Shown one piece after another: positions 1 through 64,000 of a stretch of 64,000 nt of DNA. The notes under the pieces are model-generated. The model ran no database searches, had not been told where the DNA came from, and saw only the letters and a program-made list of their open reading frames with translations. The translations under genes and the position numbers were made by a program. Each line of letters starts with the position of its first letter. Positions within the stretch are counted from its first letter, which is position 1. This DNA is from an uncultured Schlesneria sp. (GTDB lineage: Bacteria > Planctomycetota > Planctomycetia > Planctomycetales > Planctomycetaceae): NCBI GenBank assembly GCA_903899985.1, contig CAIULL010000245.1, positions 1 through 64,000 on the forward strand. Reading direction: 5' to 3'.

Positions 1-45
1 AGCCTGAGCGGAACTCTTGGATTTCTCTTCTCTTCGCCTTTAAGG

Positions 46-139
46 TTGGGTTGCGGGTAAAGCCCGCGCCAGGTGTTTCGCGTGTTTCGTGGTTCTGACT
101 CTTCTCGCGATTGGGTTACGGGCGAAGCCCACAACAGGT
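46..139. repeat. Pair of imperfect 29-bp stem-loop repeats
   Basis: Two 29-bp units (46-74 and 111-139) start 65 bp apart and agree at 23 of 29 positions by hand count. Each holds a small hairpin: GCGGG/CCCGC around a 5-base loop in the first, GGGC/GCCC around GAA in the second. The surrounding TTCGCGTGTTTCGTGG-like text is low in complexity. The stretch 1-192 has no reading frame I can support. These look like members of a dispersed noncoding repeat family, but copies elsewhere in the genome cannot be seen from here. Confidence 0.5.
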
Positions 140-192
140 CCTTCGTGGTGAAATCAACCAATGAGGCCAGGGCTCATCAATAGAATTCATAG

Positions 193-303
193 CCGCACTT
201 GCAAATTATTTACCCCGACGCGGAACTTCGCTTCCCTAATGAGGCTGGGTATGATTACGACGAGGAGATCATGGGACAATTTCCACCTGAAACACTGCGA
301 TAA
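193..303 (+). pseudogene. Possible 3' remnant of a lost gene
   Basis: A frame open from just after a TAG (190-192) to a TAA (301-303) reads about 36 codons with protein-like composition: acidic and aromatic in the middle (around AGYDYDEEIMGQFPP), ending in ETLR. No convincing start codon or ribosome site precedes it (a TTG lies at 199). It ends 13 bases before the VOC gene. It may be the tail of a decayed gene or chance; I recognise no family. Confidence 0.2.
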
Positions 304-316
304 TCGGAAATCCTGA

Positions 317-709
317 ATGCAGAACGATCCCGCTTTTAAAGCTGCGTTCCCTTACCAGAAGGATGTCTTAGCCCTTCCTGTCACGGATCTCGATAACACT
401 TATGCTTGGTACTCCAAAAACTTCGGTATGGCTGAAGTTCAACGGCACGACCTGCCAGTACCGACAGTGATCCTGGAACGAGATGGTACTCGCATTGGTT
501 TTGCGATCAGCGGCGGCGATGCGTCTCAGGACGGTGCGGCAGTGCTCGTGTCAGGGATCCAGAAACTCAAAGAGGAATTCGAGGCAAACGGAGTGAAGGT
601 CAGCAACTGGCGTGTGGATGAACGAAATGGCAAAAAGCTCCAGGTCTTTTTCGTCGTTGCTCCCGATGGGCTGTGCTATTACTTCCACGAACCGATTGAC
701 GAAGCATAG
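317..709 (+). CDS. VOC-family (glyoxalase/bleomycin-resistance fold) protein
   Basis: This 130-residue protein has the length and pattern of a single vicinal-oxygen-chelate domain pair. An N-terminal segment reading VLALPVTDLDNTYAWYSKNFGM opens a beta-alpha-beta unit, and the C-terminal half carries the typical 'VFFVVAPDGLCYYFHEP' strand, where the final Glu and nearby His could be metal ligands. Such cytosolic proteins bind a divalent metal and act as lyases, isomerases or dioxygenases, or merely bind drugs; the substrate cannot be read from sequence. It stands alone, with only a weak GGAAA upstream, and converges on the protease gene at 820. The family is clear; the function is open. Confidence 0.85.
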   Translation: MQNDPAFKAAFPYQKDVLALPVTDLDNTYAWYSKNFGMAEVQRHDLPVPTVILERDGTRIGFAISGGDASQDGAAVLVSGIQKLKEEFEANGVKVSNWRVDERNGKKLQVFFVVAPDGLCYYFHEPIDEA

Positions 710-819
710 CCTTGCCGCGCAATTTTCTTGCCGGGTATTCTCAAGTCAGCGTTTTGTCGAAGACTCATCAATTCATCGCAACAGTCAAAGAGGGCGAAAC
801 GACGAAAATTCGCCCCAAT

Positions 820-1704
820 TTAATTGTACTTTCTCACGGCGTCCGAATTCTGGCCGCTCTGGCCATTCAGTGGAGCCGGGAGGAGGCGAATCGAACTCGC
901 TCGAGATGGAACGTGAGAGTGGTTAGGCAGCGGCGAAATACTGGTCGAGCTCTGAGGTCCATTAACGGGAATGACATGGACGTCACGCACCGGATCGACC
1001 TTTGTTTTTGAGCCACCGACCTTGACCAGTTTCGCCACATCTTTCACGGTTGCTGCTCGGCCAATGTAGGGTTCAATATCAACAATTTTACCCAGAACGA
1101 TTCCCACCAGCTTGCCGTCTGCGGTAAAGACACCCGATCCACTGCGGCCCTCTTGCGGCGGATTTGAATAAAGATATTCGCTGTTTTCGATCTTATGCAG
1201 GGAATGAAGCTCAATCGAGAACGTTCCGTCTTTTTGCCGACCAACACTCGTCAATTCGTCCTCTGGTGAGGGGTGTCTGTCCGTAAGAACGGCTTCCGAA
1301 TGGGGATTTGACCAATTGACGGACAGCAGCGCCAGATCATGGGCTTCATCGACATTCACGACTTTTGCCGTTGCCGACTCCCCGTCGCAATCGACGGTGA
1401 ATTCCGAAAACCCATCAACGACATGAGCACAAGTCACGATCCCATCCGCAGTATTGACCCCGGAGGCCAGTGCCGATCTCGTGTTCTTCGCTCGAAGTTT
1501 GACGGCGTACTTCAATAGATTTGCGGATCGAACCCGAATGGCATCACCAGGTCGAACGTCATCCTCAACCTGATTGAGTAACCGTGGCGCTGTCGGAGTT
1601 CGAAGAGACAACACCTCGTCTTCGGCAAACAAGAGTTTCTCACCACTGACAACAAGCACTTCGACAAGAAGAAAACAGACTGCATTTCGCGTTAAGAACG
1701 GCAT
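820..1704 (-). CDS. Secreted trypsin-like serine protease
   Basis: This S1-fold protease is probably exported: a hydrophobic N-terminus (MPFLTRNAVCFLLVEVLVVSG) looks like a signal sequence. Counting from this start, the triad is His94 in TCAHVVDG, Asp123 in EAHDLALL and Ser190 in GRSGSGVF. The oxyanion region reads GRSGSG, as in HtrA-like proteases, but no PDZ domain follows. Instead there is a Ser/Pro/Asn-rich tail of about 70 residues. I chose the ATG at 1704 over an upstream TTG at 1719 because GGGGAGG sits about six bases before it. The substrate is unknown; periplasmic or surface protein processing is an inference. Confidence 0.8.
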   Translation of the reverse strand: MPFLTRNAVCFLLVEVLVVSGEKLLFAEDEVLSLRTPTAPRLLNQVEDDVRPGDAIRVRSANLLKYAVKLRAKNTRSALASGVNTADGIVTCAHVVDGFSEFTVDCDGESATAKVVNVDEAHDLALLSVNWSNPHSEAVLTDRHPSPEDELTSVGRQKDGTFSIELHSLHKIENSEYLYSNPPQEGRSGSGVFTADGKLVGIVLGKIVDIEPYIGRAATVKDVAKLVKVGGSKTKVDPVRDVHVIPVNGPQSSTSISPLPNHSHVPSRASSIRLLPAPLNGQSGQNSDAVRKYN

Positions 1705-2327
1705 TCCTTGCCTCCCCAACCAAGCTCTTAGAGCCCTCGTCTATTACTGCCGCCATCCTGGGCCTGATCGATAGCGGTAAAACGCGATTCCCAAACTTCA
1801 GCTGCGTACCTTGCAGCACGAACAATCCCTTGAGCCGGATTCGATCCCCCAAACGAATCGAGGGATCGAATGACGAGTCGACCTTTGCATCACCTTGATT
1901 TGTAGTCTTAATCCGTCACTTCGACCAGACGAATTTGACGCGTGCAGAAAAGTCGTTAATCAGGCATCGGATAAACCCATTGACATTCCCTTGATCTAAG
2001 GAGTTTTTTTGAGCGGATCTGCGGCGGGTTCGTTTGAGGTAATCTGTTTCTGGTTTCGACGGAATTGATTCTCAGGTCAAATGTCTTTGTTGTTCCACGG
2101 GACGTGCGAACGGTTTTGCTGATGGACTCTGACGTTTCAGACGTCAGTCACGTCTCGTATTCATCGCGAGCACCGCTGGCGAGGCGACGGTCTTACGCTG
2201 CAATCCCAATCACTCGCCGCAACGGAGTTGCGTCATCAGATTGCTCGATCCTACGATGTGAGAACGATCCACAGTGGTCAATAATGACATTGTCTAAACT
2301 GATAACCGTATGCTCCAGAAGGTCGAA
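1705..2327. other. Noncoding gap between divergent protease and LRR genes
   Basis: About 620 bases lie between the divergently transcribed protease and leucine-rich-repeat genes, so both promoters should be here. A short inverted repeat (CTGACG, 7-base loop, CGTCAG; 2129-2147) is visible. A minus-strand frame around 1700-1905 reads protein-like text (near GDRIRLKGLFVLQG), but it overlaps the protease start and has no good initiation site, so it is not called as a gene. Confidence 0.4.
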
Positions 2328-3389
2328 ATGATCCGCAAGTTTTTAGTCCTTTTCGGCATCGCCGGGGCATTTCTCTGCCAGGTGGCAAATGCACAGAACG
2401 ATGTTGACGAATTCCGGACGATCAAAAAACTTGAATTGCTCGGTGCCTTTGTCGAGCGTGACGAGCAGTTGCCGGAAAAGCCCGTCGTCCTTGTCTGGTT
2501 CAATGACAATTGTCGCTTCAATGACAAATACATTCACCTCTTGAAGTCGTTCAAGCACTTGGCGGCCGTCGAATGCCGCTTTCGCAGCCGTGAAGACAGT
2601 GCCAAGTTTACTGACGCTGGCGTGGCCTCATGGAAAGAACTGACAGGCCTCACGTTTCTGAATCTGAATCACACTTCCATTACTGATTCAGGCGTCAGAG
2701 GTCTGTGTGACCTCAAGAATCTGACATCGCTTGACATGAGCATGACGCGCATCACAAACGTGGGTCTGGCATATTTGAAGGAACTGAAAAACCTGAAAAG
2801 CCTTCGCCTGCAAGAGGTCAATATCAGCGGCAAAGGGCTGAAAGAATTGCGGGAACTGAAACATCTGACCGAACTTGATCTTCAGAAGGTCTCACTTGCG
2901 GAGGGCGGCCTGATCGGACTGGGTGAACTGAAACAACTGAAGTCGCTTAACCTTGGTTTTGTGGCACTCTTGAATGAAGACCTGAAGGAGTTAAGTAAAC
3001 TGACGAACCTCGAGACGCTGCTGGTAAACTATACACAAATCACCGACAGCGGCCTCACACATCTGAAGGAACTCAAGAAACTTAAGTGGCTGGCACTGCA
3101 GGGGAACAATATCTCAGACCAAGGCCTTTCAGAACTGGCGGGGCTGACGAACCTGACGACATTCAGTATTGGCGATTGCCAAGTGACCGACGCCAGTGTC
3201 CAGCTCCTGGCGGAGCTGAAGAACCTGACATCGCTCAGCATCCGCTTGACCCAGATCACGGACACGGGCTTGGAGAAGCTTGTCGGATTCCAGAATTTGA
3301 AAACGCTCGCGATCACCGGGACGAAAATCTCTGCCGACGAAATTACGAAACACGAGCAGAATCGGCCTGACCTGAAGATCATTCACTAG
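2328..3389 (+). CDS. Secreted leucine-rich-repeat protein
   Basis: This 353-residue protein has a signal peptide (MIRKFLVLFGIAGAFLC...ANA) followed by about ten leucine-rich repeats of roughly 24 residues, with the pattern LKxLxxLxLxxTxITDxGLxxL. This 'ITD..GL' variety is the cysteine-free RI/F-box-like LRR common in planctomycete exported proteins. It forms a solenoid for protein binding; no catalytic domain is present. The ATG at 2328 is preferred over 2310 because AAGG sits just before it and the signal peptide then begins cleanly. The gene is monocistronic as far as can be seen. Role likely extracytoplasmic recognition or scaffolding (inference). Confidence 0.85.
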   Translation: MIRKFLVLFGIAGAFLCQVANAQNDVDEFRTIKKLELLGAFVERDEQLPEKPVVLVWFNDNCRFNDKYIHLLKSFKHLAAVECRFRSREDSAKFTDAGVASWKELTGLTFLNLNHTSITDSGVRGLCDLKNLTSLDMSMTRITNVGLAYLKELKNLKSLRLQEVNISGKGLKELRELKHLTELDLQKVSLAEGGLIGLGELKQLKSLNLGFVALLNEDLKELSKLTNLETLLVNYTQITDSGLTHLKELKKLKWLALQGNNISDQGLSELAGLTNLTTFSIGDCQVTDASVQLLAELKNLTSLSIRLTQITDTGLEKLVGFQNLKTLAITGTKISADEITKHEQNRPDLKIIH

Positions 3390-3637
3390 CCAGCCAATAA
3401 TTTCTCCCCCGCGAATCGGCCCAGTTGCACAAGATCACGACGCGTTGGGCGGAACTTTTCGACTTGATTTCTCTTCCACCAAAGCCTAATGTGGATATGG
3501 TGATCCACATGTCGTGATTTGCCGCTATAAGGACGATGGATGACCTCCGCAACCAGCGACCACTACGCTCCCGCAAAACCTGACAAACGAGTGGTCGTCC
3601 TGCCTGATAATTGATTAGAGAAGAGGAGTCAGACACT

Positions 3638-4978
3638 ATGTTGACAATTCTGGGTCGGTCAAACGGTGGTTTCTGCGACCGCGTCAATCGACGAAGTTTC
3701 TTGCGAATCGGGGCTTTGGCGACCGGTGCCGCGACACTCAATCTGGCCGATGTTTTCCGAGCCGAAGCGGGGCAGTCATCAAAGCCCAAGTCTGTGATCA
3801 ACATTTTTCTCGGTGGCGGTCCGCCTCATCAGGATCTGTGGGACTTGAAGCCCCAGGCTCCAAGTGAGATTCGTGGCGAATTCCGACCGATCGACACAAC
3901 AGTGCCTGGAATCCAGATTTGCGAAGTCTTTCCCAGAATCGCATCGATGATGGAGAAATTCGCGATTATTCGTTCGGTCGTCGGGGCAACGGGTCAGCAT
4001 GATGCCTGGCAATGCATGACGGGCTGGCCGGCTCGGGAGCTGCAGTTCCTCGGTGGCCACCCATCAATTGGAGCTGTGGCAAATAAGATTCTGGGACCTG
4101 TCGACCCGTCGGTACCGGCATTCGTCGGACTGGCAGAGAAATCCCAGCATGTTCCGTGGTCTGACCCTGGTTCTCCCGGTTTTCTCGGCCAGGGATTCGG
4201 TTGTTTTCGTCCCGAGGGTCCCGGCTTGGCCGACATGCGATTGAACGGAGTGACCGTTGAACATCTTGATGACCGCAAAGCACTGTTGTCGAGTTTCGAC
4301 CGCATGCGTCGCGACGTGGATGCGAGCGGAATGATGTCGGGGATCGATTCCTATAATCGACTTGCGTTCAATGTACTGACGAGCAGTAAGCTTCTGGAGG
4401 CACTCGATCTTTCCAAGGAACCTGCGGAAGTCCGGGCGCGATACGGCGACGGGAAACCGTACCAGTTCCAGTACGACGGTGCTCCGACGGTCAACGAACA
4501 ACTCCTGATGGCGCGGCGTCTGGTGGAAGCGGGGGTTCGTTGTGTGTCCTTAAGTTACGGTCGGTGGGACAGTCACGGCCAGAATTTTCCACTGGTACGG
4601 GATCACGGAGCGAAACTGGACCAGTGTCTCAGCGCGCTCGTTGAAGATCTTAACTACAGAGGGATGCTCAACGATGTCACCGTAATTGCATGGGGCGAGT
4701 TTGGTCGGACACCCCAAATCAACAAAGACGCCGGTCGTGATCACTGGCCAAAGGTCAGTTGCGCAATCATGGCAGGGGGCGGTATGACGACCGGGCAAGT
4801 CATCGGTGCAACGAACCGATGGGGCGAATTCGCAGAACAGCGTCCAGTCCATTTTCAGGAAGTGGTTGCCACGCTTTACAACAATCTGGGCATCGACCCC
4901 GGCTCAAAACCAATCGTCGATCAGGCGGGCCGACCGCAACCGCTCGTCGAAAGTGGAATTATCCGCGAGCTGGTCTGA
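3638..4978 (+). CDS. DUF1501 protein with Tat signal
   Basis: A 446-residue protein of the DUF1501 family, greatly expanded in planctomycetes. Residues 17-45 form a twin-arginine signal (NRRSFLRIGALATGAATLNL), so it should be exported folded. The body shows the family landmarks: NIFLGGGPPHQDLWDLKP near the N-terminus, IRSVVG..GQHDAW, and GEFGRTPQINKDAGRDHWP near the C-terminus, typical of the alkaline-phosphatase/sulfatase-like superfamily to which DUF1501 is distantly related. DUF1501 genes often pair with DUF1549/DUF1553 cytochrome-type genes; none is next door here. The ATG at 3638 follows an AGGAG at good spacing and is preferred over a TTG at 3611. Enzymatic activity is not established for the family. 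Confidence 0.92.
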   Translation: MLTILGRSNGGFCDRVNRRSFLRIGALATGAATLNLADVFRAEAGQSSKPKSVINIFLGGGPPHQDLWDLKPQAPSEIRGEFRPIDTTVPGIQICEVFPRIASMMEKFAIIRSVVGATGQHDAWQCMTGWPARELQFLGGHPSIGAVANKILGPVDPSVPAFVGLAEKSQHVPWSDPGSPGFLGQGFGCFRPEGPGLADMRLNGVTVEHLDDRKALLSSFDRMRRDVDASGMMSGIDSYNRLAFNVLTSSKLLEALDLSKEPAEVRARYGDGKPYQFQYDGAPTVNEQLLMARRLVEAGVRCVSLSYGRWDSHGQNFPLVRDHGAKLDQCLSALVEDLNYRGMLNDVTVIAWGEFGRTPQINKDAGRDHWPKVSCAIMAGGGMTTGQVIGATNRWGEFAEQRPVHFQEVVATLYNNLGIDPGSKPIVDQAGRPQPLVESGIIRELV

Positions 4979-5017
4979 TCAATCCTCAATTTTTCAGTCG
5001 AGATTCCTATCGGGAAG

Positions 5018-5059
5018 GGGGCCATGATTCCAGGTGATTCAACCTGGAGGCATGGCCCC
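5018..5059 (+). terminator. Hairpin after the DUF1501 gene
   Basis: GGGGCCATG (5018-5026) pairs with CATGGCCCC (5051-5059), and inside it CCAGGT pairs with ACCTGG around a 6-base loop. It sits about 40 bases after the DUF1501 stop. There is no clear T-run, so it may be a transcript-stabilising hairpin or a weak terminator. Confidence 0.55.
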
Positions 5060-5090
5060 GCGTCACTTTGTCGACACCGGACTGCATAAG

Positions 5091-5222
5091 AAAACTACAC
5101 TTTGTAGCACTCCTGAAATACAAAGTTTTCCTTAACATAACCGTGTTTTATTGTTGAAAACGCGACTCTCCCGGAGTACAAGAGTCAGTAAAATTGATCG
5201 AGCAAGCGACACGTGATCAATT
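5091..5222. promoter_or_regulatory. Regulatory-looking region upstream of DUF2278 gene
   Basis: The gap 5060-5377 holds two inverted repeats. One is imperfect: AAAAC..TTTGTA (5091-5106) against TACAAAGTTTT (5119-5129). The other is perfect and operator-like: AATTGATC (5192-5199) and GATCAATT (5215-5222), with 15 bases between the arms and about 23 bp centre to centre, or two helical turns. It lies about 155 bp before the DUF2278 start. No regulator gene is adjacent. Confidence 0.35.
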
Positions 5223-5377
5223 GTGCTGCATCTGTTTGGTGCAACATCGACTCAGTCACGCAACCTCGATTCCGAAAAAGTCTATCCAACGATTTTGCAA
5301 TCTCGCTATGGACGGCGATTCAGTGACCCTCCGCGGGGTTCCTTCCTCCAAATTGCCGTTCCACGGGAGAAACTGAA

Positions 5378-6082
5378 ATGACATTGAAGTATGGTTTCGT
5401 AAAGTGCACTTTGAAGACCGACCCGAAGTTACAGTCTAGTGGTGGCCATAACGGAGATGAAACCCAGTATCACTTGCATTCCACGCTGGATGTCGACGGT
5501 GAAGATTGGGATACCGCGATAAACGTTGGCACTGACGACTCGGATGACTTGCTTAAATATATTTTCGTATTTGACTTTCACCATGACGTGATTCAGACGC
5601 TGTCAACTACGCCGGCCGGCTTCAATGATCTGACCGGGACATCGGCACTGCCCGCTCTCGACTTCTTGCGAAGCGATCTGCTGAAGGAAACCGGTCCTTG
5701 GCGCGACAGTGGCATTATGGATGGGTCGGACACACCCGAACCGGTCGCCTCGCTGAAACGCTTGTCGACAAAAGCCCGCGCGAGCGGTGCGACGGTCTAC
5801 ATCTTCGGACGGACGTATACTCATGGTGGAAACGGAATTCATGACATCCACATGAATCAGGGGTCTAATTCCAATCACTTCTGGAATAAAGGGGACGATC
5901 ACAACGACCATAACGACATCTGGCAAGATGGCGGAGTCCTCGTCGATTTTGGTACCCCCAAATGGGCTGCCTACTTCACCGCATTCACTCAACAGGTTGT
6001 TCCGACGGATGATTCAGGCAACCCGGTGCAACAACATCACCCGATTCAAGACAGCGACAACGGCAGCATGATTGCTGGATAG
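5378..6082 (+). CDS. DUF2278 (YukJ-like) protein
   Basis: This 234-residue protein matches the DUF2278 family by its landmarks: an N-terminal 'LKYGFVKCTLK', a central 'YIFGRTYTHGGNGIHDIHMNQGS' and an Asn/Asp/His-rich stretch (HFWNKGDDHNDHNDIWQDGG) before a C-terminal segment on the plane of a beta-sandwich. No signal peptide is present. The conserved His/Asp/Asn cluster suggests a metal site or hydrolytic centre, but no activity is established for the family. A Bacillus relative, YukJ, lies near type VII secretion genes, though nothing of that system is visible here. The gene is followed after about 70 bases by the large membrane-protein gene, so the two may be co-transcribed. Confidence 0.8.
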   Translation: MTLKYGFVKCTLKTDPKLQSSGGHNGDETQYHLHSTLDVDGEDWDTAINVGTDDSDDLLKYIFVFDFHHDVIQTLSTTPAGFNDLTGTSALPALDFLRSDLLKETGPWRDSGIMDGSDTPEPVASLKRLSTKARASGATVYIFGRTYTHGGNGIHDIHMNQGSNSNHFWNKGDDHNDHNDIWQDGGVLVDFGTPKWAAYFTAFTQQVVPTDDSGNPVQQHHPIQDSDNGSMIAG

Positions 6083-6155
6083 AGCCTTCTATGAGCTCGC
6101 CTGATACTTCTTGCCACGCAGACTTTTTCGGACGTATAAGAAAGAACATACAAAA

Positions 6156-9100
6156 ATGGCGAGCGGAGAATCAGGGAGCGGGCTGCCTGCGTGGTTGTCG
6201 ATGGGGTCCGTCGGTTTTGCTGGAATTTTAGGAGCGTTAGCTCTATCGAGTTCAGGAAGCGCACCGACGCCGACCGCTACCGTCGCGGCAGTCGTCGGAT
6301 CACAACACGTCCCGGTCGAAACAAAAGAAGAGCCGCACCGTGTTCAGAGGATGCGAGCACCGATTCGTGATTTCTTGGGTCTTGTCCCCCCTGATGAGCC
6401 AGCGCAAGATGGAGGCGACCCTAAAAAGGTGCCCGTCTACTTGTTCGAATTGCCCAAAGAAAAGCCCGCGAAACCAGATCCCGAAGAGGCTTGGAAGGTT
6501 GATTCCGAACTGAAGGAACAGCTTGCGAAATACAAGTTGAACTTTCTCGTCATGACGGTTGCTGATCCGATCGATTCGGTTGAAAACTATTTTTTTGACC
6601 ATCAGATCGATGCACTTCTGAAGGCGCTTGCGGCAGATCAACACGACCGATGGCTGTACTGCTCGAGCTATTTGCCGTGGCAGGTTTTTAAGGATCGTCG
6701 ATCCGTAGACAATAAAACGCCGCTGCTCCGGCAGAAACATTGGTATCAGGATGAGCCAGGTGTCTTGGTGTTTCGAAAATACCAGGAAAAGAAAGAGACA
6801 CCACCCGAACTCTTGATGGTTTATCTTGTTGGAGAACTCCCGACATTTGGCATCCAAAGAGATGCCATGGATCATGCAATCCACGAGATCACTACGCTGT
6901 CGAGCTTGGGTGTGCTGGATGATGCCGCGAAAACCACAAATAAATCTCCGATCGATGTCCGCATAATTGGTCCCTATTTTACTGGCGGTGCGTTTTCGTT
7001 GCGTGAATCTTTGCGGCACGCTGTTGATGTGTATCCGGTGCGGCCGCAAATCATCACCCCGGCAGCATCTGCACTTGAAAAAAACTTCTTTGATGAAAAG
7101 GGAGAACATTTCATCGGTGCAACTGTATGCAGTTGGCACGACACGTTCGGTGCGATCAACAAGTTAGTGGACGGACACAAATGTGCCTGGCTTGTCGAAA
7201 CAGGCACGGGTTTCAGCAGTCGATTCCATGGAAGAACCGTCGGCACACAACTGGAATTCATTTTTCCTGTTCCCGCAGGAATTTCACGCGTTCGAGGTGG
7301 ATTCGAAAAGCAAATTTCGGCTGCGAGGCAACAGGCGAAGGGACTTCAACCTTTCAATTCCAAGTCTCCGCTCCCCTTTGACGTGGACGAAGTCGCCCGC
7401 GACTTTCCAACGACACAAACCCCCTTGATGACGATCCCCAGCGTGGAAATGGTCCTTGACCAGATTCTTCGCACGATCAACGAACAGGGGATACTCTTTG
7501 TGGCAATCATGGCAACTGACGTTCGAGACACAATCTTTTTAGGGGAGATTTTGAAGCTGCATTGCCCTCATGTTCAATTGGTGATTGCAGAAGCGGACAT
7601 CCTGCTCACGCATCCTGAATACAATGACAGCCTACGGGGCGCAATTGTGGCGAGCAGTTATCCTATGTTTCCCTCGGGCATGATGGCATGTCAGGCAGAT
7701 AAGAATTTAAAAGCAATGCCGATCATGTCAGGACAGGCGGTCTATGGGGTTTATAACGCGGTCTTGATTCACCGTGGCTTGGATCGAGGTGTTATCGTTT
7801 CGAACGGTTCAGCTTTATCTTTTGATCCGAAACACGAAGCCTCCCCGCCGCCCGGATTGTTTGGGCTCCTGGCGAACCAAAATCGCATATCGCCTCAAAT
7901 CTGGATGCACACTATCGGTTACGATCGCTTTGAACCACTAAAGGTCGAGCCGGAAAGTAACGCCAACTATGGAATCGTCGTCAATAAGAATATTGATGAC
8001 AGTTCGTTTCGGATGTGCGTCAATTTTCGGGCTTGGTTGCCTTTCGTCATCCTCAGTATGTTAACACCGTTTTTACTTGTGTTTTACGCAATGTCTCTTA
8101 TTGACCCATTCAAGGCGTGGTTACACGAGTGTTTTCGAAAAAGGGATGCAGCAGGCGACGACGTACAGGAAAATGAGTTACTCCAACCCCTGTTCCAATT
8201 CTCATCCTTCAGGCCACAGGTGCGACATCTTGTTCTGACCCTGATGATCGGGATGATCGCATTAATGGACATCCCCTTCGCCTGGTTGGCCTGGCGACTT
8301 TGTCTGAACAACTGTCCGGCGAAGAATCTCAGTTGGATTGCAGAGACCAATATTTTTTCAGGAGTCTCTTTACTGCTACCACTTTTCCTGTCAGGAAGCG
8401 CGATAATCTTCATGTGCTATCTGAAGCTGCGACAAAGTTATCTGGTCAGCGAGAAGCGACTCAAAAAGATTGTCGGCTCGGAAAACGTCAATGACCTCGA
8501 ACCCTTGTGGTGGGCCGGAGGGAGTCACGTCAATGACCCGACACCCATCATCTGGTTAGGCGTGATCGGAGGTCTGATCTGTATCTGGAGTTTCTTCATG
8601 ACGTGGTTCACGACTTTTAACACGTCAGAAAAGCCTTGTCTGTTCTGGACTGCGTGGGGCGGGATCGTCCTTGGCTACGCGATCTGGTGGTTGGCTGCAT
8701 TGGAACTTTACGCATTGCAGCGTCAAGTGCGAGACTACGCCAAGGGACTGAGCCATGCTCCGGAAAGTGAGCTCTGGATTCGTGCCTTTGAAAAACTGCA
8801 CCAAAACGATCTGATGGGGGTCTATCGGCTGCTATTCGGGTCCGGCCCTGGAAATCATGACCCCGTGGCCGATAGCCTCGCCAAAAACGCAGACTGCAAG
8901 CCTGTCACAGAGGGATTGTCGTTTTTTCGGAACATTCAATATCGAATGGTGATCATCAAAAATCAGTTCTATATTCTTCTGGGTGGTGCAATTCTATTGT
9001 TTATGGCGGTCGTTGCTTATCCCTTTACCTCGGGTGGGATGCTGAACACGGTATCAATGGGAACCATGATCACGTTCGTTGCCGCCGTCTGCCTCAGTTT

Positions 9101-9299
9101 CTGGAAGCTGGAAACGGATCGCGACTTGAGCAAAGTACTCGGGACAAAACCGAATGAAATCCGATGGGACTGGGGAACCATCTCGTTCTTCGGTCGCAAC
9201 GTGTTGCTGGTTGCTCTCGTCCTGATCGTTCAGTTTGTGCCAGGTACCTGGGTCTGGCTCGGAAAAGTCCTGGCGCCATTCAGCCACTTTGGACACTAG
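6156..9299 (+). CDS. Large membrane protein with periplasmic-binding-like region
   Basis: A 1047-residue protein of no family I can name. It has one N-terminal membrane segment (around residues 16-35), then about 600 mostly soluble residues, then roughly eight membrane segments (about 630-1045). In the soluble part, the stretch from 'VDVRIIGPYFTGGAF' to 'GILFVAIMATDVRDTIFLGEIL...LVIAEADILL...LRGAIVASSYPMF' alternates strands and helices like a type-1 periplasmic binding fold. The C-terminal membrane part carries a Trp/Phe-rich loop and ends FGH. The ATG at 6156 is preferred to a TTG at 6111. It sits just downstream of the DUF2278 gene. A ligand sensor or transporter-like role is inference; architecture is the only evidence. 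Confidence 0.6.
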   Translation: MASGESGSGLPAWLSMGSVGFAGILGALALSSSGSAPTPTATVAAVVGSQHVPVETKEEPHRVQRMRAPIRDFLGLVPPDEPAQDGGDPKKVPVYLFELPKEKPAKPDPEEAWKVDSELKEQLAKYKLNFLVMTVADPIDSVENYFFDHQIDALLKALAADQHDRWLYCSSYLPWQVFKDRRSVDNKTPLLRQKHWYQDEPGVLVFRKYQEKKETPPELLMVYLVGELPTFGIQRDAMDHAIHEITTLSSLGVLDDAAKTTNKSPIDVRIIGPYFTGGAFSLRESLRHAVDVYPVRPQIITPAASALEKNFFDEKGEHFIGATVCSWHDTFGAINKLVDGHKCAWLVETGTGFSSRFHGRTVGTQLEFIFPVPAGISRVRGGFEKQISAARQQAKGLQPFNSKSPLPFDVDEVARDFPTTQTPLMTIPSVEMVLDQILRTINEQGILFVAIMATDVRDTIFLGEILKLHCPHVQLVIAEADILLTHPEYNDSLRGAIVASSYPMFPSGMMACQADKNLKAMPIMSGQAVYGVYNAVLIHRGLDRGVIVSNGSALSFDPKHEASPPPGLFGLLANQNRISPQIWMHTIGYDRFEPLKVEPESNANYGIVVNKNIDDSSFRMCVNFRAWLPFVILSMLTPFLLVFYAMSLIDPFKAWLHECFRKRDAAGDDVQENELLQPLFQFSSFRPQVRHLVLTLMIGMIALMDIPFAWLAWRLCLNNCPAKNLSWIAETNIFSGVSLLLPLFLSGSAIIFMCYLKLRQSYLVSEKRLKKIVGSENVNDLEPLWWAGGSHVNDPTPIIWLGVIGGLICIWSFFMTWFTTFNTSEKPCLFWTAWGGIVLGYAIWWLAALELYALQRQVRDYAKGLSHAPESELWIRAFEKLHQNDLMGVYRLLFGSGPGNHDPVADSLAKNADCKPVTEGLSFFRNIQYRMVIIKNQFYILLGGAILLFMAVVAYPFTSGGMLNTVSMGTMITFVAAVCLSFWKLETDRDLSKVLGTKPNEIRWDWGTISFFGRNVLLVALVLIVQFVPGTWVWLGKVLAPFSHFGH

Positions 9300-9412
9300 C
9301 GTGGCTCGCAACCACTGGTCTTAACGTCGGTTGGGGCCGCAAATAGATCAAACTCCTGATGGATTTTATCCCATACAAGCAAGTCGTATTTTGATCAGGT
9401 TGCCGCTGACGA

Positions 9413-10447
9413 TTAAAAGCTTTCGCGACCTGTGGGGATCGTTGATGTCACTCCATGCGTCTTATGGCGCATTTCCTGGCTGTCCGAATAAACCCACCGG
9501 CGAGCACGGTTGATCCCCCCCAAAGGACGGTGTTCCGGCAAGAAATTCCAAGGTGACCAGGTCGTGTTTTCGACAAACTGGATTTGTTGTTCTGAATCGA
9601 AACGCTGCGGATAAATCGAAATCGTCGCCAGACGTATCGGCGCAGAAGTCCATTCCACCGTTGGGTCTTCCACGGGCATCGTGTTGGCATCGGTTTGCGG
9701 ATTGATACAAAAATCGAAGTTCACTCCGATCTTTCTTTTCGTCAATTGCTCAACCATCGCCTCCCGCAGGGAGTTCTCAGAATCTGATAATTTAATATCA
9801 AGCAGAGGCTGGTCCTGTTCCACCGCCGGATGCGCGAAATATTTCACCGCGCCAGAGCCAAACTGGTAAGGGGTTTGGCTCCAATACGACATCCGTAAGG
9901 GGCTTTTCGTGGCGATCGAGTTAAATCCTTTCAATTTTGGATAGGTTGTTTCGGCAAGTGCTGCAGCGGGTGTCCCCGTCGACGTCGCAATCAAGAATTC
10001 AAGAACATGTTGCACATTACGGGCGAAGAAGACGGGATGATCGGCGAGAAGGAAGTCATGATTGACCGCAGGGTCGTTCTCATTCTGAGTGGTGAAAACT
10101 TTAATGGCCATTCCGCGGACATTCGGAACACGGTCATCAAAGGATCGGCCATTCGAGAATCGAATGAGGGCTCGAAACGAATGAGGCTCTTTAAACAGGC
10201 CAATCCCGTACGGTGCTGGAATGTCCGCCGCGACTCGAAATGTCGCCCAGACCCCACCAAGCGACTTGGGATGTTCACCGCGCAAACCAGGCCCGGGGCT
10301 CGCTTCATGAACTTTGAGGTGCAGTTGTCGCAGTCCGGCGATTGCCGCTTCTTCGCCCAGCGGCGGATACTCCAAACCAATTTTCAGGGTGTCTACAGCG
10401 ACGGGCTCTGAAGTGTTCAGTTGAGATTCCGGCTGACTGCTAACCAT
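9413..10447 (-). CDS. Catalase-like haem protein
   Basis: This 344-residue protein belongs to the short, catalase-related branch. Visible are SFRALIRFSNG, GMAIKVF, HDFLLADHPVFF, and near the end SPWNFLPEHRPLGGINRARRWVYSDSQEMR. The last segment retains the proximal-ligand pattern R..xY.D.Q..R, so a Tyr probably binds haem. A distal His is likely in KVHEASPG. The Asn expected in the classic FVGNNTPVFF motif is not at that place, so true catalase activity is doubtful; peroxidase or fatty-acid-peroxide activity is possible. No signal peptide. The gene lies 50 bases downstream of the long cytochrome gene on the same strand, which suggests shared redox work. The ATG at 10447 follows a GGCGG. Confidence 0.8.
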   Translation of the reverse strand: MVSSQPESQLNTSEPVAVDTLKIGLEYPPLGEEAAIAGLRQLHLKVHEASPGPGLRGEHPKSLGGVWATFRVAADIPAPYGIGLFKEPHSFRALIRFSNGRSFDDRVPNVRGMAIKVFTTQNENDPAVNHDFLLADHPVFFARNVQHVLEFLIATSTGTPAAALAETTYPKLKGFNSIATKSPLRMSYWSQTPYQFGSGAVKYFAHPAVEQDQPLLDIKLSDSENSLREAMVEQLTKRKIGVNFDFCINPQTDANTMPVEDPTVEWTSAPIRLATISIYPQRFDSEQQIQFVENTTWSPWNFLPEHRPLGGINRARRWVYSDSQEMRHKTHGVTSTIPTGRESF

Positions 10448-10497
10448 GATTACCGCCACATTGTTTTTAAATTCATTTACTTGCAACTACCGACTGT

Positions 10498-13400
10498 TCA
10501 AAGCGTCTTCAGATACTCAATTAAATCAAAAAGCGATTCTGTATTCTCAGCGCCGCTCCAATCGAGTCGTACCTTGTATTCATCAGGCATTTCGGGGCCG
10601 CCCCAGTCCATGCGAAGAATTTTTCCATTTTGATCGACTGTCAGGTTCTTATCGTGGCCCCGATTTGAAGAACTGTCCCAGTTCGTATCAAACACTGAGA
10701 CGGTTGGATCGACTTCCCTGAGTTGATCGATCTGGTCAATTCTCCACTGCCAGCCGACATGCTTTTTGTCATAACTGATTGAACCTCTTGCAAACGTTGC
10801 GGGTCTCTCGCCAGGGACCAGCAAATGGTACAGCGTTGGCACTGATCCATTGTGAAGATAGGGAGCACGAGACCATGCTCCTTCGAGGGCGTTCGTTACA
10901 TACCCCTGGTTCGCCAGCTCTGACCGATCAAACACGATGTCATCGGGATGAAGGTCATGAGGGCGGTATGTCTTTCCATTCGCGTCCTTGGTTTCATAAG
11001 TTTCGGGAACGCTTGCGACGAAATGCTTCAGAAACAGTTGCAAAGCATCAGCGTTGAGAACTTGCGAGCGATTCGGATTGGTCCCGATCTGTTCTGCAAA
11101 CTCGGTGTTCTCTGCTTTGTAAACGATATCGTTGTGATTTCTATGACAATGGCTGCAGTTATTCTGGTAAAGCTTCTGGCCACGTTCGACTCGAGCGATG
11201 TCGACGTCAAAAGGGTATGCCGGAGCCGGTAACGCGTGAATAAACCCGGCAGTGATGTCCGCATTCACGACGTTGACTTGCCTGGGATCACCCGCGACGG
11301 CAAGGCTTGCTGCAACATTCCGATAAAATGGAGATTTCACGCTTCCATCGATCTGGGCGATATTGCGAGCCCCTTGATTGAACGTGCTGACGATGTCGGT
11401 CACGGTCGCCTTTTTGATCGGGAGCGCCGGGAATGTCATCTCCGCGAATTTTTGCTGAGTCTCCTCGGGGCCAATCGAGGCCAGCGTGTCGAGCAAACAA
11501 AGTCGCGGGATCAAATCGCCGCTCCCATCGGATTGACCGGGACTTCCACCGTCAAGAGGAGGTGCGTTTTCCTTGGAATAGCTGGTCTTTTTTTGCTTGT
11601 CGACCGCCAGTTTGCCGTCAATAATCTTCGCCGCGAATCCCGTAAGAATGGATGCTGCAACATCGTTTGGTTCGGTGACAGCAAACAGCTCTCGCTCTTT
11701 GGCTTCGACTCCGGCATCAAGACCTCGGTATTGACCGTAATAGTAATTCGCAGGCTTCGAGGCGATGATTTCACGTAGACGGCTTGCCGTTTTTGCAAGC
11801 TTCTCAGGCGAACTCAAATACTCGCTGACCGTTTGCTCAAAGGCATGTCGCCAGCGTCTGACATCGAACTGCGTGTTCGGTGCGCCGACTAACGCCCGAT
11901 AGTTCACGACACCTCCGTCAGGGACACGAACGCGTCCGATATGACAGGCGCCGCAGGTAAGTGCGACTCCTTTCAATGGACCTGCCGTATGCCCCTCAAC
12001 CATCGGATCCCAGCTGAGTCCCAGCGGTAAAGGCCGGTCTGGTTCGGTGGGGCTGGGAATCAATCCGAACCGTGAAAAGTTTTCCTGAGGTGTTCCCCAG
12101 ATTTCAGGAGCGAGGTCGGGAAACGAGCGGAGGAGAATGACGGGGACACCCGCAAACCCATCAGTCGCGTTGGCAAACCAGTCATAGCCTTCGGCATTCG
12201 TACTCAGATAATCGAGATGCGCCTTCTCTGTTGCGGCTTGAATTTCGGCCCACGAACGGGAATTTTTCTGATCAACGGTTTTTGGCGATGCCGCATCACC
12301 GGAAAGGGAAGGAGTCCGGTGAACTTTCAGGTATTCAATCAAAGCCCATCGATCATCATCGGACAAGTCAGTACCAAATTCATGCCCTGTGTTATGATTG
12401 CCGGAGATCGTTGTATCAACCTTTGTCAACTTCTTCTGCGGATTGTGCTTATCTGTCAGCGTTGAGAAATCTTTTGGATTCCACTCGAAACCGACTTCTT
12501 TCGGCAAATAATCCTGTGAACCGACGACAAATTCGGTTGGCCGCTCTTTAGCTGGCGATAACAGGTGATAAAGCGTTGGAACTGACCCGTTATGCAGATA
12601 GGGCGCGGTCGCCCAAATGCCATCGAGTGGCTTGGCGGGATAGACCTTTCCACCATTATCATGCATCGGGTCTCGCCATTTGACGGGACGACGGGGCATT
12701 TCCAGTTCTTCCATCAGTCGCTGATGATCGGGGGACATTGTTGACTTGGCGGTGGCCTGTAGTTTTTCAAGCAGACCTCCGATTGCTGTTGCAAATCCGA
12801 CTTGTGAGCCATCGGGCAGAAAGACAGGCTTGGCAAAATTGAGTGCATCGGATCGATCCGTTCCGGCTTCGTCGAGAGTGAAGTGCTCAAACTTCAAAAG
12901 CCCTTTTTCGTCCCGCTCCGAAGGATTATGACAGCTGGCACATTTATCTTGATAAATTGCCCAACCTCGTTTCTGTTTGACAGGATCAATTTTTCCTAAA
13001 ACATCCTCGGGCCATTCAGGCGTAGCGATGTGAGGGATTTGCTGCTCAATCTTCATCTGATTGACAATATTGACCGAAGTAATATTGGAGTGTGTGAACG
13101 TCGCTCCGACGCCGATCGACTCGCCAATACTGCGTTGAATGACGGAGTTCGTGTTTGAGTTCCAGTGCAACCAGGCAAACTGTTCGATATTCCACAAAGG
13201 AGGAACGCTCACTGGCGCGTTGACGGGCTCCATATTTCGATGCTCAGGCGACCCTTTCGTTTCATCAAGGTCCCCAAACAATTCGACACGAGCTGTTCCG
13301 AAGTCGTCCGCGCGGCCGTATCCAGCGGTCAGACGGTGCCCGGGTTCTGCCAGCCAACCCCGCATCTTCAGGAATCGGAGTCGGTATTCAATCAGTTCGC

Positions 13401-14274
13401 GGCATTCCTCAAGTCTGGAAAGAATGTCCGTAATTGCAGTCAGGCGATGGTCTTCCGCCAGTTTCTTGAGAGAACTGTCAGCCCGGTGAGTCAGCTTTTG
13501 CAACTTTGCAGCAATGCTCGCCAGAAAGGTTTTGTTAATCGGAGGCTTTACGTCAACCAGGATCGACGCGAACCGTTCTTCAATATGCTCAACTAATGCC
13601 TTGCCGAATTCTCCGTCATCGATGATTCGGTGAAAATCGTCGAGACCAGGCAATGTTTTCCCGTCACGCTCAACAAGTTCCCGCAATAATCGCTTGAGAA
13701 ATGCTGCCAATTCTTTCTTATCTTTAAGTGTCTTTTGCATGGAATTCGCAATCGCGTCTCCCAAGGCATCAACGAAAAACAGCCCCGATCCTCCTTCGAT
13801 TCGAACCGTTTTATCGCCATAACGGATGTCCGACGTGTGACAGGCAGCACACGTAAAGCCGAACATTTCAACGGGTTTTTCACCGACCGAATTCAAAACA
13901 ATCCCGACAGGATATCCGTTGGGATTGTTTTCCGATTTCTCGCCCGGCAGAAGTCCGAACCGTTCGAGATTCTCGAGAAAAGGCCGATTGGTTTCGCTGT
14001 CGATCAGCGACTTCACAACAATAAACGGGAAGAAACCACTCCCTTGATCAAGATATTGAAACGCCTGAGCATCGAAGCCCGGTTTCCGGTTAATGCTTGG
14101 TGGAACCGTTCGGTCGACGTGTACTGCGGCCGCTTCTGGTCCTGCCTGAGTCATGGATACGGAGACTTTTTCAGGCAGTTGATTCGCTGGCTGGCTTGGG
14201 TTTTGAGCCTGCGGTTTGCCGCATCCAAACATCAAGGCTGCCACGAAAAGGAGTGCTTGCTTCGAGCATTTCAT
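10498..14274 (-). CDS. Tandem di-haem cytochrome c (RoxA/peroxidase-like) lipoprotein
   Basis: At 1258 residues this is about twice the usual di-haem cytochrome c peroxidase-like length. Four CXXCH haem sites are visible: CAACH (about residue 141), CASCH (444), CGACH (773) and CSHCH (1039). They fall in two similar halves, each with a late APYLHNGSVPTLYHLL segment typical of the RoxA/di-haem peroxidase group. The N-terminus (MKCSKQALLFVAALMFGC) is a lipoprotein signal, so the protein is probably membrane-anchored and exported. I chose 14274 over the upstream GTG/ATG options because the signal starts there. With the catalase-like gene just downstream it probably forms a redox unit handling peroxides or oxygenated lipids (inference). 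Confidence 0.82.
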   Translation of the reverse strand: MKCSKQALLFVAALMFGCGKPQAQNPSQPANQLPEKVSVSMTQAGPEAAAVHVDRTVPPSINRKPGFDAQAFQYLDQGSGFFPFIVVKSLIDSETNRPFLENLERFGLLPGEKSENNPNGYPVGIVLNSVGEKPVEMFGFTCAACHTSDIRYGDKTVRIEGGSGLFFVDALGDAIANSMQKTLKDKKELAAFLKRLLRELVERDGKTLPGLDDFHRIIDDGEFGKALVEHIEERFASILVDVKPPINKTFLASIAAKLQKLTHRADSSLKKLAEDHRLTAITDILSRLEECRELIEYRLRFLKMRGWLAEPGHRLTAGYGRADDFGTARVELFGDLDETKGSPEHRNMEPVNAPVSVPPLWNIEQFAWLHWNSNTNSVIQRSIGESIGVGATFTHSNITSVNIVNQMKIEQQIPHIATPEWPEDVLGKIDPVKQKRGWAIYQDKCASCHNPSERDEKGLLKFEHFTLDEAGTDRSDALNFAKPVFLPDGSQVGFATAIGGLLEKLQATAKSTMSPDHQRLMEELEMPRRPVKWRDPMHDNGGKVYPAKPLDGIWATAPYLHNGSVPTLYHLLSPAKERPTEFVVGSQDYLPKEVGFEWNPKDFSTLTDKHNPQKKLTKVDTTISGNHNTGHEFGTDLSDDDRWALIEYLKVHRTPSLSGDAASPKTVDQKNSRSWAEIQAATEKAHLDYLSTNAEGYDWFANATDGFAGVPVILLRSFPDLAPEIWGTPQENFSRFGLIPSPTEPDRPLPLGLSWDPMVEGHTAGPLKGVALTCGACHIGRVRVPDGGVVNYRALVGAPNTQFDVRRWRHAFEQTVSEYLSSPEKLAKTASRLREIIASKPANYYYGQYRGLDAGVEAKERELFAVTEPNDVAASILTGFAAKIIDGKLAVDKQKKTSYSKENAPPLDGGSPGQSDGSGDLIPRLCLLDTLASIGPEETQQKFAEMTFPALPIKKATVTDIVSTFNQGARNIAQIDGSVKSPFYRNVAASLAVAGDPRQVNVVNADITAGFIHALPAPAYPFDVDIARVERGQKLYQNNCSHCHRNHNDIVYKAENTEFAEQIGTNPNRSQVLNADALQLFLKHFVASVPETYETKDANGKTYRPHDLHPDDIVFDRSELANQGYVTNALEGAWSRAPYLHNGSVPTLYHLLVPGERPATFARGSISYDKKHVGWQWRIDQIDQLREVDPTVSVFDTNWDSSSNRGHDKNLTVDQNGKILRMDWGGPEMPDEYKVRLDWSGAENTESLFDLIEYLKTL

Positions 14275-14601
14275 GGAGAGAATCCAGTATCGCGATTGCA
14301 GGGACATGAAACAGCAGGAGCAACTTACAGCGACGAATCCGGGGCGCCAAGCATCACAAACGAACATTTTTGCGGTATAAGAACCGCAAACTATAGCGTT
14401 CATGTTGCTTGACTGAGCCATTTCGCGCGACTTCGCATCGGCAAGTGCGAGTTTAATCAATGCGTCTTAGTGTGCCTCTATACAAATGGTCCGAAGACTT
14501 CCACGTTGGGTGGCATGAAAGAATTATCACGTTTTTTTCATGCTCGAATGAAATGATTATCTTCTCAATCGGTCGAGCACTGTCTATTGAGAACCAGAAA
14601 A

Positions 14602-15063
14602 ATGAATCCGATGACCTTTGCGCAAATTCAGCGGGACCTTGAGCGATATCCGCGTATGCACGGCTACTACCTTTGTAAAACAGTGCGTATGCAGTGGAAT
14701 TGGGAGATGGACGAGGAACGTTCGCTGACGACGGCGTTTGAAGCGCTGGACGACCATCCTTGGCCACCTCACGAACGACATCCGGTTGAACAACGTGGCG
14801 CAGATTACGAAGTCGTCGAATCTCAAGCTCGCGAGCATACGGTCACCGCACTCGTCGGCGGGATCGAAATTGGCCATGCGCGTGAGACAATCCCTCACGA
14901 TATTGCGATCTTGATTTGGGATCGCTTTCGTAAACTTTTTTCCCCTCAAGCCAGGTTCTTTGTCCGCCTCAGCCTCGGCGATCCGGAGTACGTTTTCCAA
15001 TCGGGGGCGGTCGTGGTCGACGAAGAGTACGCAGGCTGTCTGTGGGTTGTTGAGAGTGATTGA
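14602..15063 (+). CDS. Conserved-looking hypothetical protein
   Basis: A 153-residue soluble protein starting MNPMTFAQIQRDLERYPR. I recognise no family. It is rich in Trp, His and acidic residues (QWNWEMDEERS, DDHPWPPHERHP) and has a C-terminal beta-rich part (FVRLSLGDPEYVFQSGAVVVDEEYAGCLWVVES). The start at 14602 follows CCAGAAAA and is preferred over a TTG at 14587. It is transcribed divergently from the long cytochrome and ends before a strong terminator, so it is its own unit. Antisense frames of similar length exist but lack protein-like composition. Confidence 0.55.
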   Translation: MNPMTFAQIQRDLERYPRMHGYYLCKTVRMQWNWEMDEERSLTTAFEALDDHPWPPHERHPVEQRGADYEVVESQAREHTVTALVGGIEIGHARETIPHDIAILIWDRFRKLFSPQARFFVRLSLGDPEYVFQSGAVVVDEEYAGCLWVVESD

Positions 15064-15161
15064 GTGATGGCAACGTGAGTGCCGAAAGACCTCACCCTGT
15101 ACAATCCGTTCGGTTTCTTTAACAGTTTGCATACGGTGAACTCTCGATCACCAAATCTGTC

Positions 15162-15194
15162 AGGCAATACCAGCCGAAGCGGCTGGTATTGCCT
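15162..15194 (+). terminator. Strong intrinsic terminator
   Basis: A perfect 14-bp stem, AGGCAATACCAGCC (15162-15175) with GGCTGGTATTGCCT (15181-15194), closes a 5-base loop and runs straight into T residues. It lies about 100 bases after the preceding hypothetical gene and just before the acetyltransferase gene, separating the two units. Confidence 0.85.
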
Positions 15195-15223
15195 TTTAGA
15201 ATCAAATTAATCTGAGACCATCT

Positions 15224-15793
15224 ATGTCTGTTTTGCCAATCGAATTCAATACACAACGACTGGCCTTCCGAATGTGGCAGGACCGGCATCGCGCTCCTTT
15301 TGCTGCGATGAATGCGGACGCGGATGTCATGCGGTATTTTCCGGCCCTGATGACTGCCGAACAAACCAATGCAGGGGTCGACGCCTGTTGCCTGCAGTTT
15401 CTGGAACGAGGCTGGGGCAACTGGGCTGTTGAGCTTTTCGACTCGGGAGAATTTATTGGCTTTATCGGCCTGTCGATACCGAGGCGGCAACTTCCATTCA
15501 GTCCATGCGTCGAAATCGGCTGGCGTCTGAAAAAGACAGCCTGGGGACACGGTTACGCGACTGAAGGAGCGAGCGCGTGTCTGCAACTGGGATTTGAACA
15601 GTTACACCTGAATGAAATCGTTTCATTCACCGCATTGGTCAATCTGCGTTCAATCGCTGTGATGGAGCGAATTGGTATGATTAACTGTCAGTCCAACTTC
15701 GAGCATCCGGCAGTCCCTGAAGGTCATTCATTGCGGCCTCACTGCCTCTATAAGATCACTCGATCACAGTGGCAATCGCGTCAGATTCGATAA
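15224..15793 (+). CDS. GNAT acetyltransferase, RimJ/RimL type
   Basis: This 189-residue protein matches the acetyl-CoA-dependent RimJ/RimL branch of GNAT enzymes. It opens FNTQRLAFRMW.DRHRAPFAAMNAD, has the strand-helix pair 'EIGWRLKKTAWGHGYATEGASACLQLGFE' with the acetyl-CoA-binding G-H-G-Y-A-T loop, then 'ALVNLRSIAVMERIGM'. It should transfer an acetyl group to an amine of a protein N-terminus or small molecule in the cytosol; the acceptor is unknown. It begins 30 bases after a strong terminator and is followed six bases later by the exonuclease-like gene, so the two are likely co-transcribed. Confidence 0.88.
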   Translation: MSVLPIEFNTQRLAFRMWQDRHRAPFAAMNADADVMRYFPALMTAEQTNAGVDACCLQFLERGWGNWAVELFDSGEFIGFIGLSIPRRQLPFSPCVEIGWRLKKTAWGHGYATEGASACLQLGFEQLHLNEIVSFTALVNLRSIAVMERIGMINCQSNFEHPAVPEGHSLRPHCLYKITRSQWQSRQIR

Positions 15794-15799
15794 CAATTG

Positions 15800-16537
15800 A
15801 TGAACGGAATCGAAATGAGTCGCAAATACCTTGCATTTGATATCGAGACCGCCAAAGAGATTCCTGGCGTTGACTTCAACTGGAAGCCCCATCGTCCGCT
15901 AGGAATTACGTGCATTGCATCTCTAGAAACGGGGGAAGAGGAGCCGCGAATCTGGATGTCACAAACCAATTCGGGAACTCCTGCACCTCAAATGACAAGA
16001 CCAGATGTTGTTTCGTTTGTCCGTCACCTCTCGGGCGCTGCCGCTCGAGGAATCGTCCCGTTGTCTTGGAACGGACTGAGTTTTGACTTTGATGTTTTAG
16101 CTGAAGAATCTGGACTTATCGATGAGTGCCGAACGCTGGCTCTTGGTCACGTCGACATAATGTTTCACGTCGTCTGCGAAAAGGGATTTCCTGTTTCGTT
16201 GAACAGTGCGGCATCAGGCTTAGGCGTTCCGGGGAAACTGGCGGGTGTTGAAGGAGTCAATGCACCCGCACTCTGGGCGAACGGCAAATATGATCTTGTT
16301 AAGAAATACGTTGCACAAGACGTTAACGCGACTCTTGCGGTCGCCTTGATGTCAGAGAGTCAGAAATCGTTTGCCTGGACGACTCGCAAGGGTACCATCA
16401 GCACAATGCCGCTCACAAAAGGATGGTTGAACGTTAAAGAGGCGAATCGATTGCCGCTGCCCGACACTTCGTGGATGTCGAATCCGCTTTCTCGAGGTGA
16501 CTATCTATCGTGGCTGGACGAGACTGAGAGCAATTGA
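15800..16537 (+). CDS. DnaQ-like 3'-5' exonuclease-fold protein
   Basis: A 245-residue protein with the ribonuclease H-like/DEDD exonuclease landmarks. Exo I is LAFDIETA (Asp and Glu ligands), exo II is SWNGLSFDFDVLAEE, and the third acidic motif is YVAQDVNATL. The expected two-metal site is therefore largely present. Such proteins trim DNA or RNA 3' ends; the substrate cannot be told. The ATG at 15800 is used; the ATG at 15815 (MSRKYLAFDIE) is also plausible. It lies six bases after the acetyltransferase stop. A broken DUF4826-like gene follows about 120 bases downstream on the same strand. Confidence 0.72.
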   Translation: MNGIEMSRKYLAFDIETAKEIPGVDFNWKPHRPLGITCIASLETGEEEPRIWMSQTNSGTPAPQMTRPDVVSFVRHLSGAAARGIVPLSWNGLSFDFDVLAEESGLIDECRTLALGHVDIMFHVVCEKGFPVSLNSAASGLGVPGKLAGVEGVNAPALWANGKYDLVKKYVAQDVNATLAVALMSESQKSFAWTTRKGTISTMPLTKGWLNVKEANRLPLPDTSWMSNPLSRGDYLSWLDETESN

Positions 16538-16654
16538 CTCGGGTCTCGATTTCTTTTCTTCAGTACGCGCGACGTTACCGAGGAATCTTCGCGATTAATA
16601 CCTTTAGTGACAGGGGACCAATCGGATCGTCGCCCTTAAAACTAATGGTGTAAA

Positions 16655-17096
16655 ATGCAGGATCCAGACATCAATGACGCTCATTTCGAGGAACGTTGGT
16701 GCCAATCGCAGCAGACGGATGTTGCTGACTATCTCCGATCGCAGAAGGTCATACATGGTCGAATTGGAGAGTAGCCCGCGTGGCGCATATCTCCCTTTGC
16801 ATCGATTTGGGCGATTGAAAGTGTGATTCAGCCCGAATGGATGGGCTGGTGGGTCATCGCTGGAAATCTTCCAACGGATTATGTTTCAGCGTCAGATTTG
16901 GAACCTCCACAACATCCACGAAAAGCGATGCGTGCATTCGCTGGCCGATGGATCAAGATTGTTTGAAAATTGGAGTCAAGGCGACGATGACAAAGGCATT
17001 CAAATCTCCGGCTCTCGAACGACAGAAGAACTGACACCGCTCCAGGAGTCACGAGCGAAGCTTCTTACGGAATGGGCCGACGACGATTCATTGTAG
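16655..17096 (+). pseudogene. Broken DUF4826-like gene
   Basis: Conceptual translation from ATG 16655 gives a DUF4826-like protein in pieces. The first 39 codons run to an in-frame TAG (16772-16774) after GRIGE, where family members as I recall them have Trp. Translation continues in the same frame as PAWRISPFASIWAIESVIQPEWMGWWVIAGNLPTDYVS... to a TGA near 16963. A one-base shift near 16950-16960 then restores FENWSQGDDDKGIQISG...ESRAKLLTEWADDDSL, stopping at 17096. A nonsense change plus a frameshift in an otherwise well-preserved protein indicates recent inactivation. Sequencing error could mimic this. The function of DUF4826 is not established. Confidence 0.7.
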
Positions 17097-17150
17097 AAAT
17101 TCGAATGAGCGATCGGTAACAAGTCAACTTGTTCGATGAATCATTGGCGA

Positions 17151-18827
17151 TTACTTCTGTGCGTTGGCAATAACCGGCGCGATGATGCGGGATGCATGCG
17201 TTTGACTGACATGCAAATTATTTTTTGCGATCACCGTCTTGGCAGGAAATTCGAGCGTGAGTGGTTCTCCCGTGTTCGGGTTTGGCTCGTAGAACGGCGC
17301 TCCCGTGCTGGCGACCGTGATTCGAATGCGATGGCCTTTATTGAAAACCTGGCTCAGCCAACCGACATCGAATTTCACTTTTGTCACTTCACCCGGCTTG
17401 AGAAAGACCTCGTGATCGTAACCTTCGCGGTAGCGGGCCCGGCGAACATAATCCATGATCAGGATTGATCGACCGTCCGGATAAACGTCACTGACGCGCA
17501 CTATAAAGTCCGTGTCTTTGGCATCGGAAGAAACAAATAACTCCGCCTGCACTTTTCCAGTCCATTCCACCGGTTCTGAAAGGACTTCGCTGGTAAAAGT
17601 GCGAACTTCCGACTGTTTTTCGAATTCACGCGCATCCTTTGCACCGGGAAATGCAATGGTAGGTACTGATGCCGGATGAAGTGGGTCGGCCAGCCAGGTG
17701 ACCGTTGCATCCTTCAATTGCGATGCAGTCTGGGTAAGCGTTCCATCCGCGTGTGGGTAATACGCCGTTGGTGTCGTGGGAATTGGCCAGTCTGCGGCCG
17801 TCCGCCATTCGTTACCGGGAGTGTCTGGCTCATCAACGGCGCCCATGACGTAGTAACGGATGGTTGGCTCTTTGGTGACTCCATTATCAATTCCTTTCAA
17901 GTAGTGTTCGAACCAACGAATCATATGAGCATCCATCGCAAACTTCGCATTTTCAGGGTAGGTCAGTTCGCCTGATTTGTTGGTCTCTTTGAATCGGCCG
18001 TGAAGCCAGGGGCCCAACAGCAGTTGCTGAGTTCCTCGAGAGTTGCTCCCCCCGCGGTGCTGCCGCCCGATGTAACTGTCAACGGACCCGACACACATAA
18101 AGTCGTACCAGCTACCGATGGTAAAGCAGGGGACATTCATCTGGTCGAAGAACCGTGTGCAGTCTTCGTCGGCCCAGTAACCGTCGTAAGCCGGATGAGT
18201 AAACCACTCGGCCAGCAATTCGCGATTCTGCTGGGGCTCTCGCGCAACCTTATCAAGCGACTTGAATCGTTCGGGGCGTGTCGTACCTCCGATTCGGTAT
18301 CCTTCGTGAAAAAGGCTCAATCCAGTATCGATCATGTACTGAGCAGTGAGATGCGGAGGACGCGTAACGGCCAGAAAATTTTGCGCGAAGCCCGCTTGCG
18401 AACTGCCAAACGTTCCGACTTTCCCTGTCGACCAGGGTTGGGTCCCCAGCCATTCGACCAGATCGTACCCATCTTTCCGTTCACCCCAGCCCAGTGATCG
18501 GTATCCGCGCCAGTCTCCTTCGGACTTCTGGGAACCTCGAAAGTTAGCCAGCACAGTGACGTATCCCCCCGTCTTGGCAAGCTTGGCAAAGTACTGTTGC
18601 GTTCCCGGATCGTTTGCGTTGGCATAGCGTTGTTCCAACAGCACTGGCCAGGGCCCCGTTCCCGGCGGAGTGTAGATATAGGCAGACAGACGCACTCCGT
18701 CTCGCATCGGGATCATCTCATGCTTCTCAGTGACACCGCCCAGATCGATCGGATCTGCGGCGTAAAGTTGCTGTGTCTGGAAAGCAAACGAGAAGGCAAG
18801 GACAAGTATTGGACGGAAGGATGTCAT
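17151..18827 (-). CDS. Secreted CocE/NonD-family hydrolase
   Basis: A 558-residue alpha/beta hydrolase of the CocE/NonD or X-Pro-dipeptidyl-peptidase type. A signal peptide (FRPILVLAFSFAFQTQQLYA) implies export. MIPMRDGVRLSAYIYTP opens the fold, the nucleophile elbow is GSSQAG (Ser near residue 143), an acidic candidate lies in GSWYDFMCVGSVDS, and His is in GPWLHGRF. The C-terminal part (FTSEVLSEPVEWTGKVQAELFVSSDAKDTDFIVRVSDVYPDG) is the typical galactose-binding-like jelly roll. Likely hydrolyses an ester or amide outside the cytoplasm. The elbow lacks the common GxSYxG Tyr. The ATG at 18827 is preceded by AGGAAAA. Confidence 0.9.
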   Translation of the reverse strand: MTSFRPILVLAFSFAFQTQQLYAADPIDLGGVTEKHEMIPMRDGVRLSAYIYTPPGTGPWPVLLEQRYANANDPGTQQYFAKLAKTGGYVTVLANFRGSQKSEGDWRGYRSLGWGERKDGYDLVEWLGTQPWSTGKVGTFGSSQAGFAQNFLAVTRPPHLTAQYMIDTGLSLFHEGYRIGGTTRPERFKSLDKVAREPQQNRELLAEWFTHPAYDGYWADEDCTRFFDQMNVPCFTIGSWYDFMCVGSVDSYIGRQHRGGSNSRGTQQLLLGPWLHGRFKETNKSGELTYPENAKFAMDAHMIRWFEHYLKGIDNGVTKEPTIRYYVMGAVDEPDTPGNEWRTAADWPIPTTPTAYYPHADGTLTQTASQLKDATVTWLADPLHPASVPTIAFPGAKDAREFEKQSEVRTFTSEVLSEPVEWTGKVQAELFVSSDAKDTDFIVRVSDVYPDGRSILIMDYVRRARYREGYDHEVFLKPGEVTKVKFDVGWLSQVFNKGHRIRITVASTGAPFYEPNPNTGEPLTLEFPAKTVIAKNNLHVSQTHASRIIAPVIANAQK

Positions 18828-19234
18828 CACAATTTTCCTGTTGGGTTGGAAGATTCTTCAATCGCTTGCCTGAGGATTTTCTCGAACGACGACGTAGACG
18901 TATTGAGGTTGTTTGACGGACATTGTCGACATTCACAAACCTCTGCTAAATCATGACCTGACGATTCCTGGAATGGAAATATAGGGGGAAGCCCGTAGGA
19001 CCGTTGATTTCAAATTTGTCACGAAAATCACCGTTTAACGACTGAAAGACATGTGATCGCGTAGTCCGGCACGACGTCTAAAGAAATGCGCTCAATTTTC
19101 GACTTCCTTCCGATAACGATGGTTAAAGTCGATGGTATCGATCCCTTTCAGTTGAATCTGGTTCGTCACCTTCGTACCGTGGAGGGAATTCCGCGCAAGC
19201 GGCCTACCCCATCCCTCACGCATTGCAACCGTTA
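18828..19234. other. Gap between divergent hydrolase and dCTP deaminase genes
   Basis: About 400 bases separate the divergently transcribed hydrolase and dCTP deaminase genes and should hold both promoters. I see no gene, no strong hairpin and no repeat in it. Confidence 0.4.
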
Positions 19235-19807
19235 ATGATACTGACCGGCGAAGAAATCAAGGCTCAATTGGGTAAGAATATCGTGATCGAGCCATTCGAT
19301 CCTTCGATGCTCAACCCCAACAGCTATAACCTCAGCCTGCACGACGAGTTGCTGGTTTACGAGGAAATTGTGCTCGACGTTCGTCGACCGAACCGCTACC
19401 GACGTCACATTATTCCCCCAGAGGGACTTGTTCTTCATCCTGGGCAATTGTACCTCGGCCGAACCGTCGAACGAACCGAAACTCATAACCTCGTTCCGAT
19501 GCTTGAGGGGCGATCGTCAATCGGACGCCTTGGACTGTTCGCTCACGTCAGCGCGGGATTTGGCGATGTCGGTTTTTGCGGTTATTGGACACTTGAGTTG
19601 TACGCCATTCACCCCATACGTATTTACCCCGGACTGCCGATCTGCCAGATTTTTTACCATACAATTGTCGGCGATGTCTCGGAGTATCGGGGCGGTAAAT
19701 ATCAGAATAACCGCGACATTCAACCGAGCCTTTTCTTTAAGGAACTTCAGCCGCCCCCGAAAGACCCGCAAATGCGCCTTTCATTTGGCCAGGAAATGTC
19801 CGAGTAG
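19235..19807 (+). CDS. dcd: dCTP deaminase
   Basis: This 190-residue enzyme deaminates dCTP to dUTP, feeding thymidylate synthesis. Landmarks are the N-terminal MLNPNSYNLSLHD, EGRSSIGRLGLFAHVSAGFGDVGFCGYWTLEL (catalytic Glu in TLEL, nucleotide-binding Ser-Ser-Arg), and the C-terminal YRGGKYQNNRDIQPS that closes over the nucleotide. Length fits the family. Whether it is monofunctional or a bifunctional deaminase/dUTPase cannot be decided by eye. The ATG at 19235 is preferred over an upstream TTG at 19223. The gene appears monocistronic, with a hairpin just downstream. Confidence 0.93.
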   Translation: MILTGEEIKAQLGKNIVIEPFDPSMLNPNSYNLSLHDELLVYEEIVLDVRRPNRYRRHIIPPEGLVLHPGQLYLGRTVERTETHNLVPMLEGRSSIGRLGLFAHVSAGFGDVGFCGYWTLELYAIHPIRIYPGLPICQIFYHTIVGDVSEYRGGKYQNNRDIQPSLFFKELQPPPKDPQMRLSFGQEMSE

Positions 19808-19842
19808 CTGAAATGTCGGTAAAAGCGTTCCGAGAAGATCGA

Positions 19843-19864
19843 TTGAATCTACGTTGAGATTCAA
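19843..19864 (+). terminator. Hairpin after dcd
   Basis: TTGAATCT (19843-19850) and AGATTCAA (19857-19864) form a perfect 8-bp stem with a 6-base loop, 35 bases after the dcd stop. The T-run is weak, so a stabilising hairpin is an alternative. Confidence 0.5.
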
Positions 19865-20064
19865 AGTCCATAATTGAGAAGTTTCGGCAGCGAATGTCTC
19901 GACGTGAGCTCCCCGTCGGATCTAGAATACAGGCGAGATGTTTGGCACACATCTCAATGAACGCGAAACAATCCGACAATTTCGTTAACGTCAGATACAG
20001 TATCTCGAATCGTTTTCGAGCACTTGTGTAAATTCGCGCTGTTTATGACATCCCGCCTGAATCG

Positions 20065-23000
20065 ATGTTTTACCCGCCTCATTTAAGCGACATCTTGATG
20101 CCGACCCGACCAACTGGTTATTTCGAACAACTTCTCTCTGAACGAATTCTCGTGCTCGACGGTGCGATGGGGACGATGATTCAGAGATATTCGCCCACAG
20201 AAGCAGACTATCGCGGCGATCGGTTCGCAAAACATCCGATCGATCTTAAGAACGCTGGCGATGTGCTGGTACTGACCCAGCCAAAAATGATCAGTGAGAT
20301 TCACTGCCAATACCTGGCAGCTGGCGCCGATATCATCGAAACAGATTCGTTCAACGCCAACATCATCTCGATGGAAGAGTTTGGGTTGGCCGAGTTCACT
20401 CGTGAAATTAATGTGACTGCGGCGAGACTCGCCAAAGCGGCTTGTGACCAGTTCACCGCGACGACCCCCAGTAAACCGCGATTCGTTGCAGGGAGCATTG
20501 GACCGACGAAGGTATTGTTGTCATTCAATGCAGACAAACCCGGATATCGTCCCGTGACGTTCGATCAGATGGTCGATTCATATGCCATCCAGATCCGCGG
20601 ACTGATCGAAGGCGGAGTCGATTTGCTTCTGCCAGAGACTTCCTTTGATACGCTGAACATGAAGGCCTGTCTCTTCGCGATAGAAGATGTATTCGCCGAA
20701 CTTGGTGTCCGCCTGCCGGTGATGGTTTCAGGCACAATTTTCAATGGCGGACGCACGCTGACCGGTCAGTCGGTCGAAGCGTTCTGGACATCGGTCTCGC
20801 ATGCCCCGATGTTGACGATCGGGCTGAACTGCGCGCTGGGTCCGAAGCAGATGCGAGAGCACGTTGAGACCCTGGCAAACCTCGCACCGAAATATATCAG
20901 CTGTTACCCCAACGCGGGGATGCCCGATGGGTTTGGAGGATTCGATTCGAATCCCGCTGAAGTCGCGGCGAATTTGCGTGAATTCGCTCAAAACGGCTGG
21001 TTGAATATCGTTGGCGGATGCTGCGGAACGAACCCGGACTTCATCAAAGCCATCGCCGAAGCTGTTGACGGGGTCGCTCCGCGCCGCATACCAGACATCG
21101 CTCCCATTTCGTCCTACTGCGGGAAAGAACGGGTCGACCTGCGTCCGAGCGCCAATTTCATGATGATTGGCGAACGAACTAACGTGACGGGCTCACGGAA
21201 GTTTGCACGCCTGATTAAAGAGGGAAAATTCGACGATGCCCTGGCCGTTGCTCGCGAGCAGGTTGAAGGGGGCGCGAACATGATCGACGTCAACATGGAC
21301 GAAGGGCTGCTGGACAGCCAGGCGGCCATGACGACGTTCGTGAACCTGATTTCGGACGATCCCGACGTGAACAAGGTTCCCGTCATGGTCGATAGTTCAA
21401 AGTTCAGCGTGATTGAAGCAGGCCTGAAATGCCTTGACGGCAAAGGGGTCGTGAATTCAATCAGCATGAAAGAGGGGGAAGCTGCGTTTCTCGCCCAAGC
21501 CCGACGAATTCGCCGATACGGCGCTGCCGTCGTGGTCATGGCGTTCGATGAAAAGGGGCAGGCTACCGACTGTGCGGATAAGGTTCGAATCTGTAAGCGG
21601 GCCTATGACCTGTTGACGACGCAGGCTGGTTTTCCTCCTGAAGACATCATTTTCGACGCGAACATTCTGACCGTCGGCACGGGAATGGAAGAGCATTCCA
21701 ATTACGCCGTCGAATTCATCGAAGCACTTCGTCGGATCAAAGCCGAATGCCCTGGCGCCAAAACGTCTGGCGGGGTCAGTAACGTTTCGTTTTCGTTCCG
21801 CGGCAACGATGTTGTTCGTGAAGCGATGAATGCGGCATTCCTGTATCACGCGATTCAGGCCGGTCTCGACATGGGCATCGTTAACGCGGGCCAACTGGAA
21901 GTCTACGAAGAGATCGACAAAGAGTTGATCGTCTACATCGAAGATGTGCTACTTAACCGCCGACCCGATGCGACCGAACGGCTGATCTCTTTCTCGGAGA
22001 AATTCAAACACGGGGCGAAAGAGACAGCGGAAGATGCCATTGAAGAATGGAGACTCGGTTCGGTGGAAGATCGCCTGAAGCATGCTTTGCTGAAAGGGAT
22101 CACCGACCTCATCGACAACGACACGGAAGAAGCACGCCTGAAATACGGAAAGCCCCTCGACATCATCCAGGGGCCGCTGATGGATGGCATGAATGTCGTA
22201 GGCGAACTGTTCGGTGCAGGAAAAATGTTCCTGCCACAGGTCGTGAAAAGTGCACGCGTCATGAAAAAGGCGGTCGCGTATCTCGAACCGTTCATGGAAG
22301 CCGAACGAGTTGCTGCCGAAGCGGCGCTCGCACCTGGCGAAACAGCCGCAGTCGTCGATACGACTCGTGGTCGCGGTCGAGTTGTCCTCGCCACCGTTAA
22401 GGGGGACGTTCACGATATCGGCAAAAACATCGTCGGCGTCGTCTTACGTTGCAACAGCTTCGACGTGATCGACCTGGGGGTGATGGTCTCGTGCGATAAG
22501 ATTCTTGAAGCGGCGAAAGCGAAAGGAGCCGACGTGATCGGCCTCAGCGGCCTGATCACTCCGTCACTCGACGAAATGGTGCACGTTGCGAAGGAAATGC
22601 AGCGACTGGACTTCTCGATTCCCTTGATCATCGGTGGAGCGACCACTTCAGCCAAACATACGGCAGTGAAAATTGCCCAGCATTACAAACACCCCGTTGT
22701 CCACGTTGTGGATGCATCGCTGTCGGTTCCAGTCGTCGAAAATCTACTCGATGCGGAACGCAGGGCAGACTTTATTGAAAAGAATCGCAGCTCACAGTCG
22801 CGAGATCGCTCTAACTATGAAGCGATGCAATCCAATCGCAAACTCGTCACTTATGCCGAATCGCTGGCTCGCCGGTTTGCCACCGACTGGTCTAAGGTCC
22901 AGATCGACACGCCAGCGTTTCTCGGCACGAAATTACTCGCCGATGTTCCGTTAAGCGAACTGGTTCCGTACATCGACTGGTCACCATTCTTTCAGACTTG

Positions 23001-23835
23001 GGAACTGAAAGGAAAATATCCAAAAATCTTCACAGATCCCGTGGTGGGTGAGCAAGCGCGCAAGGTTTTCGAAGATGCACAAGCTCTTCTCAAACGGATC
23101 GTGGACGAAAAACTGCTCACCGCCAAAGGAGTCTATGGCTTCTGGCCCGCCGTTTCGGAAGGGGATGACATCGTTGTCTCAGGCGTCTCCCATGGCAAGG
23201 TCGATCCTAACGCACCCTCGTATCGATTCTCGATGCTTCGCCAGCAATGGGAGCGGCAGGGTCAAAACGATTTCCGATCGCTCGCCGACTACATCGCCCC
23301 GCGCGAATCCGGCCGCCAGGATTATCTGGGTGCATTTGCAGTCACGACAGGGATCGGCTGCGATGAACTGGCCGACAAATTCCAGAACGAACTGCACGAC
23401 GATTATTTGTCGATCATGACCAAAGCGCTGGCCGATCGGTTGGCGGAAGCCTTCGCCGAATACCTGCACAAAAAGGCTCGGGACGACTGGGGTTACGGCA
23501 AGGACGAAAAGCTGTCAACCGACGATCTGATCGATGAAAAATATCGAGGCATTCGCCCCGCGCATGGTTATCCGGCGTGTCCAGATCACACCGAAAAGAC
23601 GAAGCTGTTTCAGCTGCTTGACGCCGAACGACAAACGGGAATTCGCCTGACCGAGAGTTATGCAATGCACCCGGCTTCGAGTGTCAGCGGTCTGTATTTT
23701 GCGCATCCTGAGGCGAGATATTTCGCGGTCGATAAGATTACGAAGGATCAGGTTGAAGATTACGCCACACGAAAAGGGATGCCACTGAATACACTGGAGC
23801 GATGGCTTTCGCCCAACCTGGGATATGATACGTAA
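20065..23835 (+). CDS. metH: Cobalamin-dependent methionine synthase
   Basis: This 1256-residue enzyme transfers a methyl group from 5-methyltetrahydrofolate to homocysteine through cobalamin. All four modules are visible. The homocysteine-binding domain has zinc ligands Cys256 (GLNCALG) and Cys319-Cys320 (GGCCGTNP). The pterin-binding domain begins near [16 protein letters not shown]. The cobalamin domain has the lower-ligand His783 in DVHDIGKN. The AdoMet reactivation domain includes [12 protein letters not shown] near residue 1164. The length is normal for full MetH. The ATG at 20098 is an alternative start. I see no cobalamin riboswitch in the 257 bases upstream. modBC follow 34 bases later on the same strand. 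Confidence 0.97.
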
Positions 23836-23869
23836 ATAAACACGACGTTGTGACTGCGGAGTAAGAATC

Positions 23870-24532
23870 GTGGAATGGGGCGCGGTCTGGCTGACGATCC
23901 GGCTGGCCACGGTCGTCACGACAATTCTCTTCTTCGTCGGGCTTCCCCTGGCTTACTGGCTGGCCATGACGCGGTGGCGAGGGCGTTTTCTCGTGGAAGC
24001 GGTCGTGGCACTGCCGCTCGTCCTGCCCCCTACAGTTCTTGGTTTCTATCTTCTCCTGGCCATGGGACCCCACGGTCCTTTGGGACTTATGGCAAGCCGA
24101 CTGTTTGGTATGAGATTGCCATTCACGTTTACGGGAATCCTGATCGGCGCTCTTTTATTCAATCTGCCATTCGCAGTTCGTCCCTTTACCGCCGCCTTTG
24201 CAGGGTTGGACCGGACATTGATCGAAGCCTCGTGGTGCCTTGGTGTCCCGCCGTTCGAAACATTTCGCCGAGTCACTGTGCCGCTTTGCTGGCCGGGGAT
24301 CTTGACCGGACTGATCCTCACTTTCGCCCATACTGTGGGTGAGTTCGGAGTCGTATTAATGGTCGGGGGTAATATCCCTGGTGTCACACGGACGTTGTCG
24401 ATCTCGATCTATGATTCGGTACAAGGCCTCGATTATCCATCGGCACGACAGACAGCGACAGCGTTGCTTGTATTCTCGTTCATCGTACTCTGTGTGACGC
24501 AGTGGCTAGGGCAACGAGGCGAAACGAGATGA
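23870..24532 (+). CDS. modB: Molybdate ABC transporter permease
   Basis: A 220-residue inner-membrane permease with about five membrane segments. It carries the ModB-type EAA-like loop FAGLDRTLIEASWCLGVPPFETFRRVTVPLCWPG and GEFGVVLMVGGNIPGVTRTLSISIYD, both typical of molybdate permeases. It starts with GTG at 23870, 34 bases after metH, and its stop overlaps the next ATG (ATGA at 24529-24532), so it is translationally coupled to modC. No substrate-binding modA lies in the flanking genes. Sulfate or tungstate could be alternatives, but the motifs favour molybdate. Confidence 0.9.
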   Translation: MEWGAVWLTIRLATVVTTILFFVGLPLAYWLAMTRWRGRFLVEAVVALPLVLPPTVLGFYLLLAMGPHGPLGLMASRLFGMRLPFTFTGILIGALLFNLPFAVRPFTAAFAGLDRTLIEASWCLGVPPFETFRRVTVPLCWPGILTGLILTFAHTVGEFGVVLMVGGNIPGVTRTLSISIYDSVQGLDYPSARQTATALLVFSFIVLCVTQWLGQRGETR

Positions 24533-25620
24533 CCACCGATCTTGTCGCCCGCTTTGAAAAACGATTTGTACGCGGCCCCACGATTGATGTTGATTTCGTA
24601 CAGTCGACAACCGGCTTTTCGGTGACGGCATTGATTGGTCCGTCGGGTTGCGGCAAAACGACGATGTTGCGGTGCATCGCCGGGTTAACCAAGCCTGATC
24701 AGGGAACGATCCAATTCTGTGATCGGACTTGGTTCAGCAGTAAAATAAAGACCGATCTCTCCCCTCAGCAGCGTGATATCGGGTTTCTGTTCCAGGGTTA
24801 TGCGCTGTTTCCGCATTTGACCGTAGAGGACAACATTGGTTTTGGTCTGCGTCATCTGACAGAGGCCGGGCGACGTTCCCGCGTGACGGAAATCATCAAG
24901 CAGTTTGACTTGAAGGGACTTGAACAACGTCTTCCCCGTCAGATCTCCGGCGGGCAACAGCAACGAGTTGCCCTGGGGCGAGTATTGGCCCGCAAACCTA
25001 AGCTGCTGTTATTGGACGAACCGCTTTCTGCCCTGGATTCGATGCTGCGAGAACAATTGCGAGTCGAGCTTCGTCAAATGCTGGGCGAATTTCAAACGCC
25101 TGTCATCCTGGTAACACATGACCGCGTGGAAGCGATTTCTCTAGCCGACCGAGTGGCCGTGATGGAGGCTGGAAAGATCGAGCAGATCGGTTCGATCCAG
25201 GATGTTTTCTCTCGTCCAAAGAATGCCAATCTGGCGCGACTTGTCGGAGTTGAAACGGTCTTACCCGGAGAAATCGTCGAGACACACGAGGGACTTGCCA
25301 CCGTGCGTGTCGGTTCCGCGTCATTATTGGCTGTCGCGCCATCGCCACCGACACATCTGGTTCACGTTTGTATCAAAGGGGAAGACGTTTCCCTGAGCAG
25401 GGAGTCAAACGACACGACCTCAGTCCGTAACCAGTTACCGGCCATCATTAAGCTGCTGATGCCAGAGGGACCTTTGATTCGAGTGGTACTTGATTGCGGT
25501 TTCGAACTCACGGCGCTCATCACCCGCCCCGCCAGCGAGGACTTGCAACTACAGGTTGGTTTGAGTGTCACCGCGATGATCAAAGCCCCGGCGATTCATT
25601 TGATTCCTCGCATGGCATGA
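24529..25620 (+). CDS. modC: Molybdate ABC transporter ATPase
   Basis: This 363-residue ATPase powers the ModB permease. Walker A is GPSGCGKTT (about 37-45), a Q-loop FLFQGYALFPHLTVEDN follows, the ABC signature is ISGGQQQRVALGR, Walker B is LLLLDEPLSALD, and the switch His is in LVTHDR. A C-terminal MOP/TOBE-like region from about 270 probably binds oxyanion for feedback. The start at 24529 overlaps the modB stop by ATGA. An upstream GTG at 24502 lies inside modB and is rejected. Partner modA is missing from the window. Confidence 0.93.
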   Translation: MTTDLVARFEKRFVRGPTIDVDFVQSTTGFSVTALIGPSGCGKTTMLRCIAGLTKPDQGTIQFCDRTWFSSKIKTDLSPQQRDIGFLFQGYALFPHLTVEDNIGFGLRHLTEAGRRSRVTEIIKQFDLKGLEQRLPRQISGGQQQRVALGRVLARKPKLLLLDEPLSALDSMLREQLRVELRQMLGEFQTPVILVTHDRVEAISLADRVAVMEAGKIEQIGSIQDVFSRPKNANLARLVGVETVLPGEIVETHEGLATVRVGSASLLAVAPSPPTHLVHVCIKGEDVSLSRESNDTTSVRNQLPAIIKLLMPEGPLIRVVLDCGFELTALITRPASEDLQLQVGLSVTAMIKAPAIHLIPRMA

Positions 25621-25625
25621 GCTAC

Positions 25626-25814
25626 TCACCTGCGATTCCGAACCGTTCCCGATAAAAACTCCAGTTGGGCACTGCGTTCATCAAGTCCTGGAGGTCCCAT
25701 ACGTCGCATTCTTTCATCCAAACACGTTTTTGCTTGAAGAACTTCGCAGCGTCGCGGACCGACACCTGGCGGGATCACCAGCCAAGGAAGGTCCAACGAA
25801 CACGGTTCAAACAA
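25626..25814 (-). CDS. Uncertain short ORF
   Basis: A 62-codon minus-strand frame with a TTG start reads MFEPCSLDLPWLVIPPGVGPRR and ends FLSGTVRNRR. The amino-acid mix is protein-like, but no ribosome site or homology is recognisable, and the frame lies convergent to modC. Could be a real small protein, a remnant or chance. Confidence 0.22.
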   Translation of the reverse strand: MFEPCSLDLPWLVIPPGVGPRRCEVLQAKTCLDERMRRMGPPGLDERSAQLEFLSGTVRNRR

Positions 25815-25855
25815 AAGGCGTTACATCGGCTCTTGGCAATTCACGTTCTTTTCGA

Positions 25856-26026
25856 TCACATCCCCGAGTTGACCGCCAACGCCACGATGCCGATCGTCAG
25901 CAGGGCCACGCCTAGCCCTAAACAGATCATAATTGCGGCCATCTTCTTCTGTTGAGTTCCAAGGTACATAGCCACTCCAACAAAAACGGCCACAATCCCA
26001 ATTAAAATTCCAGAGGTCAACGGCAC
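25856..26026 (-). CDS. Small two-helix membrane protein
   Basis: A 56-codon gene with a GTG start preceded by AAGGAG eight bases upstream. The protein is VPLTSGILIGIVAVFVGVAM followed by a basic turn (QQKK) and a second hydrophobic helix (IMICLGLGVALLTIGIVALAV), ending NSGM. Two membrane spans with a short positively charged loop are clear. It is below usual length cut-offs and easily missed. It lies on the minus strand between modC and another small gene. Function unknown; small hydrophobic proteins often act as subunits or regulators of larger membrane complexes. Confidence 0.6.
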   Translation of the reverse strand: MPLTSGILIGIVAVFVGVAMYLGTQQKKMAAIMICLGLGVALLTIGIVALAVNSGM

Positions 26027-26125
26027 GTCGGCGCTCCTTTATTTCTTAAAATAGCCGCCCGCGATCCGACTCTGCAGACGGACTTTGCCGTGAGTGTTCG
26101 TCGCTTCCCGTGGTTCGATGATTCA

Positions 26126-26473
26126 TCATTTGCGTTGCCGACAAATCTGAGCGTTCAGAGACTCCAAGAGAGATTTCTGGGTCATCTTGGGAATATCGCT
26201 CGGTAGCAATTCGAGAATCACCGGGGGCATCAAACCGGGGACCACGAGTCTAACCCTTCGGCCCTCGCTTGCGGTTCCACCTGCCCATATCGGCTGATCG
26301 GTACCGCCAAGCACTTTGCTGATGAAGCGGACGACGATCTCTTCGAAGGTGGCCAGCTTTTGTTCTTCAGCGGAGTTCAACATCGTGTAACTCATTTTGC
26401 TCGTCTTCACGTCTGTAATAATGACTCTCCCAAGTTGCGATTTGTTCATAACGGCGATTATCTTCGAAATCAT
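26126..26473 (-). CDS. Small hypothetical protein
   Basis: A 115-residue soluble protein, MISKIIAVMNKSQLGRVIITD..., with a mixed alpha/beta look and a Pro-rich centre (VVPGLMPPVILELLPSD). No family is recognised. The ATG at 26473 follows AGGGCGGG, which supports the start over an upstream one at 26494. It is on the same strand as the small membrane protein downstream (about 100 bases away) and the sulfatase upstream, but spacing does not argue strongly for an operon. Confidence 0.5.
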   Translation of the reverse strand: MISKIIAVMNKSQLGRVIITDVKTSKMSYTMLNSAEEQKLATFEEIVVRFISKVLGGTDQPIWAGGTASEGRRVRLVVPGLMPPVILELLPSDIPKMTQKSLLESLNAQICRQRK

Positions 26474-26680
26474 GCCCGCCCTGATTGTACGCAAAACTCA
26501 CCTCGGGGGCACGGCCTTCTCGTGAGATCCCTGAGATAGATCTTCAAATTAATTCGCCGGAAGTCACTAAAAAAGAGGCTAGTCAAACGGCCAAAGCGAG
26601 ATTGGCGACATTTGGAAGAAACCGGTAAGCGACAACGTGTTGTCGTCCGGTGACGGCTCGACCTCCGCTCTCCCCTCACC

Positions 26681-28165
26681 TCAATCAACGTCCCTGCCGC
26701 TTCGGATGCGTTCCAACGTCCCCTTCAACTGCACGACGATCTCTGGATGTCGGTCCGAGATGTTTGTCGTCTCCCCGAGGTCTGTGTCCAGATCGTACAA
26801 TTGCGTCGGTTGCGGATTCTTCGCTGCTCCTGGGGTACCTGGGATCAGTTTCCAGCGTCCGGATCGGATCGCCAGTCCGTTGGCGTGCTCAATGATATGG
26901 TCACGACCGACTTCGGTCTCACCGAGCAGTGCCGGAGAGAGATCGCGGCTATCGGGACTCACAGCCGGATCTGATTTTGCCCCGACGAGTTTCCCGAGCG
27001 TGGCGCACAGGTCGACCTGACAGATCATCGCCGGCGATTCCCCAGGCTTGACCTTGCCGGGCCAACGAGCGAGAAACGGCACTCGTGTTCCCCCTTCGTT
27101 CAGACTGTACTTGCCCCCCTTCAGCGGGCCGGCCGGCTTGTGATCGCCGAGAGCTTCGACAGCCTGGTCTTTGTAACCGTCGTCCAGCACCGGGCCGTTG
27201 TCACTCGACACAATCACCAATGTGTTTTCGGCGAGACCGAGGTCGTCGAGCGTCCGCAGGACCTCGCCGACGCACCAGTCGAATTGAACCAAGGCGTCGC
27301 CACGCGGTCCCATCGCGCTCTTGCCGACGAAACGTGGATGAGGCACTCGCGGGACGTGAATGTCGTGCGTCGAGAAATACAGGAAGAACGGCCGTTCCTT
27401 GTGGCGCGCAATGAAATCGACCGCGCGCCGTGTGAAGACGTCAGCCATGTCCTCGTCCTTCCATAACGCCGCCTTGCCCCCCTTCATGTAACCGATGCGG
27501 CCAACCCCATTGACCACCGCCATGTTGTGGCCGTGGCTCCAATCGAGCGTGAGCGAGTTCCGTTGGTCGACGCCGTTCGGCTCGCCAGGAAAGGGCGCTT
27601 TGTAGCTGACGGAGATCGGATCGGCCGGATCGAGCCCGAATACTTTTTGGTTCTCAAGATAGACGCAGGGGACACGGTCGCCGGTCGCGGCGAGAATGAA
27701 CGATTCGTCGAAGCCGACGTCGAAAGGGCCTGGCGAAAGTTCTCCGTTCCAATTCTGGCTGCCAGTTTCTGAGCCGATCCCGAGATGCCACTTGCCAACG
27801 ACTCCAGTTCGCAGCCCGGCGTCTCGCATCAGGCGCGGCAGTGTTGCCCGCCCCGGTTCGACAATCAGCGCCGCGTCGCCGGGGAGCACGCCGGTCCCCT
27901 TGCGACGGAAGGCATATTCGCCTGTGAGCATCGAATACCGTGACGGCGTGCAGGTGGCTGACGAACAATACCCCGACGTGAACCGCCGCCCCTCCCGAGC
28001 AAGCCGATCAACATGCGGCGTCTTGGCACCAGTTCCACCGTAGCAACCAAGGTCGCCGTAACCGATGTCATCAGCGTAGATCACAATAATGTTTGGCGGT
28101 GCGGCACTTACCGTGCCTGCAAGCAACGTCGCAACGACGACGGCGAGGATTCTGAGAACAGACAT
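26681..28165 (-). CDS. Secreted formylglycine-type sulfatase
   Basis: A 494-residue arylsulfatase-type enzyme with a signal peptide (MSVLRILAVVVATLLAGTVSA). It has NIIVIYADDIGYGDLGCYG (metal-binding Asp pair at 32-33), and Cys72-Thr-Pro-Ser-Arg76, the CxPSR signature whose Cys is converted to formylglycine. VVGKWHLG and IVSSDNGP supply further active-site residues. It likely removes sulfate esters from polysaccharides outside the cytoplasm, a common planctomycete trait. The gene is visibly richer in G and C than its neighbours, so recent transfer or a different selective history is possible. No maturase gene is in the window. Confidence 0.95.
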   Translation of the reverse strand: MSVLRILAVVVATLLAGTVSAAPPNIIVIYADDIGYGDLGCYGGTGAKTPHVDRLAREGRRFTSGYCSSATCTPSRYSMLTGEYAFRRKGTGVLPGDAALIVEPGRATLPRLMRDAGLRTGVVGKWHLGIGSETGSQNWNGELSPGPFDVGFDESFILAATGDRVPCVYLENQKVFGLDPADPISVSYKAPFPGEPNGVDQRNSLTLDWSHGHNMAVVNGVGRIGYMKGGKAALWKDEDMADVFTRRAVDFIARHKERPFFLYFSTHDIHVPRVPHPRFVGKSAMGPRGDALVQFDWCVGEVLRTLDDLGLAENTLVIVSSDNGPVLDDGYKDQAVEALGDHKPAGPLKGGKYSLNEGGTRVPFLARWPGKVKPGESPAMICQVDLCATLGKLVGAKSDPAVSPDSRDLSPALLGETEVGRDHIIEHANGLAIRSGRWKLIPGTPGAAKNPQPTQLYDLDTDLGETTNISDRHPEIVVQLKGTLERIRSGRDVD

Positions 28166-28280
28166 CTGGGTGCTCCCTAGTAAACGAGAAGATCAGAATG
28201 AACGAGATGTTCACGAGGAACAGAGACTGGTGCTTCGATGTGTCAATTTCGCCATGAACCGTCTGCCCATTCAGAGCCAG

Positions 28281-29381
28281 TTACTCCGGTTCATCAATCG
28301 TAATCGTCAGAACGCATTCTGCTGGCATGTTGTCCCCGAAATTGGTCACTCGTAAAGTCCAATAGCGATCACCGAGTTCTTTAATGTCTTCTTCAGAAAT
28401 CTCGACTTCGATTTTGAGCAATTCTCCCTGGAAGGCGTCTGTCCGCGTCCAGTGGTTTCGACCTTCATTCTGCCCCATAAAGAGGAGCATCATCGAATTT
28501 GAGCCCTTATGCTCAAGCCGTGCATGGAAAGATCTGGATTTGGTAAATTGAAAATAACAGGTCTTTTCAAACGGCTGGTCGATACTGCCTCGCGGGGCCA
28601 GTTTAAATTCGTAAGTTCCAGGCTTCATGACTTCCCAACGCGCCGAAGAGAAGGTTTCGAGCTTTCGTTTCTGCAGCGCCAGGCATGCTTCACGAATCAG
28701 GTCGGTATAGGCGGGCGTCCATTGAGTTGCCGGTGCCGGAATTCCAACCAGAATGCAATTGCCCTGACGGACAATTGGTGCATAGTTCATATCGTTTGTC
28801 CAGCGCGCGATCGGATCAACAACGGATGCCTTTGATCCGCCAGCCGGTAGAAAAACAGCGAAAAGATCCAGTTTTTTTGCATCCAGCTCGGCGACAGACT
28901 TTTCCTGCAGTATCAGCAGCGACTCCGTCTGTTTTGGCTCACCAAGCAACTCGCTCTTCACAATCGTCAAACTGGGCGGTGCCTGGACGCCGTGTGCACA
29001 GGATCCGCCATCAATCTCCAGGCCCAGTTGTCCAAAAAGATGCGCCGCACCATAACCAATTCCGACGATCTTGCGTTTTTTAAGCAATTCGAGCGTATTC
29101 TTTTCAAGCTTAGGGAGATCACGGTTTGGAATGACGAAGATCAACACCTCTCCATCAGACTCAACAGCCTCTTCAATCGTCTGCGCTTTGACGAATCGCT
29201 CGCGCTTCCCCTGGGTGTAGAGCGCACGAAACAGAGACGATCCAAGCACCGCATCGGCCTCAGATGAATAAACGACAAATCGAGGGGGGAGAGGTTTATC
29301 GACGCTATCAAGATCGGCGGCAGATGTTGAAATCACACGACCTATCATGATCAAACAACAGAAGAGTCCGGTATTTCTCAT
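28281..29381 (-). CDS. Secreted hypothetical protein with GATase-like domain
   Basis: A 366-residue protein starting MRNTGLFCCLIMIGRVISTSAAD, a signal peptide. The N-terminal half reads like a Rossmann/class-I amidotransferase-type fold (FVVYSSEADAVLGSSLF..., VLIFVIPNRDL, VGIGYGAAHLFGQLGL), but the elbow lacks the catalytic Cys. The C-terminal half (WEVMKPGTYEFKLAPRG to YWTLRVTNFGDNMPAECVLTITID) looks like a beta-sandwich binding module. I recognise no named family. The ATG at 29381 is preceded by AAGG and is preferred over 29549. Same strand as the sulfatase, 115 bases upstream of it; a link is possible. Confidence 0.6.
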   Translation of the reverse strand: MRNTGLFCCLIMIGRVISTSAADLDSVDKPLPPRFVVYSSEADAVLGSSLFRALYTQGKRERFVKAQTIEEAVESDGEVLIFVIPNRDLPKLEKNTLELLKKRKIVGIGYGAAHLFGQLGLEIDGGSCAHGVQAPPSLTIVKSELLGEPKQTESLLILQEKSVAELDAKKLDLFAVFLPAGGSKASVVDPIARWTNDMNYAPIVRQGNCILVGIPAPATQWTPAYTDLIREACLALQKRKLETFSSARWEVMKPGTYEFKLAPRGSIDQPFEKTCYFQFTKSRSFHARLEHKGSNSMMLLFMGQNEGRNHWTRTDAFQGELLKIEVEISEEDIKELGDRYWTLRVTNFGDNMPAECVLTITIDEPE

Positions 29382-29990
29382 GACACTGCGACCTTCGAGG
29401 TGACGGATTGACGAGTTACACGGAGTTCGAAAGTAACGAAGCTTCGGGCGGAAGTCATCCCCGCCAACTCCCGTAAGATTATTTTGATTCCTGAACGATT
29501 CTTTCTGTTCCGGCGCACGATCCATAAGAAGGCGCTTACCAGTATTCAATCACGTAAGCCTCGTTTTCGATTATCGCGAATGACGGTGTCGGGAACAAAA
29601 GTGATGGCCACTCATGCTGAAGGTAGTACGACCTGTGTTGTCTGTATCATGGATTCCCAATTCTCCAATCGTCGCGCGTCAGGAAAAGGATCGGGTGAAA
29701 CATCTGCGCAGTCAACCTGCTGCGGATTACACTCCAACGCCACAATTCAAGACTCCTCACGGCGTTTCACGAAGTCCCGAATGAGACATGACGCAGTATC
29801 GTTTGTCGTGGCAAGTATGCGCTTTTTTCTTCCGCCGAGCACTGGTTTCTCAAGCGAGTGTTTTGGTTGCAACCCCCAGCAATTACCAATAGGATCGCGA
29901 CGCAGTTTCCGCACACACATCCGATGACAAGGGCCATTGTGCGCGTGGTCGATCAGTAATACACTCATTTTAGGCATAGCGTTGCGACAG
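29382..29990. other. Gap between divergent unknown genes
   Basis: About 600 bases between divergent genes, so promoters for both are expected. A plus-strand frame of 147 codons (29484-29927) lies here, but its composition and lack of a ribosome site do not support a gene. No repeat or strong hairpin was seen. Confidence 0.4.
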
Positions 29991-32558
29991 ATGTTTGCCA
30001 GAAGAATCGCGATATCGATCTTGCTCCTGGCACTGACGACCGGGGGAAGTCCGTCCGCTATAGCTCAGACCGAATCAAAGTCCACATCGACAAGCGACGG
30101 AGCCGGGGTAGGGGCGCAACAAAACTCCAAGGTTCGTTTTTCGTTGGAATCGCAATCGAGACTTGGCGCTTATCCCTTCGTGCCGGAACAATGGTGCGAC
30201 TTGCATATGCGACTGGAAAATGGCGGTGATGCTACCCACGAATTGCTTTGCACTTCATATTTCGAAGCCAATCCCAGTTTGCAATACGGTCGGCAAGTTT
30301 GGCTCCCCCCGCATGCCCGGCTAACCTTGCCGCATCGGGCGTTGATACCCAAGGTGGCTCGGGATAAGGCTGCATCGATCAACGTCAGTTCACTGGTTCT
30401 CGAACGAACGGCCGGAACCGAGGTGCTGCTGAAAGCCGAATCGGAACAGCTGCGGCACGATCGAACATTGATGCTGACACCGGAGTCGCGGATTACGGGA
30501 ATTGTTTTCAGCGGCAGCGGGAAATCGGAAAGGTTGCAGGAGGTCTTGGACATTGTGATCGCCTGCCGTGTGACTCAACGCCTGAATAACAAGGTAACGA
30601 TCCTGGCGGATGACTTTCTGCCGACAGACGAAAGCAGCCTGCGTTATTTGGACCACCTTGTGATCGCCGACAACCGGTTGATCGATGACTATGCCGCATT
30701 AGCCGCTGTTCGCCGCTGGCTAAACGGTGGCGGACGGTTGTGGGTGATGCTCGACCGGGTGAATCCGGAATTACTGGAGCGGATCTTAGGCGACGAATTT
30801 CATGGTCATGTGGCAGACCGCGTCAGTTTAGCATCGGTCCGAATCGACAGCGGGCCGACATTTAAGAATCCCGAGGGAGAAGCCGGCGAAATCTTGAGCT
30901 TTGATGAGCCAGTTGAGATGTCGCGGCTGTTAGTCACGGGCATGAAAGTATGGAACACAGTCGATGGCTGGCCCGCCGCGCTAAGCATGCCGTGCGGCGA
31001 GGGAAGTCTGTTCATTACCACGGTAGGGCCGCGAGCCTGGATCAAACCCACGCCTCCCAACACGCTCGAGGACGAAGGCCCATTGCTGAGGTCGGCAAAC
31101 ATTCCTCGTACCCCAATGAAAGATCTCTCAACCCAGATTCTCGCCAAGCGAGAGCCACCTTTGCTGATGACTTCTGATGTTGAATCGCTGGCTCGAGAAT
31201 ACATCTCGTACAAAATTCCGAACAGGAAACTGATCGCGGGAGCGATGGGCGGATTTCTGGCGACAATGCTCGTGCTGGGTGGCCTCTTGTGGTCGCAACA
31301 ACGCTTGGAGCACTTCGGCTGGAGCGGATCACTCGTCGCAACATTGGCGTGCCTCGTGTTCCTGGGAATCGGCCAATCAAGCCGACAGGGAATTCCACCC
31401 ACTGAAGCCAGTTTTCAATTAGCTCAAGCGATCAGCGGGACCGACGATCTGCGCAGCAAGGGGGCGGTCGCCGTCTATCGCTCTGAACCGGCCGACACCG
31501 CAATTCAAACCCGTCAGGGTGGCGTCATTGAAACAGATCTGAACGGAATGGAAGGTGCAACCCTTCGAATGATTACGACGGATCTTCTGACGTACTCCTT
31601 GGAAGGGCTGCCGCAGCGGAGTGGTTTGCAACTGTTTTCCGAGTCGACATCTCGCTCGAATTTCCCACGATACGAGGCCCGAGCCACGTTGAATCCGAAT
31701 GGACTTTCGGGAAAATTCGCTGGAAATTTGAGTGCGGGTGCTGACGCGATGTTAGCCACCCGATTTGGACGAATCGGAGTGGAGATGCGGGCTGATGGAA
31801 CATGGTCGGGAGGTGTTGAGGATATTTTCGCCGCCGATCAATACCTTGCTGCCAACTTTTTAGGGACAGAACAGGAACGCCGTCGTCATATCCTCGAAAT
31901 GTTATTTACCAAAAAGAACTGGAAGAACTTGCTCCAACGGCCGCAACTTCTGGTCTGGCTGAAAGAATGGCCGCAGGGATTCAGTTTTGGCGACGGTTTG
32001 ACCCGTCAGGGTCAGACGTTGCTCATCTTGCCCGTGCAATTCACTCGACCGCCGCTGGGGACTCAAATGCAGATCCCGGCTCCGTTAATCACCTATGGTA
32101 CTCGAATGCCTCCCGATGGTAGTGTGCCGTCTGGTTGCTGGGACGACAACCAGGGAAAATGGCAAGAGCGCACAGGCCCGAGTACCACATGGCTTAACTT
32201 TCAAATTCCGACGACGCTGTTGCCAGCGCAGCTAACGAAAGCACACCTTGCAATCAAGGTTTCCGGCGCCATTGACCGAATCGAAGTGCTGAGCGTAAAG
32301 AATAACGCCGTCGTCAGTTTGCAGAGGATGATGAATCCCGTCGGGACGGTGCAGATGGAGATCGCCGATGCCTCGGATCTGGACCTTAGCGCCGATGGTG
32401 AACTGGTGATCGGAATCAGTGTCGGTGATCCCGATCGAGCAGCAACAAGCGGCGACATCGCGAATTCCAAAGTGGGTACCACGTCGGACTATTGGAAAAT
32501 TGAATCGTTAGGATTGAACGTTTGGGCGAAAACCACCGACACGATCGAAAATGAATGA
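29991..32558 (+). CDS. Membrane-anchored protein of an ABC-type operon
   Basis: An 855-residue protein with a signal peptide (MFARRIAISILLLALTTGGS), a beta-rich exported region, an amidotransferase-like stretch (VIADNRLIDDYAALAAVRRWLNGGGRLWVM), two membrane segments near residues 415-465 (LIAGAMGGFLATMLVLGG and SLVATLACLVFLGIG), and a second exported region. No catalytic residues are evident. It heads a run with an ABC-2 permease and HEAT protein, so a role in exporting or arranging cell-surface material is plausible (inference from position). The ATG at 29991 starts the signal peptide; an upstream start at 29937 is less likely. Its stop overlaps a short ORF at 32551. Confidence 0.6.
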   Translation: MFARRIAISILLLALTTGGSPSAIAQTESKSTSTSDGAGVGAQQNSKVRFSLESQSRLGAYPFVPEQWCDLHMRLENGGDATHELLCTSYFEANPSLQYGRQVWLPPHARLTLPHRALIPKVARDKAASINVSSLVLERTAGTEVLLKAESEQLRHDRTLMLTPESRITGIVFSGSGKSERLQEVLDIVIACRVTQRLNNKVTILADDFLPTDESSLRYLDHLVIADNRLIDDYAALAAVRRWLNGGGRLWVMLDRVNPELLERILGDEFHGHVADRVSLASVRIDSGPTFKNPEGEAGEILSFDEPVEMSRLLVTGMKVWNTVDGWPAALSMPCGEGSLFITTVGPRAWIKPTPPNTLEDEGPLLRSANIPRTPMKDLSTQILAKREPPLLMTSDVESLAREYISYKIPNRKLIAGAMGGFLATMLVLGGLLWSQQRLEHFGWSGSLVATLACLVFLGIGQSSRQGIPPTEASFQLAQAISGTDDLRSKGAVAVYRSEPADTAIQTRQGGVIETDLNGMEGATLRMITTDLLTYSLEGLPQRSGLQLFSESTSRSNFPRYEARATLNPNGLSGKFAGNLSAGADAMLATRFGRIGVEMRADGTWSGGVEDIFAADQYLAANFLGTEQERRRHILEMLFTKKNWKNLLQRPQLLVWLKEWPQGFSFGDGLTRQGQTLLILPVQFTRPPLGTQMQIPAPLITYGTRMPPDGSVPSGCWDDNQGKWQERTGPSTTWLNFQIPTTLLPAQLTKAHLAIKVSGAIDRIEVLSVKNNAVVSLQRMMNPVGTVQMEIADASDLDLSADGELVIGISVGDPDRAATSGDIANSKVGTTSDYWKIESLGLNVWAKTTDTIENE

Positions 32559-32691
32559 ACCTCGAGTTCTGAAGATGCCGCATCGTGAATTGCAGACCGA
32601 TCTGAACGAAGTGTTCTTGATGTTGGCACCTCCTCAGGACTTAGTTCGCGCGGAGCAGCCACAATGCGGTAGAGGGATGCAAAATGTTTAG
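32551..32691 (+). pseudogene. ABC ATPase C-terminal tail remnant (46 codons)
   Basis: This 46-codon frame bridges the large membrane-protein gene and the ABC-2 permease, overlapping both (ATG at 32551 before the TGA at 32556-32558; stop over the permease ATG at 32684). Its text RELQTDLNEVFLMLAPPQD matches the C-terminal tail of the intact ATPase at 42425-43438 (REVQTDLEEAFISFTRPQED) at about ten positions. It is far too short for an ATPase. The simplest reading is a deletion that removed the rest of the gene and left its tail and the operon junction. A free-standing small protein is less likely. Confidence 0.5.
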
Positions 32692-34342
32692 CGCCTTGTT
32701 GCGAAGAGAATTAATTTCGTTTCTGCGCCGCCGGCGAATGATCGCATTCCAGATTGGATTAGCCGCACTTTTCGGTCTGTTAGTCGTTATCCGATGGCCG
32801 ACGGACGGTAACGCTGCTTTTAGCGGCTTGCAGTCGCAGCAGATCTTTCGCTTGTTCGCATATGGCCTGATGGCCATGATGCTTTTGCTGTTGCCCGTTT
32901 TTCCGGCGACCAGCATCGTGAGCGAGAAAAAACGCGGCACCCTGCAATTGCTGTTCAATACGCCGTTTGGGCCGACAAGGATTTTCTCGGCAAAATTGTT
33001 AGCCGTGATGTCGCTGGCGGGAATGATACTCGCCATGAGCCTGCCTGCGGCAGCGGCCTGCTTCTGCATGGGGGGCCTGTCGTTGTTCGGTGACATCAGC
33101 AAGGTTTACCAATTGCTGTTGATGGCCGCACTGCAATATGCCGCCATCGGTTTGCTCGTCAGTAGCTATTCCCAGTCGGTGGATTCTGCCGTGCGAATCA
33201 CCTATGGCATCGTCCTGGGAATGAGCGTTTTGACGATGATTCCACAGTATTTTTTCCAGGGAACACAGGGCCAATTGGCTGTTGTAAGTGAATATCTCCG
33301 ATGCGTCTCTCCACTGGCGGTCCTGACTGCTATTACCGGCACGACCAACATGGGAGGCCAGGGTCTGATGGCCAAAACGGATGTTATAGGGCGATTCACG
33401 ATTGTTGCGCTGCTCAGTGCGTTAGTCGCTTCGATCTGGACGATCGGTCGGCTGAACCATAGGATTTTTGATCAGTCCCGAGACGCAGGCACAATGAGCG
33501 ACGATCTGTCGTCGCGAGGCAAAGTGCTGCGTCGCCTGTTCTTTCTCGTTGATCCGCAAAAGCGGTCCGCCGGGATTCCATCTTTTTTGAATCCTGTGAT
33601 GGTCAAGGAATTTCGATGTCGCCGGTTTGGTCGACTGCATTGGTTGCTTCGGCTGGTGGCGGTTTGTATGGTCCTTTCGCTGGGACTCACTTACGCAACC
33701 ACCGCCGGTACATTTGATTGGGGCGTGGAAACAATCGGCGCCATCATGGTGGTACTACAAGTGGCGCTGATTGTCTTGATTGCCCCCAGTTTGTCGGCCG
33801 GATTGATCAGCGTCGAACGGGAATCGGGCGGCTGGCTTCTCTTGCTGACGACTCCGCTGGGTTTCCGACGGATCGTCTGGGGAAAACTCTTGAGCTCACT
33901 CATTCCGCTGATCCTGCTGCTTGGTGCGACGATGCCCGGCTATCTGGTGATGGCCTACATCCAACCAGGAATGGCACTTCAAGTGCAACGCGTCCTCGTT
34001 TGCCTTCTGCTGACGTCCGTGTTCGCCATGATGATCAGCGCGGCGGTGGGGAGTTATTTTGTTCGCACTGCGGCCGCCACTGCTGGTGCCTACAGCGTGC
34101 TGCTCGTCCTTAGTGCAGTCCCCATTCTTGTATGGATGGGAAGGAATGCTCCTTTCGGTCACAATACTGTGGAAGCGGCGCTTTCAACGAGTTCAATAGG
34201 CGCGGCGCTCTCTGTGATACAATTCCCCGGGTTTGAAAACTATAACCTGATTCCTGTGAATTGGTGGTTTCTCGGGACCACTTCTGCTGCGGCGTTATTG
34301 CTGCTTTTGGCTCAAGCTTATCGAATTTCCAAACCTCAGTGA
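32684..34342 (+). CDS. Double ABC-2-type permease
   Basis: A 552-residue inner-membrane protein that looks like two ABC-2 permease halves in one chain, each with about six membrane segments (first near 20-260, second near 320-550). A cytosolic linker around residues 265-310 (HRIFDQSRDAGTMSDDLSSRGKV) separates them. SIVSEKKRGTLQLLFNTPFG and SVERESGGWLLLLTTPLG are the paired elbow loops that contact the ATPase in such permeases, which supports an internal duplication. It needs an ATP-binding partner; none is adjacent, only a 46-codon remnant. The gene overlaps that remnant and precedes a HEAT-repeat gene by nine bases. Confidence 0.9.
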   Translation: MFSALLRRELISFLRRRRMIAFQIGLAALFGLLVVIRWPTDGNAAFSGLQSQQIFRLFAYGLMAMMLLLLPVFPATSIVSEKKRGTLQLLFNTPFGPTRIFSAKLLAVMSLAGMILAMSLPAAAACFCMGGLSLFGDISKVYQLLLMAALQYAAIGLLVSSYSQSVDSAVRITYGIVLGMSVLTMIPQYFFQGTQGQLAVVSEYLRCVSPLAVLTAITGTTNMGGQGLMAKTDVIGRFTIVALLSALVASIWTIGRLNHRIFDQSRDAGTMSDDLSSRGKVLRRLFFLVDPQKRSAGIPSFLNPVMVKEFRCRRFGRLHWLLRLVAVCMVLSLGLTYATTAGTFDWGVETIGAIMVVLQVALIVLIAPSLSAGLISVERESGGWLLLLTTPLGFRRIVWGKLLSSLIPLILLLGATMPGYLVMAYIQPGMALQVQRVLVCLLLTSVFAMMISAAVGSYFVRTAAATAGAYSVLLVLSAVPILVWMGRNAPFGHNTVEAALSTSSIGAALSVIQFPGFENYNLIPVNWWFLGTTSAAALLLLLAQAYRISKPQ

Positions 34343-34351
34343 GACGTCTTG

Positions 34352-36112
34352 ATGTGGTTGAGACAATGGACGCGGCGGTTGCTCGCGATTGGCTTGTTCG
34401 CTATTTGCTGCGGAAGCACCACCCCCGGTTACGCTGAGCTTCGGACTGACTTCCTGATGGATTCTGATCCGAAGCTGAACATTCCCGATCCAGTCATGCA
34501 CTTCAGCCCTGAGCTCAAGTCATTGTGGCTGACAGCGCTGGAGCGTCCAGAAGCCGACATGCAACGACTGGCTGCAGAAACCATCGCTCGGGGGCATCAG
34601 TACGGCGTGCCAGACTTGATGGAAGCCGTGCCCCGATTGGAATCGCTACTACTGGCAGACACGTCTCAGCCAGCAACCCGATTTGCCGCAGCGCGTGCCT
34701 TGATTGTGCTGGAATCCCGCAACTCGAGTGACGTATTATTTCAGGTCTCTCAAAAGTACGAAGCGGACTTGCGTCAGCTGATCGAACCGGCGTTGGCAAC
34801 TTGGAATTTCGCTCCGGCGATTCCCCTTTGGAAAGAGCGACTGGGAAATTCAGAGACCAGACCACGTGATTTGATCTTAGCGCTGCGGGGACTAGCGAAA
34901 GTCCGTGAGCCATCAGCGAAATCAGCCCTGTTGGCAATTGTGCATGACGAATCTCGCAGCGCTGACGTCCGAATGGAAGCCGCGGCCGCAGCCGGCCAAT
35001 GTGAGTCTTCTGGGCTGGAGCCAGATGCCGTCAGACTCGCTCATCACACGTCCAAACTTCAATTGGTCAATTCGATTTGTACTTGCCGACTACTTGCCCG
35101 GCATGACAGCGAGGCGGCCCGAACACTTTTGATCGAACTGGCGGGCCATCAGCGGTCCATTGTTGCCACCAGTGCGCTCAACCGGCTGTTGGAAATTGAT
35201 TCGACGCTGGTTTTGCCGTTAGCCGAGACGGCGATAAACCACACAGATCCGAATGTTCGTCGAGCCGGTGCGGCGGCCTATCTTCAGCATCCGACCCCGG
35301 AAAGGATCGCCTTTGTGTCGCGTTTGCTGGCGGATACGCATCCCGACGTACGTCGAGAAGTCTGCGAAAATCTATTCCGCTTGTCGGACCAGAATGAACT
35401 GATCGAATCCATTCGTACGATTATTAACAACTTGCTCGTGCAAGAGACATGGCAAGGACAGGAACAGGCCGCGCTGCTCGCGGGGATGCTAAAGCATCAA
35501 CCGGCGTCCAGTCGTCTCGTCGAATTACTGGAATCGCCTCGCGCGGAAGTGGGAATCTCGTCCGCCTGGGCGCTCCGGAAAGTCGCCGTACCGGAAACCA
35601 TTCCGGCGATCATTGACAAGGTCTCTCGCCAGACAGAACGCCGCAGGCATGTTAGCGAGCCACCACTTGACGAACAGGTGGCGCATCTCTGCGAAGCCCT
35701 TGGTGTTTTAAAGGCAAACGATGCGGAGTCGTTGCTCGTGCGATATATTCCCAAAGATCCGTTCATGGGGGAAAAATCGCGGTGCGCGGCCGTCTCGGCA
35801 CTCGGCCTCATCAAGCAAGAAAAACGGGATTCCGAGTTGGAAGACAAACTCCGTGACCGGATCAGAGATTTTTCCGACGTTGATCCCGAACTCGACACGG
35901 TTAAAGAGAAGTGTGCCGTAACCCTGGCCCGCATGAAGGCCGTAGAGCTGGCGCCACAGTTGCGAGGGATTGCACAATCGGACGCGATTGGAACTCGACT
36001 AAGCATCGCGTTGAGATGGGCAGTCAAGGACCTGACGGGCGAAGATTTGCCGCCCGTGGAACCACCACGCCTGCCGCGAGGCAACTGGTTTCTCGAACCT
36101 TACACCCGGTGA
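34352..36112 (+). CDS. Exported HEAT-repeat protein
   Basis: A 586-residue protein with a signal peptide (WTRRLLAIGLFAICCGSTTPGYA), followed by tandem helical HEAT-type repeats of about 30 residues (for example TDPNVRRAGAAAYLQHPTPERI, THPDVRREVCENLFRL, SRADVRMEAAAAAGQCES). Such solenoids bind other proteins. It begins nine bases after the permease stop, so it is part of the same operon as 29991-34342. An exported scaffold partner of that transport system is an inference from position. The ATG at 34352 follows a TTG at 34349; either could start translation. Confidence 0.85.
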   Translation: MWLRQWTRRLLAIGLFAICCGSTTPGYAELRTDFLMDSDPKLNIPDPVMHFSPELKSLWLTALERPEADMQRLAAETIARGHQYGVPDLMEAVPRLESLLLADTSQPATRFAAARALIVLESRNSSDVLFQVSQKYEADLRQLIEPALATWNFAPAIPLWKERLGNSETRPRDLILALRGLAKVREPSAKSALLAIVHDESRSADVRMEAAAAAGQCESSGLEPDAVRLAHHTSKLQLVNSICTCRLLARHDSEAARTLLIELAGHQRSIVATSALNRLLEIDSTLVLPLAETAINHTDPNVRRAGAAAYLQHPTPERIAFVSRLLADTHPDVRREVCENLFRLSDQNELIESIRTIINNLLVQETWQGQEQAALLAGMLKHQPASSRLVELLESPRAEVGISSAWALRKVAVPETIPAIIDKVSRQTERRRHVSEPPLDEQVAHLCEALGVLKANDAESLLVRYIPKDPFMGEKSRCAAVSALGLIKQEKRDSELEDKLRDRIRDFSDVDPELDTVKEKCAVTLARMKAVELAPQLRGIAQSDAIGTRLSIALRWAVKDLTGEDLPPVEPPRLPRGNWFLEPYTR

Positions 36113-36132
36113 AGACGGTCCGGAAGCCTTTG

Positions 36133-38229
36133 TTATAAACCCGCCTCAACCTGGCGGATCAGCTGCGTCGGACGCGGATCAGCCGGTCTCAATTTCTGGG
36201 CAACGCGAAGTTGCGAAATTCCCTCTGCCAACCGCCGTTGAGAAATCAGAAAGACCCCCACGTTATACCGGTTTTCGAAAGAGTCTGGTGCCAATGAAAT
36301 CGCCTTGTTCGCATGAACCATGGCTTTCCCGTACTGACCCGCCTGGGCGAGCGCCATGAAAAAATGGGCATGGGCGTCGGCAGACTCGGGGTGAGATTGA
36401 ATTGCCTGTTCAAAACATTCCAGGGCCTCATTTGGCCGATGAAGTGAAATCAAAAGTTGCCCCAATGAGATGTTTGCGTTCACAAAATCGGGTGCCAGTC
36501 GAATCGCTTCGCGAAACTCGGCAATCGCCTCATCGAATTTCTGCAGCTGAACTAAGGCCAATCCCAATTCATAATGGTCAGGTGACGAATCAGGGTATTT
36601 TTGCAAGTATTCAGAGAATTCGATGACCGCCTGTTCGAAATCCCCTTGCGATGAACAGATTCTGCCTAGCTTATGATGGGCAATGGTAAAATCAGGACAG
36701 TGTGCCAGCACTGTGCGATACACCATTTTGGCGTCTTCCAGGCGGTGCGTTTCCGCAAGGCAGCTGGCCAGCAAATAACCGGCCGATGGAAATTCATTTG
36801 TTTCGACAACGATTTGCTGTAGCAGCCCAATCGCCTCTTCGAACTTGCCCTCCGATAATATCAGGCGGGCCTTGTCATATTTTTCCAGCAGCGGCAGCAT
36901 GTCTTTGACGTCTCGCAATTTCTCTGCGTCTTTTGCGCCAACGCCGTTTTGATTGGCGCTCGTGCCGGACAAATATCCTAAAGTCAACAATTTTGCGCGA
37001 TCACTGTCCGAGAGTTTCAAGTTCTGGGCTGTCGCAGGGACGAGTTTAGCTTCTAAATCCACCAGGCGGTCCCGCATTTGTTCGGATTCATCGGTCGCCG
37101 TGTCGGCCAGATTCGTCAGCTCACGAGGATCCTTTTCAAGATCGTAAAGTTCGGGGCGAGTGGTCTGAATGTACTTCCACCGATCGGAAATGATTGCGCG
37201 CTGCGGCGACCATCGATTCGTAATGAATGGCGTGTCCGTCTCCGCATAGCAATCGCGTGCGCCGAGGGCTTTTCCCTTCAAGGCCGTTCGCAAACTTCGA
37301 CCACTGACGTGCTTCGGAGACGGAATTTTCGCGATGTCGAGTAGCGTCGGCGTGATGTCGACCAGCGAAACCACATCCTGAACGTGGATGTTCGGCCGAC
37401 ATAGCGGAGGATAGACGAAGACGAGAGGTACCTGCAAAGTGGTGTTATAAAGGAGCATGCCATGGTCCGTTTCCAGATGCTCGTGAAGACCTTCCCCGTG
37501 GTCACCCGCGACAACAACAACAGTCCGAGAATCAAGTTTGCTCTGCTTAAGATATTCTGTTAATCGTCCGAACTGACGTGTTTGCCAGGCAATCCCGGCA
37601 TCGTAAGGTTGCTGCATAAATCGATCTGCAAAATTCTCGGGGCGGTGGTCATAAGGCCCGTGAGCATCGTACAGATGGATCCAGCAAAAGAATGGGCGAG
37701 AGGTCCTCTTTCGCAGCCAGGCGAGGGCGGATGTGATGACATGTTGCCCATCGCGTCGAGGCTCGCTGACGTTCCGGCTGATTTTTTTTGCAGGCATCTG
37801 ATCGTCGTAGACGTCAAATCCCCGGTCGAGGCCGTATTGAGAATCCAATACAGAGGCTGAGATAAACGCCCCGGTGTCATAACCGTGTTGCTTGAGGGTT
37901 TCCGGCAGAATTGGGATCTGTCCACCCAGCCTTCCCGTACCGTTCACGCGCAGGCCATGCTCGGGAGGATAGAGCCCAGTCAACATGGTTGCATGCGAGG
38001 GCAATGTGACAGGAGAGGGAGTGAAGGCTCGATCAAAAATCACACCTTTTCGCGCAAAATCATCGAACGCCTCTGTCAGGCCTTGATTGTAACCGTAAGC
38101 CCCCAAATGATCCGCGCGGGTGGTGTCGAAAGTGACAAGAATCATGTTTGGTCGAGGGGCACCCCAATACCACCAAGTCGCTCCGAAGGCACCAATGGAA
38201 ACGAATGCCAGCAGAAGCTTATATTTCAT
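36133..38229 (-). CDS. Sulfatase-fold enzyme fused to TPR repeats
   Basis: A 698-residue protein. The N-terminal 400 residues are a sulfatase/alkaline-phosphatase-superfamily domain: NMILVTFDTTRADHLGAYGY, VAGDHGEGLHEH, and a nucleophile region PVTLPSHATMLTGLYPPEHG. Here Thr occupies the place of the Cys of CxPSR, so formylglycine chemistry is not expected; phospho- or other ester transfer with a Thr or Ser nucleophile is possible. The C-terminal 270 residues are TPR repeats (for example AIAEFREAIRLAPDFVNANI). An N-terminal membrane segment anchors it. It converges with the HEAT gene and lies 135 bases downstream of the histidine-rich TPR membrane protein, likely the same transcript. Confidence 0.88.
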   Translation of the reverse strand: MKYKLLLAFVSIGAFGATWWYWGAPRPNMILVTFDTTRADHLGAYGYNQGLTEAFDDFARKGVIFDRAFTPSPVTLPSHATMLTGLYPPEHGLRVNGTGRLGGQIPILPETLKQHGYDTGAFISASVLDSQYGLDRGFDVYDDQMPAKKISRNVSEPRRDGQHVITSALAWLRKRTSRPFFCWIHLYDAHGPYDHRPENFADRFMQQPYDAGIAWQTRQFGRLTEYLKQSKLDSRTVVVVAGDHGEGLHEHLETDHGMLLYNTTLQVPLVFVYPPLCRPNIHVQDVVSLVDITPTLLDIAKIPSPKHVSGRSLRTALKGKALGARDCYAETDTPFITNRWSPQRAIISDRWKYIQTTRPELYDLEKDPRELTNLADTATDESEQMRDRLVDLEAKLVPATAQNLKLSDSDRAKLLTLGYLSGTSANQNGVGAKDAEKLRDVKDMLPLLEKYDKARLILSEGKFEEAIGLLQQIVVETNEFPSAGYLLASCLAETHRLEDAKMVYRTVLAHCPDFTIAHHKLGRICSSQGDFEQAVIEFSEYLQKYPDSSPDHYELGLALVQLQKFDEAIAEFREAIRLAPDFVNANISLGQLLISLHRPNEALECFEQAIQSHPESADAHAHFFMALAQAGQYGKAMVHANKAISLAPDSFENRYNVGVFLISQRRLAEGISQLRVAQKLRPADPRPTQLIRQVEAGL

Positions 38230-38364
38230 GATTTACCAACATCCAACCATCTGTGCTGAGGATCACTGCGTCTCTATTCACACACTTTTTTAAAACGTGG
38301 TCCTTGAGTCGCGATCTTTAGAAACCTGGATTTTAGACATTTCTCACGAATTGTCGGCGCGCAG

Positions 38365-40077
38365 TTAGTCACGACTTCGATTGCGAAGAAAGTCTATTGA
38401 CGATGAAATACTGGGATCGTATCTCAAGGCTTCTCCAAATCGGAATTCTGCGTCATCCGTTTTATGTGAATACCATGAATGTTCTCCGAGCTTGAAATTC
38501 GCAAGAGCCCGTTGTCGTGATGTTTTGGCTTTTTCCAGAGCCGTCAAATAATTCTTCAGAGCGGCGTCAGTGTTTCCTCGATAGAACTGAATGCCTCCCA
38601 ACGTTAACAGGATATCCGAGTCATCGGGGAATCGCTCACGCAATGTTTCGAGGCGCTGCATCGCTTCGTCGTTATTTCCGAAATTCGCCAGAAGAATGGC
38701 CAACCGCAGTTGTGCGTATCGATCCTTCTTGACAGTCTCTGCAATGATTCTTGCGTGCTCGTACTGCGAGTAAATCCAGCTCCGATCCTCGTCACTCTTT
38801 GGAAGCATTGGATTACCCATTAGAGATTGAGCATAGATCTTTTCAAGTTGATTCTTGTGCGAGGTCGTCATCGGAGGGCTCAGCAGGTCGTCTGAAAAAA
38901 GCAAACCCAGCACGACAATCGCAGGACTCCACTTGACGAGATGGGGAATTCGAAGCCTGATCCATGGTAAGCCTGTCGAGGCGCTTTTCCCGGATTCGAT
39001 TCCCAGGCTGACAATGTTTTCTCTTTCACGTACTTTCCAGATGAATCCGTCGTAGTAGTAATGCAAAACTGTCGAGGTAAAGATAACGCCATAAAAAATC
39101 CTGCTGACGGTACCATCGAGTACGAAACTACCGGCAAACGCAAAAGCCCCGTATGACGCGATCAACCCCAGGTACAAAAGCACCATGCCGCGACGAAATA
39201 CGTACCTCATAAATACGCCAAGCGAGGCATTCGAGGTGACTCGACGGCAATTGAACAACCAGACGATGGCTAAGTACTGGATATCGTGGCAGATATCAAA
39301 CAACGCGACACTGATCAGCAGGTTCTCGACCGACAACATGACGAACCACCACAAGCCAACACCGCTGACGAGCATCAGGAGTTTCAGCGAACTGGGTTTC
39401 GGTCCTCGATACGACTGAATTGCGTAGTGAGCGAGATAGCCAACGAAAACGGCGATCGAACCCGCCAGGCTTCCCCACTGGCCTGTTTGAACAACCCAAG
39501 ACGGAATCACCGGCCCGCCCGCCGCATACCAGTGTCCCAACGTATTGGAAATCTGATCAGGACGAAGCAATTGAGGGGTGATGAAACCAATCAAGCAAAT
39601 CAGCCAATCCCAAAAAGCGGTCGTGCGAGAGACCGATCCGACTTTCGCGTCATAAATTCGCATGAATCCATAAAGCTGCATCAATCCATGCCAAGTCGCC
39701 CAGACCAAGATGATCAATCGATAAAGAGGAAAATGGTACGTATACAGCGGGAAGTAAGAGAGGAAAATGAGTGGTGGTGCGAAAAGAAATCGCCACTTGA
39801 ATCGTTCAAACAACTCGCGATCACCATAGGCACGAAGGAGGCCGGGCAAATGGTGCCCGGTGGCAAAGAACGCGGTGACGATCAGGGAGATTGTTTCCGC
39901 CTCGATTCCAACCGAATTGGAATAAAGGAGAAGGACAATGGGAGTCGCCAATAATGGCGTCAGAATGATAAAGATTAAATCGAACCAGGAGCTGAAAATC
40001 CATCGTCGAGATGAAGAAGCCGCCGTCGCGTTATTGGCAGGTGGCCGCTCATTGGGATGAAAAGAAACGGCAGACAT
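38365..40077 (-). CDS. Polytopic membrane protein with His motifs and TPR tail
   Basis: A 570-residue protein with about ten membrane segments in residues 28-400 and a TPR-like C-terminal part (QRLETLRERFPDDSDILLTLGGIQFYRGNTDAALKNY). Conserved-looking histidine clusters sit at membrane edges: TGHHLPGLL, ATWHGLMQLYGF, DICHDIQYLAI and LHYYYDGFIWKVRE. Such spaced His pairs suggest a metal centre as in membrane di-iron or carotenoid-cleaving (Brp/Blh-like) enzymes, but I cannot confirm a family. It precedes the sulfatase-TPR gene on the same strand; both share TPRs, so a shared complex is possible. Confidence 0.6.
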   Translation of the reverse strand: MSAVSFHPNERPPANNATAASSSRRWIFSSWFDLIFIILTPLLATPIVLLLYSNSVGIEAETISLIVTAFFATGHHLPGLLRAYGDRELFERFKWRFLFAPPLIFLSYFPLYTYHFPLYRLIILVWATWHGLMQLYGFMRIYDAKVGSVSRTTAFWDWLICLIGFITPQLLRPDQISNTLGHWYAAGGPVIPSWVVQTGQWGSLAGSIAVFVGYLAHYAIQSYRGPKPSSLKLLMLVSGVGLWWFVMLSVENLLISVALFDICHDIQYLAIVWLFNCRRVTSNASLGVFMRYVFRRGMVLLYLGLIASYGAFAFAGSFVLDGTVSRIFYGVIFTSTVLHYYYDGFIWKVRERENIVSLGIESGKSASTGLPWIRLRIPHLVKWSPAIVVLGLLFSDDLLSPPMTTSHKNQLEKIYAQSLMGNPMLPKSDEDRSWIYSQYEHARIIAETVKKDRYAQLRLAILLANFGNNDEAMQRLETLRERFPDDSDILLTLGGIQFYRGNTDAALKNYLTALEKAKTSRQRALANFKLGEHSWYSHKTDDAEFRFGEALRYDPSISSSIDFLRNRSRD

Positions 40078-40106
40078 GGAAAAACTTCACGATCATGGCA
40101 AAAGAA

Positions 40107-40149
40107 AAGGGCCAACTTACAGATCGTAACGTACCAATCTATGGCCCTT
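40107..40149 (-). terminator. Terminator after lipoprotein gene
   Basis: AAGGGCCA (40107-40114) and TGGCCCTT (40142-40149) form an 8-bp stem with a 27-base loop. Read on the minus strand the second arm runs into a TTTTCTTTTG tract, fitting a terminator 15 bases after the lipoprotein stop. Confidence 0.6.
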
Positions 40150-40164
40150 ATTCTCACCCGGCAT

Positions 40165-40629
40165 TTATTTCAACTTCAAGTCGTAATCAACATCCGTTTC
40201 GGGAGAGTCCGCCACGACGGTTAATTTAAATCCGCTCTTCCTGGGGTCTTGGTACTTTCCCTTGAATAAATCGACCCCTGAACCATTCTTCCTCGGTTTC
40301 GGGACGTACGTAAAGCCTATCAAATACTTACCGGGTTCCAAGCCATCGCATCTCGTGTGAGTCGTCCAACAGTATTTGCCATCCTCGTCCGTTCGACACT
40401 CCATAATCGGATTATCATTGCCCTCACGATACAAGAACAGGTTAACCCCTGCCTCGGGGTTTCCGTCTACGTTCACGACCCCCTCGATCGCCACGACATT
40501 CTTCAGTTCACCCCCCGCCATGGCCTTAATTCGCTTCTCAGACATATCCGCTTTTGTTTTGTCAGCGCAACCGGAAAACGAGATCAACACCAACAAACAG
40601 ACCACTTTTGCAATTTGACTTGGTTTCAC
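40165..40629 (-). CDS. Small lipoprotein with carboxypeptidase-regulatory-like domain
   Basis: A 154-residue protein with a lipobox (VCLLVLISFSGC, Cys21). The mature part has the transthyretin-like/carboxypeptidase regulatory pattern: VAIEGVVNVDGNPEAGVNLFLYREG, then DEDGKYCWTT and GLEPGKYLIGFTYV. In planctomycetes this lipoprotein type commonly follows a DUF1559 gene, as here (130 bases downstream of 40761-41888). It is probably exported with, or modifies, the surface structure built by the pilin-like protein; no catalysis is evident. Confidence 0.85.
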   Translation of the reverse strand: MKPSQIAKVVCLLVLISFSGCADKTKADMSEKRIKAMAGGELKNVVAIEGVVNVDGNPEAGVNLFLYREGNDNPIMECRTDEDGKYCWTTHTRCDGLEPGKYLIGFTYVPKPRKNGSGVDLFKGKYQDPRKSGFKLTVVADSPETDVDYDLKLK

Positions 40630-40729
40630 AATTCCGTTTCCGCAACGAGCTCAAAGATCGGGATAAAAATGAGGCCACGCACCACTCGATGCTTCTCGAA
40701 ATGGTGCGTGACTGCAAGGATCAGCTATA

Positions 40730-40753
40730 GAAGGCACAATCTGATGTGCCTTC
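40730..40753 (-). terminator. Hairpin after DUF1559 gene
   Basis: GAAGGCACA (40730-40738) and TGTGCCTTC (40745-40753) form a perfect 9-bp stem with a 6-base loop, just after the DUF1559 stop. It could terminate transcription or set the ratio between the pilin-like gene and the downstream lipoprotein gene. Confidence 0.6.
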
Positions 40754-40760
40754 CGTTGAA

Positions 40761-41888
40761 TTAGAAATCACCAACCACAAAACCGTCATTGACAAGAACA
40801 AGACGTGCCATCGTTTCGGTATTCACATTCTGACTGACGAATCGAACAGTGCCGTCAGCTAAGGCAATGTGCGCACCCCCAACATGGAAACTATAGTAAT
40901 TCTTATAGTTCTCACAATTGACGGTACATCCGCCACCCGTTTCCGTGCCATATTTATGAACCGATCCGGGTGTCACTCCTGAAAGATCCGTTCCTGTCGA
41001 CCATTGCCAGTCGTTCCATGCTGGACCCTGAGCCCAGTTACCGGAACTACAAGCATCGCAGAATCTGCCATAAGGTTTCCCCATGGCCCACATTTGGATG
41101 CCGGGGGCGGTGTTCTCACCAACAAGAATCGTGTTCGACGTACCGTCGATGATCGATGCAATCTTCACTCCACCACAGCCAGCACCATTCGCCGAGTTAA
41201 TATCCAGCATCGCATATTTCGGATCACCGTATGAATTCCCATTCAGTGTCCCATGCATGTTGCCTCGAGGCCACTTACCCACATAATCCAGGGGACCACC
41301 ACCGTGATAAGTCGGAGGTGCTCCCGAAAAGCTGCCCCCCAGCCAGTCATCGACATACGCTGCATACAGGTTACCGGTGTGCGGGCTCGAAGGACAGATA
41401 AAGCCAGTAATCACCGCCTTGGGAACCGCCGTACTTTGAGCGCCTGGGTAGTTGGCACTGGTAATGAAGTTGTACACAGTTCCGGTTGAGAAGGTGCTGT
41501 CAGTGTAGGTGAGAGGAAGCGCAAAGTTGATCGTGTTGTAGAGGGGAGCCTGATCAATATAGGGAAGAATAAATTCCGGCCAGGCGTGAAAATTGCCATC
41601 ATCCCTGTTACTGGGGATACCTTCACCAACCGCATTACCCCAGACTGGACCCGACAGCGCGGTCAGCGCCGGGGGAAACATCCCATAGGTGCTCTCGTAG
41701 TTGTGGAACGCCAAACCCATCTGCTTCAAATTGTTTTTGCATTGTGTGCGTCGTGCTGCTTCACGAGCTTGCTGAACCGCTGGCAACAACAAAGCAATGA
41801 GAACTGCAATGATCGCAATGACGACAAGCAATTCTATCAACGTGAACGCTCGTTGCCGCGATCGCGCACTGACATTTGACCGAACCAT
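40761..41888 (-). CDS. DUF1559 prepilin-like protein
   Basis: A 375-residue protein with a type IV prepilin leader: a short basic start, then RAFTLIELLVVIAIIAVLIALLLPAVQ, with Ala instead of Gly at the cleavage position and Glu at +5. The long C-terminal domain is DUF1559, with NLKQMGLAFHNYEST near the start and GGAHIALADGTVRFVSQNV near the end. Such proteins are abundant in planctomycetes and probably form surface or secretion pseudopili. The ATG at 41888 follows a perfect AAAGGAGG and is preferred over 41930. It is followed by a lipoprotein gene on the same strand. Confidence 0.95.
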   Translation of the reverse strand: MVRSNVSARSRQRAFTLIELLVVIAIIAVLIALLLPAVQQAREAARRTQCKNNLKQMGLAFHNYESTYGMFPPALTALSGPVWGNAVGEGIPSNRDDGNFHAWPEFILPYIDQAPLYNTINFALPLTYTDSTFSTGTVYNFITSANYPGAQSTAVPKAVITGFICPSSPHTGNLYAAYVDDWLGGSFSGAPPTYHGGGPLDYVGKWPRGNMHGTLNGNSYGDPKYAMLDINSANGAGCGGVKIASIIDGTSNTILVGENTAPGIQMWAMGKPYGRFCDACSSGNWAQGPAWNDWQWSTGTDLSGVTPGSVHKYGTETGGGCTVNCENYKNYYSFHVGGAHIALADGTVRFVSQNVNTETMARLVLVNDGFVVGDF

Positions 41889-42424
41889 CAGACCCTCCTT
41901 TGAAACTACAAATGAAAACCATGAAAACACGGGCTAGAAAAGCCGACAGGCTAAGAACGTGACCGGGAACAGAAAAAACCGCAGACTGAAGCAAAATTAA
42001 ACTCAATCGATGCCCTGTGATGTTACCGTATTTTAGCTTTGGACTTTCGGAAATCAAAGCTGAAAGCATTAAATTCCTGTTAAAATACAGGCTCATTGGC
42101 AACCCCGCCAATTTGCCACAACCGTATGGCATTATTATGCGCATCTTACTTCGTATTAATAATACAAAAACTGCTAAATATATAACGATCAGCGAAGGCA
42201 ACCTAGCTTTACTTAGCGAGAGCACGTTTTTTTGCCGCAAATAAACACACCAGAACGTCCACCTGGGCGTACAGTCATTGCAGTGAGTTGCGCCCACAAC
42301 AAATCCTGCAAGACTCTCAAAATCAGGTTTGGAAGACCGCTCAAGTCAAGTCGCTGGTCGCCAAATACCCCGCGATAGGGCTGTCCGAGTGGCAGCATTC
42401 GTGAGTTTTGCTGAAAGAATCGGG
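41889..42424. other. AT-rich gap upstream of the DUF1559 gene
   Basis: About 535 bases, notably AT-rich from 42020 to 42250. A hairpin-like inverted repeat lies at 42035-42061 (AGCTTTG, 13-base loop, CAAAGCT). It probably holds the promoter of the DUF1559 gene and the 3' end of the ABC ATPase transcript. No gene supported. Confidence 0.4.
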
Positions 42425-43438
42425 CTAAAACTTATTGCCAACTTCGGTAGTCGCTGATGCGGAATCTTCTTGCGGGCGAGTGAAGGAAATAAACGCCTCC
42501 TCCAAGTCAGTTTGAACTTCTCGAAACTGTGTGACGTTGGCGTCTGACTGGATGAGTTGTTTCAACAAGATTCCCAGTTCCCGTTCGGATTTCGCCGTAC
42601 GAAATCGAACGACCGCTTCTGTAATAGCTTCCGTCACTTCAGCGGCAGGCTCAAGGTACTTGCGGATCACGTTGGCAGTTCCGGCGACCTCTTCAGACGA
42701 AAGGAGTTGTACTTCGATCGTCCGTTTCTGGCTTACCTGACGTCCGATCTCTTCGACAGTTCCGAAGGCCCGCAACTTGCCATGCGTGACAATGGCGACT
42801 TGCTGACAAATTCTGGCCAGCTCCGGAAGGATATGACTCGTGACGACAAGCGTTTTGCCTTGGCGTGCCAGCTCGATCAACAGGTCGCGCATTTCGATTC
42901 GCGCCTGTGGATCGAGCCCATTCACAGGCTCGTCAAGAATTAACACCTTTGGGTCATGTAGCAAAGTTCTAGTCAGTCCAACGCGTTGCTGCATTCCATG
43001 ACTTAAACTCTCGACAAAACGATCCTTCATGTATGTAGTTCCGGTCATGTCCATGACTTCGGCAATTCGTTTGGCTCGGATTCCTGTCGGAATGGAAAAC
43101 GCTGCACCGAAGAAATCGAGATACTCCCGGACCCGCATATTGTCATAAGAACCGAACTTATCGGGCATGTACCCGACGAGTCGCTTAATCTGCTCCGAAT
43201 CGCTGACGCAATCCACACCGGCGATCGTTGCTGACCCTGATGTCGGCTTGATCAACCCCACGAGAATCTTGATCGTCGTTGTTTTGCCCGCACCATTCGG
43301 ACCAATCAGCCCCAGAATCTGACCGGCTTTCAGAGATAAACTGACACCATCGAGCGCGGTGAATGTCCCGTAGCGTTTCGTCAGGTTTTCGAGGCGCAGG
43401 ACGGGTTCGCCACCAGCGTTTTCCGAAGATGCATTCAT
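42425..43438 (-). CDS. ABC-2-type ATP-binding protein
   Basis: A 337-residue cytosolic ATPase of the ABC-2 export class. Walker A is GPNGAGKTT, the signature is LSHGMQQRVGLTR, Walker B is VLILDEPVNGLD, and a switch His is in TSHIL. The tail, NVTQFREVQTDLEEAFISFTR, is typical of these ATPases. No permease is adjacent. The double ABC-2 permease at 32684 lacks an ATPase, and the remnant before it has a tail like this one, so this gene may serve that permease in trans (inference). It appears monocistronic and divergent from the acyltransferase-like gene at 43606. Confidence 0.93.
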   Translation of the reverse strand: MNASSENAGGEPVLRLENLTKRYGTFTALDGVSLSLKAGQILGLIGPNGAGKTTTIKILVGLIKPTSGSATIAGVDCVSDSEQIKRLVGYMPDKFGSYDNMRVREYLDFFGAAFSIPTGIRAKRIAEVMDMTGTTYMKDRFVESLSHGMQQRVGLTRTLLHDPKVLILDEPVNGLDPQARIEMRDLLIELARQGKTLVVTSHILPELARICQQVAIVTHGKLRAFGTVEEIGRQVSQKRTIEVQLLSSEEVAGTANVIRKYLEPAAEVTEAITEAVVRFRTAKSERELGILLKQLIQSDANVTQFREVQTDLEEAFISFTRPQEDSASATTEVGNKF

Positions 43439-43605
43439 GTTCTTCTAGAGCTTTTTCCGTAAATTATTTGAGATGGAGATTCAGTTCTCGCCATTGTTCG
43501 GGTACATAGATGTGCTTGAAGAAGCTCCAATTCATTTCCAGAACGAATCGCGAAGAAGCTACTGAATAAAACAATCACCCACAACTATACCTTGGTGAAG
43601 CATAC

Positions 43606-44931
43606 ATGTCCTCGACTCAGCCCGCCATCCCTTCGGCCGACACATCAAGCAACTTATCGAAACCGATGGCATTGCCCGGACGCGTCGGCTCTCTTGACCA
43701 GTTCCGTGGCTACGCTGTTGCCACAATGTTCATCGTGAATTTCTGTGGAGACTTGAAGGCGATTCCCGACTGGATCAAGCATCATGACACATTTTTCAGT
43801 TACGCCGACTCCATCATGCCCGGCTTCCTTTTCGCCGCTGGCTTCTCATACCGGTTAACGATGCTTCGGCGTGTTGCACGCGACGGGGTTGCCGTGGCCT
43901 ATCGACACGCGGTGTGGCGCGGATTGGGGTTGGTCGCCGTGTCTCTGGCGATGTATGGCTTCAACGGTGAGATTGCAAAGTCATGGAACGAAATCAATCC
44001 GAAACAAGCCTGGGATTTCTTCGCAGGCTTACTCAAGGCAAACCTCTGGGAAACCTTGGCGGTGATCGGAGTCAGCCAGATCGTCGTGCTTCCATTTATT
44101 TGTGCTCGAACACCGGTAATCGTGTTGGGAATGCTGGGGCTACTGACTGGCCACATGCTGTTCAGTTATTCATTCAATTTCGCGTTTATTTTTGGTCAAC
44201 CAAACTGGCTGGACGCCTATTGGGGTGCGGCAAAACAGGGATGCTGGGACGGCGGTATTTTTGGGACCATGTCCTGGGGTGCAATCATGCTCGCTGGCGC
44301 ACTGGCTCATGATCTGGTCATCGGGCGACGACCCGGACAAGCGGCTATTCGGTTATTCGGTTGTGGTATTTTGCTGATGGTTGTCGCCTACGGACTTTCG
44401 TGCATCTCAACGATCTACGACGTACCGCCCGATACCCCTCCACAACCACGCGATATCGCTGTATCGCCCGTATTTCCTTCGAGTGCGCAATGGAGCGCCA
44501 ACAAAATTCACCTGGCCGAAGCACCATTCTTCGCCCCGCCGCCAAAAACCGCTGGCGAATTGCAACGATTACAGGAAGAAGGAAAAGCGCCCTCACCGCC
44601 GCGCCTGCGTCCTTACAACTATTGGATGATGAGCAAGCGAATTGTCACGATGCCGTTTTCCCTGTTCGCTGCAGGCTTTTCGATGGCGATCCTGGCAGCA
44701 TTCACTGTGTTTACTGACGTTTACGGTATTACGATTGGGCTGTTTCGCACGTTCGGTACCAACGCATTGGCCGCCTATTTTCTGCATCACGCGATCGAAA
44801 TGGCCGTGCATGGGATTGTCCCCAAGGATTCGCCTCTCTGGTGGTGCTTGATCGGCCTGGCGATATTTTATTTCACAACCTACGTGTTTGTTCGCTTCCT
44901 CGAGAAGCAGAAGCTATTCATCCGATTGTGA
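43606..44931 (+). CDS. Acyltransferase-like membrane protein (HGSNAT/DUF5009 type)
   Basis: A 441-residue membrane protein with about ten segments. The family start is visible: [19 protein letters not shown] and [19 protein letters not shown], as in heparan-alpha-glucosaminide acetyltransferase-like and DUF5009 proteins. These move acyl groups across a membrane onto sugars; a His in IKHHDTFF could be catalytic but this is not certain. A Pro-rich exported loop lies near residues 275-340. The gene stands alone with a hairpin at its 3' end. Substrate unknown; surface glycan acetylation is the likely role. Confidence 0.8.
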
Positions 44932-44934
44932 GGA

Positions 44935-44952
44935 CGCCAACGGTGATTGGCG
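44935..44952 (+). terminator. Hairpin after acyltransferase-like gene
   Basis: CGCCAA (44935-44940) and TTGGCG (44947-44952) make a 6-bp stem with a 6-base loop, starting four bases after the stop codon. Followed by TGGTTT, so termination is weak or factor-assisted. Confidence 0.4.
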
Positions 44953-45318
44953 TGGTTTCGCCAGATGCCTTAACGAGATGGGATGCGGCGAAATTTGCGT
45001 TGGCGGCGCACCTTGAAATTGCAGCAACACGAGGTCACTTTCCATTTGATCGGTTATCTCATCCCGCCAACACATTTTTTTGTAAAAGACGCAGTAAACT
45101 ACCCAGCCTGCTGCGAGGTAGTCCGCCGAAACCACTCGCTTTTACCCAATCGGCAAAGTCACATTAATCTGCGACGTCGCGTTACCCGGTTTGGAAATTC
45201 TGCCACGTCCGGCGCGGTGTTTCCATCATGCCCGATCCACCGTCGGTTCGATGTATTCTGATAGCGATCATGGTTTCTTTAGCCATTCGCCCGACATGAT
45301 GTTGGAGATACGGCAGAT
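44953..45318. other. Gap before FHA gene
   Basis: About 365 bases with no supported gene and no clear repeat. Short open frames exist on the plus strand but lack start signals. It should contain the FHA gene's promoter. Confidence 0.35.
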
Positions 45319-46107
45319 ATGTTCAAGACACTCAGGTCATCGCCCCAGTCAGACGAATCACTCATTGACACATCGGCTGAGGTTTCGATCCGGCTCCAGT
45401 TTGAACATCAATCAATCCCCGTCACGCGTGACGGCTTTGCAATCGGCTCGGGTCGCCATTGTGATCTGAAGCTGGGTGAACCCTCGATCCCTTTCCTGCA
45501 CAGCGTGATCCACAATCAGTGTCGCGCCATCTGGATTGAGGCGGCAGACGAAGCGGCAATTTTATCAGTCAATGAACACCCTTGCCGCCGAATGGCGCTT
45601 CGACACGGAGATCGGCTCAAGATTGGCCCGGTAGAATTGGTGGTCGATCTCGGAAATCCATGTGACCACGGCGTGGGTGATTTCGTCAGTAGTGAGCACG
45701 CCATGGATGACTTACATTCGCTCACGGCCGAAGAACTGTGCGATCGAATCACGACGGAACAGGCGATGGTGGAAGAGCTGTCCGACGACGAGCGATCTGG
45801 CTGGGAAGCGCTGCTCCACGCGATTGAAGCAGTTCGGGTCGAGCCAGGGCTTGGTGAGAAAGTCGAAAGCGGGACTCTTCCAATGCCGGAAGAAATCGTC
45901 TCATATGACACACTTTTCGGGCAGATCCGGGAGCTTCACGAGACGATCGTCGACCGGTCGAGAGAACTGGATCAAAAAGAGGCCGAAGTGTTGGCTTCAA
46001 CATCAATCATCGAAGAATCTCAGCAACGGGTCTCGCAAAGACTCGATGAAATCCTCGATCATTTGAACAAGTCGGATGGTCCGACAGAACTGAGGGCGAG
46101 TGCATAG
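45319..46107 (+). CDS. FHA-domain protein with coiled coil
   Basis: A 262-residue cytosolic protein. Residues about 24-110 are a forkhead-associated fold, FAIGSGRHCDLKLGEPSIPFLHSVIHN, with the G-S-R and S..H positions that bind phosphothreonine peptides partly retained. The rest is acidic and helical, ending in a coiled coil (LHETIVDRSRELDQKEAEVLASTSIIEESQQRVSQRLDEILDHL). Likely a phospho-dependent adaptor of the Ser/Thr kinase network. Converges with the GYF protein gene. The ATG at 45319 is the first good start; no strong ribosome site. Confidence 0.8.
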   Translation: MFKTLRSSPQSDESLIDTSAEVSIRLQFEHQSIPVTRDGFAIGSGRHCDLKLGEPSIPFLHSVIHNQCRAIWIEAADEAAILSVNEHPCRRMALRHGDRLKIGPVELVVDLGNPCDHGVGDFVSSEHAMDDLHSLTAEELCDRITTEQAMVEELSDDERSGWEALLHAIEAVRVEPGLGEKVESGTLPMPEEIVSYDTLFGQIRELHETIVDRSRELDQKEAEVLASTSIIEESQQRVSQRLDEILDHLNKSDGPTELRASA

Positions 46108-46244
46108 CCGCGATTCGAGCTCGCCTGCCCCAGACGCTCCGCAAACACGCATCGAAGCCCATGACTTCCGAAGCCGCGCGAGTAGTTAGCTGAGCATGCT
46201 TTGCGCTGCAGCTGACGCACGCGTTCATCGCAGCAGATATTCGA

Positions 46245-47957
46245 TCAATCGTTTGCAGGCGCTGCATTTGCCGAGGGACGGCGCTTCCTTTGCATTTCTC
46301 TCTGGAACTCTTCGTCCTTCCATTTCCGGAACTCCTTCGAAGATTCCACGAGTGATTTGTATGCGTCTTCCATGTGGATTGACACCTCATCGCTCGTATT
46401 CGATTTGGCAGCCGCTGCCAGACTGTCGCCGAATGCGAGAAGCGAATTACGTATGGGGTGCTTTGAATTCAGATTTCTGATTTTGCGTTTTATGGATTCG
46501 ATCTTATAGACGCTTTCTTTTCTGGCGAAAGCCCACAGCTCCATTGTTTGATTTTCCGACCGTTTTTCCACAAGCGTGCGGTGGATCATGCACAGATCAT
46601 TGTACGGGGCGATAAAATCTTCGACGCCAGCGGTCATCAGGCTTCTCCATGCAAATAACAGTGCAAGAGAGATTCCCACCATCATGATCGTAGTCTTGGC
46701 ATTGATCAGTTGAGGCTCTTTGAATTGACCTCTTCGGAGTTTGTGTTTGCTTTCACCCTGGACAGTGCGGGGCAGTTCGCCGATCTGCTGGTCAGAGGAT
46801 TGATTTGCGTCGAAGTTGACTTCTGTCGCCCGTGGGTTAGGGAGACTCTTTGTTTGAGCATATGCGGATTGTCGATGGGGTTCCGTTGTCGGGCGAGGAC
46901 CATTTATCAACGGAGACTGCACCACCGGCGTCGCCTCCGTTGATCGCGAAGGTCGCGGAGCCGCCGAATTTGAAGTTGGTGGTGCGATCGATGGCCGAGC
47001 AGCCTGCTGTTCGAGCTGAGGAGCCACCGTCATAATTTGCGGAATGGGAATCACATGTGCCGAAAAACCGCCTTTTTTCGAGTAAGTCTGCGGCACAGGA
47101 ATAGTAGGGCGAACCGATCTCAGCGAAAACGTCGGTTCGGCCTGGTTCGATTTGGCGGTCGACGGGAAGAGAACCGGAATTGCGTGTGCTTGTGTCCATT
47201 CTGATTTATCGCTTCGGCGAACTCGATCAATTGGCAAGATGCGCCCGGCTTCAACCATCTCGATCATTTTCTGAAGTTCAATCGGTCCATGCTCGACATG
47301 CCCCATCCGTACGTACCACTGCGAATTCGCCTCGGTGTTATCAGACACAGGCTGATGGTCCGCCACAACAGGTCGATGATCCGCAGCGACAACCTGGTAT
47401 CCCGCTGACATCGGGGCGATCGCTTGCGAGGCATGCTCAGCTGTAACATTTGTCGCTTCTGACAATAAAGGACTGATGGTCTCCGATATTTCAAGCTGAG
47501 GTATCTCTGCCATCAATCGCTCGATTGACCGAACTGGCGTCCATGGGCCGTGCTCCGTGAGAGACAATTCATCGTCAGCTACGAGCTCTCGACGACGAGC
47601 GTAAGAACAGAGCTCCTCAAACTTGTAGGGTCCTCTCCCGATTTGTGATCCGCGGCAGAACCACGGCCCCAGCGTTTTTGTCGATTGACCAGCAACACCA
47701 GCATCCGCTGTTTCGATGTCATCGTGTCCGCCATCCCACGTCAGTGTCGAGTCGGGTGGTTGCTGCACCGGATTCCGATCAGTTAATCGTTGAGCAAATT
47801 GAGCAACAAAATCGTCAACGCGAGTCCAAGTTGTCTCATTCTCAACTCGAACTTCGTGGTGATCGAGTAGCTGACCAGACGCAATTTCATGTTGCAGAAG
47901 ATCGAGTGAGACAGGCCCAAATTTCACTCCGAAAATTCGGTAATAATATTGCGGCAT
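46245..47957 (-). CDS. Triple GYF_2-domain membrane protein
   Basis: A 570-residue protein with three GYF_2-type modules: residues about 3-55 (YYYRIFGVKFGPVSLDLLQHEIASGQL), 98-150 (WFCRGSQIGRGPYKFEELCSYARRREL) and 214-265 (WYVRMGHVEHGPIELQKMIEMVEAGRI). These bind proline-rich peptides. Between the second and third is a short duplicated motif (ADHRPVVADHQPV). A Pro/Ser-rich linker, one membrane segment near 430-450 (TTIMMVGISLALLFAWRSL), and a helical exported or cytosolic tail follow. Role likely a membrane adaptor. It faces the FHA gene, but no direct link is shown. Confidence 0.8.
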   Translation of the reverse strand: MPQYYYRIFGVKFGPVSLDLLQHEIASGQLLDHHEVRVENETTWTRVDDFVAQFAQRLTDRNPVQQPPDSTLTWDGGHDDIETADAGVAGQSTKTLGPWFCRGSQIGRGPYKFEELCSYARRRELVADDELSLTEHGPWTPVRSIERLMAEIPQLEISETISPLLSEATNVTAEHASQAIAPMSAGYQVVAADHRPVVADHQPVSDNTEANSQWYVRMGHVEHGPIELQKMIEMVEAGRILPIDRVRRSDKSEWTQAHAIPVLFPSTAKSNQAEPTFSLRSVRPTIPVPQTYSKKGGFSAHVIPIPQIMTVAPQLEQQAARPSIAPPTSNSAAPRPSRSTEATPVVQSPLINGPRPTTEPHRQSAYAQTKSLPNPRATEVNFDANQSSDQQIGELPRTVQGESKHKLRRGQFKEPQLINAKTTIMMVGISLALLFAWRSLMTAGVEDFIAPYNDLCMIHRTLVEKRSENQTMELWAFARKESVYKIESIKRKIRNLNSKHPIRNSLLAFGDSLAAAAKSNTSDEVSIHMEDAYKSLVESSKEFRKWKDEEFQREMQRKRRPSANAAPAND

Positions 47958-48255
47958 CCTAGTACCTCGGTTCGAAGAAAGCCCGTCAGCTCAGAACGTG
48001 CACTACATCTTGTTAAAGCGGAGAAGTCAATTCATATTCAATGGTTGCGAATTGTTCTTTATTGATAATTAATAAAGAATGTAAGTGCTCTGCGTCATTT
48101 GCCATGTCGTATTGACAACTTCGTGCTGGCAGCTCGCTGAACGTGAACATTCTGGCACGCTGGCATGTCTGAATTTGGGGTATGACCCCACCCGTTTTGC
48201 AGGTTCAAAGCCATTTTCAGCCTCTTTGCACCAACTGTCACATTTTTCCAAATGA

Positions 48256-48299
48256 TCGCGAATTCTTCACGAAATGTTCGCGGGTTCTTCACGAAATCT
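48256..48299 (+). promoter_or_regulatory. 22-bp direct repeat upstream of receiver/kinase gene
   Basis: Two 22-bp units, TCGCGAATTCTTCACGAAATGT (split here: TCGCGAATTCT then TCACGAAATGT, 48256-48277) and its near copy at 48278-48299 (TCGCGGGTTCT then TCACGAAATCT), abut exactly. The 22-bp spacing puts both on the same DNA face, which suits a regulator dimer pair. They end 83 bp before the start of the receiver/kinase gene. The rest of the 425-bp gap shows no gene. Confidence 0.45.
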
Positions 48300-48382
48300 T
48301 GCCGTTGAAATGATACAAACATGACTAAGGGCGATGTTTCTGGCGCATCTTTCGTGTTTTGCGCGTGACTTGGAACGTATGA

Positions 48383-49363
48383 ATGGCCATGGAAACCACA
48401 ACTGATCGACAGGAAGCACGGGGTTCTTCTACCAGCCCGACGTTCCTGGTTGTGGACGATTCCCCGATGGATTCATTACTCGCAGGAAAATTGCTTTCGA
48501 AGATCGAGCACTCGAATATCGTCTATGCCAAAAATGGAGCTGAGGCACTTGAACTTGTCGAAAAAACGAAGCCGAACTTGATCCTTACCGATCTCCAGAT
48601 GCCAGAAATGGATGGTTTAGAACTCGTCGAAGCCATTCGCAGGCGGTTTCCATCGATTCCGACGATTCTCATGACCGCAAATGGTAGCGAAGATATCGCC
48701 TTGCGGGCGTTGCGTCGGGGAGCTGCGTCGTATGTTCCCAAGCGAATGCTCTCGACGGAGCTGCTGGAGATTGTTCGACAGATTTCCCAGGTGTCGTGGG
48801 TCGGCGAACAGCAACGTCGGATTTTCGGGTGTTGGGAACGACTTGGGCTTTCATTTCGACTGGAAAACGACAATTCCATTATTCCCCCACTCGTCAGCCA
48901 TCTACAGCAATACCACTCGGGGATTCATGCGTACGATGAAACTGAATCCATCCGGGTCGGTGTTGCGCTGCAAGAAGCCCTTCGAAATGCCATGCACCAC
49001 GGCAATCTGGAATTGAGTTCCGAGATGCGTCGAGAGAATTCAGACTCATATTATCAGGAAGCCGCGAGACGGCAGCATTTACCTCCGTTTGATCGCCGTC
49101 GCGTCATCTTCACTGTCGACGAATCTCCCGACGAATCGTGTTATGTCATTCGTGACGAAGGACCTGGCTTTGATCCTTCCTCGGTCGTAGATCCACTCGA
49201 GGGGGACAACCTCTTGAAGCCCTGCGGGCGAGGACTCTTTCTGATTCGGATGTTCATGAGCGAAGTCCGCTTCAACGAGAAAGGGAATGAAATCACGATG
49301 ATTCATCGTCGTTCCAAAGCCCCTTCCGCTGACACCAGCATAGCCACCACAACGCATCCCTGA
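48383..49363 (+). CDS. Receiver-domain/RsbW-like serine kinase fusion
   Basis: A 326-residue protein fusing two signalling modules. Residues 20-135 are a receiver domain with Asp25-Asp26, phospho-acceptor Asp70 (LTDLQMP), Thr98 and Lys120. Residues 190-315 are a GHKL ATPase of the anti-sigma (RsbW/SpoIIAB) type with an N-box (EALRNAMHHGN, Asn202), G1 box (RDEGPGFD) and G2 box (GRGLFLIRM). No DNA-binding or histidine-kinase dimerisation domain. It probably switches kinase or sequestering activity on phosphorylation and acts on the STAS protein encoded 63 bases downstream. The ATG at 48383 starts it. Confidence 0.88.
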   Translation: MAMETTTDRQEARGSSTSPTFLVVDDSPMDSLLAGKLLSKIEHSNIVYAKNGAEALELVEKTKPNLILTDLQMPEMDGLELVEAIRRRFPSIPTILMTANGSEDIALRALRRGAASYVPKRMLSTELLEIVRQISQVSWVGEQQRRIFGCWERLGLSFRLENDNSIIPPLVSHLQQYHSGIHAYDETESIRVGVALQEALRNAMHHGNLELSSEMRRENSDSYYQEAARRQHLPPFDRRRVIFTVDESPDESCYVIRDEGPGFDPSSVVDPLEGDNLLKPCGRGLFLIRMFMSEVRFNEKGNEITMIHRRSKAPSADTSIATTTHP

Positions 49364-49426
49364 TAAATCATTTTTGTCGAGCGATAGATTTACCATTGAG
49401 AAATTGTTTACCCGAGGAATCGACTG

Positions 49427-49810
49427 ATGAACCCTGTCCAGATTCAAATGTTGCTAGGCCAAGGGGACATCGTCGTTCTGGAACTTCACGGACGACTGTC
49501 CCGCGATGAATGGATGGACAACCGCGACCCGATTGCAAGCGCCTGTGGAGACGACATCTTTTCTCGAAAGGTAATGTTGAGTCTGGCGAATGCGAATTAT
49601 CTCGATTCGACCGGCGTGGAATGGCTGCTTGTCAGCGATCAAAAATTCAATGACGCAGGGGGAAAACTGGTTTTGCATTCCGCTTCGCGGACGACCTCTG
49701 ATTTCCTCAAAATGATGCGGATGCATCTCGTGTTAGACCTGGTTCCGGACGAAGCGACCGCACGAGCAAGACTGATGAACTACAGCAACGGAAGCCCAAA
49801 AAATGCTTAG
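49427..49810 (+). CDS. STAS-domain anti-sigma factor antagonist
   Basis: A 127-residue single STAS domain like SpoIIAA/RsbV. The phosphorylatable Ser61 sits in NYLDSTGVEWLL, the classic switch. N- and C-terminal strands match the family (VVLELHGRL, KLVLHSASRTTSDFLKMM). It should be the substrate of the RsbW-like domain in the gene before it, so the two form a partner-switching pair. The following GspE-like gene overlaps it by eight bases (49803-49810), implying co-translation and a functional link. No sigma factor gene is nearby, so the target is unknown. Confidence 0.9.
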   Translation: MNPVQIQMLLGQGDIVVLELHGRLSRDEWMDNRDPIASACGDDIFSRKVMLSLANANYLDSTGVEWLLVSDQKFNDAGGKLVLHSASRTTSDFLKMMRMHLVLDLVPDEATARARLMNYSNGSPKNA

Positions 49811-51092
49811 ATCCACTTTGCCGGAAACGACTGACGAGCATGATTCCACCGCCGAGGGCGGTCGAAATTTTCTGCTGGATGTCGAAGAGTTCCCTGATCA
49901 GCCGATCGAACAAAGTGTCGCCGAACTGATCGAGCATGCCGTCAGCCTTGGTGCAAGCGACCTGTTTATTTGTTGCAACGAAGACGATGTCGATGTCACA
50001 GTTCGGCATCTTGGCATTATCCGCTACGTCGCGAGTCTCGATGCGGACACAGGGAATCGGTGTATCGCTCATACACGTGCCGCAGCGGGAATGAAATTTG
50101 CCGACCGCAGACATCCGCAAGATGGCCGCTGGACATTCCGCAACAGGAATGGACGCGTCACAAATCTGCGATTGAGTTCCATTCCTTCGATGCACGGCGA
50201 AAGCTTCGCCATGCGGTTACTGGAACGAGACTCACCGCTTACAAATATCGACTCCCTGGGTCTCGTCGGCCCACAGACGGAAATTATGCGTTCATTGCTG
50301 GGGAACTCCAGCGGACTGGTCATCGTCTCTGGCCCAACAGGTTCCGGCAAAACAACGACCATGTACGCCTGCATGCACCACCTCAACGATGGGCGGCGCA
50401 AGATTCACACGATTGAAGACCCGATTGAGTATGGCGTCAGAGGGCTTCGACAATCGGAAGCGGACGAAGTTAACGGACCAAAGTTTAGTGAACTGCTCCG
50501 CGGCGTCGTTCGTCAAAGCCCGGACGTGATTATGGTCGGTGAGATCCGCGATTCAGTGACCGCCGAGACGGCAGTTCTGGCGGCAAACAGTGGCCAGCTA
50601 GTGTTTGTAACACTGCATGCCTCAATTGCAGCCTCCGCCATTCACAGCATGCTGTCGCTGGGCGTGCCCCCGTACTTCCTCTGTACGTCTTTGCTTGCCG
50701 TCATCAGCCAGCGACTTGTGCGAACACTCCATCCCGAGAAAAAGATTCGCCTGAATCTCACTCACGCGCCTCGCACATTCGATGAAGTCCGTCCTTATCT
50801 GCATGGCGAAGAAGGGAATTACATCTATGCGGCTGATTCCAGCCAGGGAGACGAAGGATTCGTTGGTCGCACCGGATTGTTTGAAGTCATGCCGATGTCT
50901 CCTGCAATCCGCACGATGGTCAGCCAGATAGCCCCGGCAAACGTGATTCATCAGCGGGCACTGGACGAAGGAATGATCGACTTCCGTCGAGCGGCTTTGC
51001 TGAAGGTCGCACAGGGTGTGACCAGCTTTGAAGAATTACTGCGAGTGCTTCCGTCGGCCGAATTCTGGGGCGAATTCATGGAAGCCATTTGA
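49803..51092 (+). CDS. GspE/PilB-type secretion ATPase
   Basis: A 429-residue ATPase of type II secretion/type IV pilus machines. Walker A is GPTGSGKTT (about 177-185), the Asp box is HTIEDPIEY, Walker B is DVIMVGEIRD and the His box is VFVTLHAS. The first 150 residues are a short N2-like domain; the long N1 domain is absent, so it is shorter than usual PilB. The four-Cys zinc finger found in most PilB/GspE is missing: the region after RLVRTLHPEKK has no CxxC. Overlap with the STAS gene suggests its action is under partner-switch control. No other pilus gene is in the window. Confidence 0.9.
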   Translation: MLRSTLPETTDEHDSTAEGGRNFLLDVEEFPDQPIEQSVAELIEHAVSLGASDLFICCNEDDVDVTVRHLGIIRYVASLDADTGNRCIAHTRAAAGMKFADRRHPQDGRWTFRNRNGRVTNLRLSSIPSMHGESFAMRLLERDSPLTNIDSLGLVGPQTEIMRSLLGNSSGLVIVSGPTGSGKTTTMYACMHHLNDGRRKIHTIEDPIEYGVRGLRQSEADEVNGPKFSELLRGVVRQSPDVIMVGEIRDSVTAETAVLAANSGQLVFVTLHASIAASAIHSMLSLGVPPYFLCTSLLAVISQRLVRTLHPEKKIRLNLTHAPRTFDEVRPYLHGEEGNYIYAADSSQGDEGFVGRTGLFEVMPMSPAIRTMVSQIAPANVIHQRALDEGMIDFRRAALLKVAQGVTSFEELLRVLPSAEFWGEFMEAI

Positions 51093-51447
51093 CGAGTTCC
51101 TTACGACTAATCACTGAGATTAAAGCGACAACTCGTTGTCCCTGCCGATCGCAAGAACAAGGCGATCGGCAACGGCCGCGTGCGACCAGCAATCAGTACC
51201 CATCGAAAAAGGTGAGTCGTGACAGGCTCTTCGGCTCGTCACATCAGTTATCAATCAGATTCAATTCTCTCTAGAATCCGATTGCCGGAACTCGATCACC
51301 GGTTGGGATCAATGATCGATGACTTCGAGACGCGACGTCGATTGTAAAGACGAGCACGAGCGCCCTCCTATTGTTGGAAGGAATTTCAAAGCGCCTGCAT
51401 GGTTTTACGGCGTCACATTTCAGGGAAAATCCCTCGCACAATTCATT

Positions 51448-51545
51448 AACTGTCGGAGCAACGTCAAGAAATCGAGGCGGCTCGGAAAGGATTTCGTAAT
51501 TGCAGAAAAGGATTCCTTGTACCACGGGATGACATTTCTGGCCCG
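51448..51545 (-). pseudogene. Inverted broken copy of the downstream phosphatase-like gene's 3' end
   Basis: The minus strand here reads GQKCHPVVQGILFCNYEILSEPPRFLDVAPTV, matching GDHCVDPSVVPGVLFCNHEILTESSRLLDIAPTI near the C-terminus of the protein encoded at 51703-53832. The 78 bases 51448-51525 agree with 53629-53706 of that gene at 66 positions by hand count. The piece is inverted and lacks two codons; beyond it similarity is lost. It lies within a 610-base gap (51093-51702) otherwise empty of recognised genes. Confidence 0.7.
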
Positions 51546-51702
51546 GTGAACCCCTCGTTTGCGAGCAGGGCTTCTGCTTATAATAGGCCCTCGGCAATCT
51601 CTTCGTACAGAAACGATGCGTGGCGACGACAGTCGATGTTAACATTAAATAGTCCCTCTGATGTGCAGGATGAGCAAAAATCCTGGCAAGAATTTCTCTT
51701 AA

Positions 51703-53832
51703 ATGACGATTCATACGGTTGACCAACTGATCGACAATATGAGCTTGGCATATATCGGTCCGGGCGCGGGTTTTGCGTTGGCAGGTACTTTCCTGGCTGT
51801 GTTTGGTGCCATCTTCTCTGCGCTTACAATGTTCTTGTTTTGGCCGATTCGTCGTTTGATGCGATTGATCCTTAAGCGGCATCCCCCCCGAAAACCTCGG
51901 TTCAAACGTGTCGTGATACTGGGACTTGATGGACTCGATCATAGTCTGACAACTCGTTTGCTTGACGAAGGAAAACTGCCAAATCTGGCAGCGTTGCGAA
52001 GTCAGGGGAGCTTTCACTCACTGGGAAGCACGCTCCCTCCGATTTCGCCTGTGGCATGGTCAACGTTTCAAACAGGGGTGAACCCAGGCAAACACAATAT
52101 TTTTGACTTTCTTTCACCCGACGAAAAAACCTATCAGCCAAAGCTCAGCTCAGTTGAAATCCTTTCAGCGGCTCGTCGTCGCAGCGTCTGGCCATTCAAC
52201 ATGACGATTAAACGGCCAGAAATACGCATGCTGCGAAAAAGTCAGCCCTTCTGGAGCATCCTGAGCAAGTACGGCATCTTCAATTGCATTATCCGAGTGC
52301 CAATCACGTTCCCCCCTGAAAAACTGCATGGGGTCCAGTTATCGGCGATGTGTGTTCCTGATTTGCGTGGCACTCAGGGAACTTTTTCGCAATATACGAC
52401 GCGCCCTAAAGTTGGAAATCAAAAAACGGGGGGTGACGTCCACTACGTTCAGCAGACTGGAAATGTCATCGTCGGCCATCTGGTTGGTCCTCCGCATCCA
52501 ACACACACCGATCAAGGGCATCTCAAGCAGCATTTTACCGTGACCTTTGATGATCGTGACCAGGCGACGCTCGCCATTGACGGGGCGAAATTCAAGTTAA
52601 TACCGGGCGAATACACCGACTGGATTTCGGTCAAGTTTCGCGCGGGCTGGAATCTGTCGATTCAAGGAGTCTGTCGGTTCCTGCTTTTGAGTACTCAACC
52701 CATATTCGACCTGTATGTCACTCCGATCAACATCGACCCTGAATATCCCGCGATGGCAATTGGTTACCCTCCGGTCTATCCGATTTATCTCGCGAAACGT
52801 CAGGGGCCCTACGCAACACTCGGGCTGGCCGAAGATACGTGGGGTCTGAACGAAGAAGTTCTAAACGACGAACATTTCCTTCAGCAATGCACTGACATCG
52901 ATCAAGAGCGTGAATTGATGTTCTTCGACAGCCTCGACAAAGTGCCGACGGGACTGTGTGTCTGTGTGTTTGACGGAACAGATCGAATGCAGCACATGTT
53001 CTGGCGATATCTGGACAAAGAACATCCCGCCCGTCCGTTACATATTCCGGCGACGTTCGAGACGGCCATTGAAGATCTTTACGTTCGCATGGACGAACTC
53101 GTCGGACGTACGATGGCCAAATGCCATGATAAAGATAACGTGCTGATGGTCCTTTCGGATCATGGTTTTAATACATTTCGTCGCGGAATTGACCTGAATC
53201 GATGGCTCGAAGAAAACGGATTCCTTGTCGTCAACGAGGAACTCCGCGACAAGGACTACCTCGCCGGAATCGACTGGACAAAAACAAAAGCATTCGCAAT
53301 TGGCCTGACAGGGATCTTTATCAACTTGCGAGGCAAGTTCAGTCAGGGAATCGTTGAGCCTGGCATCGAAGCAGACACAATTCGTGATCAGATCGCGTCT
53401 CAGCTAGGTCAACTCATCGACCCTCAGTCGGGCTCGCAAGCCATTAAGCGCGTGTATCAGGCGACCAAAGTCTATCGCGGTCCCTATAAAGAAAATGCTC
53501 CTGACCTGATTGTCGGCTACGCCAGCGGTTATCGCGTATCGTGGGATGCGGCTGTTGGCCGTTCCAGCCAACAGATATTTCATGACAATCGGAAGGCCTG
53601 GAGCGGCGATCATTGCGTCGATCCGTCGGTGGTACCAGGCGTCCTTTTCTGTAATCACGAAATCCTTACCGAGTCGTCTCGATTGCTTGACATTGCTCCG
53701 ACCATTCTCGATCTGTTTGGCTGCCCGATTCCCGAATATATGGATGGAAAAGTGCTCTCCGTTGGTTCGCGTCAAACGGGTGAGCTTATTCCTAAGGACG
53801 ACTTAGTTCTCGCAGGAGGTGGGGTCCAATGA
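51703..53832 (+). CDS. Membrane-anchored alkaline-phosphatase-superfamily enzyme
   Basis: A 709-residue protein with an N-terminal membrane segment (AYIGPGAGFALAGTFLAVFGAIF, from residue 16) followed by a type I phosphodiesterase/nucleotide pyrophosphatase-like domain. Metal ligand Asp76 lies in LGLDGLDHS, a nucleophile Ser115 in PPISPVAWSTFQTGVNPGKHNIFDF, and VLSDHGFNTF supplies further Asp and His ligands. A beta-rich insertion lies at about 190-340. It probably cleaves or transfers phospho- or sulfo-esters outside the cytosol. The ATG at 51739 (MSLAYIGPG) is a likely alternative start. Its stop overlaps the next gene by ATGA, so the two are coupled. Confidence 0.88.
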   Translation: MTIHTVDQLIDNMSLAYIGPGAGFALAGTFLAVFGAIFSALTMFLFWPIRRLMRLILKRHPPRKPRFKRVVILGLDGLDHSLTTRLLDEGKLPNLAALRSQGSFHSLGSTLPPISPVAWSTFQTGVNPGKHNIFDFLSPDEKTYQPKLSSVEILSAARRRSVWPFNMTIKRPEIRMLRKSQPFWSILSKYGIFNCIIRVPITFPPEKLHGVQLSAMCVPDLRGTQGTFSQYTTRPKVGNQKTGGDVHYVQQTGNVIVGHLVGPPHPTHTDQGHLKQHFTVTFDDRDQATLAIDGAKFKLIPGEYTDWISVKFRAGWNLSIQGVCRFLLLSTQPIFDLYVTPINIDPEYPAMAIGYPPVYPIYLAKRQGPYATLGLAEDTWGLNEEVLNDEHFLQQCTDIDQERELMFFDSLDKVPTGLCVCVFDGTDRMQHMFWRYLDKEHPARPLHIPATFETAIEDLYVRMDELVGRTMAKCHDKDNVLMVLSDHGFNTFRRGIDLNRWLEENGFLVVNEELRDKDYLAGIDWTKTKAFAIGLTGIFINLRGKFSQGIVEPGIEADTIRDQIASQLGQLIDPQSGSQAIKRVYQATKVYRGPYKENAPDLIVGYASGYRVSWDAAVGRSSQQIFHDNRKAWSGDHCVDPSVVPGVLFCNHEILTESSRLLDIAPTILDLFGCPIPEYMDGKVLSVGSRQTGELIPKDDLVLAGGGVQ

Positions 53833-55865
53833 ATTCAGGACGTAAACCCAAAATCTCCCGTAGAAAAATCCTGTCGGGTGCTGCTGCCAGCGCGGGGGCA
53901 TTAGCGACAGCATGCTGGCTCGGTGGTTGCAATCGAGCGTCGCGATCTTTGGGTAAGAAAGTCATCGTCATCGGCATTGACGGGATGGACCCTCGGCTTT
54001 GTCGCAGCATGATGCTGGCCGGAATGCTCCCCAATCTGGCGAAGCTGGCATCCGCCGGCAGCTTCAGCAATCTGGCGACAAGCATGCCGCCTCAAAGTCC
54101 CGTGGCTTGGGCCAGTTTTATCAACGGTGCAGGACCGGGATCGCACGGGATTTTTGACTTTATCCACCGACATCCTCACCAACAGTGTGCACCCTTTTTT
54201 TCCGCGGCTGAGACGCTTCCCGGCGAAGGCTCAATCGAAGTCGGTGATCATCGGCTTCAGTTCAATTTTCCTCCGTTCAGTCACACGCTACCGAAAACCG
54301 TATTGCGGAGGCAGGGGATTCCATTTTGGGATGAATTGGATGCCAAAGGAATCCCCTCCACATTTTACGATCTTCCGTCGAACTATCCCCCAAGCCCATC
54401 GCACTATGGACATCATCGCTGCATTTCGGGAATGGGGACACCAGATGTTCTGGGGACATACGGAACCTATCAATATTTCAGCGACGATTCGCCGTCAAAA
54501 GGTCTGGAGGAAGGGGGTGGACGAAGATCAAAGCTACGCTTCATTCGCGATTCAGCAAAAACCAAAATCGTCGGCCCCGATAACGCGATGTTGAAAACGC
54601 CGACGCCGACAACGATCGAAATGTCCGTCCATCGCGATCGAAGGTCGGATGCAGCACTGCTCATTGTTGGCGATCACAAAATCATGCTGAGGGCAGGGGA
54701 GTGGAGCGGATGGACGCGGCTCGATTTTAAGATGTCAACGCCACCCCCGCTTCCGAGTCAGTCAGCGAGTGGGATCTGTCGTTTTTATCTTCAAGAGGTT
54801 GCTCCGAACTTTCGTCTTTACATGACCCCCATCAATATCGATCCGTCGAAACCTGCGGTGCAATTATCTGAGCCGAAGAATTTTATCACGGACATTTCGA
54901 ATGCCCTTGGCCTGTTCTATACGACGGGGTTTCAAGAGGATCATAAGGCTCGATCGAATGGCATTTTCAACGACGACGAATTTCGGCAGCAGGCCACGAT
55001 GGTCCTGGAGGAACGACTGACTCTTTTCGAATATGCTCTTAAGAATTACGAAGACGGACTATTGTTCTTTTATTTCTCAAGCAGCGATCTGCAGTCACAT
55101 ATGTTCTGGTGGAATTCTGACGAGGATGCGCTACATCCCACCCGGACCACGCCAGAAGCAGCCAGTCGATTTCAATATGTCAAAGACCTTTACCAAAAGC
55201 TCGACGGAATCATCGGCGATCTCGACCAGCGCTATGGCAGCAAGGCAACTCTGTTTGTGATGAGCGATCATGGCTTCGCCAACTTCGGCAGGCAATTCAA
55301 TGTCAATTCCTGGCTGCGTGATTCTGGCTATTTAAATCCACGGGAAACCACGTCGGTCCTCACCGATGTCGACTGGTCCCGAACACGCGCGTATGGAATG
55401 GGGATCAACGCACTCTATCTGAATCTCAAGGGACGCGAACGGGACGGTATTGTCGAACCCGACGACACTGCCGAGAAGCTGACAAAGCAATTAATTGCAC
55501 AGTTGGAAGCGGTTCGCGATATCAACGGACAACAGGTCATTCGCAAGGTCTACAGGTCGAGTGAAATCTATTCCGGACCAGCGATGGAATTTGCTCCCGA
55601 TTTGATTATCGGCTACTCCCGTGGCTACCGCGCCTCGTGGGAAACGTGTCTTGGCGAATTGACTCCCGAAGTGCTGCTGGACAACCCATCCCCTTGGAGT
55701 GCCGATCATTGTGCGGACGCACTGGAGGTTCCTGGCGTCTTGTTTAGTAACAAGAGTATTCGATCACCCCAGCCATCGCTGACTGATCTGGCGCCATCGA
55801 TACTCGATGAATTTGGCCTACCAACACCGAAGACGATGACGGGAAAAAGTATCTTTCAATCCTGA
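53829..55865 (+). CDS. Tat-exported alkaline-phosphatase-superfamily lipoprotein
   Basis: A 678-residue paralogue of the preceding enzyme. A twin-arginine signal (SRRKILSGAAASAGALATACWLGGC) with lipobox Cys34 suggests Tat export and lipid anchoring. Asp51 (GIDGMDPRL), PPQSPVAWASFINGAGPGSHGIFDF and VMSDHGFANFG repeat the active-site pattern. The two differ in topology (membrane helix versus lipoprotein), so they probably work side by side at the membrane on related substrates. It overlaps the upstream stop by ATGA and is followed after 15 bases by a small RHH-like gene. Confidence 0.9.
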   Translation: MNSGRKPKISRRKILSGAAASAGALATACWLGGCNRASRSLGKKVIVIGIDGMDPRLCRSMMLAGMLPNLAKLASAGSFSNLATSMPPQSPVAWASFINGAGPGSHGIFDFIHRHPHQQCAPFFSAAETLPGEGSIEVGDHRLQFNFPPFSHTLPKTVLRRQGIPFWDELDAKGIPSTFYDLPSNYPPSPSHYGHHRCISGMGTPDVLGTYGTYQYFSDDSPSKGLEEGGGRRSKLRFIRDSAKTKIVGPDNAMLKTPTPTTIEMSVHRDRRSDAALLIVGDHKIMLRAGEWSGWTRLDFKMSTPPPLPSQSASGICRFYLQEVAPNFRLYMTPINIDPSKPAVQLSEPKNFITDISNALGLFYTTGFQEDHKARSNGIFNDDEFRQQATMVLEERLTLFEYALKNYEDGLLFFYFSSSDLQSHMFWWNSDEDALHPTRTTPEAASRFQYVKDLYQKLDGIIGDLDQRYGSKATLFVMSDHGFANFGRQFNVNSWLRDSGYLNPRETTSVLTDVDWSRTRAYGMGINALYLNLKGRERDGIVEPDDTAEKLTKQLIAQLEAVRDINGQQVIRKVYRSSEIYSGPAMEFAPDLIIGYSRGYRASWETCLGELTPEVLLDNPSPWSADHCADALEVPGVLFSNKSIRSPQPSLTDLAPSILDEFGLPTPKTMTGKSIFQS

Positions 55866-55880
55866 AAGGGAGTATCACAC

Positions 55881-56066
55881 GTGACGAAGGTGGCGATTGA
55901 TTCCAATCTGTTTGAACGAGCCAGGCAGGCCGCGACAAAAGCGGGTTTCAGCAGCGTGGAGGAACTGATTACAACGGCAATCGAAAAAGAACTCAAACGG
56001 CTTGGTGAAGCTGATGCGGAAAAACAAGTTGCCGATCAGCTTCGCGGCCTGGGATACATCGAGTAG
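55881..56066 (+). CDS. Small ribbon-helix-helix-like protein
   Basis: A 61-residue protein with a GTG start preceded by AAAGGGAG. MTKVAIDSNLFERARQAATKAGFSSVEELITTAIEKELKRLG has the strand-helix-turn-helix pattern of ribbon-helix-helix proteins, where the first strand lies in the DNA groove of a dimer. A C-terminal tail (KQVADQLRGLGYIE) follows. It could regulate its own operon, or serve as a structural partner for the neighbouring enzymes. It is inside the tight run 51703-57496. Confidence 0.65.
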   Translation: MTKVAIDSNLFERARQAATKAGFSSVEELITTAIEKELKRLGEADAEKQVADQLRGLGYIE

Positions 56067-56070
56067 ACCT

Positions 56071-56907
56071 ATGCTGGTAACGCTGGTCCTTTGGCTGAAT
56101 ACGATTTCGAATTCGATTGCGCAGATCCTGCTTGCGCCAGTCGCATGGTTGCCCGGTTGGTTGTCCGCCTCATTGATTGCAAGCGTCACGGGCATTGTGA
56201 TGCTCTTTGTGTTTAAACAGACCTCCAATCAGTCAGCACTCAAACGGACGCGGAATCAGATCAAAGCGAATCTCATCGCGCTGTCTCTTTTCAAAGAAGA
56301 GCTGCGAGTCTGTCTTCGAGTGCAACTGACATTGCTTGCACAGGCGGGGCGATTACTTGCGTTATCGGCTGTTCCAATTCTTGTCATGGCAGTCCCTATG
56401 TGCCTTTCATTGGCACAATTGTCGTTGTGGTATCAAGCTCGTCCACTCGCCTGTGGCGAGCAGGCGATTGTTACCGTTCATCTGAAGCCGACAAACAACG
56501 AAGTGCTCCCTGAAATTGAGCTTACTCCGACTTCTGCCGTCGATGTGACGATGGGCCCGGTTCGAGTCCCCGCCAGTAACATGATCTGCTGGAAGATCGA
56601 AGCAATTTCTCGTGGCCTGCACGACTTGACGTTCGAATGGGGCGAGCAGATTTTCACAAAGGAACTCGCCATCAGTAACTCGTTTCTTCCGGTCAGTCGA
56701 GAAAGGCCATCGAGTAATCCAAGTTCCATGCTTAAGTATCCACGCGAGCGACCCTTTGCTGCTGATTCACCCGTCCAATCCATTCAAATCGAGTACCCTG
56801 ATCGCGTTTCATGGACATCGGGAACAAAAAGCTGGATGGCCTACTGGTTCTTTACTTCGTTAATTGCCGCTTTTGTAGCTCGGCCCTTATTGAAGGTTGA
56901 TTTTTAG
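56071..56907 (+). CDS. Oxa1/EMC3-like membrane protein (tentative)
   Basis: A 278-residue protein starting MLVTLVLWLNTISNSIAQILL. A membrane segment near 30-50, then a basic amphipathic stretch (QTSNQSALKRTRNQIKANLIALSLFKEELRVCLRVQ), a second hydrophobic pair near 90-115, an exported beta-domain of about 100 residues, and a final membrane segment near the C-terminus. The pattern of helix, charged cytosolic loop and membrane pair resembles the DUF106/EMC3/Oxa1 insertase group; I am not certain. It begins four bases after the small RHH-like gene and ends one base before the sulfotransferase, so it is in the same operon. Role perhaps insertion or scaffolding (inference). Confidence 0.5.
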   Translation: MLVTLVLWLNTISNSIAQILLAPVAWLPGWLSASLIASVTGIVMLFVFKQTSNQSALKRTRNQIKANLIALSLFKEELRVCLRVQLTLLAQAGRLLALSAVPILVMAVPMCLSLAQLSLWYQARPLACGEQAIVTVHLKPTNNEVLPEIELTPTSAVDVTMGPVRVPASNMICWKIEAISRGLHDLTFEWGEQIFTKELAISNSFLPVSRERPSSNPSSMLKYPRERPFAADSPVQSIQIEYPDRVSWTSGTKSWMAYWFFTSLIAAFVARPLLKVDF

Positions 56908-56908
56908 G

Positions 56909-57496
56909 ATGTCGCTCGACTCACAAATCGTCATCGTCTCTGGACTGCCTCGTGCCGGTACGTCACTGATGATGCAGATGTTGCATCAGGGTGGACTGAC
57001 GATACTGACGGACGAAATTCGCATGGCAGATACTGACAACCCGCGCGGATATTTCGAATTTGAACAAGCGAAGAAGACGAAGCAAGATCCATCATGGCTG
57101 ACCGAAGCGCGCGGAAAAGTGGTGAAAATGGTGTCGGCATTGCTTTACGATTTGCCCGCGACTGAAAGTTACCGCGTCATTTTCATGAGGCGTGATCTCG
57201 ACGAAATCCTGGAATCCCAGGAAAAAATGCTCGCCCGACTTTCGCGTCCGGCGGCACCTCGTCATCAGATGAAGCAGTCGTTTGCGATTCATCTTGATCG
57301 ACTTTCCCAATGGCTACTCACGCAAAGCCACATGAACGTTCTTGAAGTGAATTTCAATCAGCTCATCAGCAATCCCGTACCCGAAGTTCATCGTATCGCT
57401 GAATTTCTCGATCACCGTCCATCAGTCGAGTTGATGATCAACGCCATAGATCCGACGCTCTATCGAAACCGGAAACCGGCTGAGTCGGACCAGTGA
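56909..57496 (+). CDS. Sulfotransferase-family protein
   Basis: A 195-residue protein with the PAPS-binding loop SGLPRAGTSLMMQML at residues about 10-24 and the later motif YRVIFMRRDLDEILESQEKM that holds the 3'-phosphate-binding Arg/Ser region. It is short for a sulfotransferase but complete at both ends. It should transfer sulfate from PAPS to a hydroxyl of a sugar or lipid. With two phosphatase-superfamily enzymes upstream in the same operon it may add or swap sulfate groups on a surface polymer (inference). The ATG at 56909 is one base after the preceding stop. Confidence 0.82.
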   Translation: MSLDSQIVIVSGLPRAGTSLMMQMLHQGGLTILTDEIRMADTDNPRGYFEFEQAKKTKQDPSWLTEARGKVVKMVSALLYDLPATESYRVIFMRRDLDEILESQEKMLARLSRPAAPRHQMKQSFAIHLDRLSQWLLTQSHMNVLEVNFNQLISNPVPEVHRIAEFLDHRPSVELMINAIDPTLYRNRKPAESDQ

Positions 57497-57738
57497 TCAG
57501 ACCTGAAAAATCATTCTCTAGCAAAATTGACACCTTTTTAAAGTTTGCGCAACTATGGCGGAAACCAGGCGTTTTTCGAAATTTCAGCGGTCTGCAAGCT
57601 TGAACGACTATGATGAGCAACATTGCCCGAACCGTAGCGGCGGCTTGTCGCCTCTGATCGCGGACGAAAAGGGATGCAGCATATCGAGGCCCACCAAAAC
57701 ACCGAATGAAACACTCATCGCCATCCCCAAAAAACAAA

Positions 57739-57821
57739 AGTTGGCCAAGTTCGACAGAGTTGGCCAAGTTCCCTGTTTCATAGTGTTTTTGCAGGTTTGA
57801 AGCTGGCCAACTTGGCCAACT
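57739..57821. repeat. Cluster of TTGGCCAA palindromes
   Basis: AGTTGGCCAAGTT occurs at 57739-57751 and 57758-57770, and its inverse AACTTGGCCAACT at 57809-57821, with a further TGGCCAA at 57805-57811. The direct copies are 19 bp apart. The inverse copy could fold back on either. Possible protein-binding cluster or part of a repeat element. Confidence 0.45.
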
Positions 57822-58212
57822 TCATACTTTCTCGTCTCATCCTCGGGACCCGAAACCACCAGAGGATGTCGAGTCTTCGCGGCCTACCAAAGCAATTTAA
57901 AACACTGCAAATGCGAAGACTTTTGAACAGAAGTTAACAACGTTAACGAAGGAATTCGGAATTGAGCGTTCGCACCATTCTGCCTGGACGGCTGTGACAT
58001 CACCAGACTTGTATGCGATTTTCTTCACTTCGTTACCTTCCATACCCTCTGTTCAAAAATCTTCTCTTCCGTTCTGCCATCATCACGAGTTACGAAATTT
58101 GGTGATAGAGTTCGACCGAGTTTGACTAACTTTATGATTTCGACTTTCCGTGTTTTCGTCATTGGTCTTCATATTCAATTCGCGGAAAGCAAAATCAACA
58201 GGAGGACCACAA

Positions 58213-58344
58213 ATGACCGCAGTCGTTTGTGGCCCCCAAATAAAAGTACGCTACGGAACACCAAGCGACTCAACCAACGACAGGGCCATACGGTTGAAAT
58301 TCATCCCAAGTTGTCACGAAGCAATTGTCTTCGTCAGGTTTTGA
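58213..58344 (+). CDS. Possible 43-codon ORF
   Basis: ATG at 58213 follows AGGAGG by eight bases, the best ribosome site of any short frame in this gap. The product would be MTAVVCGPQIKVRYGTPSDS plus 23 residues ending AIVFVRF. No family recognised. A strong hairpin (GGACCACAAA at 58204-58213 with TTTGTGGCCC at 58226-58235) overlaps the ribosome site, which could mask it. It could be chance. Confidence 0.3.
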   Translation: MTAVVCGPQIKVRYGTPSDSTNDRAIRLKFIPSCHEAIVFVRF

Positions 58345-58764
58345 TTTCCGGAAGTCTGGGTGAGCCGATGATTTGAATTATAGGACTCTCCCCCTCCTGC
58401 CCTCTGCTCAATCAAAACATCTCTCCAGCCGTTTCTGGGCAGCATCTCACACTTCACTTGTCGCAACACACAACATCACGACAAATGTATATAACAACTG
58501 TTATGTCACGTCGATTGAAAAACGGAGATGTTTTCTTAACGTTTGGAAGGTGCTCATGGAATTCGATGAGAGGCTACGGGAACAGAGCTTTTTCGTGCAT
58601 TAAACAGAGGCATCGCCGGTGAGAGCATTGGAATACATTAAAGATTCGACTTTGTGACGTCAGCGGCGAAAGCAAACAAAGTGTAACTCGCTTGAAAAGA
58701 AATCGTTTTTTGTGGGTCGGCAAGCCTGATCGAATGTGGGCGACGTTTGTTGCCAGCTCGCTGT

Positions 58765-60309
58765 CTATCGACGAGAAAGTTCGATCGCCCGCAATACTCT
58801 TAATGGATGGTCCGTCTGAATACAGTCGATTTCCCAATTAATTGCCTGCGTGTATTGCTCGATGGTTTCGTTCTTTCCCAGCGCGTCCGAAAACACTTGA
58901 ATACCACGGCGGTGGCATTCGGAAATCATTTCTTTCGACAGGATGGACCAGGATGCATCGACACCATACGGCTTAATCGCCGCAACAGAATCCAATTGTT
59001 CCATGTTTTTCAGGGGCGGCAACGTGCGAACAAGGGGATCCAGTTGGCGCAGCCGTTCGCAATACTGTCGCGACTGAAACACGACGTGCCGGTCCTGGAA
59101 GCCCCATTGATGGATTGCTTTCAGCAACACTTCGGGCTCGATATTCTTGGCGTCCAGATATGCGCCTGTTCGAGAGCCGTACGCCCTAAGCCCCTCATCG
59201 AATGACGGCACACGTTCTTGCGCATATCGCTTTCCGAACCATGTCCCGGCAGACAAGCCGCTGACCGATTCAAAAGTCAGGTCTCTCACCTTTCCGCTGC
59301 CATTTGTCGTCCGGTTCACTGTGCCATCGTGCATGAGCACCGTCTGATTGTCCTGAGTTGTCTGGATATCGATTTCGATAAAATCCGCTCCTAAATTGAC
59401 CGCTTCACGAATCGCCGGGATCGTATTCTCAGGCGCATAACGATTTGCTCCGCGATGACACGCAATTTTCACAGGTAATGTTCCGCCCAATCTAAGACGA
59501 GCATTCAGAAACAAGATGCCTGCTGGATGGTCGGTTTGCAGCCAGTCGACTCCTGCTTCAATAACGTTGCGCCAGACTTCAGGGTTGTCCCATTTCTCAC
59601 CGAGCACTTTTGCCTGGACCTTGATTCCGGTGGCGTGAAACTGTTCGCACAGCTCTTTGCTGACATCATCAGCGTCAATCTCGACGGCGGCAGGGGAGAC
59701 TTCTGAGACAAAAGAAGCAAACGGCATTGTGGGACGATATTTCGTCATCCCGGCGACCGCCTCGTTCGAGGCCGCCTTCACTTTCATCAGGACGTCGGGA
59801 GAACTGTAAACAACAACTTGCGCTTGCATGCCAGCGTCGAGAATATCTGCCGCAAGTTGCTGGGGATTGACCTGCTTGCAATCCAAATAGAGATTCACTT
59901 TACCCTTGGCGATCATCAGGGCCTCGCTCAGCGTGAGGATACGAATCCCCTTAAATCGTGGGGCGAACCATGAACCCGCATCGAGGTTTTTGAGGTCTTC
60001 GAGCGTCAACTCGTCGACGCGCCCGGTTCCGTCCGTCGTCGAGTCGACAGTGTCATTATGGATGATCACATGCTTCCCATCCTTTGTCAGCCGCACATCA
60101 ATCTCAACCCACTCACAGAAATCGTGAGCGCACATTTCGATTGCTGCGGCAGAGTTCTCTGGAGCGGCGCACATCATTCCCCGATGTACCATGACCTGAA
60201 TGGCTCGCGGAGGTGTCACCGGCTCAAAAAAAGAAAAACGTGGCTGTGCGTCGGCAAGCGACGATTGCAACAAGAGCAGGGTAACAGCCAAGAAAAACTG
60301 ACAACGCAT
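58765..60309 (-). CDS. Secreted tandem glycerophosphodiester phosphodiesterase
   Basis: A 514-residue protein with a signal peptide (CQFFLAVTLLLLQSSLADA) and two GDPD TIM-barrel domains in series. The first has MVHRGMMCAAPENS, WVEIDVRLTKDG, IHNDTVDSTTDGTG. The second has CHRGANRYAPENT, IEIDIQTTQDN, MHDGTVNRTTNGSG. Both keep the HR..(A)PEN, E-x-D and H-x-D active-site residues. It should hydrolyse glycerophosphodiesters such as lipid head groups or teichoic-acid-like polymers to glycerol-3-phosphate. A double domain is less usual than a single one. It is transcribed toward the long gap at 57497. Confidence 0.93.
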   Translation of the reverse strand: MRCQFFLAVTLLLLQSSLADAQPRFSFFEPVTPPRAIQVMVHRGMMCAAPENSAAAIEMCAHDFCEWVEIDVRLTKDGKHVIIHNDTVDSTTDGTGRVDELTLEDLKNLDAGSWFAPRFKGIRILTLSEALMIAKGKVNLYLDCKQVNPQQLAADILDAGMQAQVVVYSSPDVLMKVKAASNEAVAGMTKYRPTMPFASFVSEVSPAAVEIDADDVSKELCEQFHATGIKVQAKVLGEKWDNPEVWRNVIEAGVDWLQTDHPAGILFLNARLRLGGTLPVKIACHRGANRYAPENTIPAIREAVNLGADFIEIDIQTTQDNQTVLMHDGTVNRTTNGSGKVRDLTFESVSGLSAGTWFGKRYAQERVPSFDEGLRAYGSRTGAYLDAKNIEPEVLLKAIHQWGFQDRHVVFQSRQYCERLRQLDPLVRTLPPLKNMEQLDSVAAIKPYGVDASWSILSKEMISECHRRGIQVFSDALGKNETIEQYTQAINWEIDCIQTDHPLRVLRAIELSRR

Positions 60310-60439
60310 GATCTGGTTCGCCCTGTCGAAAAATGTGACGTCAAAAGGAACCGTGCCGTTCCCTGAAACACTCGTTTCGTCGCCAGTCTACTCGGGCCAT
60401 CCTGCGATTGTTGCGTCGCGATTTATTTTTCACAGAAAC

Positions 60440-62227
60440 TTAATGAGCGATCCGCTCGATGTCTTTCTTGCCACGACAGTATGCGCCAAAGGCGAAGAAT
60501 GAACCGGCCATCAACAGGTAGCCGACGGCGACGTTCCATGACCGGTAAGTTGTCGCCGCTTCCGATGTCGGGGCAGCGAAGGCGAAAAGAAAATCGACGA
60601 CGTTTCCGTTGATCTGATAGGCGTGCGTTAACCCAATAGCCGCACAGATGGCACCAATAACTGACCACGCGCCAGCGGCAAAGAATCTTCGGTCAATCAA
60701 AAAGGCCGAAATCGCTGCCAGGATCATGCAGGTGAAGATATAGCCCTGTTGCAATGAGATCATGCCGTGCAGTACGAAGTCGTTGACATTGGCTCGTGGG
60801 TCCGAAACGAGAAGATCTTGAAGCGTCTTTCCACCGGATTTGAAGAACGCGCCCTGTGTTACGGTGAAACCCCAGGCGGCGATGGCGGGAAACAGGCCAA
60901 CGGCGACAGCGGGGGCGTGCTCTCTGGAAACGACGGAAAACGCCTGCGCGGTGATGATGATCCCGATCCAGAGCACAATCGCAATCCCGGATTCCATCGG
61001 GATCAGGCTTTCGATCAGACTGACGGCTCCTGTGAGACAGATGGCGGTGATCACCACGCCGTTCAAGGTGGAATAACCGGCTCGTGCCCCCAGCGCTTTC
61101 CATCCGGGGTGACCAATATAGATGGTTGTGGGAAAGCAACTGCCGAAGAGAGCGGCGCAAATGGTGCTGACTCCGTTTGCTGCCAGCGACGATCGGGTTC
61201 CATACTTGTCCCCGGCCGCTTCGGCAGATTCGATGTTCTGCAAACTGCCAATCAGGTTGAACAGTCCCATCGGGACAATGACCGACAGAAATCCGCCCCA
61301 CTTTGATGGATCAGCCAGCAGTTCGAAGACCCGTACACCAACGAAGTGTGGCCAGTAGAACTTCAGTTGCTGGCAGGCACTCTGCACCGCTTCGATGTTC
61401 ATCGTTGATTCCGTCAGGTACGGAGCGGCAGCGGGAATAAATCCCGCGATCGCCGACATCAGCCATGCAATTCCTGTCCCAAGCACGACCGCAACCAGTC
61501 CCCCCGGAAGATGCCACGGGAAGGGGGCTTGTGCGAAGTAAGTGATCAGGACAATCGCAAGAGGCAACATCGCGATCAGGGGTTTTTGGAAGATTTGCAG
61601 AGCGAAGCTCATCGAGATGAAGCCGATCGCAATCCCTGCCAGAGTTGAAAGCAAGGCGGCACGAGGAGTACGGAAGCGAATGGCGTCAGCGACAAACGCT
61701 CCGAAAAACTCGATCAGACCACTGCCGATACAGGCGACCAAACCCATTTCCCAGGCGAGTCTGGCGGCGGCCTCGTTCGTTTGACCTTCTCCCAAAGCCT
61801 TACTGTAAACAGGATTCATCACGAAGAAGACGTAAACGAGCAGAGATGGTGTGTTAATGCCGTACGGAAGTGCGGTGACGTCGCTACGTCCTTCTTTTAA
61901 AGCAAGCTGGCGAGCCTGCCACGCATAAAAAATATTTCCGATGAGGATACTGACTGCAGCACCGGGCAGAATATGCTGAAAAAGCAGGTACGCACCATCG
62001 CCCGTCATCCCGCAGAGCCCTTTACAGAGCGCCAGAATCAACAGCAATTGAATCAGATTGTCGACAAACAGACCAAAGAATCCGTCCAGGTCACGGCGAA
62101 CAAATTGACGGTAGGCAGAAGACAATTTTTGGTTCCAGTCAGCTGAAAATCGAAAATCGGTTTTTTTGAACTTGCCTATTTCGACTTTTTTGGAAGAGCA
62201 AGAGCAAACCCAAGTCTGCAATCCCAT
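60440..62227 (-). CDS. NCS2-type permease
   Basis: A 595-residue membrane protein with about twelve segments and short basic ends. [31 protein letters not shown] and [64 protein letters not shown] match the nucleobase-cation-symporter-2/SulP-like superfamily (xanthine, uracil, guanine-hypoxanthine permeases). It likely imports a purine, pyrimidine or related anion by proton symport. Substrate cannot be told. The only good ATG is at 62227. It is on the same strand as the GDPD gene, 130 bases upstream of it. Confidence 0.85.
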
Positions 62228-62496
62228 GATACCCGACTGATTCGCGGTTACAACGCTCGAAGCACGTCATCGACGGTCAGTCGTTAACCGCACATTGGGC
62301 TGCCAGTCCCGGAACTCGATGCGATCGGACCAGACGCCAAAACGGCTGATTAACTTCAAAAGATATCGCTGCAAGCCGCATCGTTTTTTGGACTTGAACT
62401 CGCGTCTGAATGGGATTACGCTGGAATTTGAGGTTAGACAATTTGTCATTACATGGCCGCTTCGGAGAATTCGTCGCATTCAAAGGGTGGCTTTCA

Positions 62497-63486
62497 ATGA
62501 GAAAATCAAATCGTCAATTCTCCCGTCATGGATATACGATTACTGAACTGCTTGTTTCTATCGCAATCATTGCCATATTACTGGCTCTGCTCTTTCCAGC
62601 CATCCAACAAGCACGAGAATCTGCTCGACGGAGTACTTGCAAGAACAACCTGAAGCAGATTGGGCTGGCACTTCATAATTACGCCGATGCCTTTGGTCAG
62701 TTTCCAATTGGCGCTGGACTTGGCATTCCTGGCTTTAATTCGTTTGACCCTGGTTTACATAGAAAGGGTTCGGTTCTTGTGAGCATCCTTCCCTATCTGG
62801 ATCAGGCACCGTTTTACTCGCTGATTGATTTTCAAGGCGATGTTGTCACCCAATTCGAATCAGATCCATCCCTTTGCGGCACTAGCTTCCCGGTCTATAC
62901 CTGTCCAAGTGACGATCATCCCAAAACGGTGCTGTTTCAAGACGTGCAACGAGGTCAGTCCAATTATGGACCAAGCCAGGGATCGCAAATTATGGTGGCG
63001 AACTACAATTCGTGCTCTGAGTTTGCTGGCAATATTTTTGGGACGGGTTCAAAGCAGTATGGCGATACCGCGAACAGCGAATTGATATCAGGCGTATTCG
63101 GTCGCTCTGTATGGTCTGCACGTACCTCGGATGTAATCGATGGTACTTCCAACACGATCGCGTTTGGTGAGATTCGTGTGAAATGCAGCGATCACCCCAG
63201 TACGCTCGGCTGGTACACGACGCAGGCCTGGTTGTTAACGACTTCTGTACCAATCAATTACCCCACTTGCCCAAATGAAGGCCCAGGAAACGGTGATACA
63301 CCGCCAACATCCTGCAATTCATGGAGCAACTGGACAACGTCCAGCGGATTCAAGTCCCGGCATCCAGGCGGTGCTCACTTCGCTCTCTGTGACGGCTCTG
63401 TTCGATTCATCAATGAAAACATTGATTTTCTCACATACCAGGCTGTTGGGGACAGACGCGACGGCACCGCTATTAGTGATTTTTAG
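62497..63486 (+). CDS. DUF1559 prepilin-like protein
   Basis: A 329-residue protein with a type IV prepilin leader (RKSNRQFSRHG then YTITELLVSIAIIAILLALLFP, Gly before the cleavage point and Glu at +5). DUF1559 features follow: TCKNNLKQIGLALHNYADAFG, SDVIDGTSNTIAFGEI and GGAHFALCDGSVRFINENI near the end. The ATG at 62497 follows AGGGTGG and is preferred over 62410. Unlike the DUF1559 gene at 40761 it is not followed by a lipoprotein gene but by a glycosyltransferase-like gene eight bases later, so it may be glycosylated (inference). Confidence 0.95.
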   Translation: MRKSNRQFSRHGYTITELLVSIAIIAILLALLFPAIQQARESARRSTCKNNLKQIGLALHNYADAFGQFPIGAGLGIPGFNSFDPGLHRKGSVLVSILPYLDQAPFYSLIDFQGDVVTQFESDPSLCGTSFPVYTCPSDDHPKTVLFQDVQRGQSNYGPSQGSQIMVANYNSCSEFAGNIFGTGSKQYGDTANSELISGVFGRSVWSARTSDVIDGTSNTIAFGEIRVKCSDHPSTLGWYTTQAWLLTTSVPINYPTCPNEGPGNGDTPPTSCNSWSNWTTSSGFKSRHPGGAHFALCDGSVRFINENIDFLTYQAVGDRRDGTAISDF

Positions 63487-63494
63487 GAGTGACC

Positions 63495-64000
63495 GTGACT
63501 AGCTGGTTAAAGAATGATAATGACAACAGGCGTTTCGCCTTTGCCTTAACATCGCTCTATTTTCTGGTTGGTTGTTTTTCAATATCCATGCATGAGCCAT
63601 GGCGAGATGAACTACAAGCCTGGTTGATTGCGAGAGACAGCACGTCCGTCGCTGATCTATTTTCGCATTTGAAATATGAAGGTCAACCGGCCGTCTGGCA
63701 TTTGTGTCTCATGGGCATTTCCAGGGTTTGGGACAACCCGTTTGGGATGCAGTTATTCCATTTGCTGCTGGCTACTGGAACCACATTTTTGGTCGCCCTT
63801 TGCAGTCCGTTCAGCCGCCTGCAAAAGTGCCTGTTTGCATTTGGTTATTTTTCAGTATTTGAATACTCGGTGATCTCTCGCAACTATGCGATCGCGATTT
63901 TGATCATCGTCGTTTTTTCGAGTTTGTGTCGGCGAAGATTTGAATTGTTTGTGCCCATCGCGGTATTGCTCGGAATTCTTTGTCACACTTGTGTGCAGGG
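63495..64000 (+). CDS. GT39-like membrane glycosyltransferase, 3' end outside window
   Basis: An open frame from GTG 63495 runs off the window edge; at least 168 residues are seen. AGGAG at 63485-63489, overlapping the preceding stop, supports the start. The text MHEPWRDELQAWLIARDSTSV with an Asp-Glu pair in an early loop after the first membrane segment, then LFSHLKYEGQPAVWHL, is typical of dolichyl-phosphate-mannose/GT39-type transferases, which use a lipid-linked sugar at the outer face of the membrane. At least four membrane segments are seen. Coupled to the prepilin-like gene. Confidence 0.75.
   Translation, partial: MTSWLKNDNDNRRFAFALTSLYFLVGCFSISMHEPWRDELQAWLIARDSTSVADLFSHLKYEGQPAVWHLCLMGISRVWDNPFGMQLFHLLLATGTTFLVALCSPFSRLQKCLFAFGYFSVFEYSVISRNYAIAILIIVVFSSLCRRRFELFVPIAVLLGILCHTCVQ

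Follow-up and report, generated by a model that had tools for sequence, protein, structure and literature searches.

Partner switches are best known as regulators of sigma factors, with diguanylate cyclases as their targets in a few cases. Three consecutive genes of an uncultured Schlesneria sp. (family Planctomycetaceae) raise the question of whether such a switch could be dedicated to a motor ATPase. The genes lie in a stretch of 64 000 nucleotides (contig CAIULL010000245.1), referred to here as the window. A REC-RsbW-like kinase, a STAS protein and an overlapping ATPase had been named in a preliminary description made from the DNA sequence; all three reading frames were borne out at their positions, in agreement with Pfam (Table 1). 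No sigma-factor gene lies within the three-gene unit.

Table 1. Features of the three-gene unit and its surroundings (window positions).
Feature	Position	Strand	Remarks
FHA-domain protein gene	45319-46107		Just upstream of unit
Repeated-GYF_2-domain protein gene	46245-47957		Strand opposite to FHA gene; just upstream of unit
REC-RsbW-type kinase gene	48383..49363	+	326 aa; Pfam, motifs, same-position orthologues in L028, L091, L115, L116
Receiver domain of kinase	about 48446-48775	+	Pfam Response_reg
HATPase_c_2 domain of kinase	about 48929-49303	+	Pfam
STAS gene	49427..49810	+	127 aa; anti-anti-sigma type; DSTG phosphosite, Trp66; Pfam STAS
Ser61 codon, predicted phospho-acceptor	49607..49609	+	Aligned with STAS phosphoserine position
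Trp66 codon, signature of ATPase-linked STAS subfamily	49622..49624	+	Alignment comparison
STAS stop/ATPase start overlap, 8 bp	49803..49810	+	ATGCTTAG; sequence
Short GspE/PilB-type ATPase gene	49803..51092	+	429 aa; N2 and catalytic domain only; Pfam T2SSE
Walker A of ATPase	50331-50354	+	Motif columns
Walker B Glu (Glu247) of ATPase	50541-50543	+	Motif columns
His-box His (His272) of ATPase	50616-50618	+	Motif columns
Antisense ORF	51274-52017	-	Contains a 29-aa stretch 62% identical to C-terminus of adjacent phosphodiesterase-family protein
Type I phosphodiesterase/nucleotide pyrophosphatase family genes	51703-53832, 53829-55865		Tandem, overlapping; downstream of unit

The kinase and STAS genes are separated by 63 bp, and the overlap of the STAS and ATPase genes is consistent with translational coupling of the two. 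The unit is isolated, with a divergent gene (that of the GYF-domain protein) upstream and about 610 bp to the start of the next downstream gene. Promoter and terminator scans gave no more matches than expected by chance, and no phosphatase or histidine kinase gene was seen adjoining it in the window. The closest named relative, also an uncultured Schlesneria of the Planctomycetaceae, has the same gene order and an ATPase that is 95% identical. The antisense ORF downstream may be what is left of a partial, inverted copy of the phosphodiesterase-family gene.

The catalytic motifs of the receiver, the kinase and the ATPase are all intact. The kinase gene product matches Response_reg (E = 2e-25) and HATPase_c_2 (E = 1e-18); the expected receiver residues are present (DD, TDLQMPEMDG, T and K), as are the N (QEALRNAMHHG), G1 (RDEGPGFD) and G2 (GRGLFLI) boxes that characterize Ser/Thr kinases of the RsbW/SpoIIAB type. 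The STAS protein matches Pfam STAS (E = 1e-6), and its family profile matched TM1442/SpoIIAA when compared with known structures (best E = 3e-14). The phosphosite, D60-S61-T-G, contains the phosphorylatable residue, Ser61, that is expected of the STAS antagonist in a partner switch.

The ATPase matches T2SSE over residues 32–414 (E = 4e-88), and its AlphaFold (AF2) model (pLDDT 85) matched the PilB/PilF core, with PilF (5oiu) and PilB (5it5/5tsh) as the best fold matches. It retains Walker A, the Walker B Glu247, the His-box His272 and Arg123/Arg138, which we take to be the arginine fingers from what is known of the family; the T2SSE fold and the motifs of a GspE/PilB-type ATPase are thus all in place. 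It had been described beforehand as having neither a zinc finger nor an N1 domain, and this holds: the T2SSE match begins at residue 32, only some 30 mostly disordered residues precede N2, and the cysteines of the zinc finger are replaced by H310/K313 and S/G, so that the tetracysteine motif is absent. The curated NCBIfam cut-offs were not reached for either GspE (320 bits versus 630) or PilB (313 versus 676). The protein resembles PilB, PilF and GspE (5oiu, 5tsh and 4ksr) in its N2 and catalytic domains, Walker A/B motifs, His box and two arginines, but differs from them in having no N1 domain, zinc finger or neighbouring platform or pilin genes, and in belonging to a separate clade.

This clade, defined in a tree of 57 ATPases, contains proteins that lack N1 and stands apart from all conventional PilBs (support 100/99); the ATPases found in the same three-gene order form one subclade within it (100/99). 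As judged from the alignments, loss of N1 is clade-wide and loss of the zinc finger is partial, being derived in the three-gene subclade and in one other lineage. The cysteines are missing in the window, L028, L091, L115 and L116 as well as in the L029/L030 lineage, and are kept in other members (for example L041, L092, L095, L113, L114 and L042); the loss has probably been repeated. In two three-gene loci (G342 and G542) the ATPase has Asn where the His-box His would be, so that normal motor function need not hold for every three-gene ATPase.

Genome searches at the level of phylum, family and class placed the clade in 46 of 397 genomes sampled from the class, representing 26 of 185 genera. 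Of the 53 distinct loci of the clade, 48 have a STAS gene directly upstream of the ATPase gene, whereas not one of about 95 full-length PilB controls does (0/95); when shared ancestry is ignored, this contrast has a Fisher p of about 1e-33. The counts were tallied by hand over distinct loci, with phylogeny not taken into account, and two of the 48 pair loci (L120 and L121), taken from another collection, could be duplicates of other loci. The controls included essentially full-length PilB-type matches that ranked below the best five when contigs were scanned with the ATPase alignment. Given these counts and a background of 12 STAS genes in a genome of 8 Mb, the neighbourhood of the two genes is, on comparative grounds, more than chance. 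A second clade member in the same genome (contig C164, 44% identical) also directly follows a STAS gene, and the clade members with no adjacent STAS gene are G015, L118, L119, G054 and G669. Unrelated neighbours of the ATPase in relatives, which the preliminary description had named as evidence against its proposal, are thus not what is found. Across families the STAS gene stays with the ATPase while other neighbours vary. The three-gene order that the same description had suggested seeking in other planctomycetes does recur, in four genera in all (Schlesneria, with the window and L028/L117; G342; G474; G542), but most loci have only the STAS and ATPase genes; the conserved core, as far as gene order can tell, is the pair and not the three-gene set.

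Long ATPase frames in L033, L037 and L094 were considered as natural STAS–ATPase fusions and rejected, the STAS gene being overlapped in another frame; no fusion was found. A short planctomycete ATPase outside the main clade (G371; L088, 6803-8499) also lies just after a STAS gene, which suggests that the pairing arose independently a second time. A limited search of the open-access literature found no description of a STAS protein paired with GspE, PilB or a pilus ATPase.

The STAS proteins that accompany the ATPase were compared with one another and with ten other STAS proteins of Schlesneria. A Trp five residues past the phospho position occurs in 46 of 48 distinct pairs and in none of the ten others, and Ser or Thr occupies the phospho position in all of the aligned ATPase-linked proteins, even where neighbouring positions vary by lineage. 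This is what a distinct subfamily would look like, with the pattern expected of adaptation to one partner. Conservation of the Ser/Thr is not in itself proof of phosphorylation, nor is specialization proof of contact.

The kinase is less constant. In most genomes with the pair the kinase gene is not adjacent; it lies beside the pair only in the subclade, and elsewhere it must therefore act in trans or not at all. In G466 it is divergent relative to the pair, and in G492 some 3 kb separate it from the pair, and its neighbour is a hybrid histidine kinase gene. REC-RsbW kinases are frequent in the genomes of relatives, often in several copies, and a homologue is present in 14 of 14 relatives with the pair versus 34 of 45 without it, a weak association (p = 0.04) that ignores kinship. 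The kinase tree is poorly resolved: most pair-linked kinases cluster (94/94), but together with an unlinked kinase (that of G040), and the L113 kinase is placed elsewhere, outside the main linked group. In two Schlesneria loci (L079 and L081) a REC-RsbW kinase gene is flanked by a large hybrid histidine kinase gene and by a STAS gene whose motif is of the GSS type, and the ATPase is absent; this is apparently a separate module running from a phosphorelay to a partner switch.

The fullest arrangement is that of G342, in which the genes for the kinase, the STAS protein, the ATPase and an FHA/GAF/SpoIIE phosphatase are consecutive, overlapping and on the same strand, the annotated start of the phosphatase gene overlapping the end of the ATPase gene. 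Judged by its predicted gene products, no component of a partner switch is missing from this operon, and the ATPase occupies the position otherwise taken by a sigma factor or cyclase. A SpoIIE/PP2C phosphatase is found in cis only in G342; the window genome has seven SpoIIE matches elsewhere, none of them on the window contig.

Since the ATPase is regularly accompanied by the STAS protein but not by the kinase, the STAS protein is most likely the direct regulator. The best reading of these comparisons is that it would be a dedicated, phosphorylation-controlled regulator of the ATPase, and we hold with moderate confidence that the locus is a partner-switch module with a motor ATPase as its dedicated target. 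Acting directly, the STAS protein would most likely parallel SiaC on SiaD and MlaB on MlaF. In the SiaABCD operon of Pseudomonas aeruginosa, which encodes a PP2C phosphatase, a kinase, a STAS-type protein and a diguanylate cyclase, SiaC acts on the cyclase SiaD (PMC7647112). Kinase, phosphatase, switch protein and enzyme target there share one operon without a sigma factor, and these four kinds of part are all present in G342 as well; in the planctomycetes, however, the target would be a GspE/PilB-type ATPase rather than a diguanylate cyclase, and the kinase has a receiver domain. In Vibrio fischeri the RsbW-like serine kinase SypE controls the STAS protein SypA through a conserved Ser, the output being either unknown or other than a sigma factor (PMC8256260). 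An RsbW-like serine kinase and a STAS protein with a conserved Ser are likewise seen here, at the level of genes, but SypE is both kinase and phosphatase, and SypA has no paired ATPase and its target is unknown. SypE also has a receiver domain. For Synechocystis, a paper cited in PMC9239167 reports an interaction of PixE, a CheY-like protein, with the motor ATPase PilB1, which gives receiver-linked control of a pilus motor a precedent.

In MlaB–MlaF a STAS protein is bound to, and needed by, the ABC ATPase MlaF (PMC7367683). The planctomycete pair would be alike in joining a STAS protein to an ATPase, through a predicted binding; MlaF is, however, an ABC ATPase and not a hexameric secretion ATPase, and the abstract of that study mentions no dedicated kinase. 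A constitutive subunit of the MlaB kind, in which the STAS protein is a structural or stabilizing partner of the ATPase, phosphorylation is irrelevant or ancestral and the adjoining kinase controls something else, would agree with the pair without a kinase being the common state. We nevertheless consider it unlikely, since the kinase has joined the pair in several arrangements and genera, in G342 together with a phosphatase, and since the Ser/Thr of the phosphosite never varies even where its neighbours do. The classical logic, with the RsbW-like kinase binding and inhibiting the ATPase like a sigma factor until unphosphorylated STAS protein releases it, would suit a locus whose parts and order are those of an Rsb module in which the ATPase replaces the sigma factor, but the many loci that have the STAS and ATPase genes without a kinase make the STAS protein the likelier direct partner and this logic improbable. 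Co-transcription without contact, with the ATPase merely co-expressed and the target of the STAS protein and kinase, be it a sigma factor or something else, lying elsewhere, has a parallel in the Schlesneria kinase–STAS pairs downstream of hybrid histidine kinases but deserves equally little credence, as the STAS gene remains with the ATPase across families and the ATPase-linked protein belongs to a different subfamily from that of those pairs.

If the module is a partner switch dedicated to the ATPase, a histidine-kinase phosphorelay would feed the receiver domain of the REC-RsbW kinase, which would phosphorylate Ser61 of the STAS protein depending on the state of the receiver. A SpoIIE/PP2C phosphatase would reverse this, in cis in G342 and in trans in the window organism. 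The phosphorylation state would then decide whether the STAS protein binds the short ATPase, and through this its activity, assembly or stability, with the STAS protein in trans standing in for the N1 regulatory/docking domain that the ATPase lacks. The STAS–ATPase binding, the phosphorylation, the sign of the effect and the driving of a type IV-like filament by the ATPase are what we infer. The proposal as a whole, that the circuit gates a secretion- or pilus-type motor ATPase through direct STAS binding, with the STAS protein replacing N1 in trans, that its conservation extends across the class Planctomycetia and that it has not been described before, is put forward tentatively, at a little under even confidence.

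The preliminary description had envisaged partner-switch control of a pilus or secretion motor. Comparative genomics upholds the module beside the ATPase, without a sigma factor; on the side of the motor, the pilus genes that were expected to pair with the ATPase did not appear, there being no platform gene (T2SSF; PilC/GspF) on the window contig or on that of the second copy and no pilus or pilin genes near the ATPase. Several PilC/GspF-like proteins are encoded on other contigs of the genome, so a platform could be borrowed.

If true, a conserved pair of STAS protein and motor ATPase would extend partner switches to a mechanical output and would link two-component signalling to a pilus or secretion motor in a way that can be tested. 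For planctomycetes it would also give a way into the study of their orphan, functionally unassigned GspE/PilB-like ATPases, whose genes sit away from pilus gene clusters.
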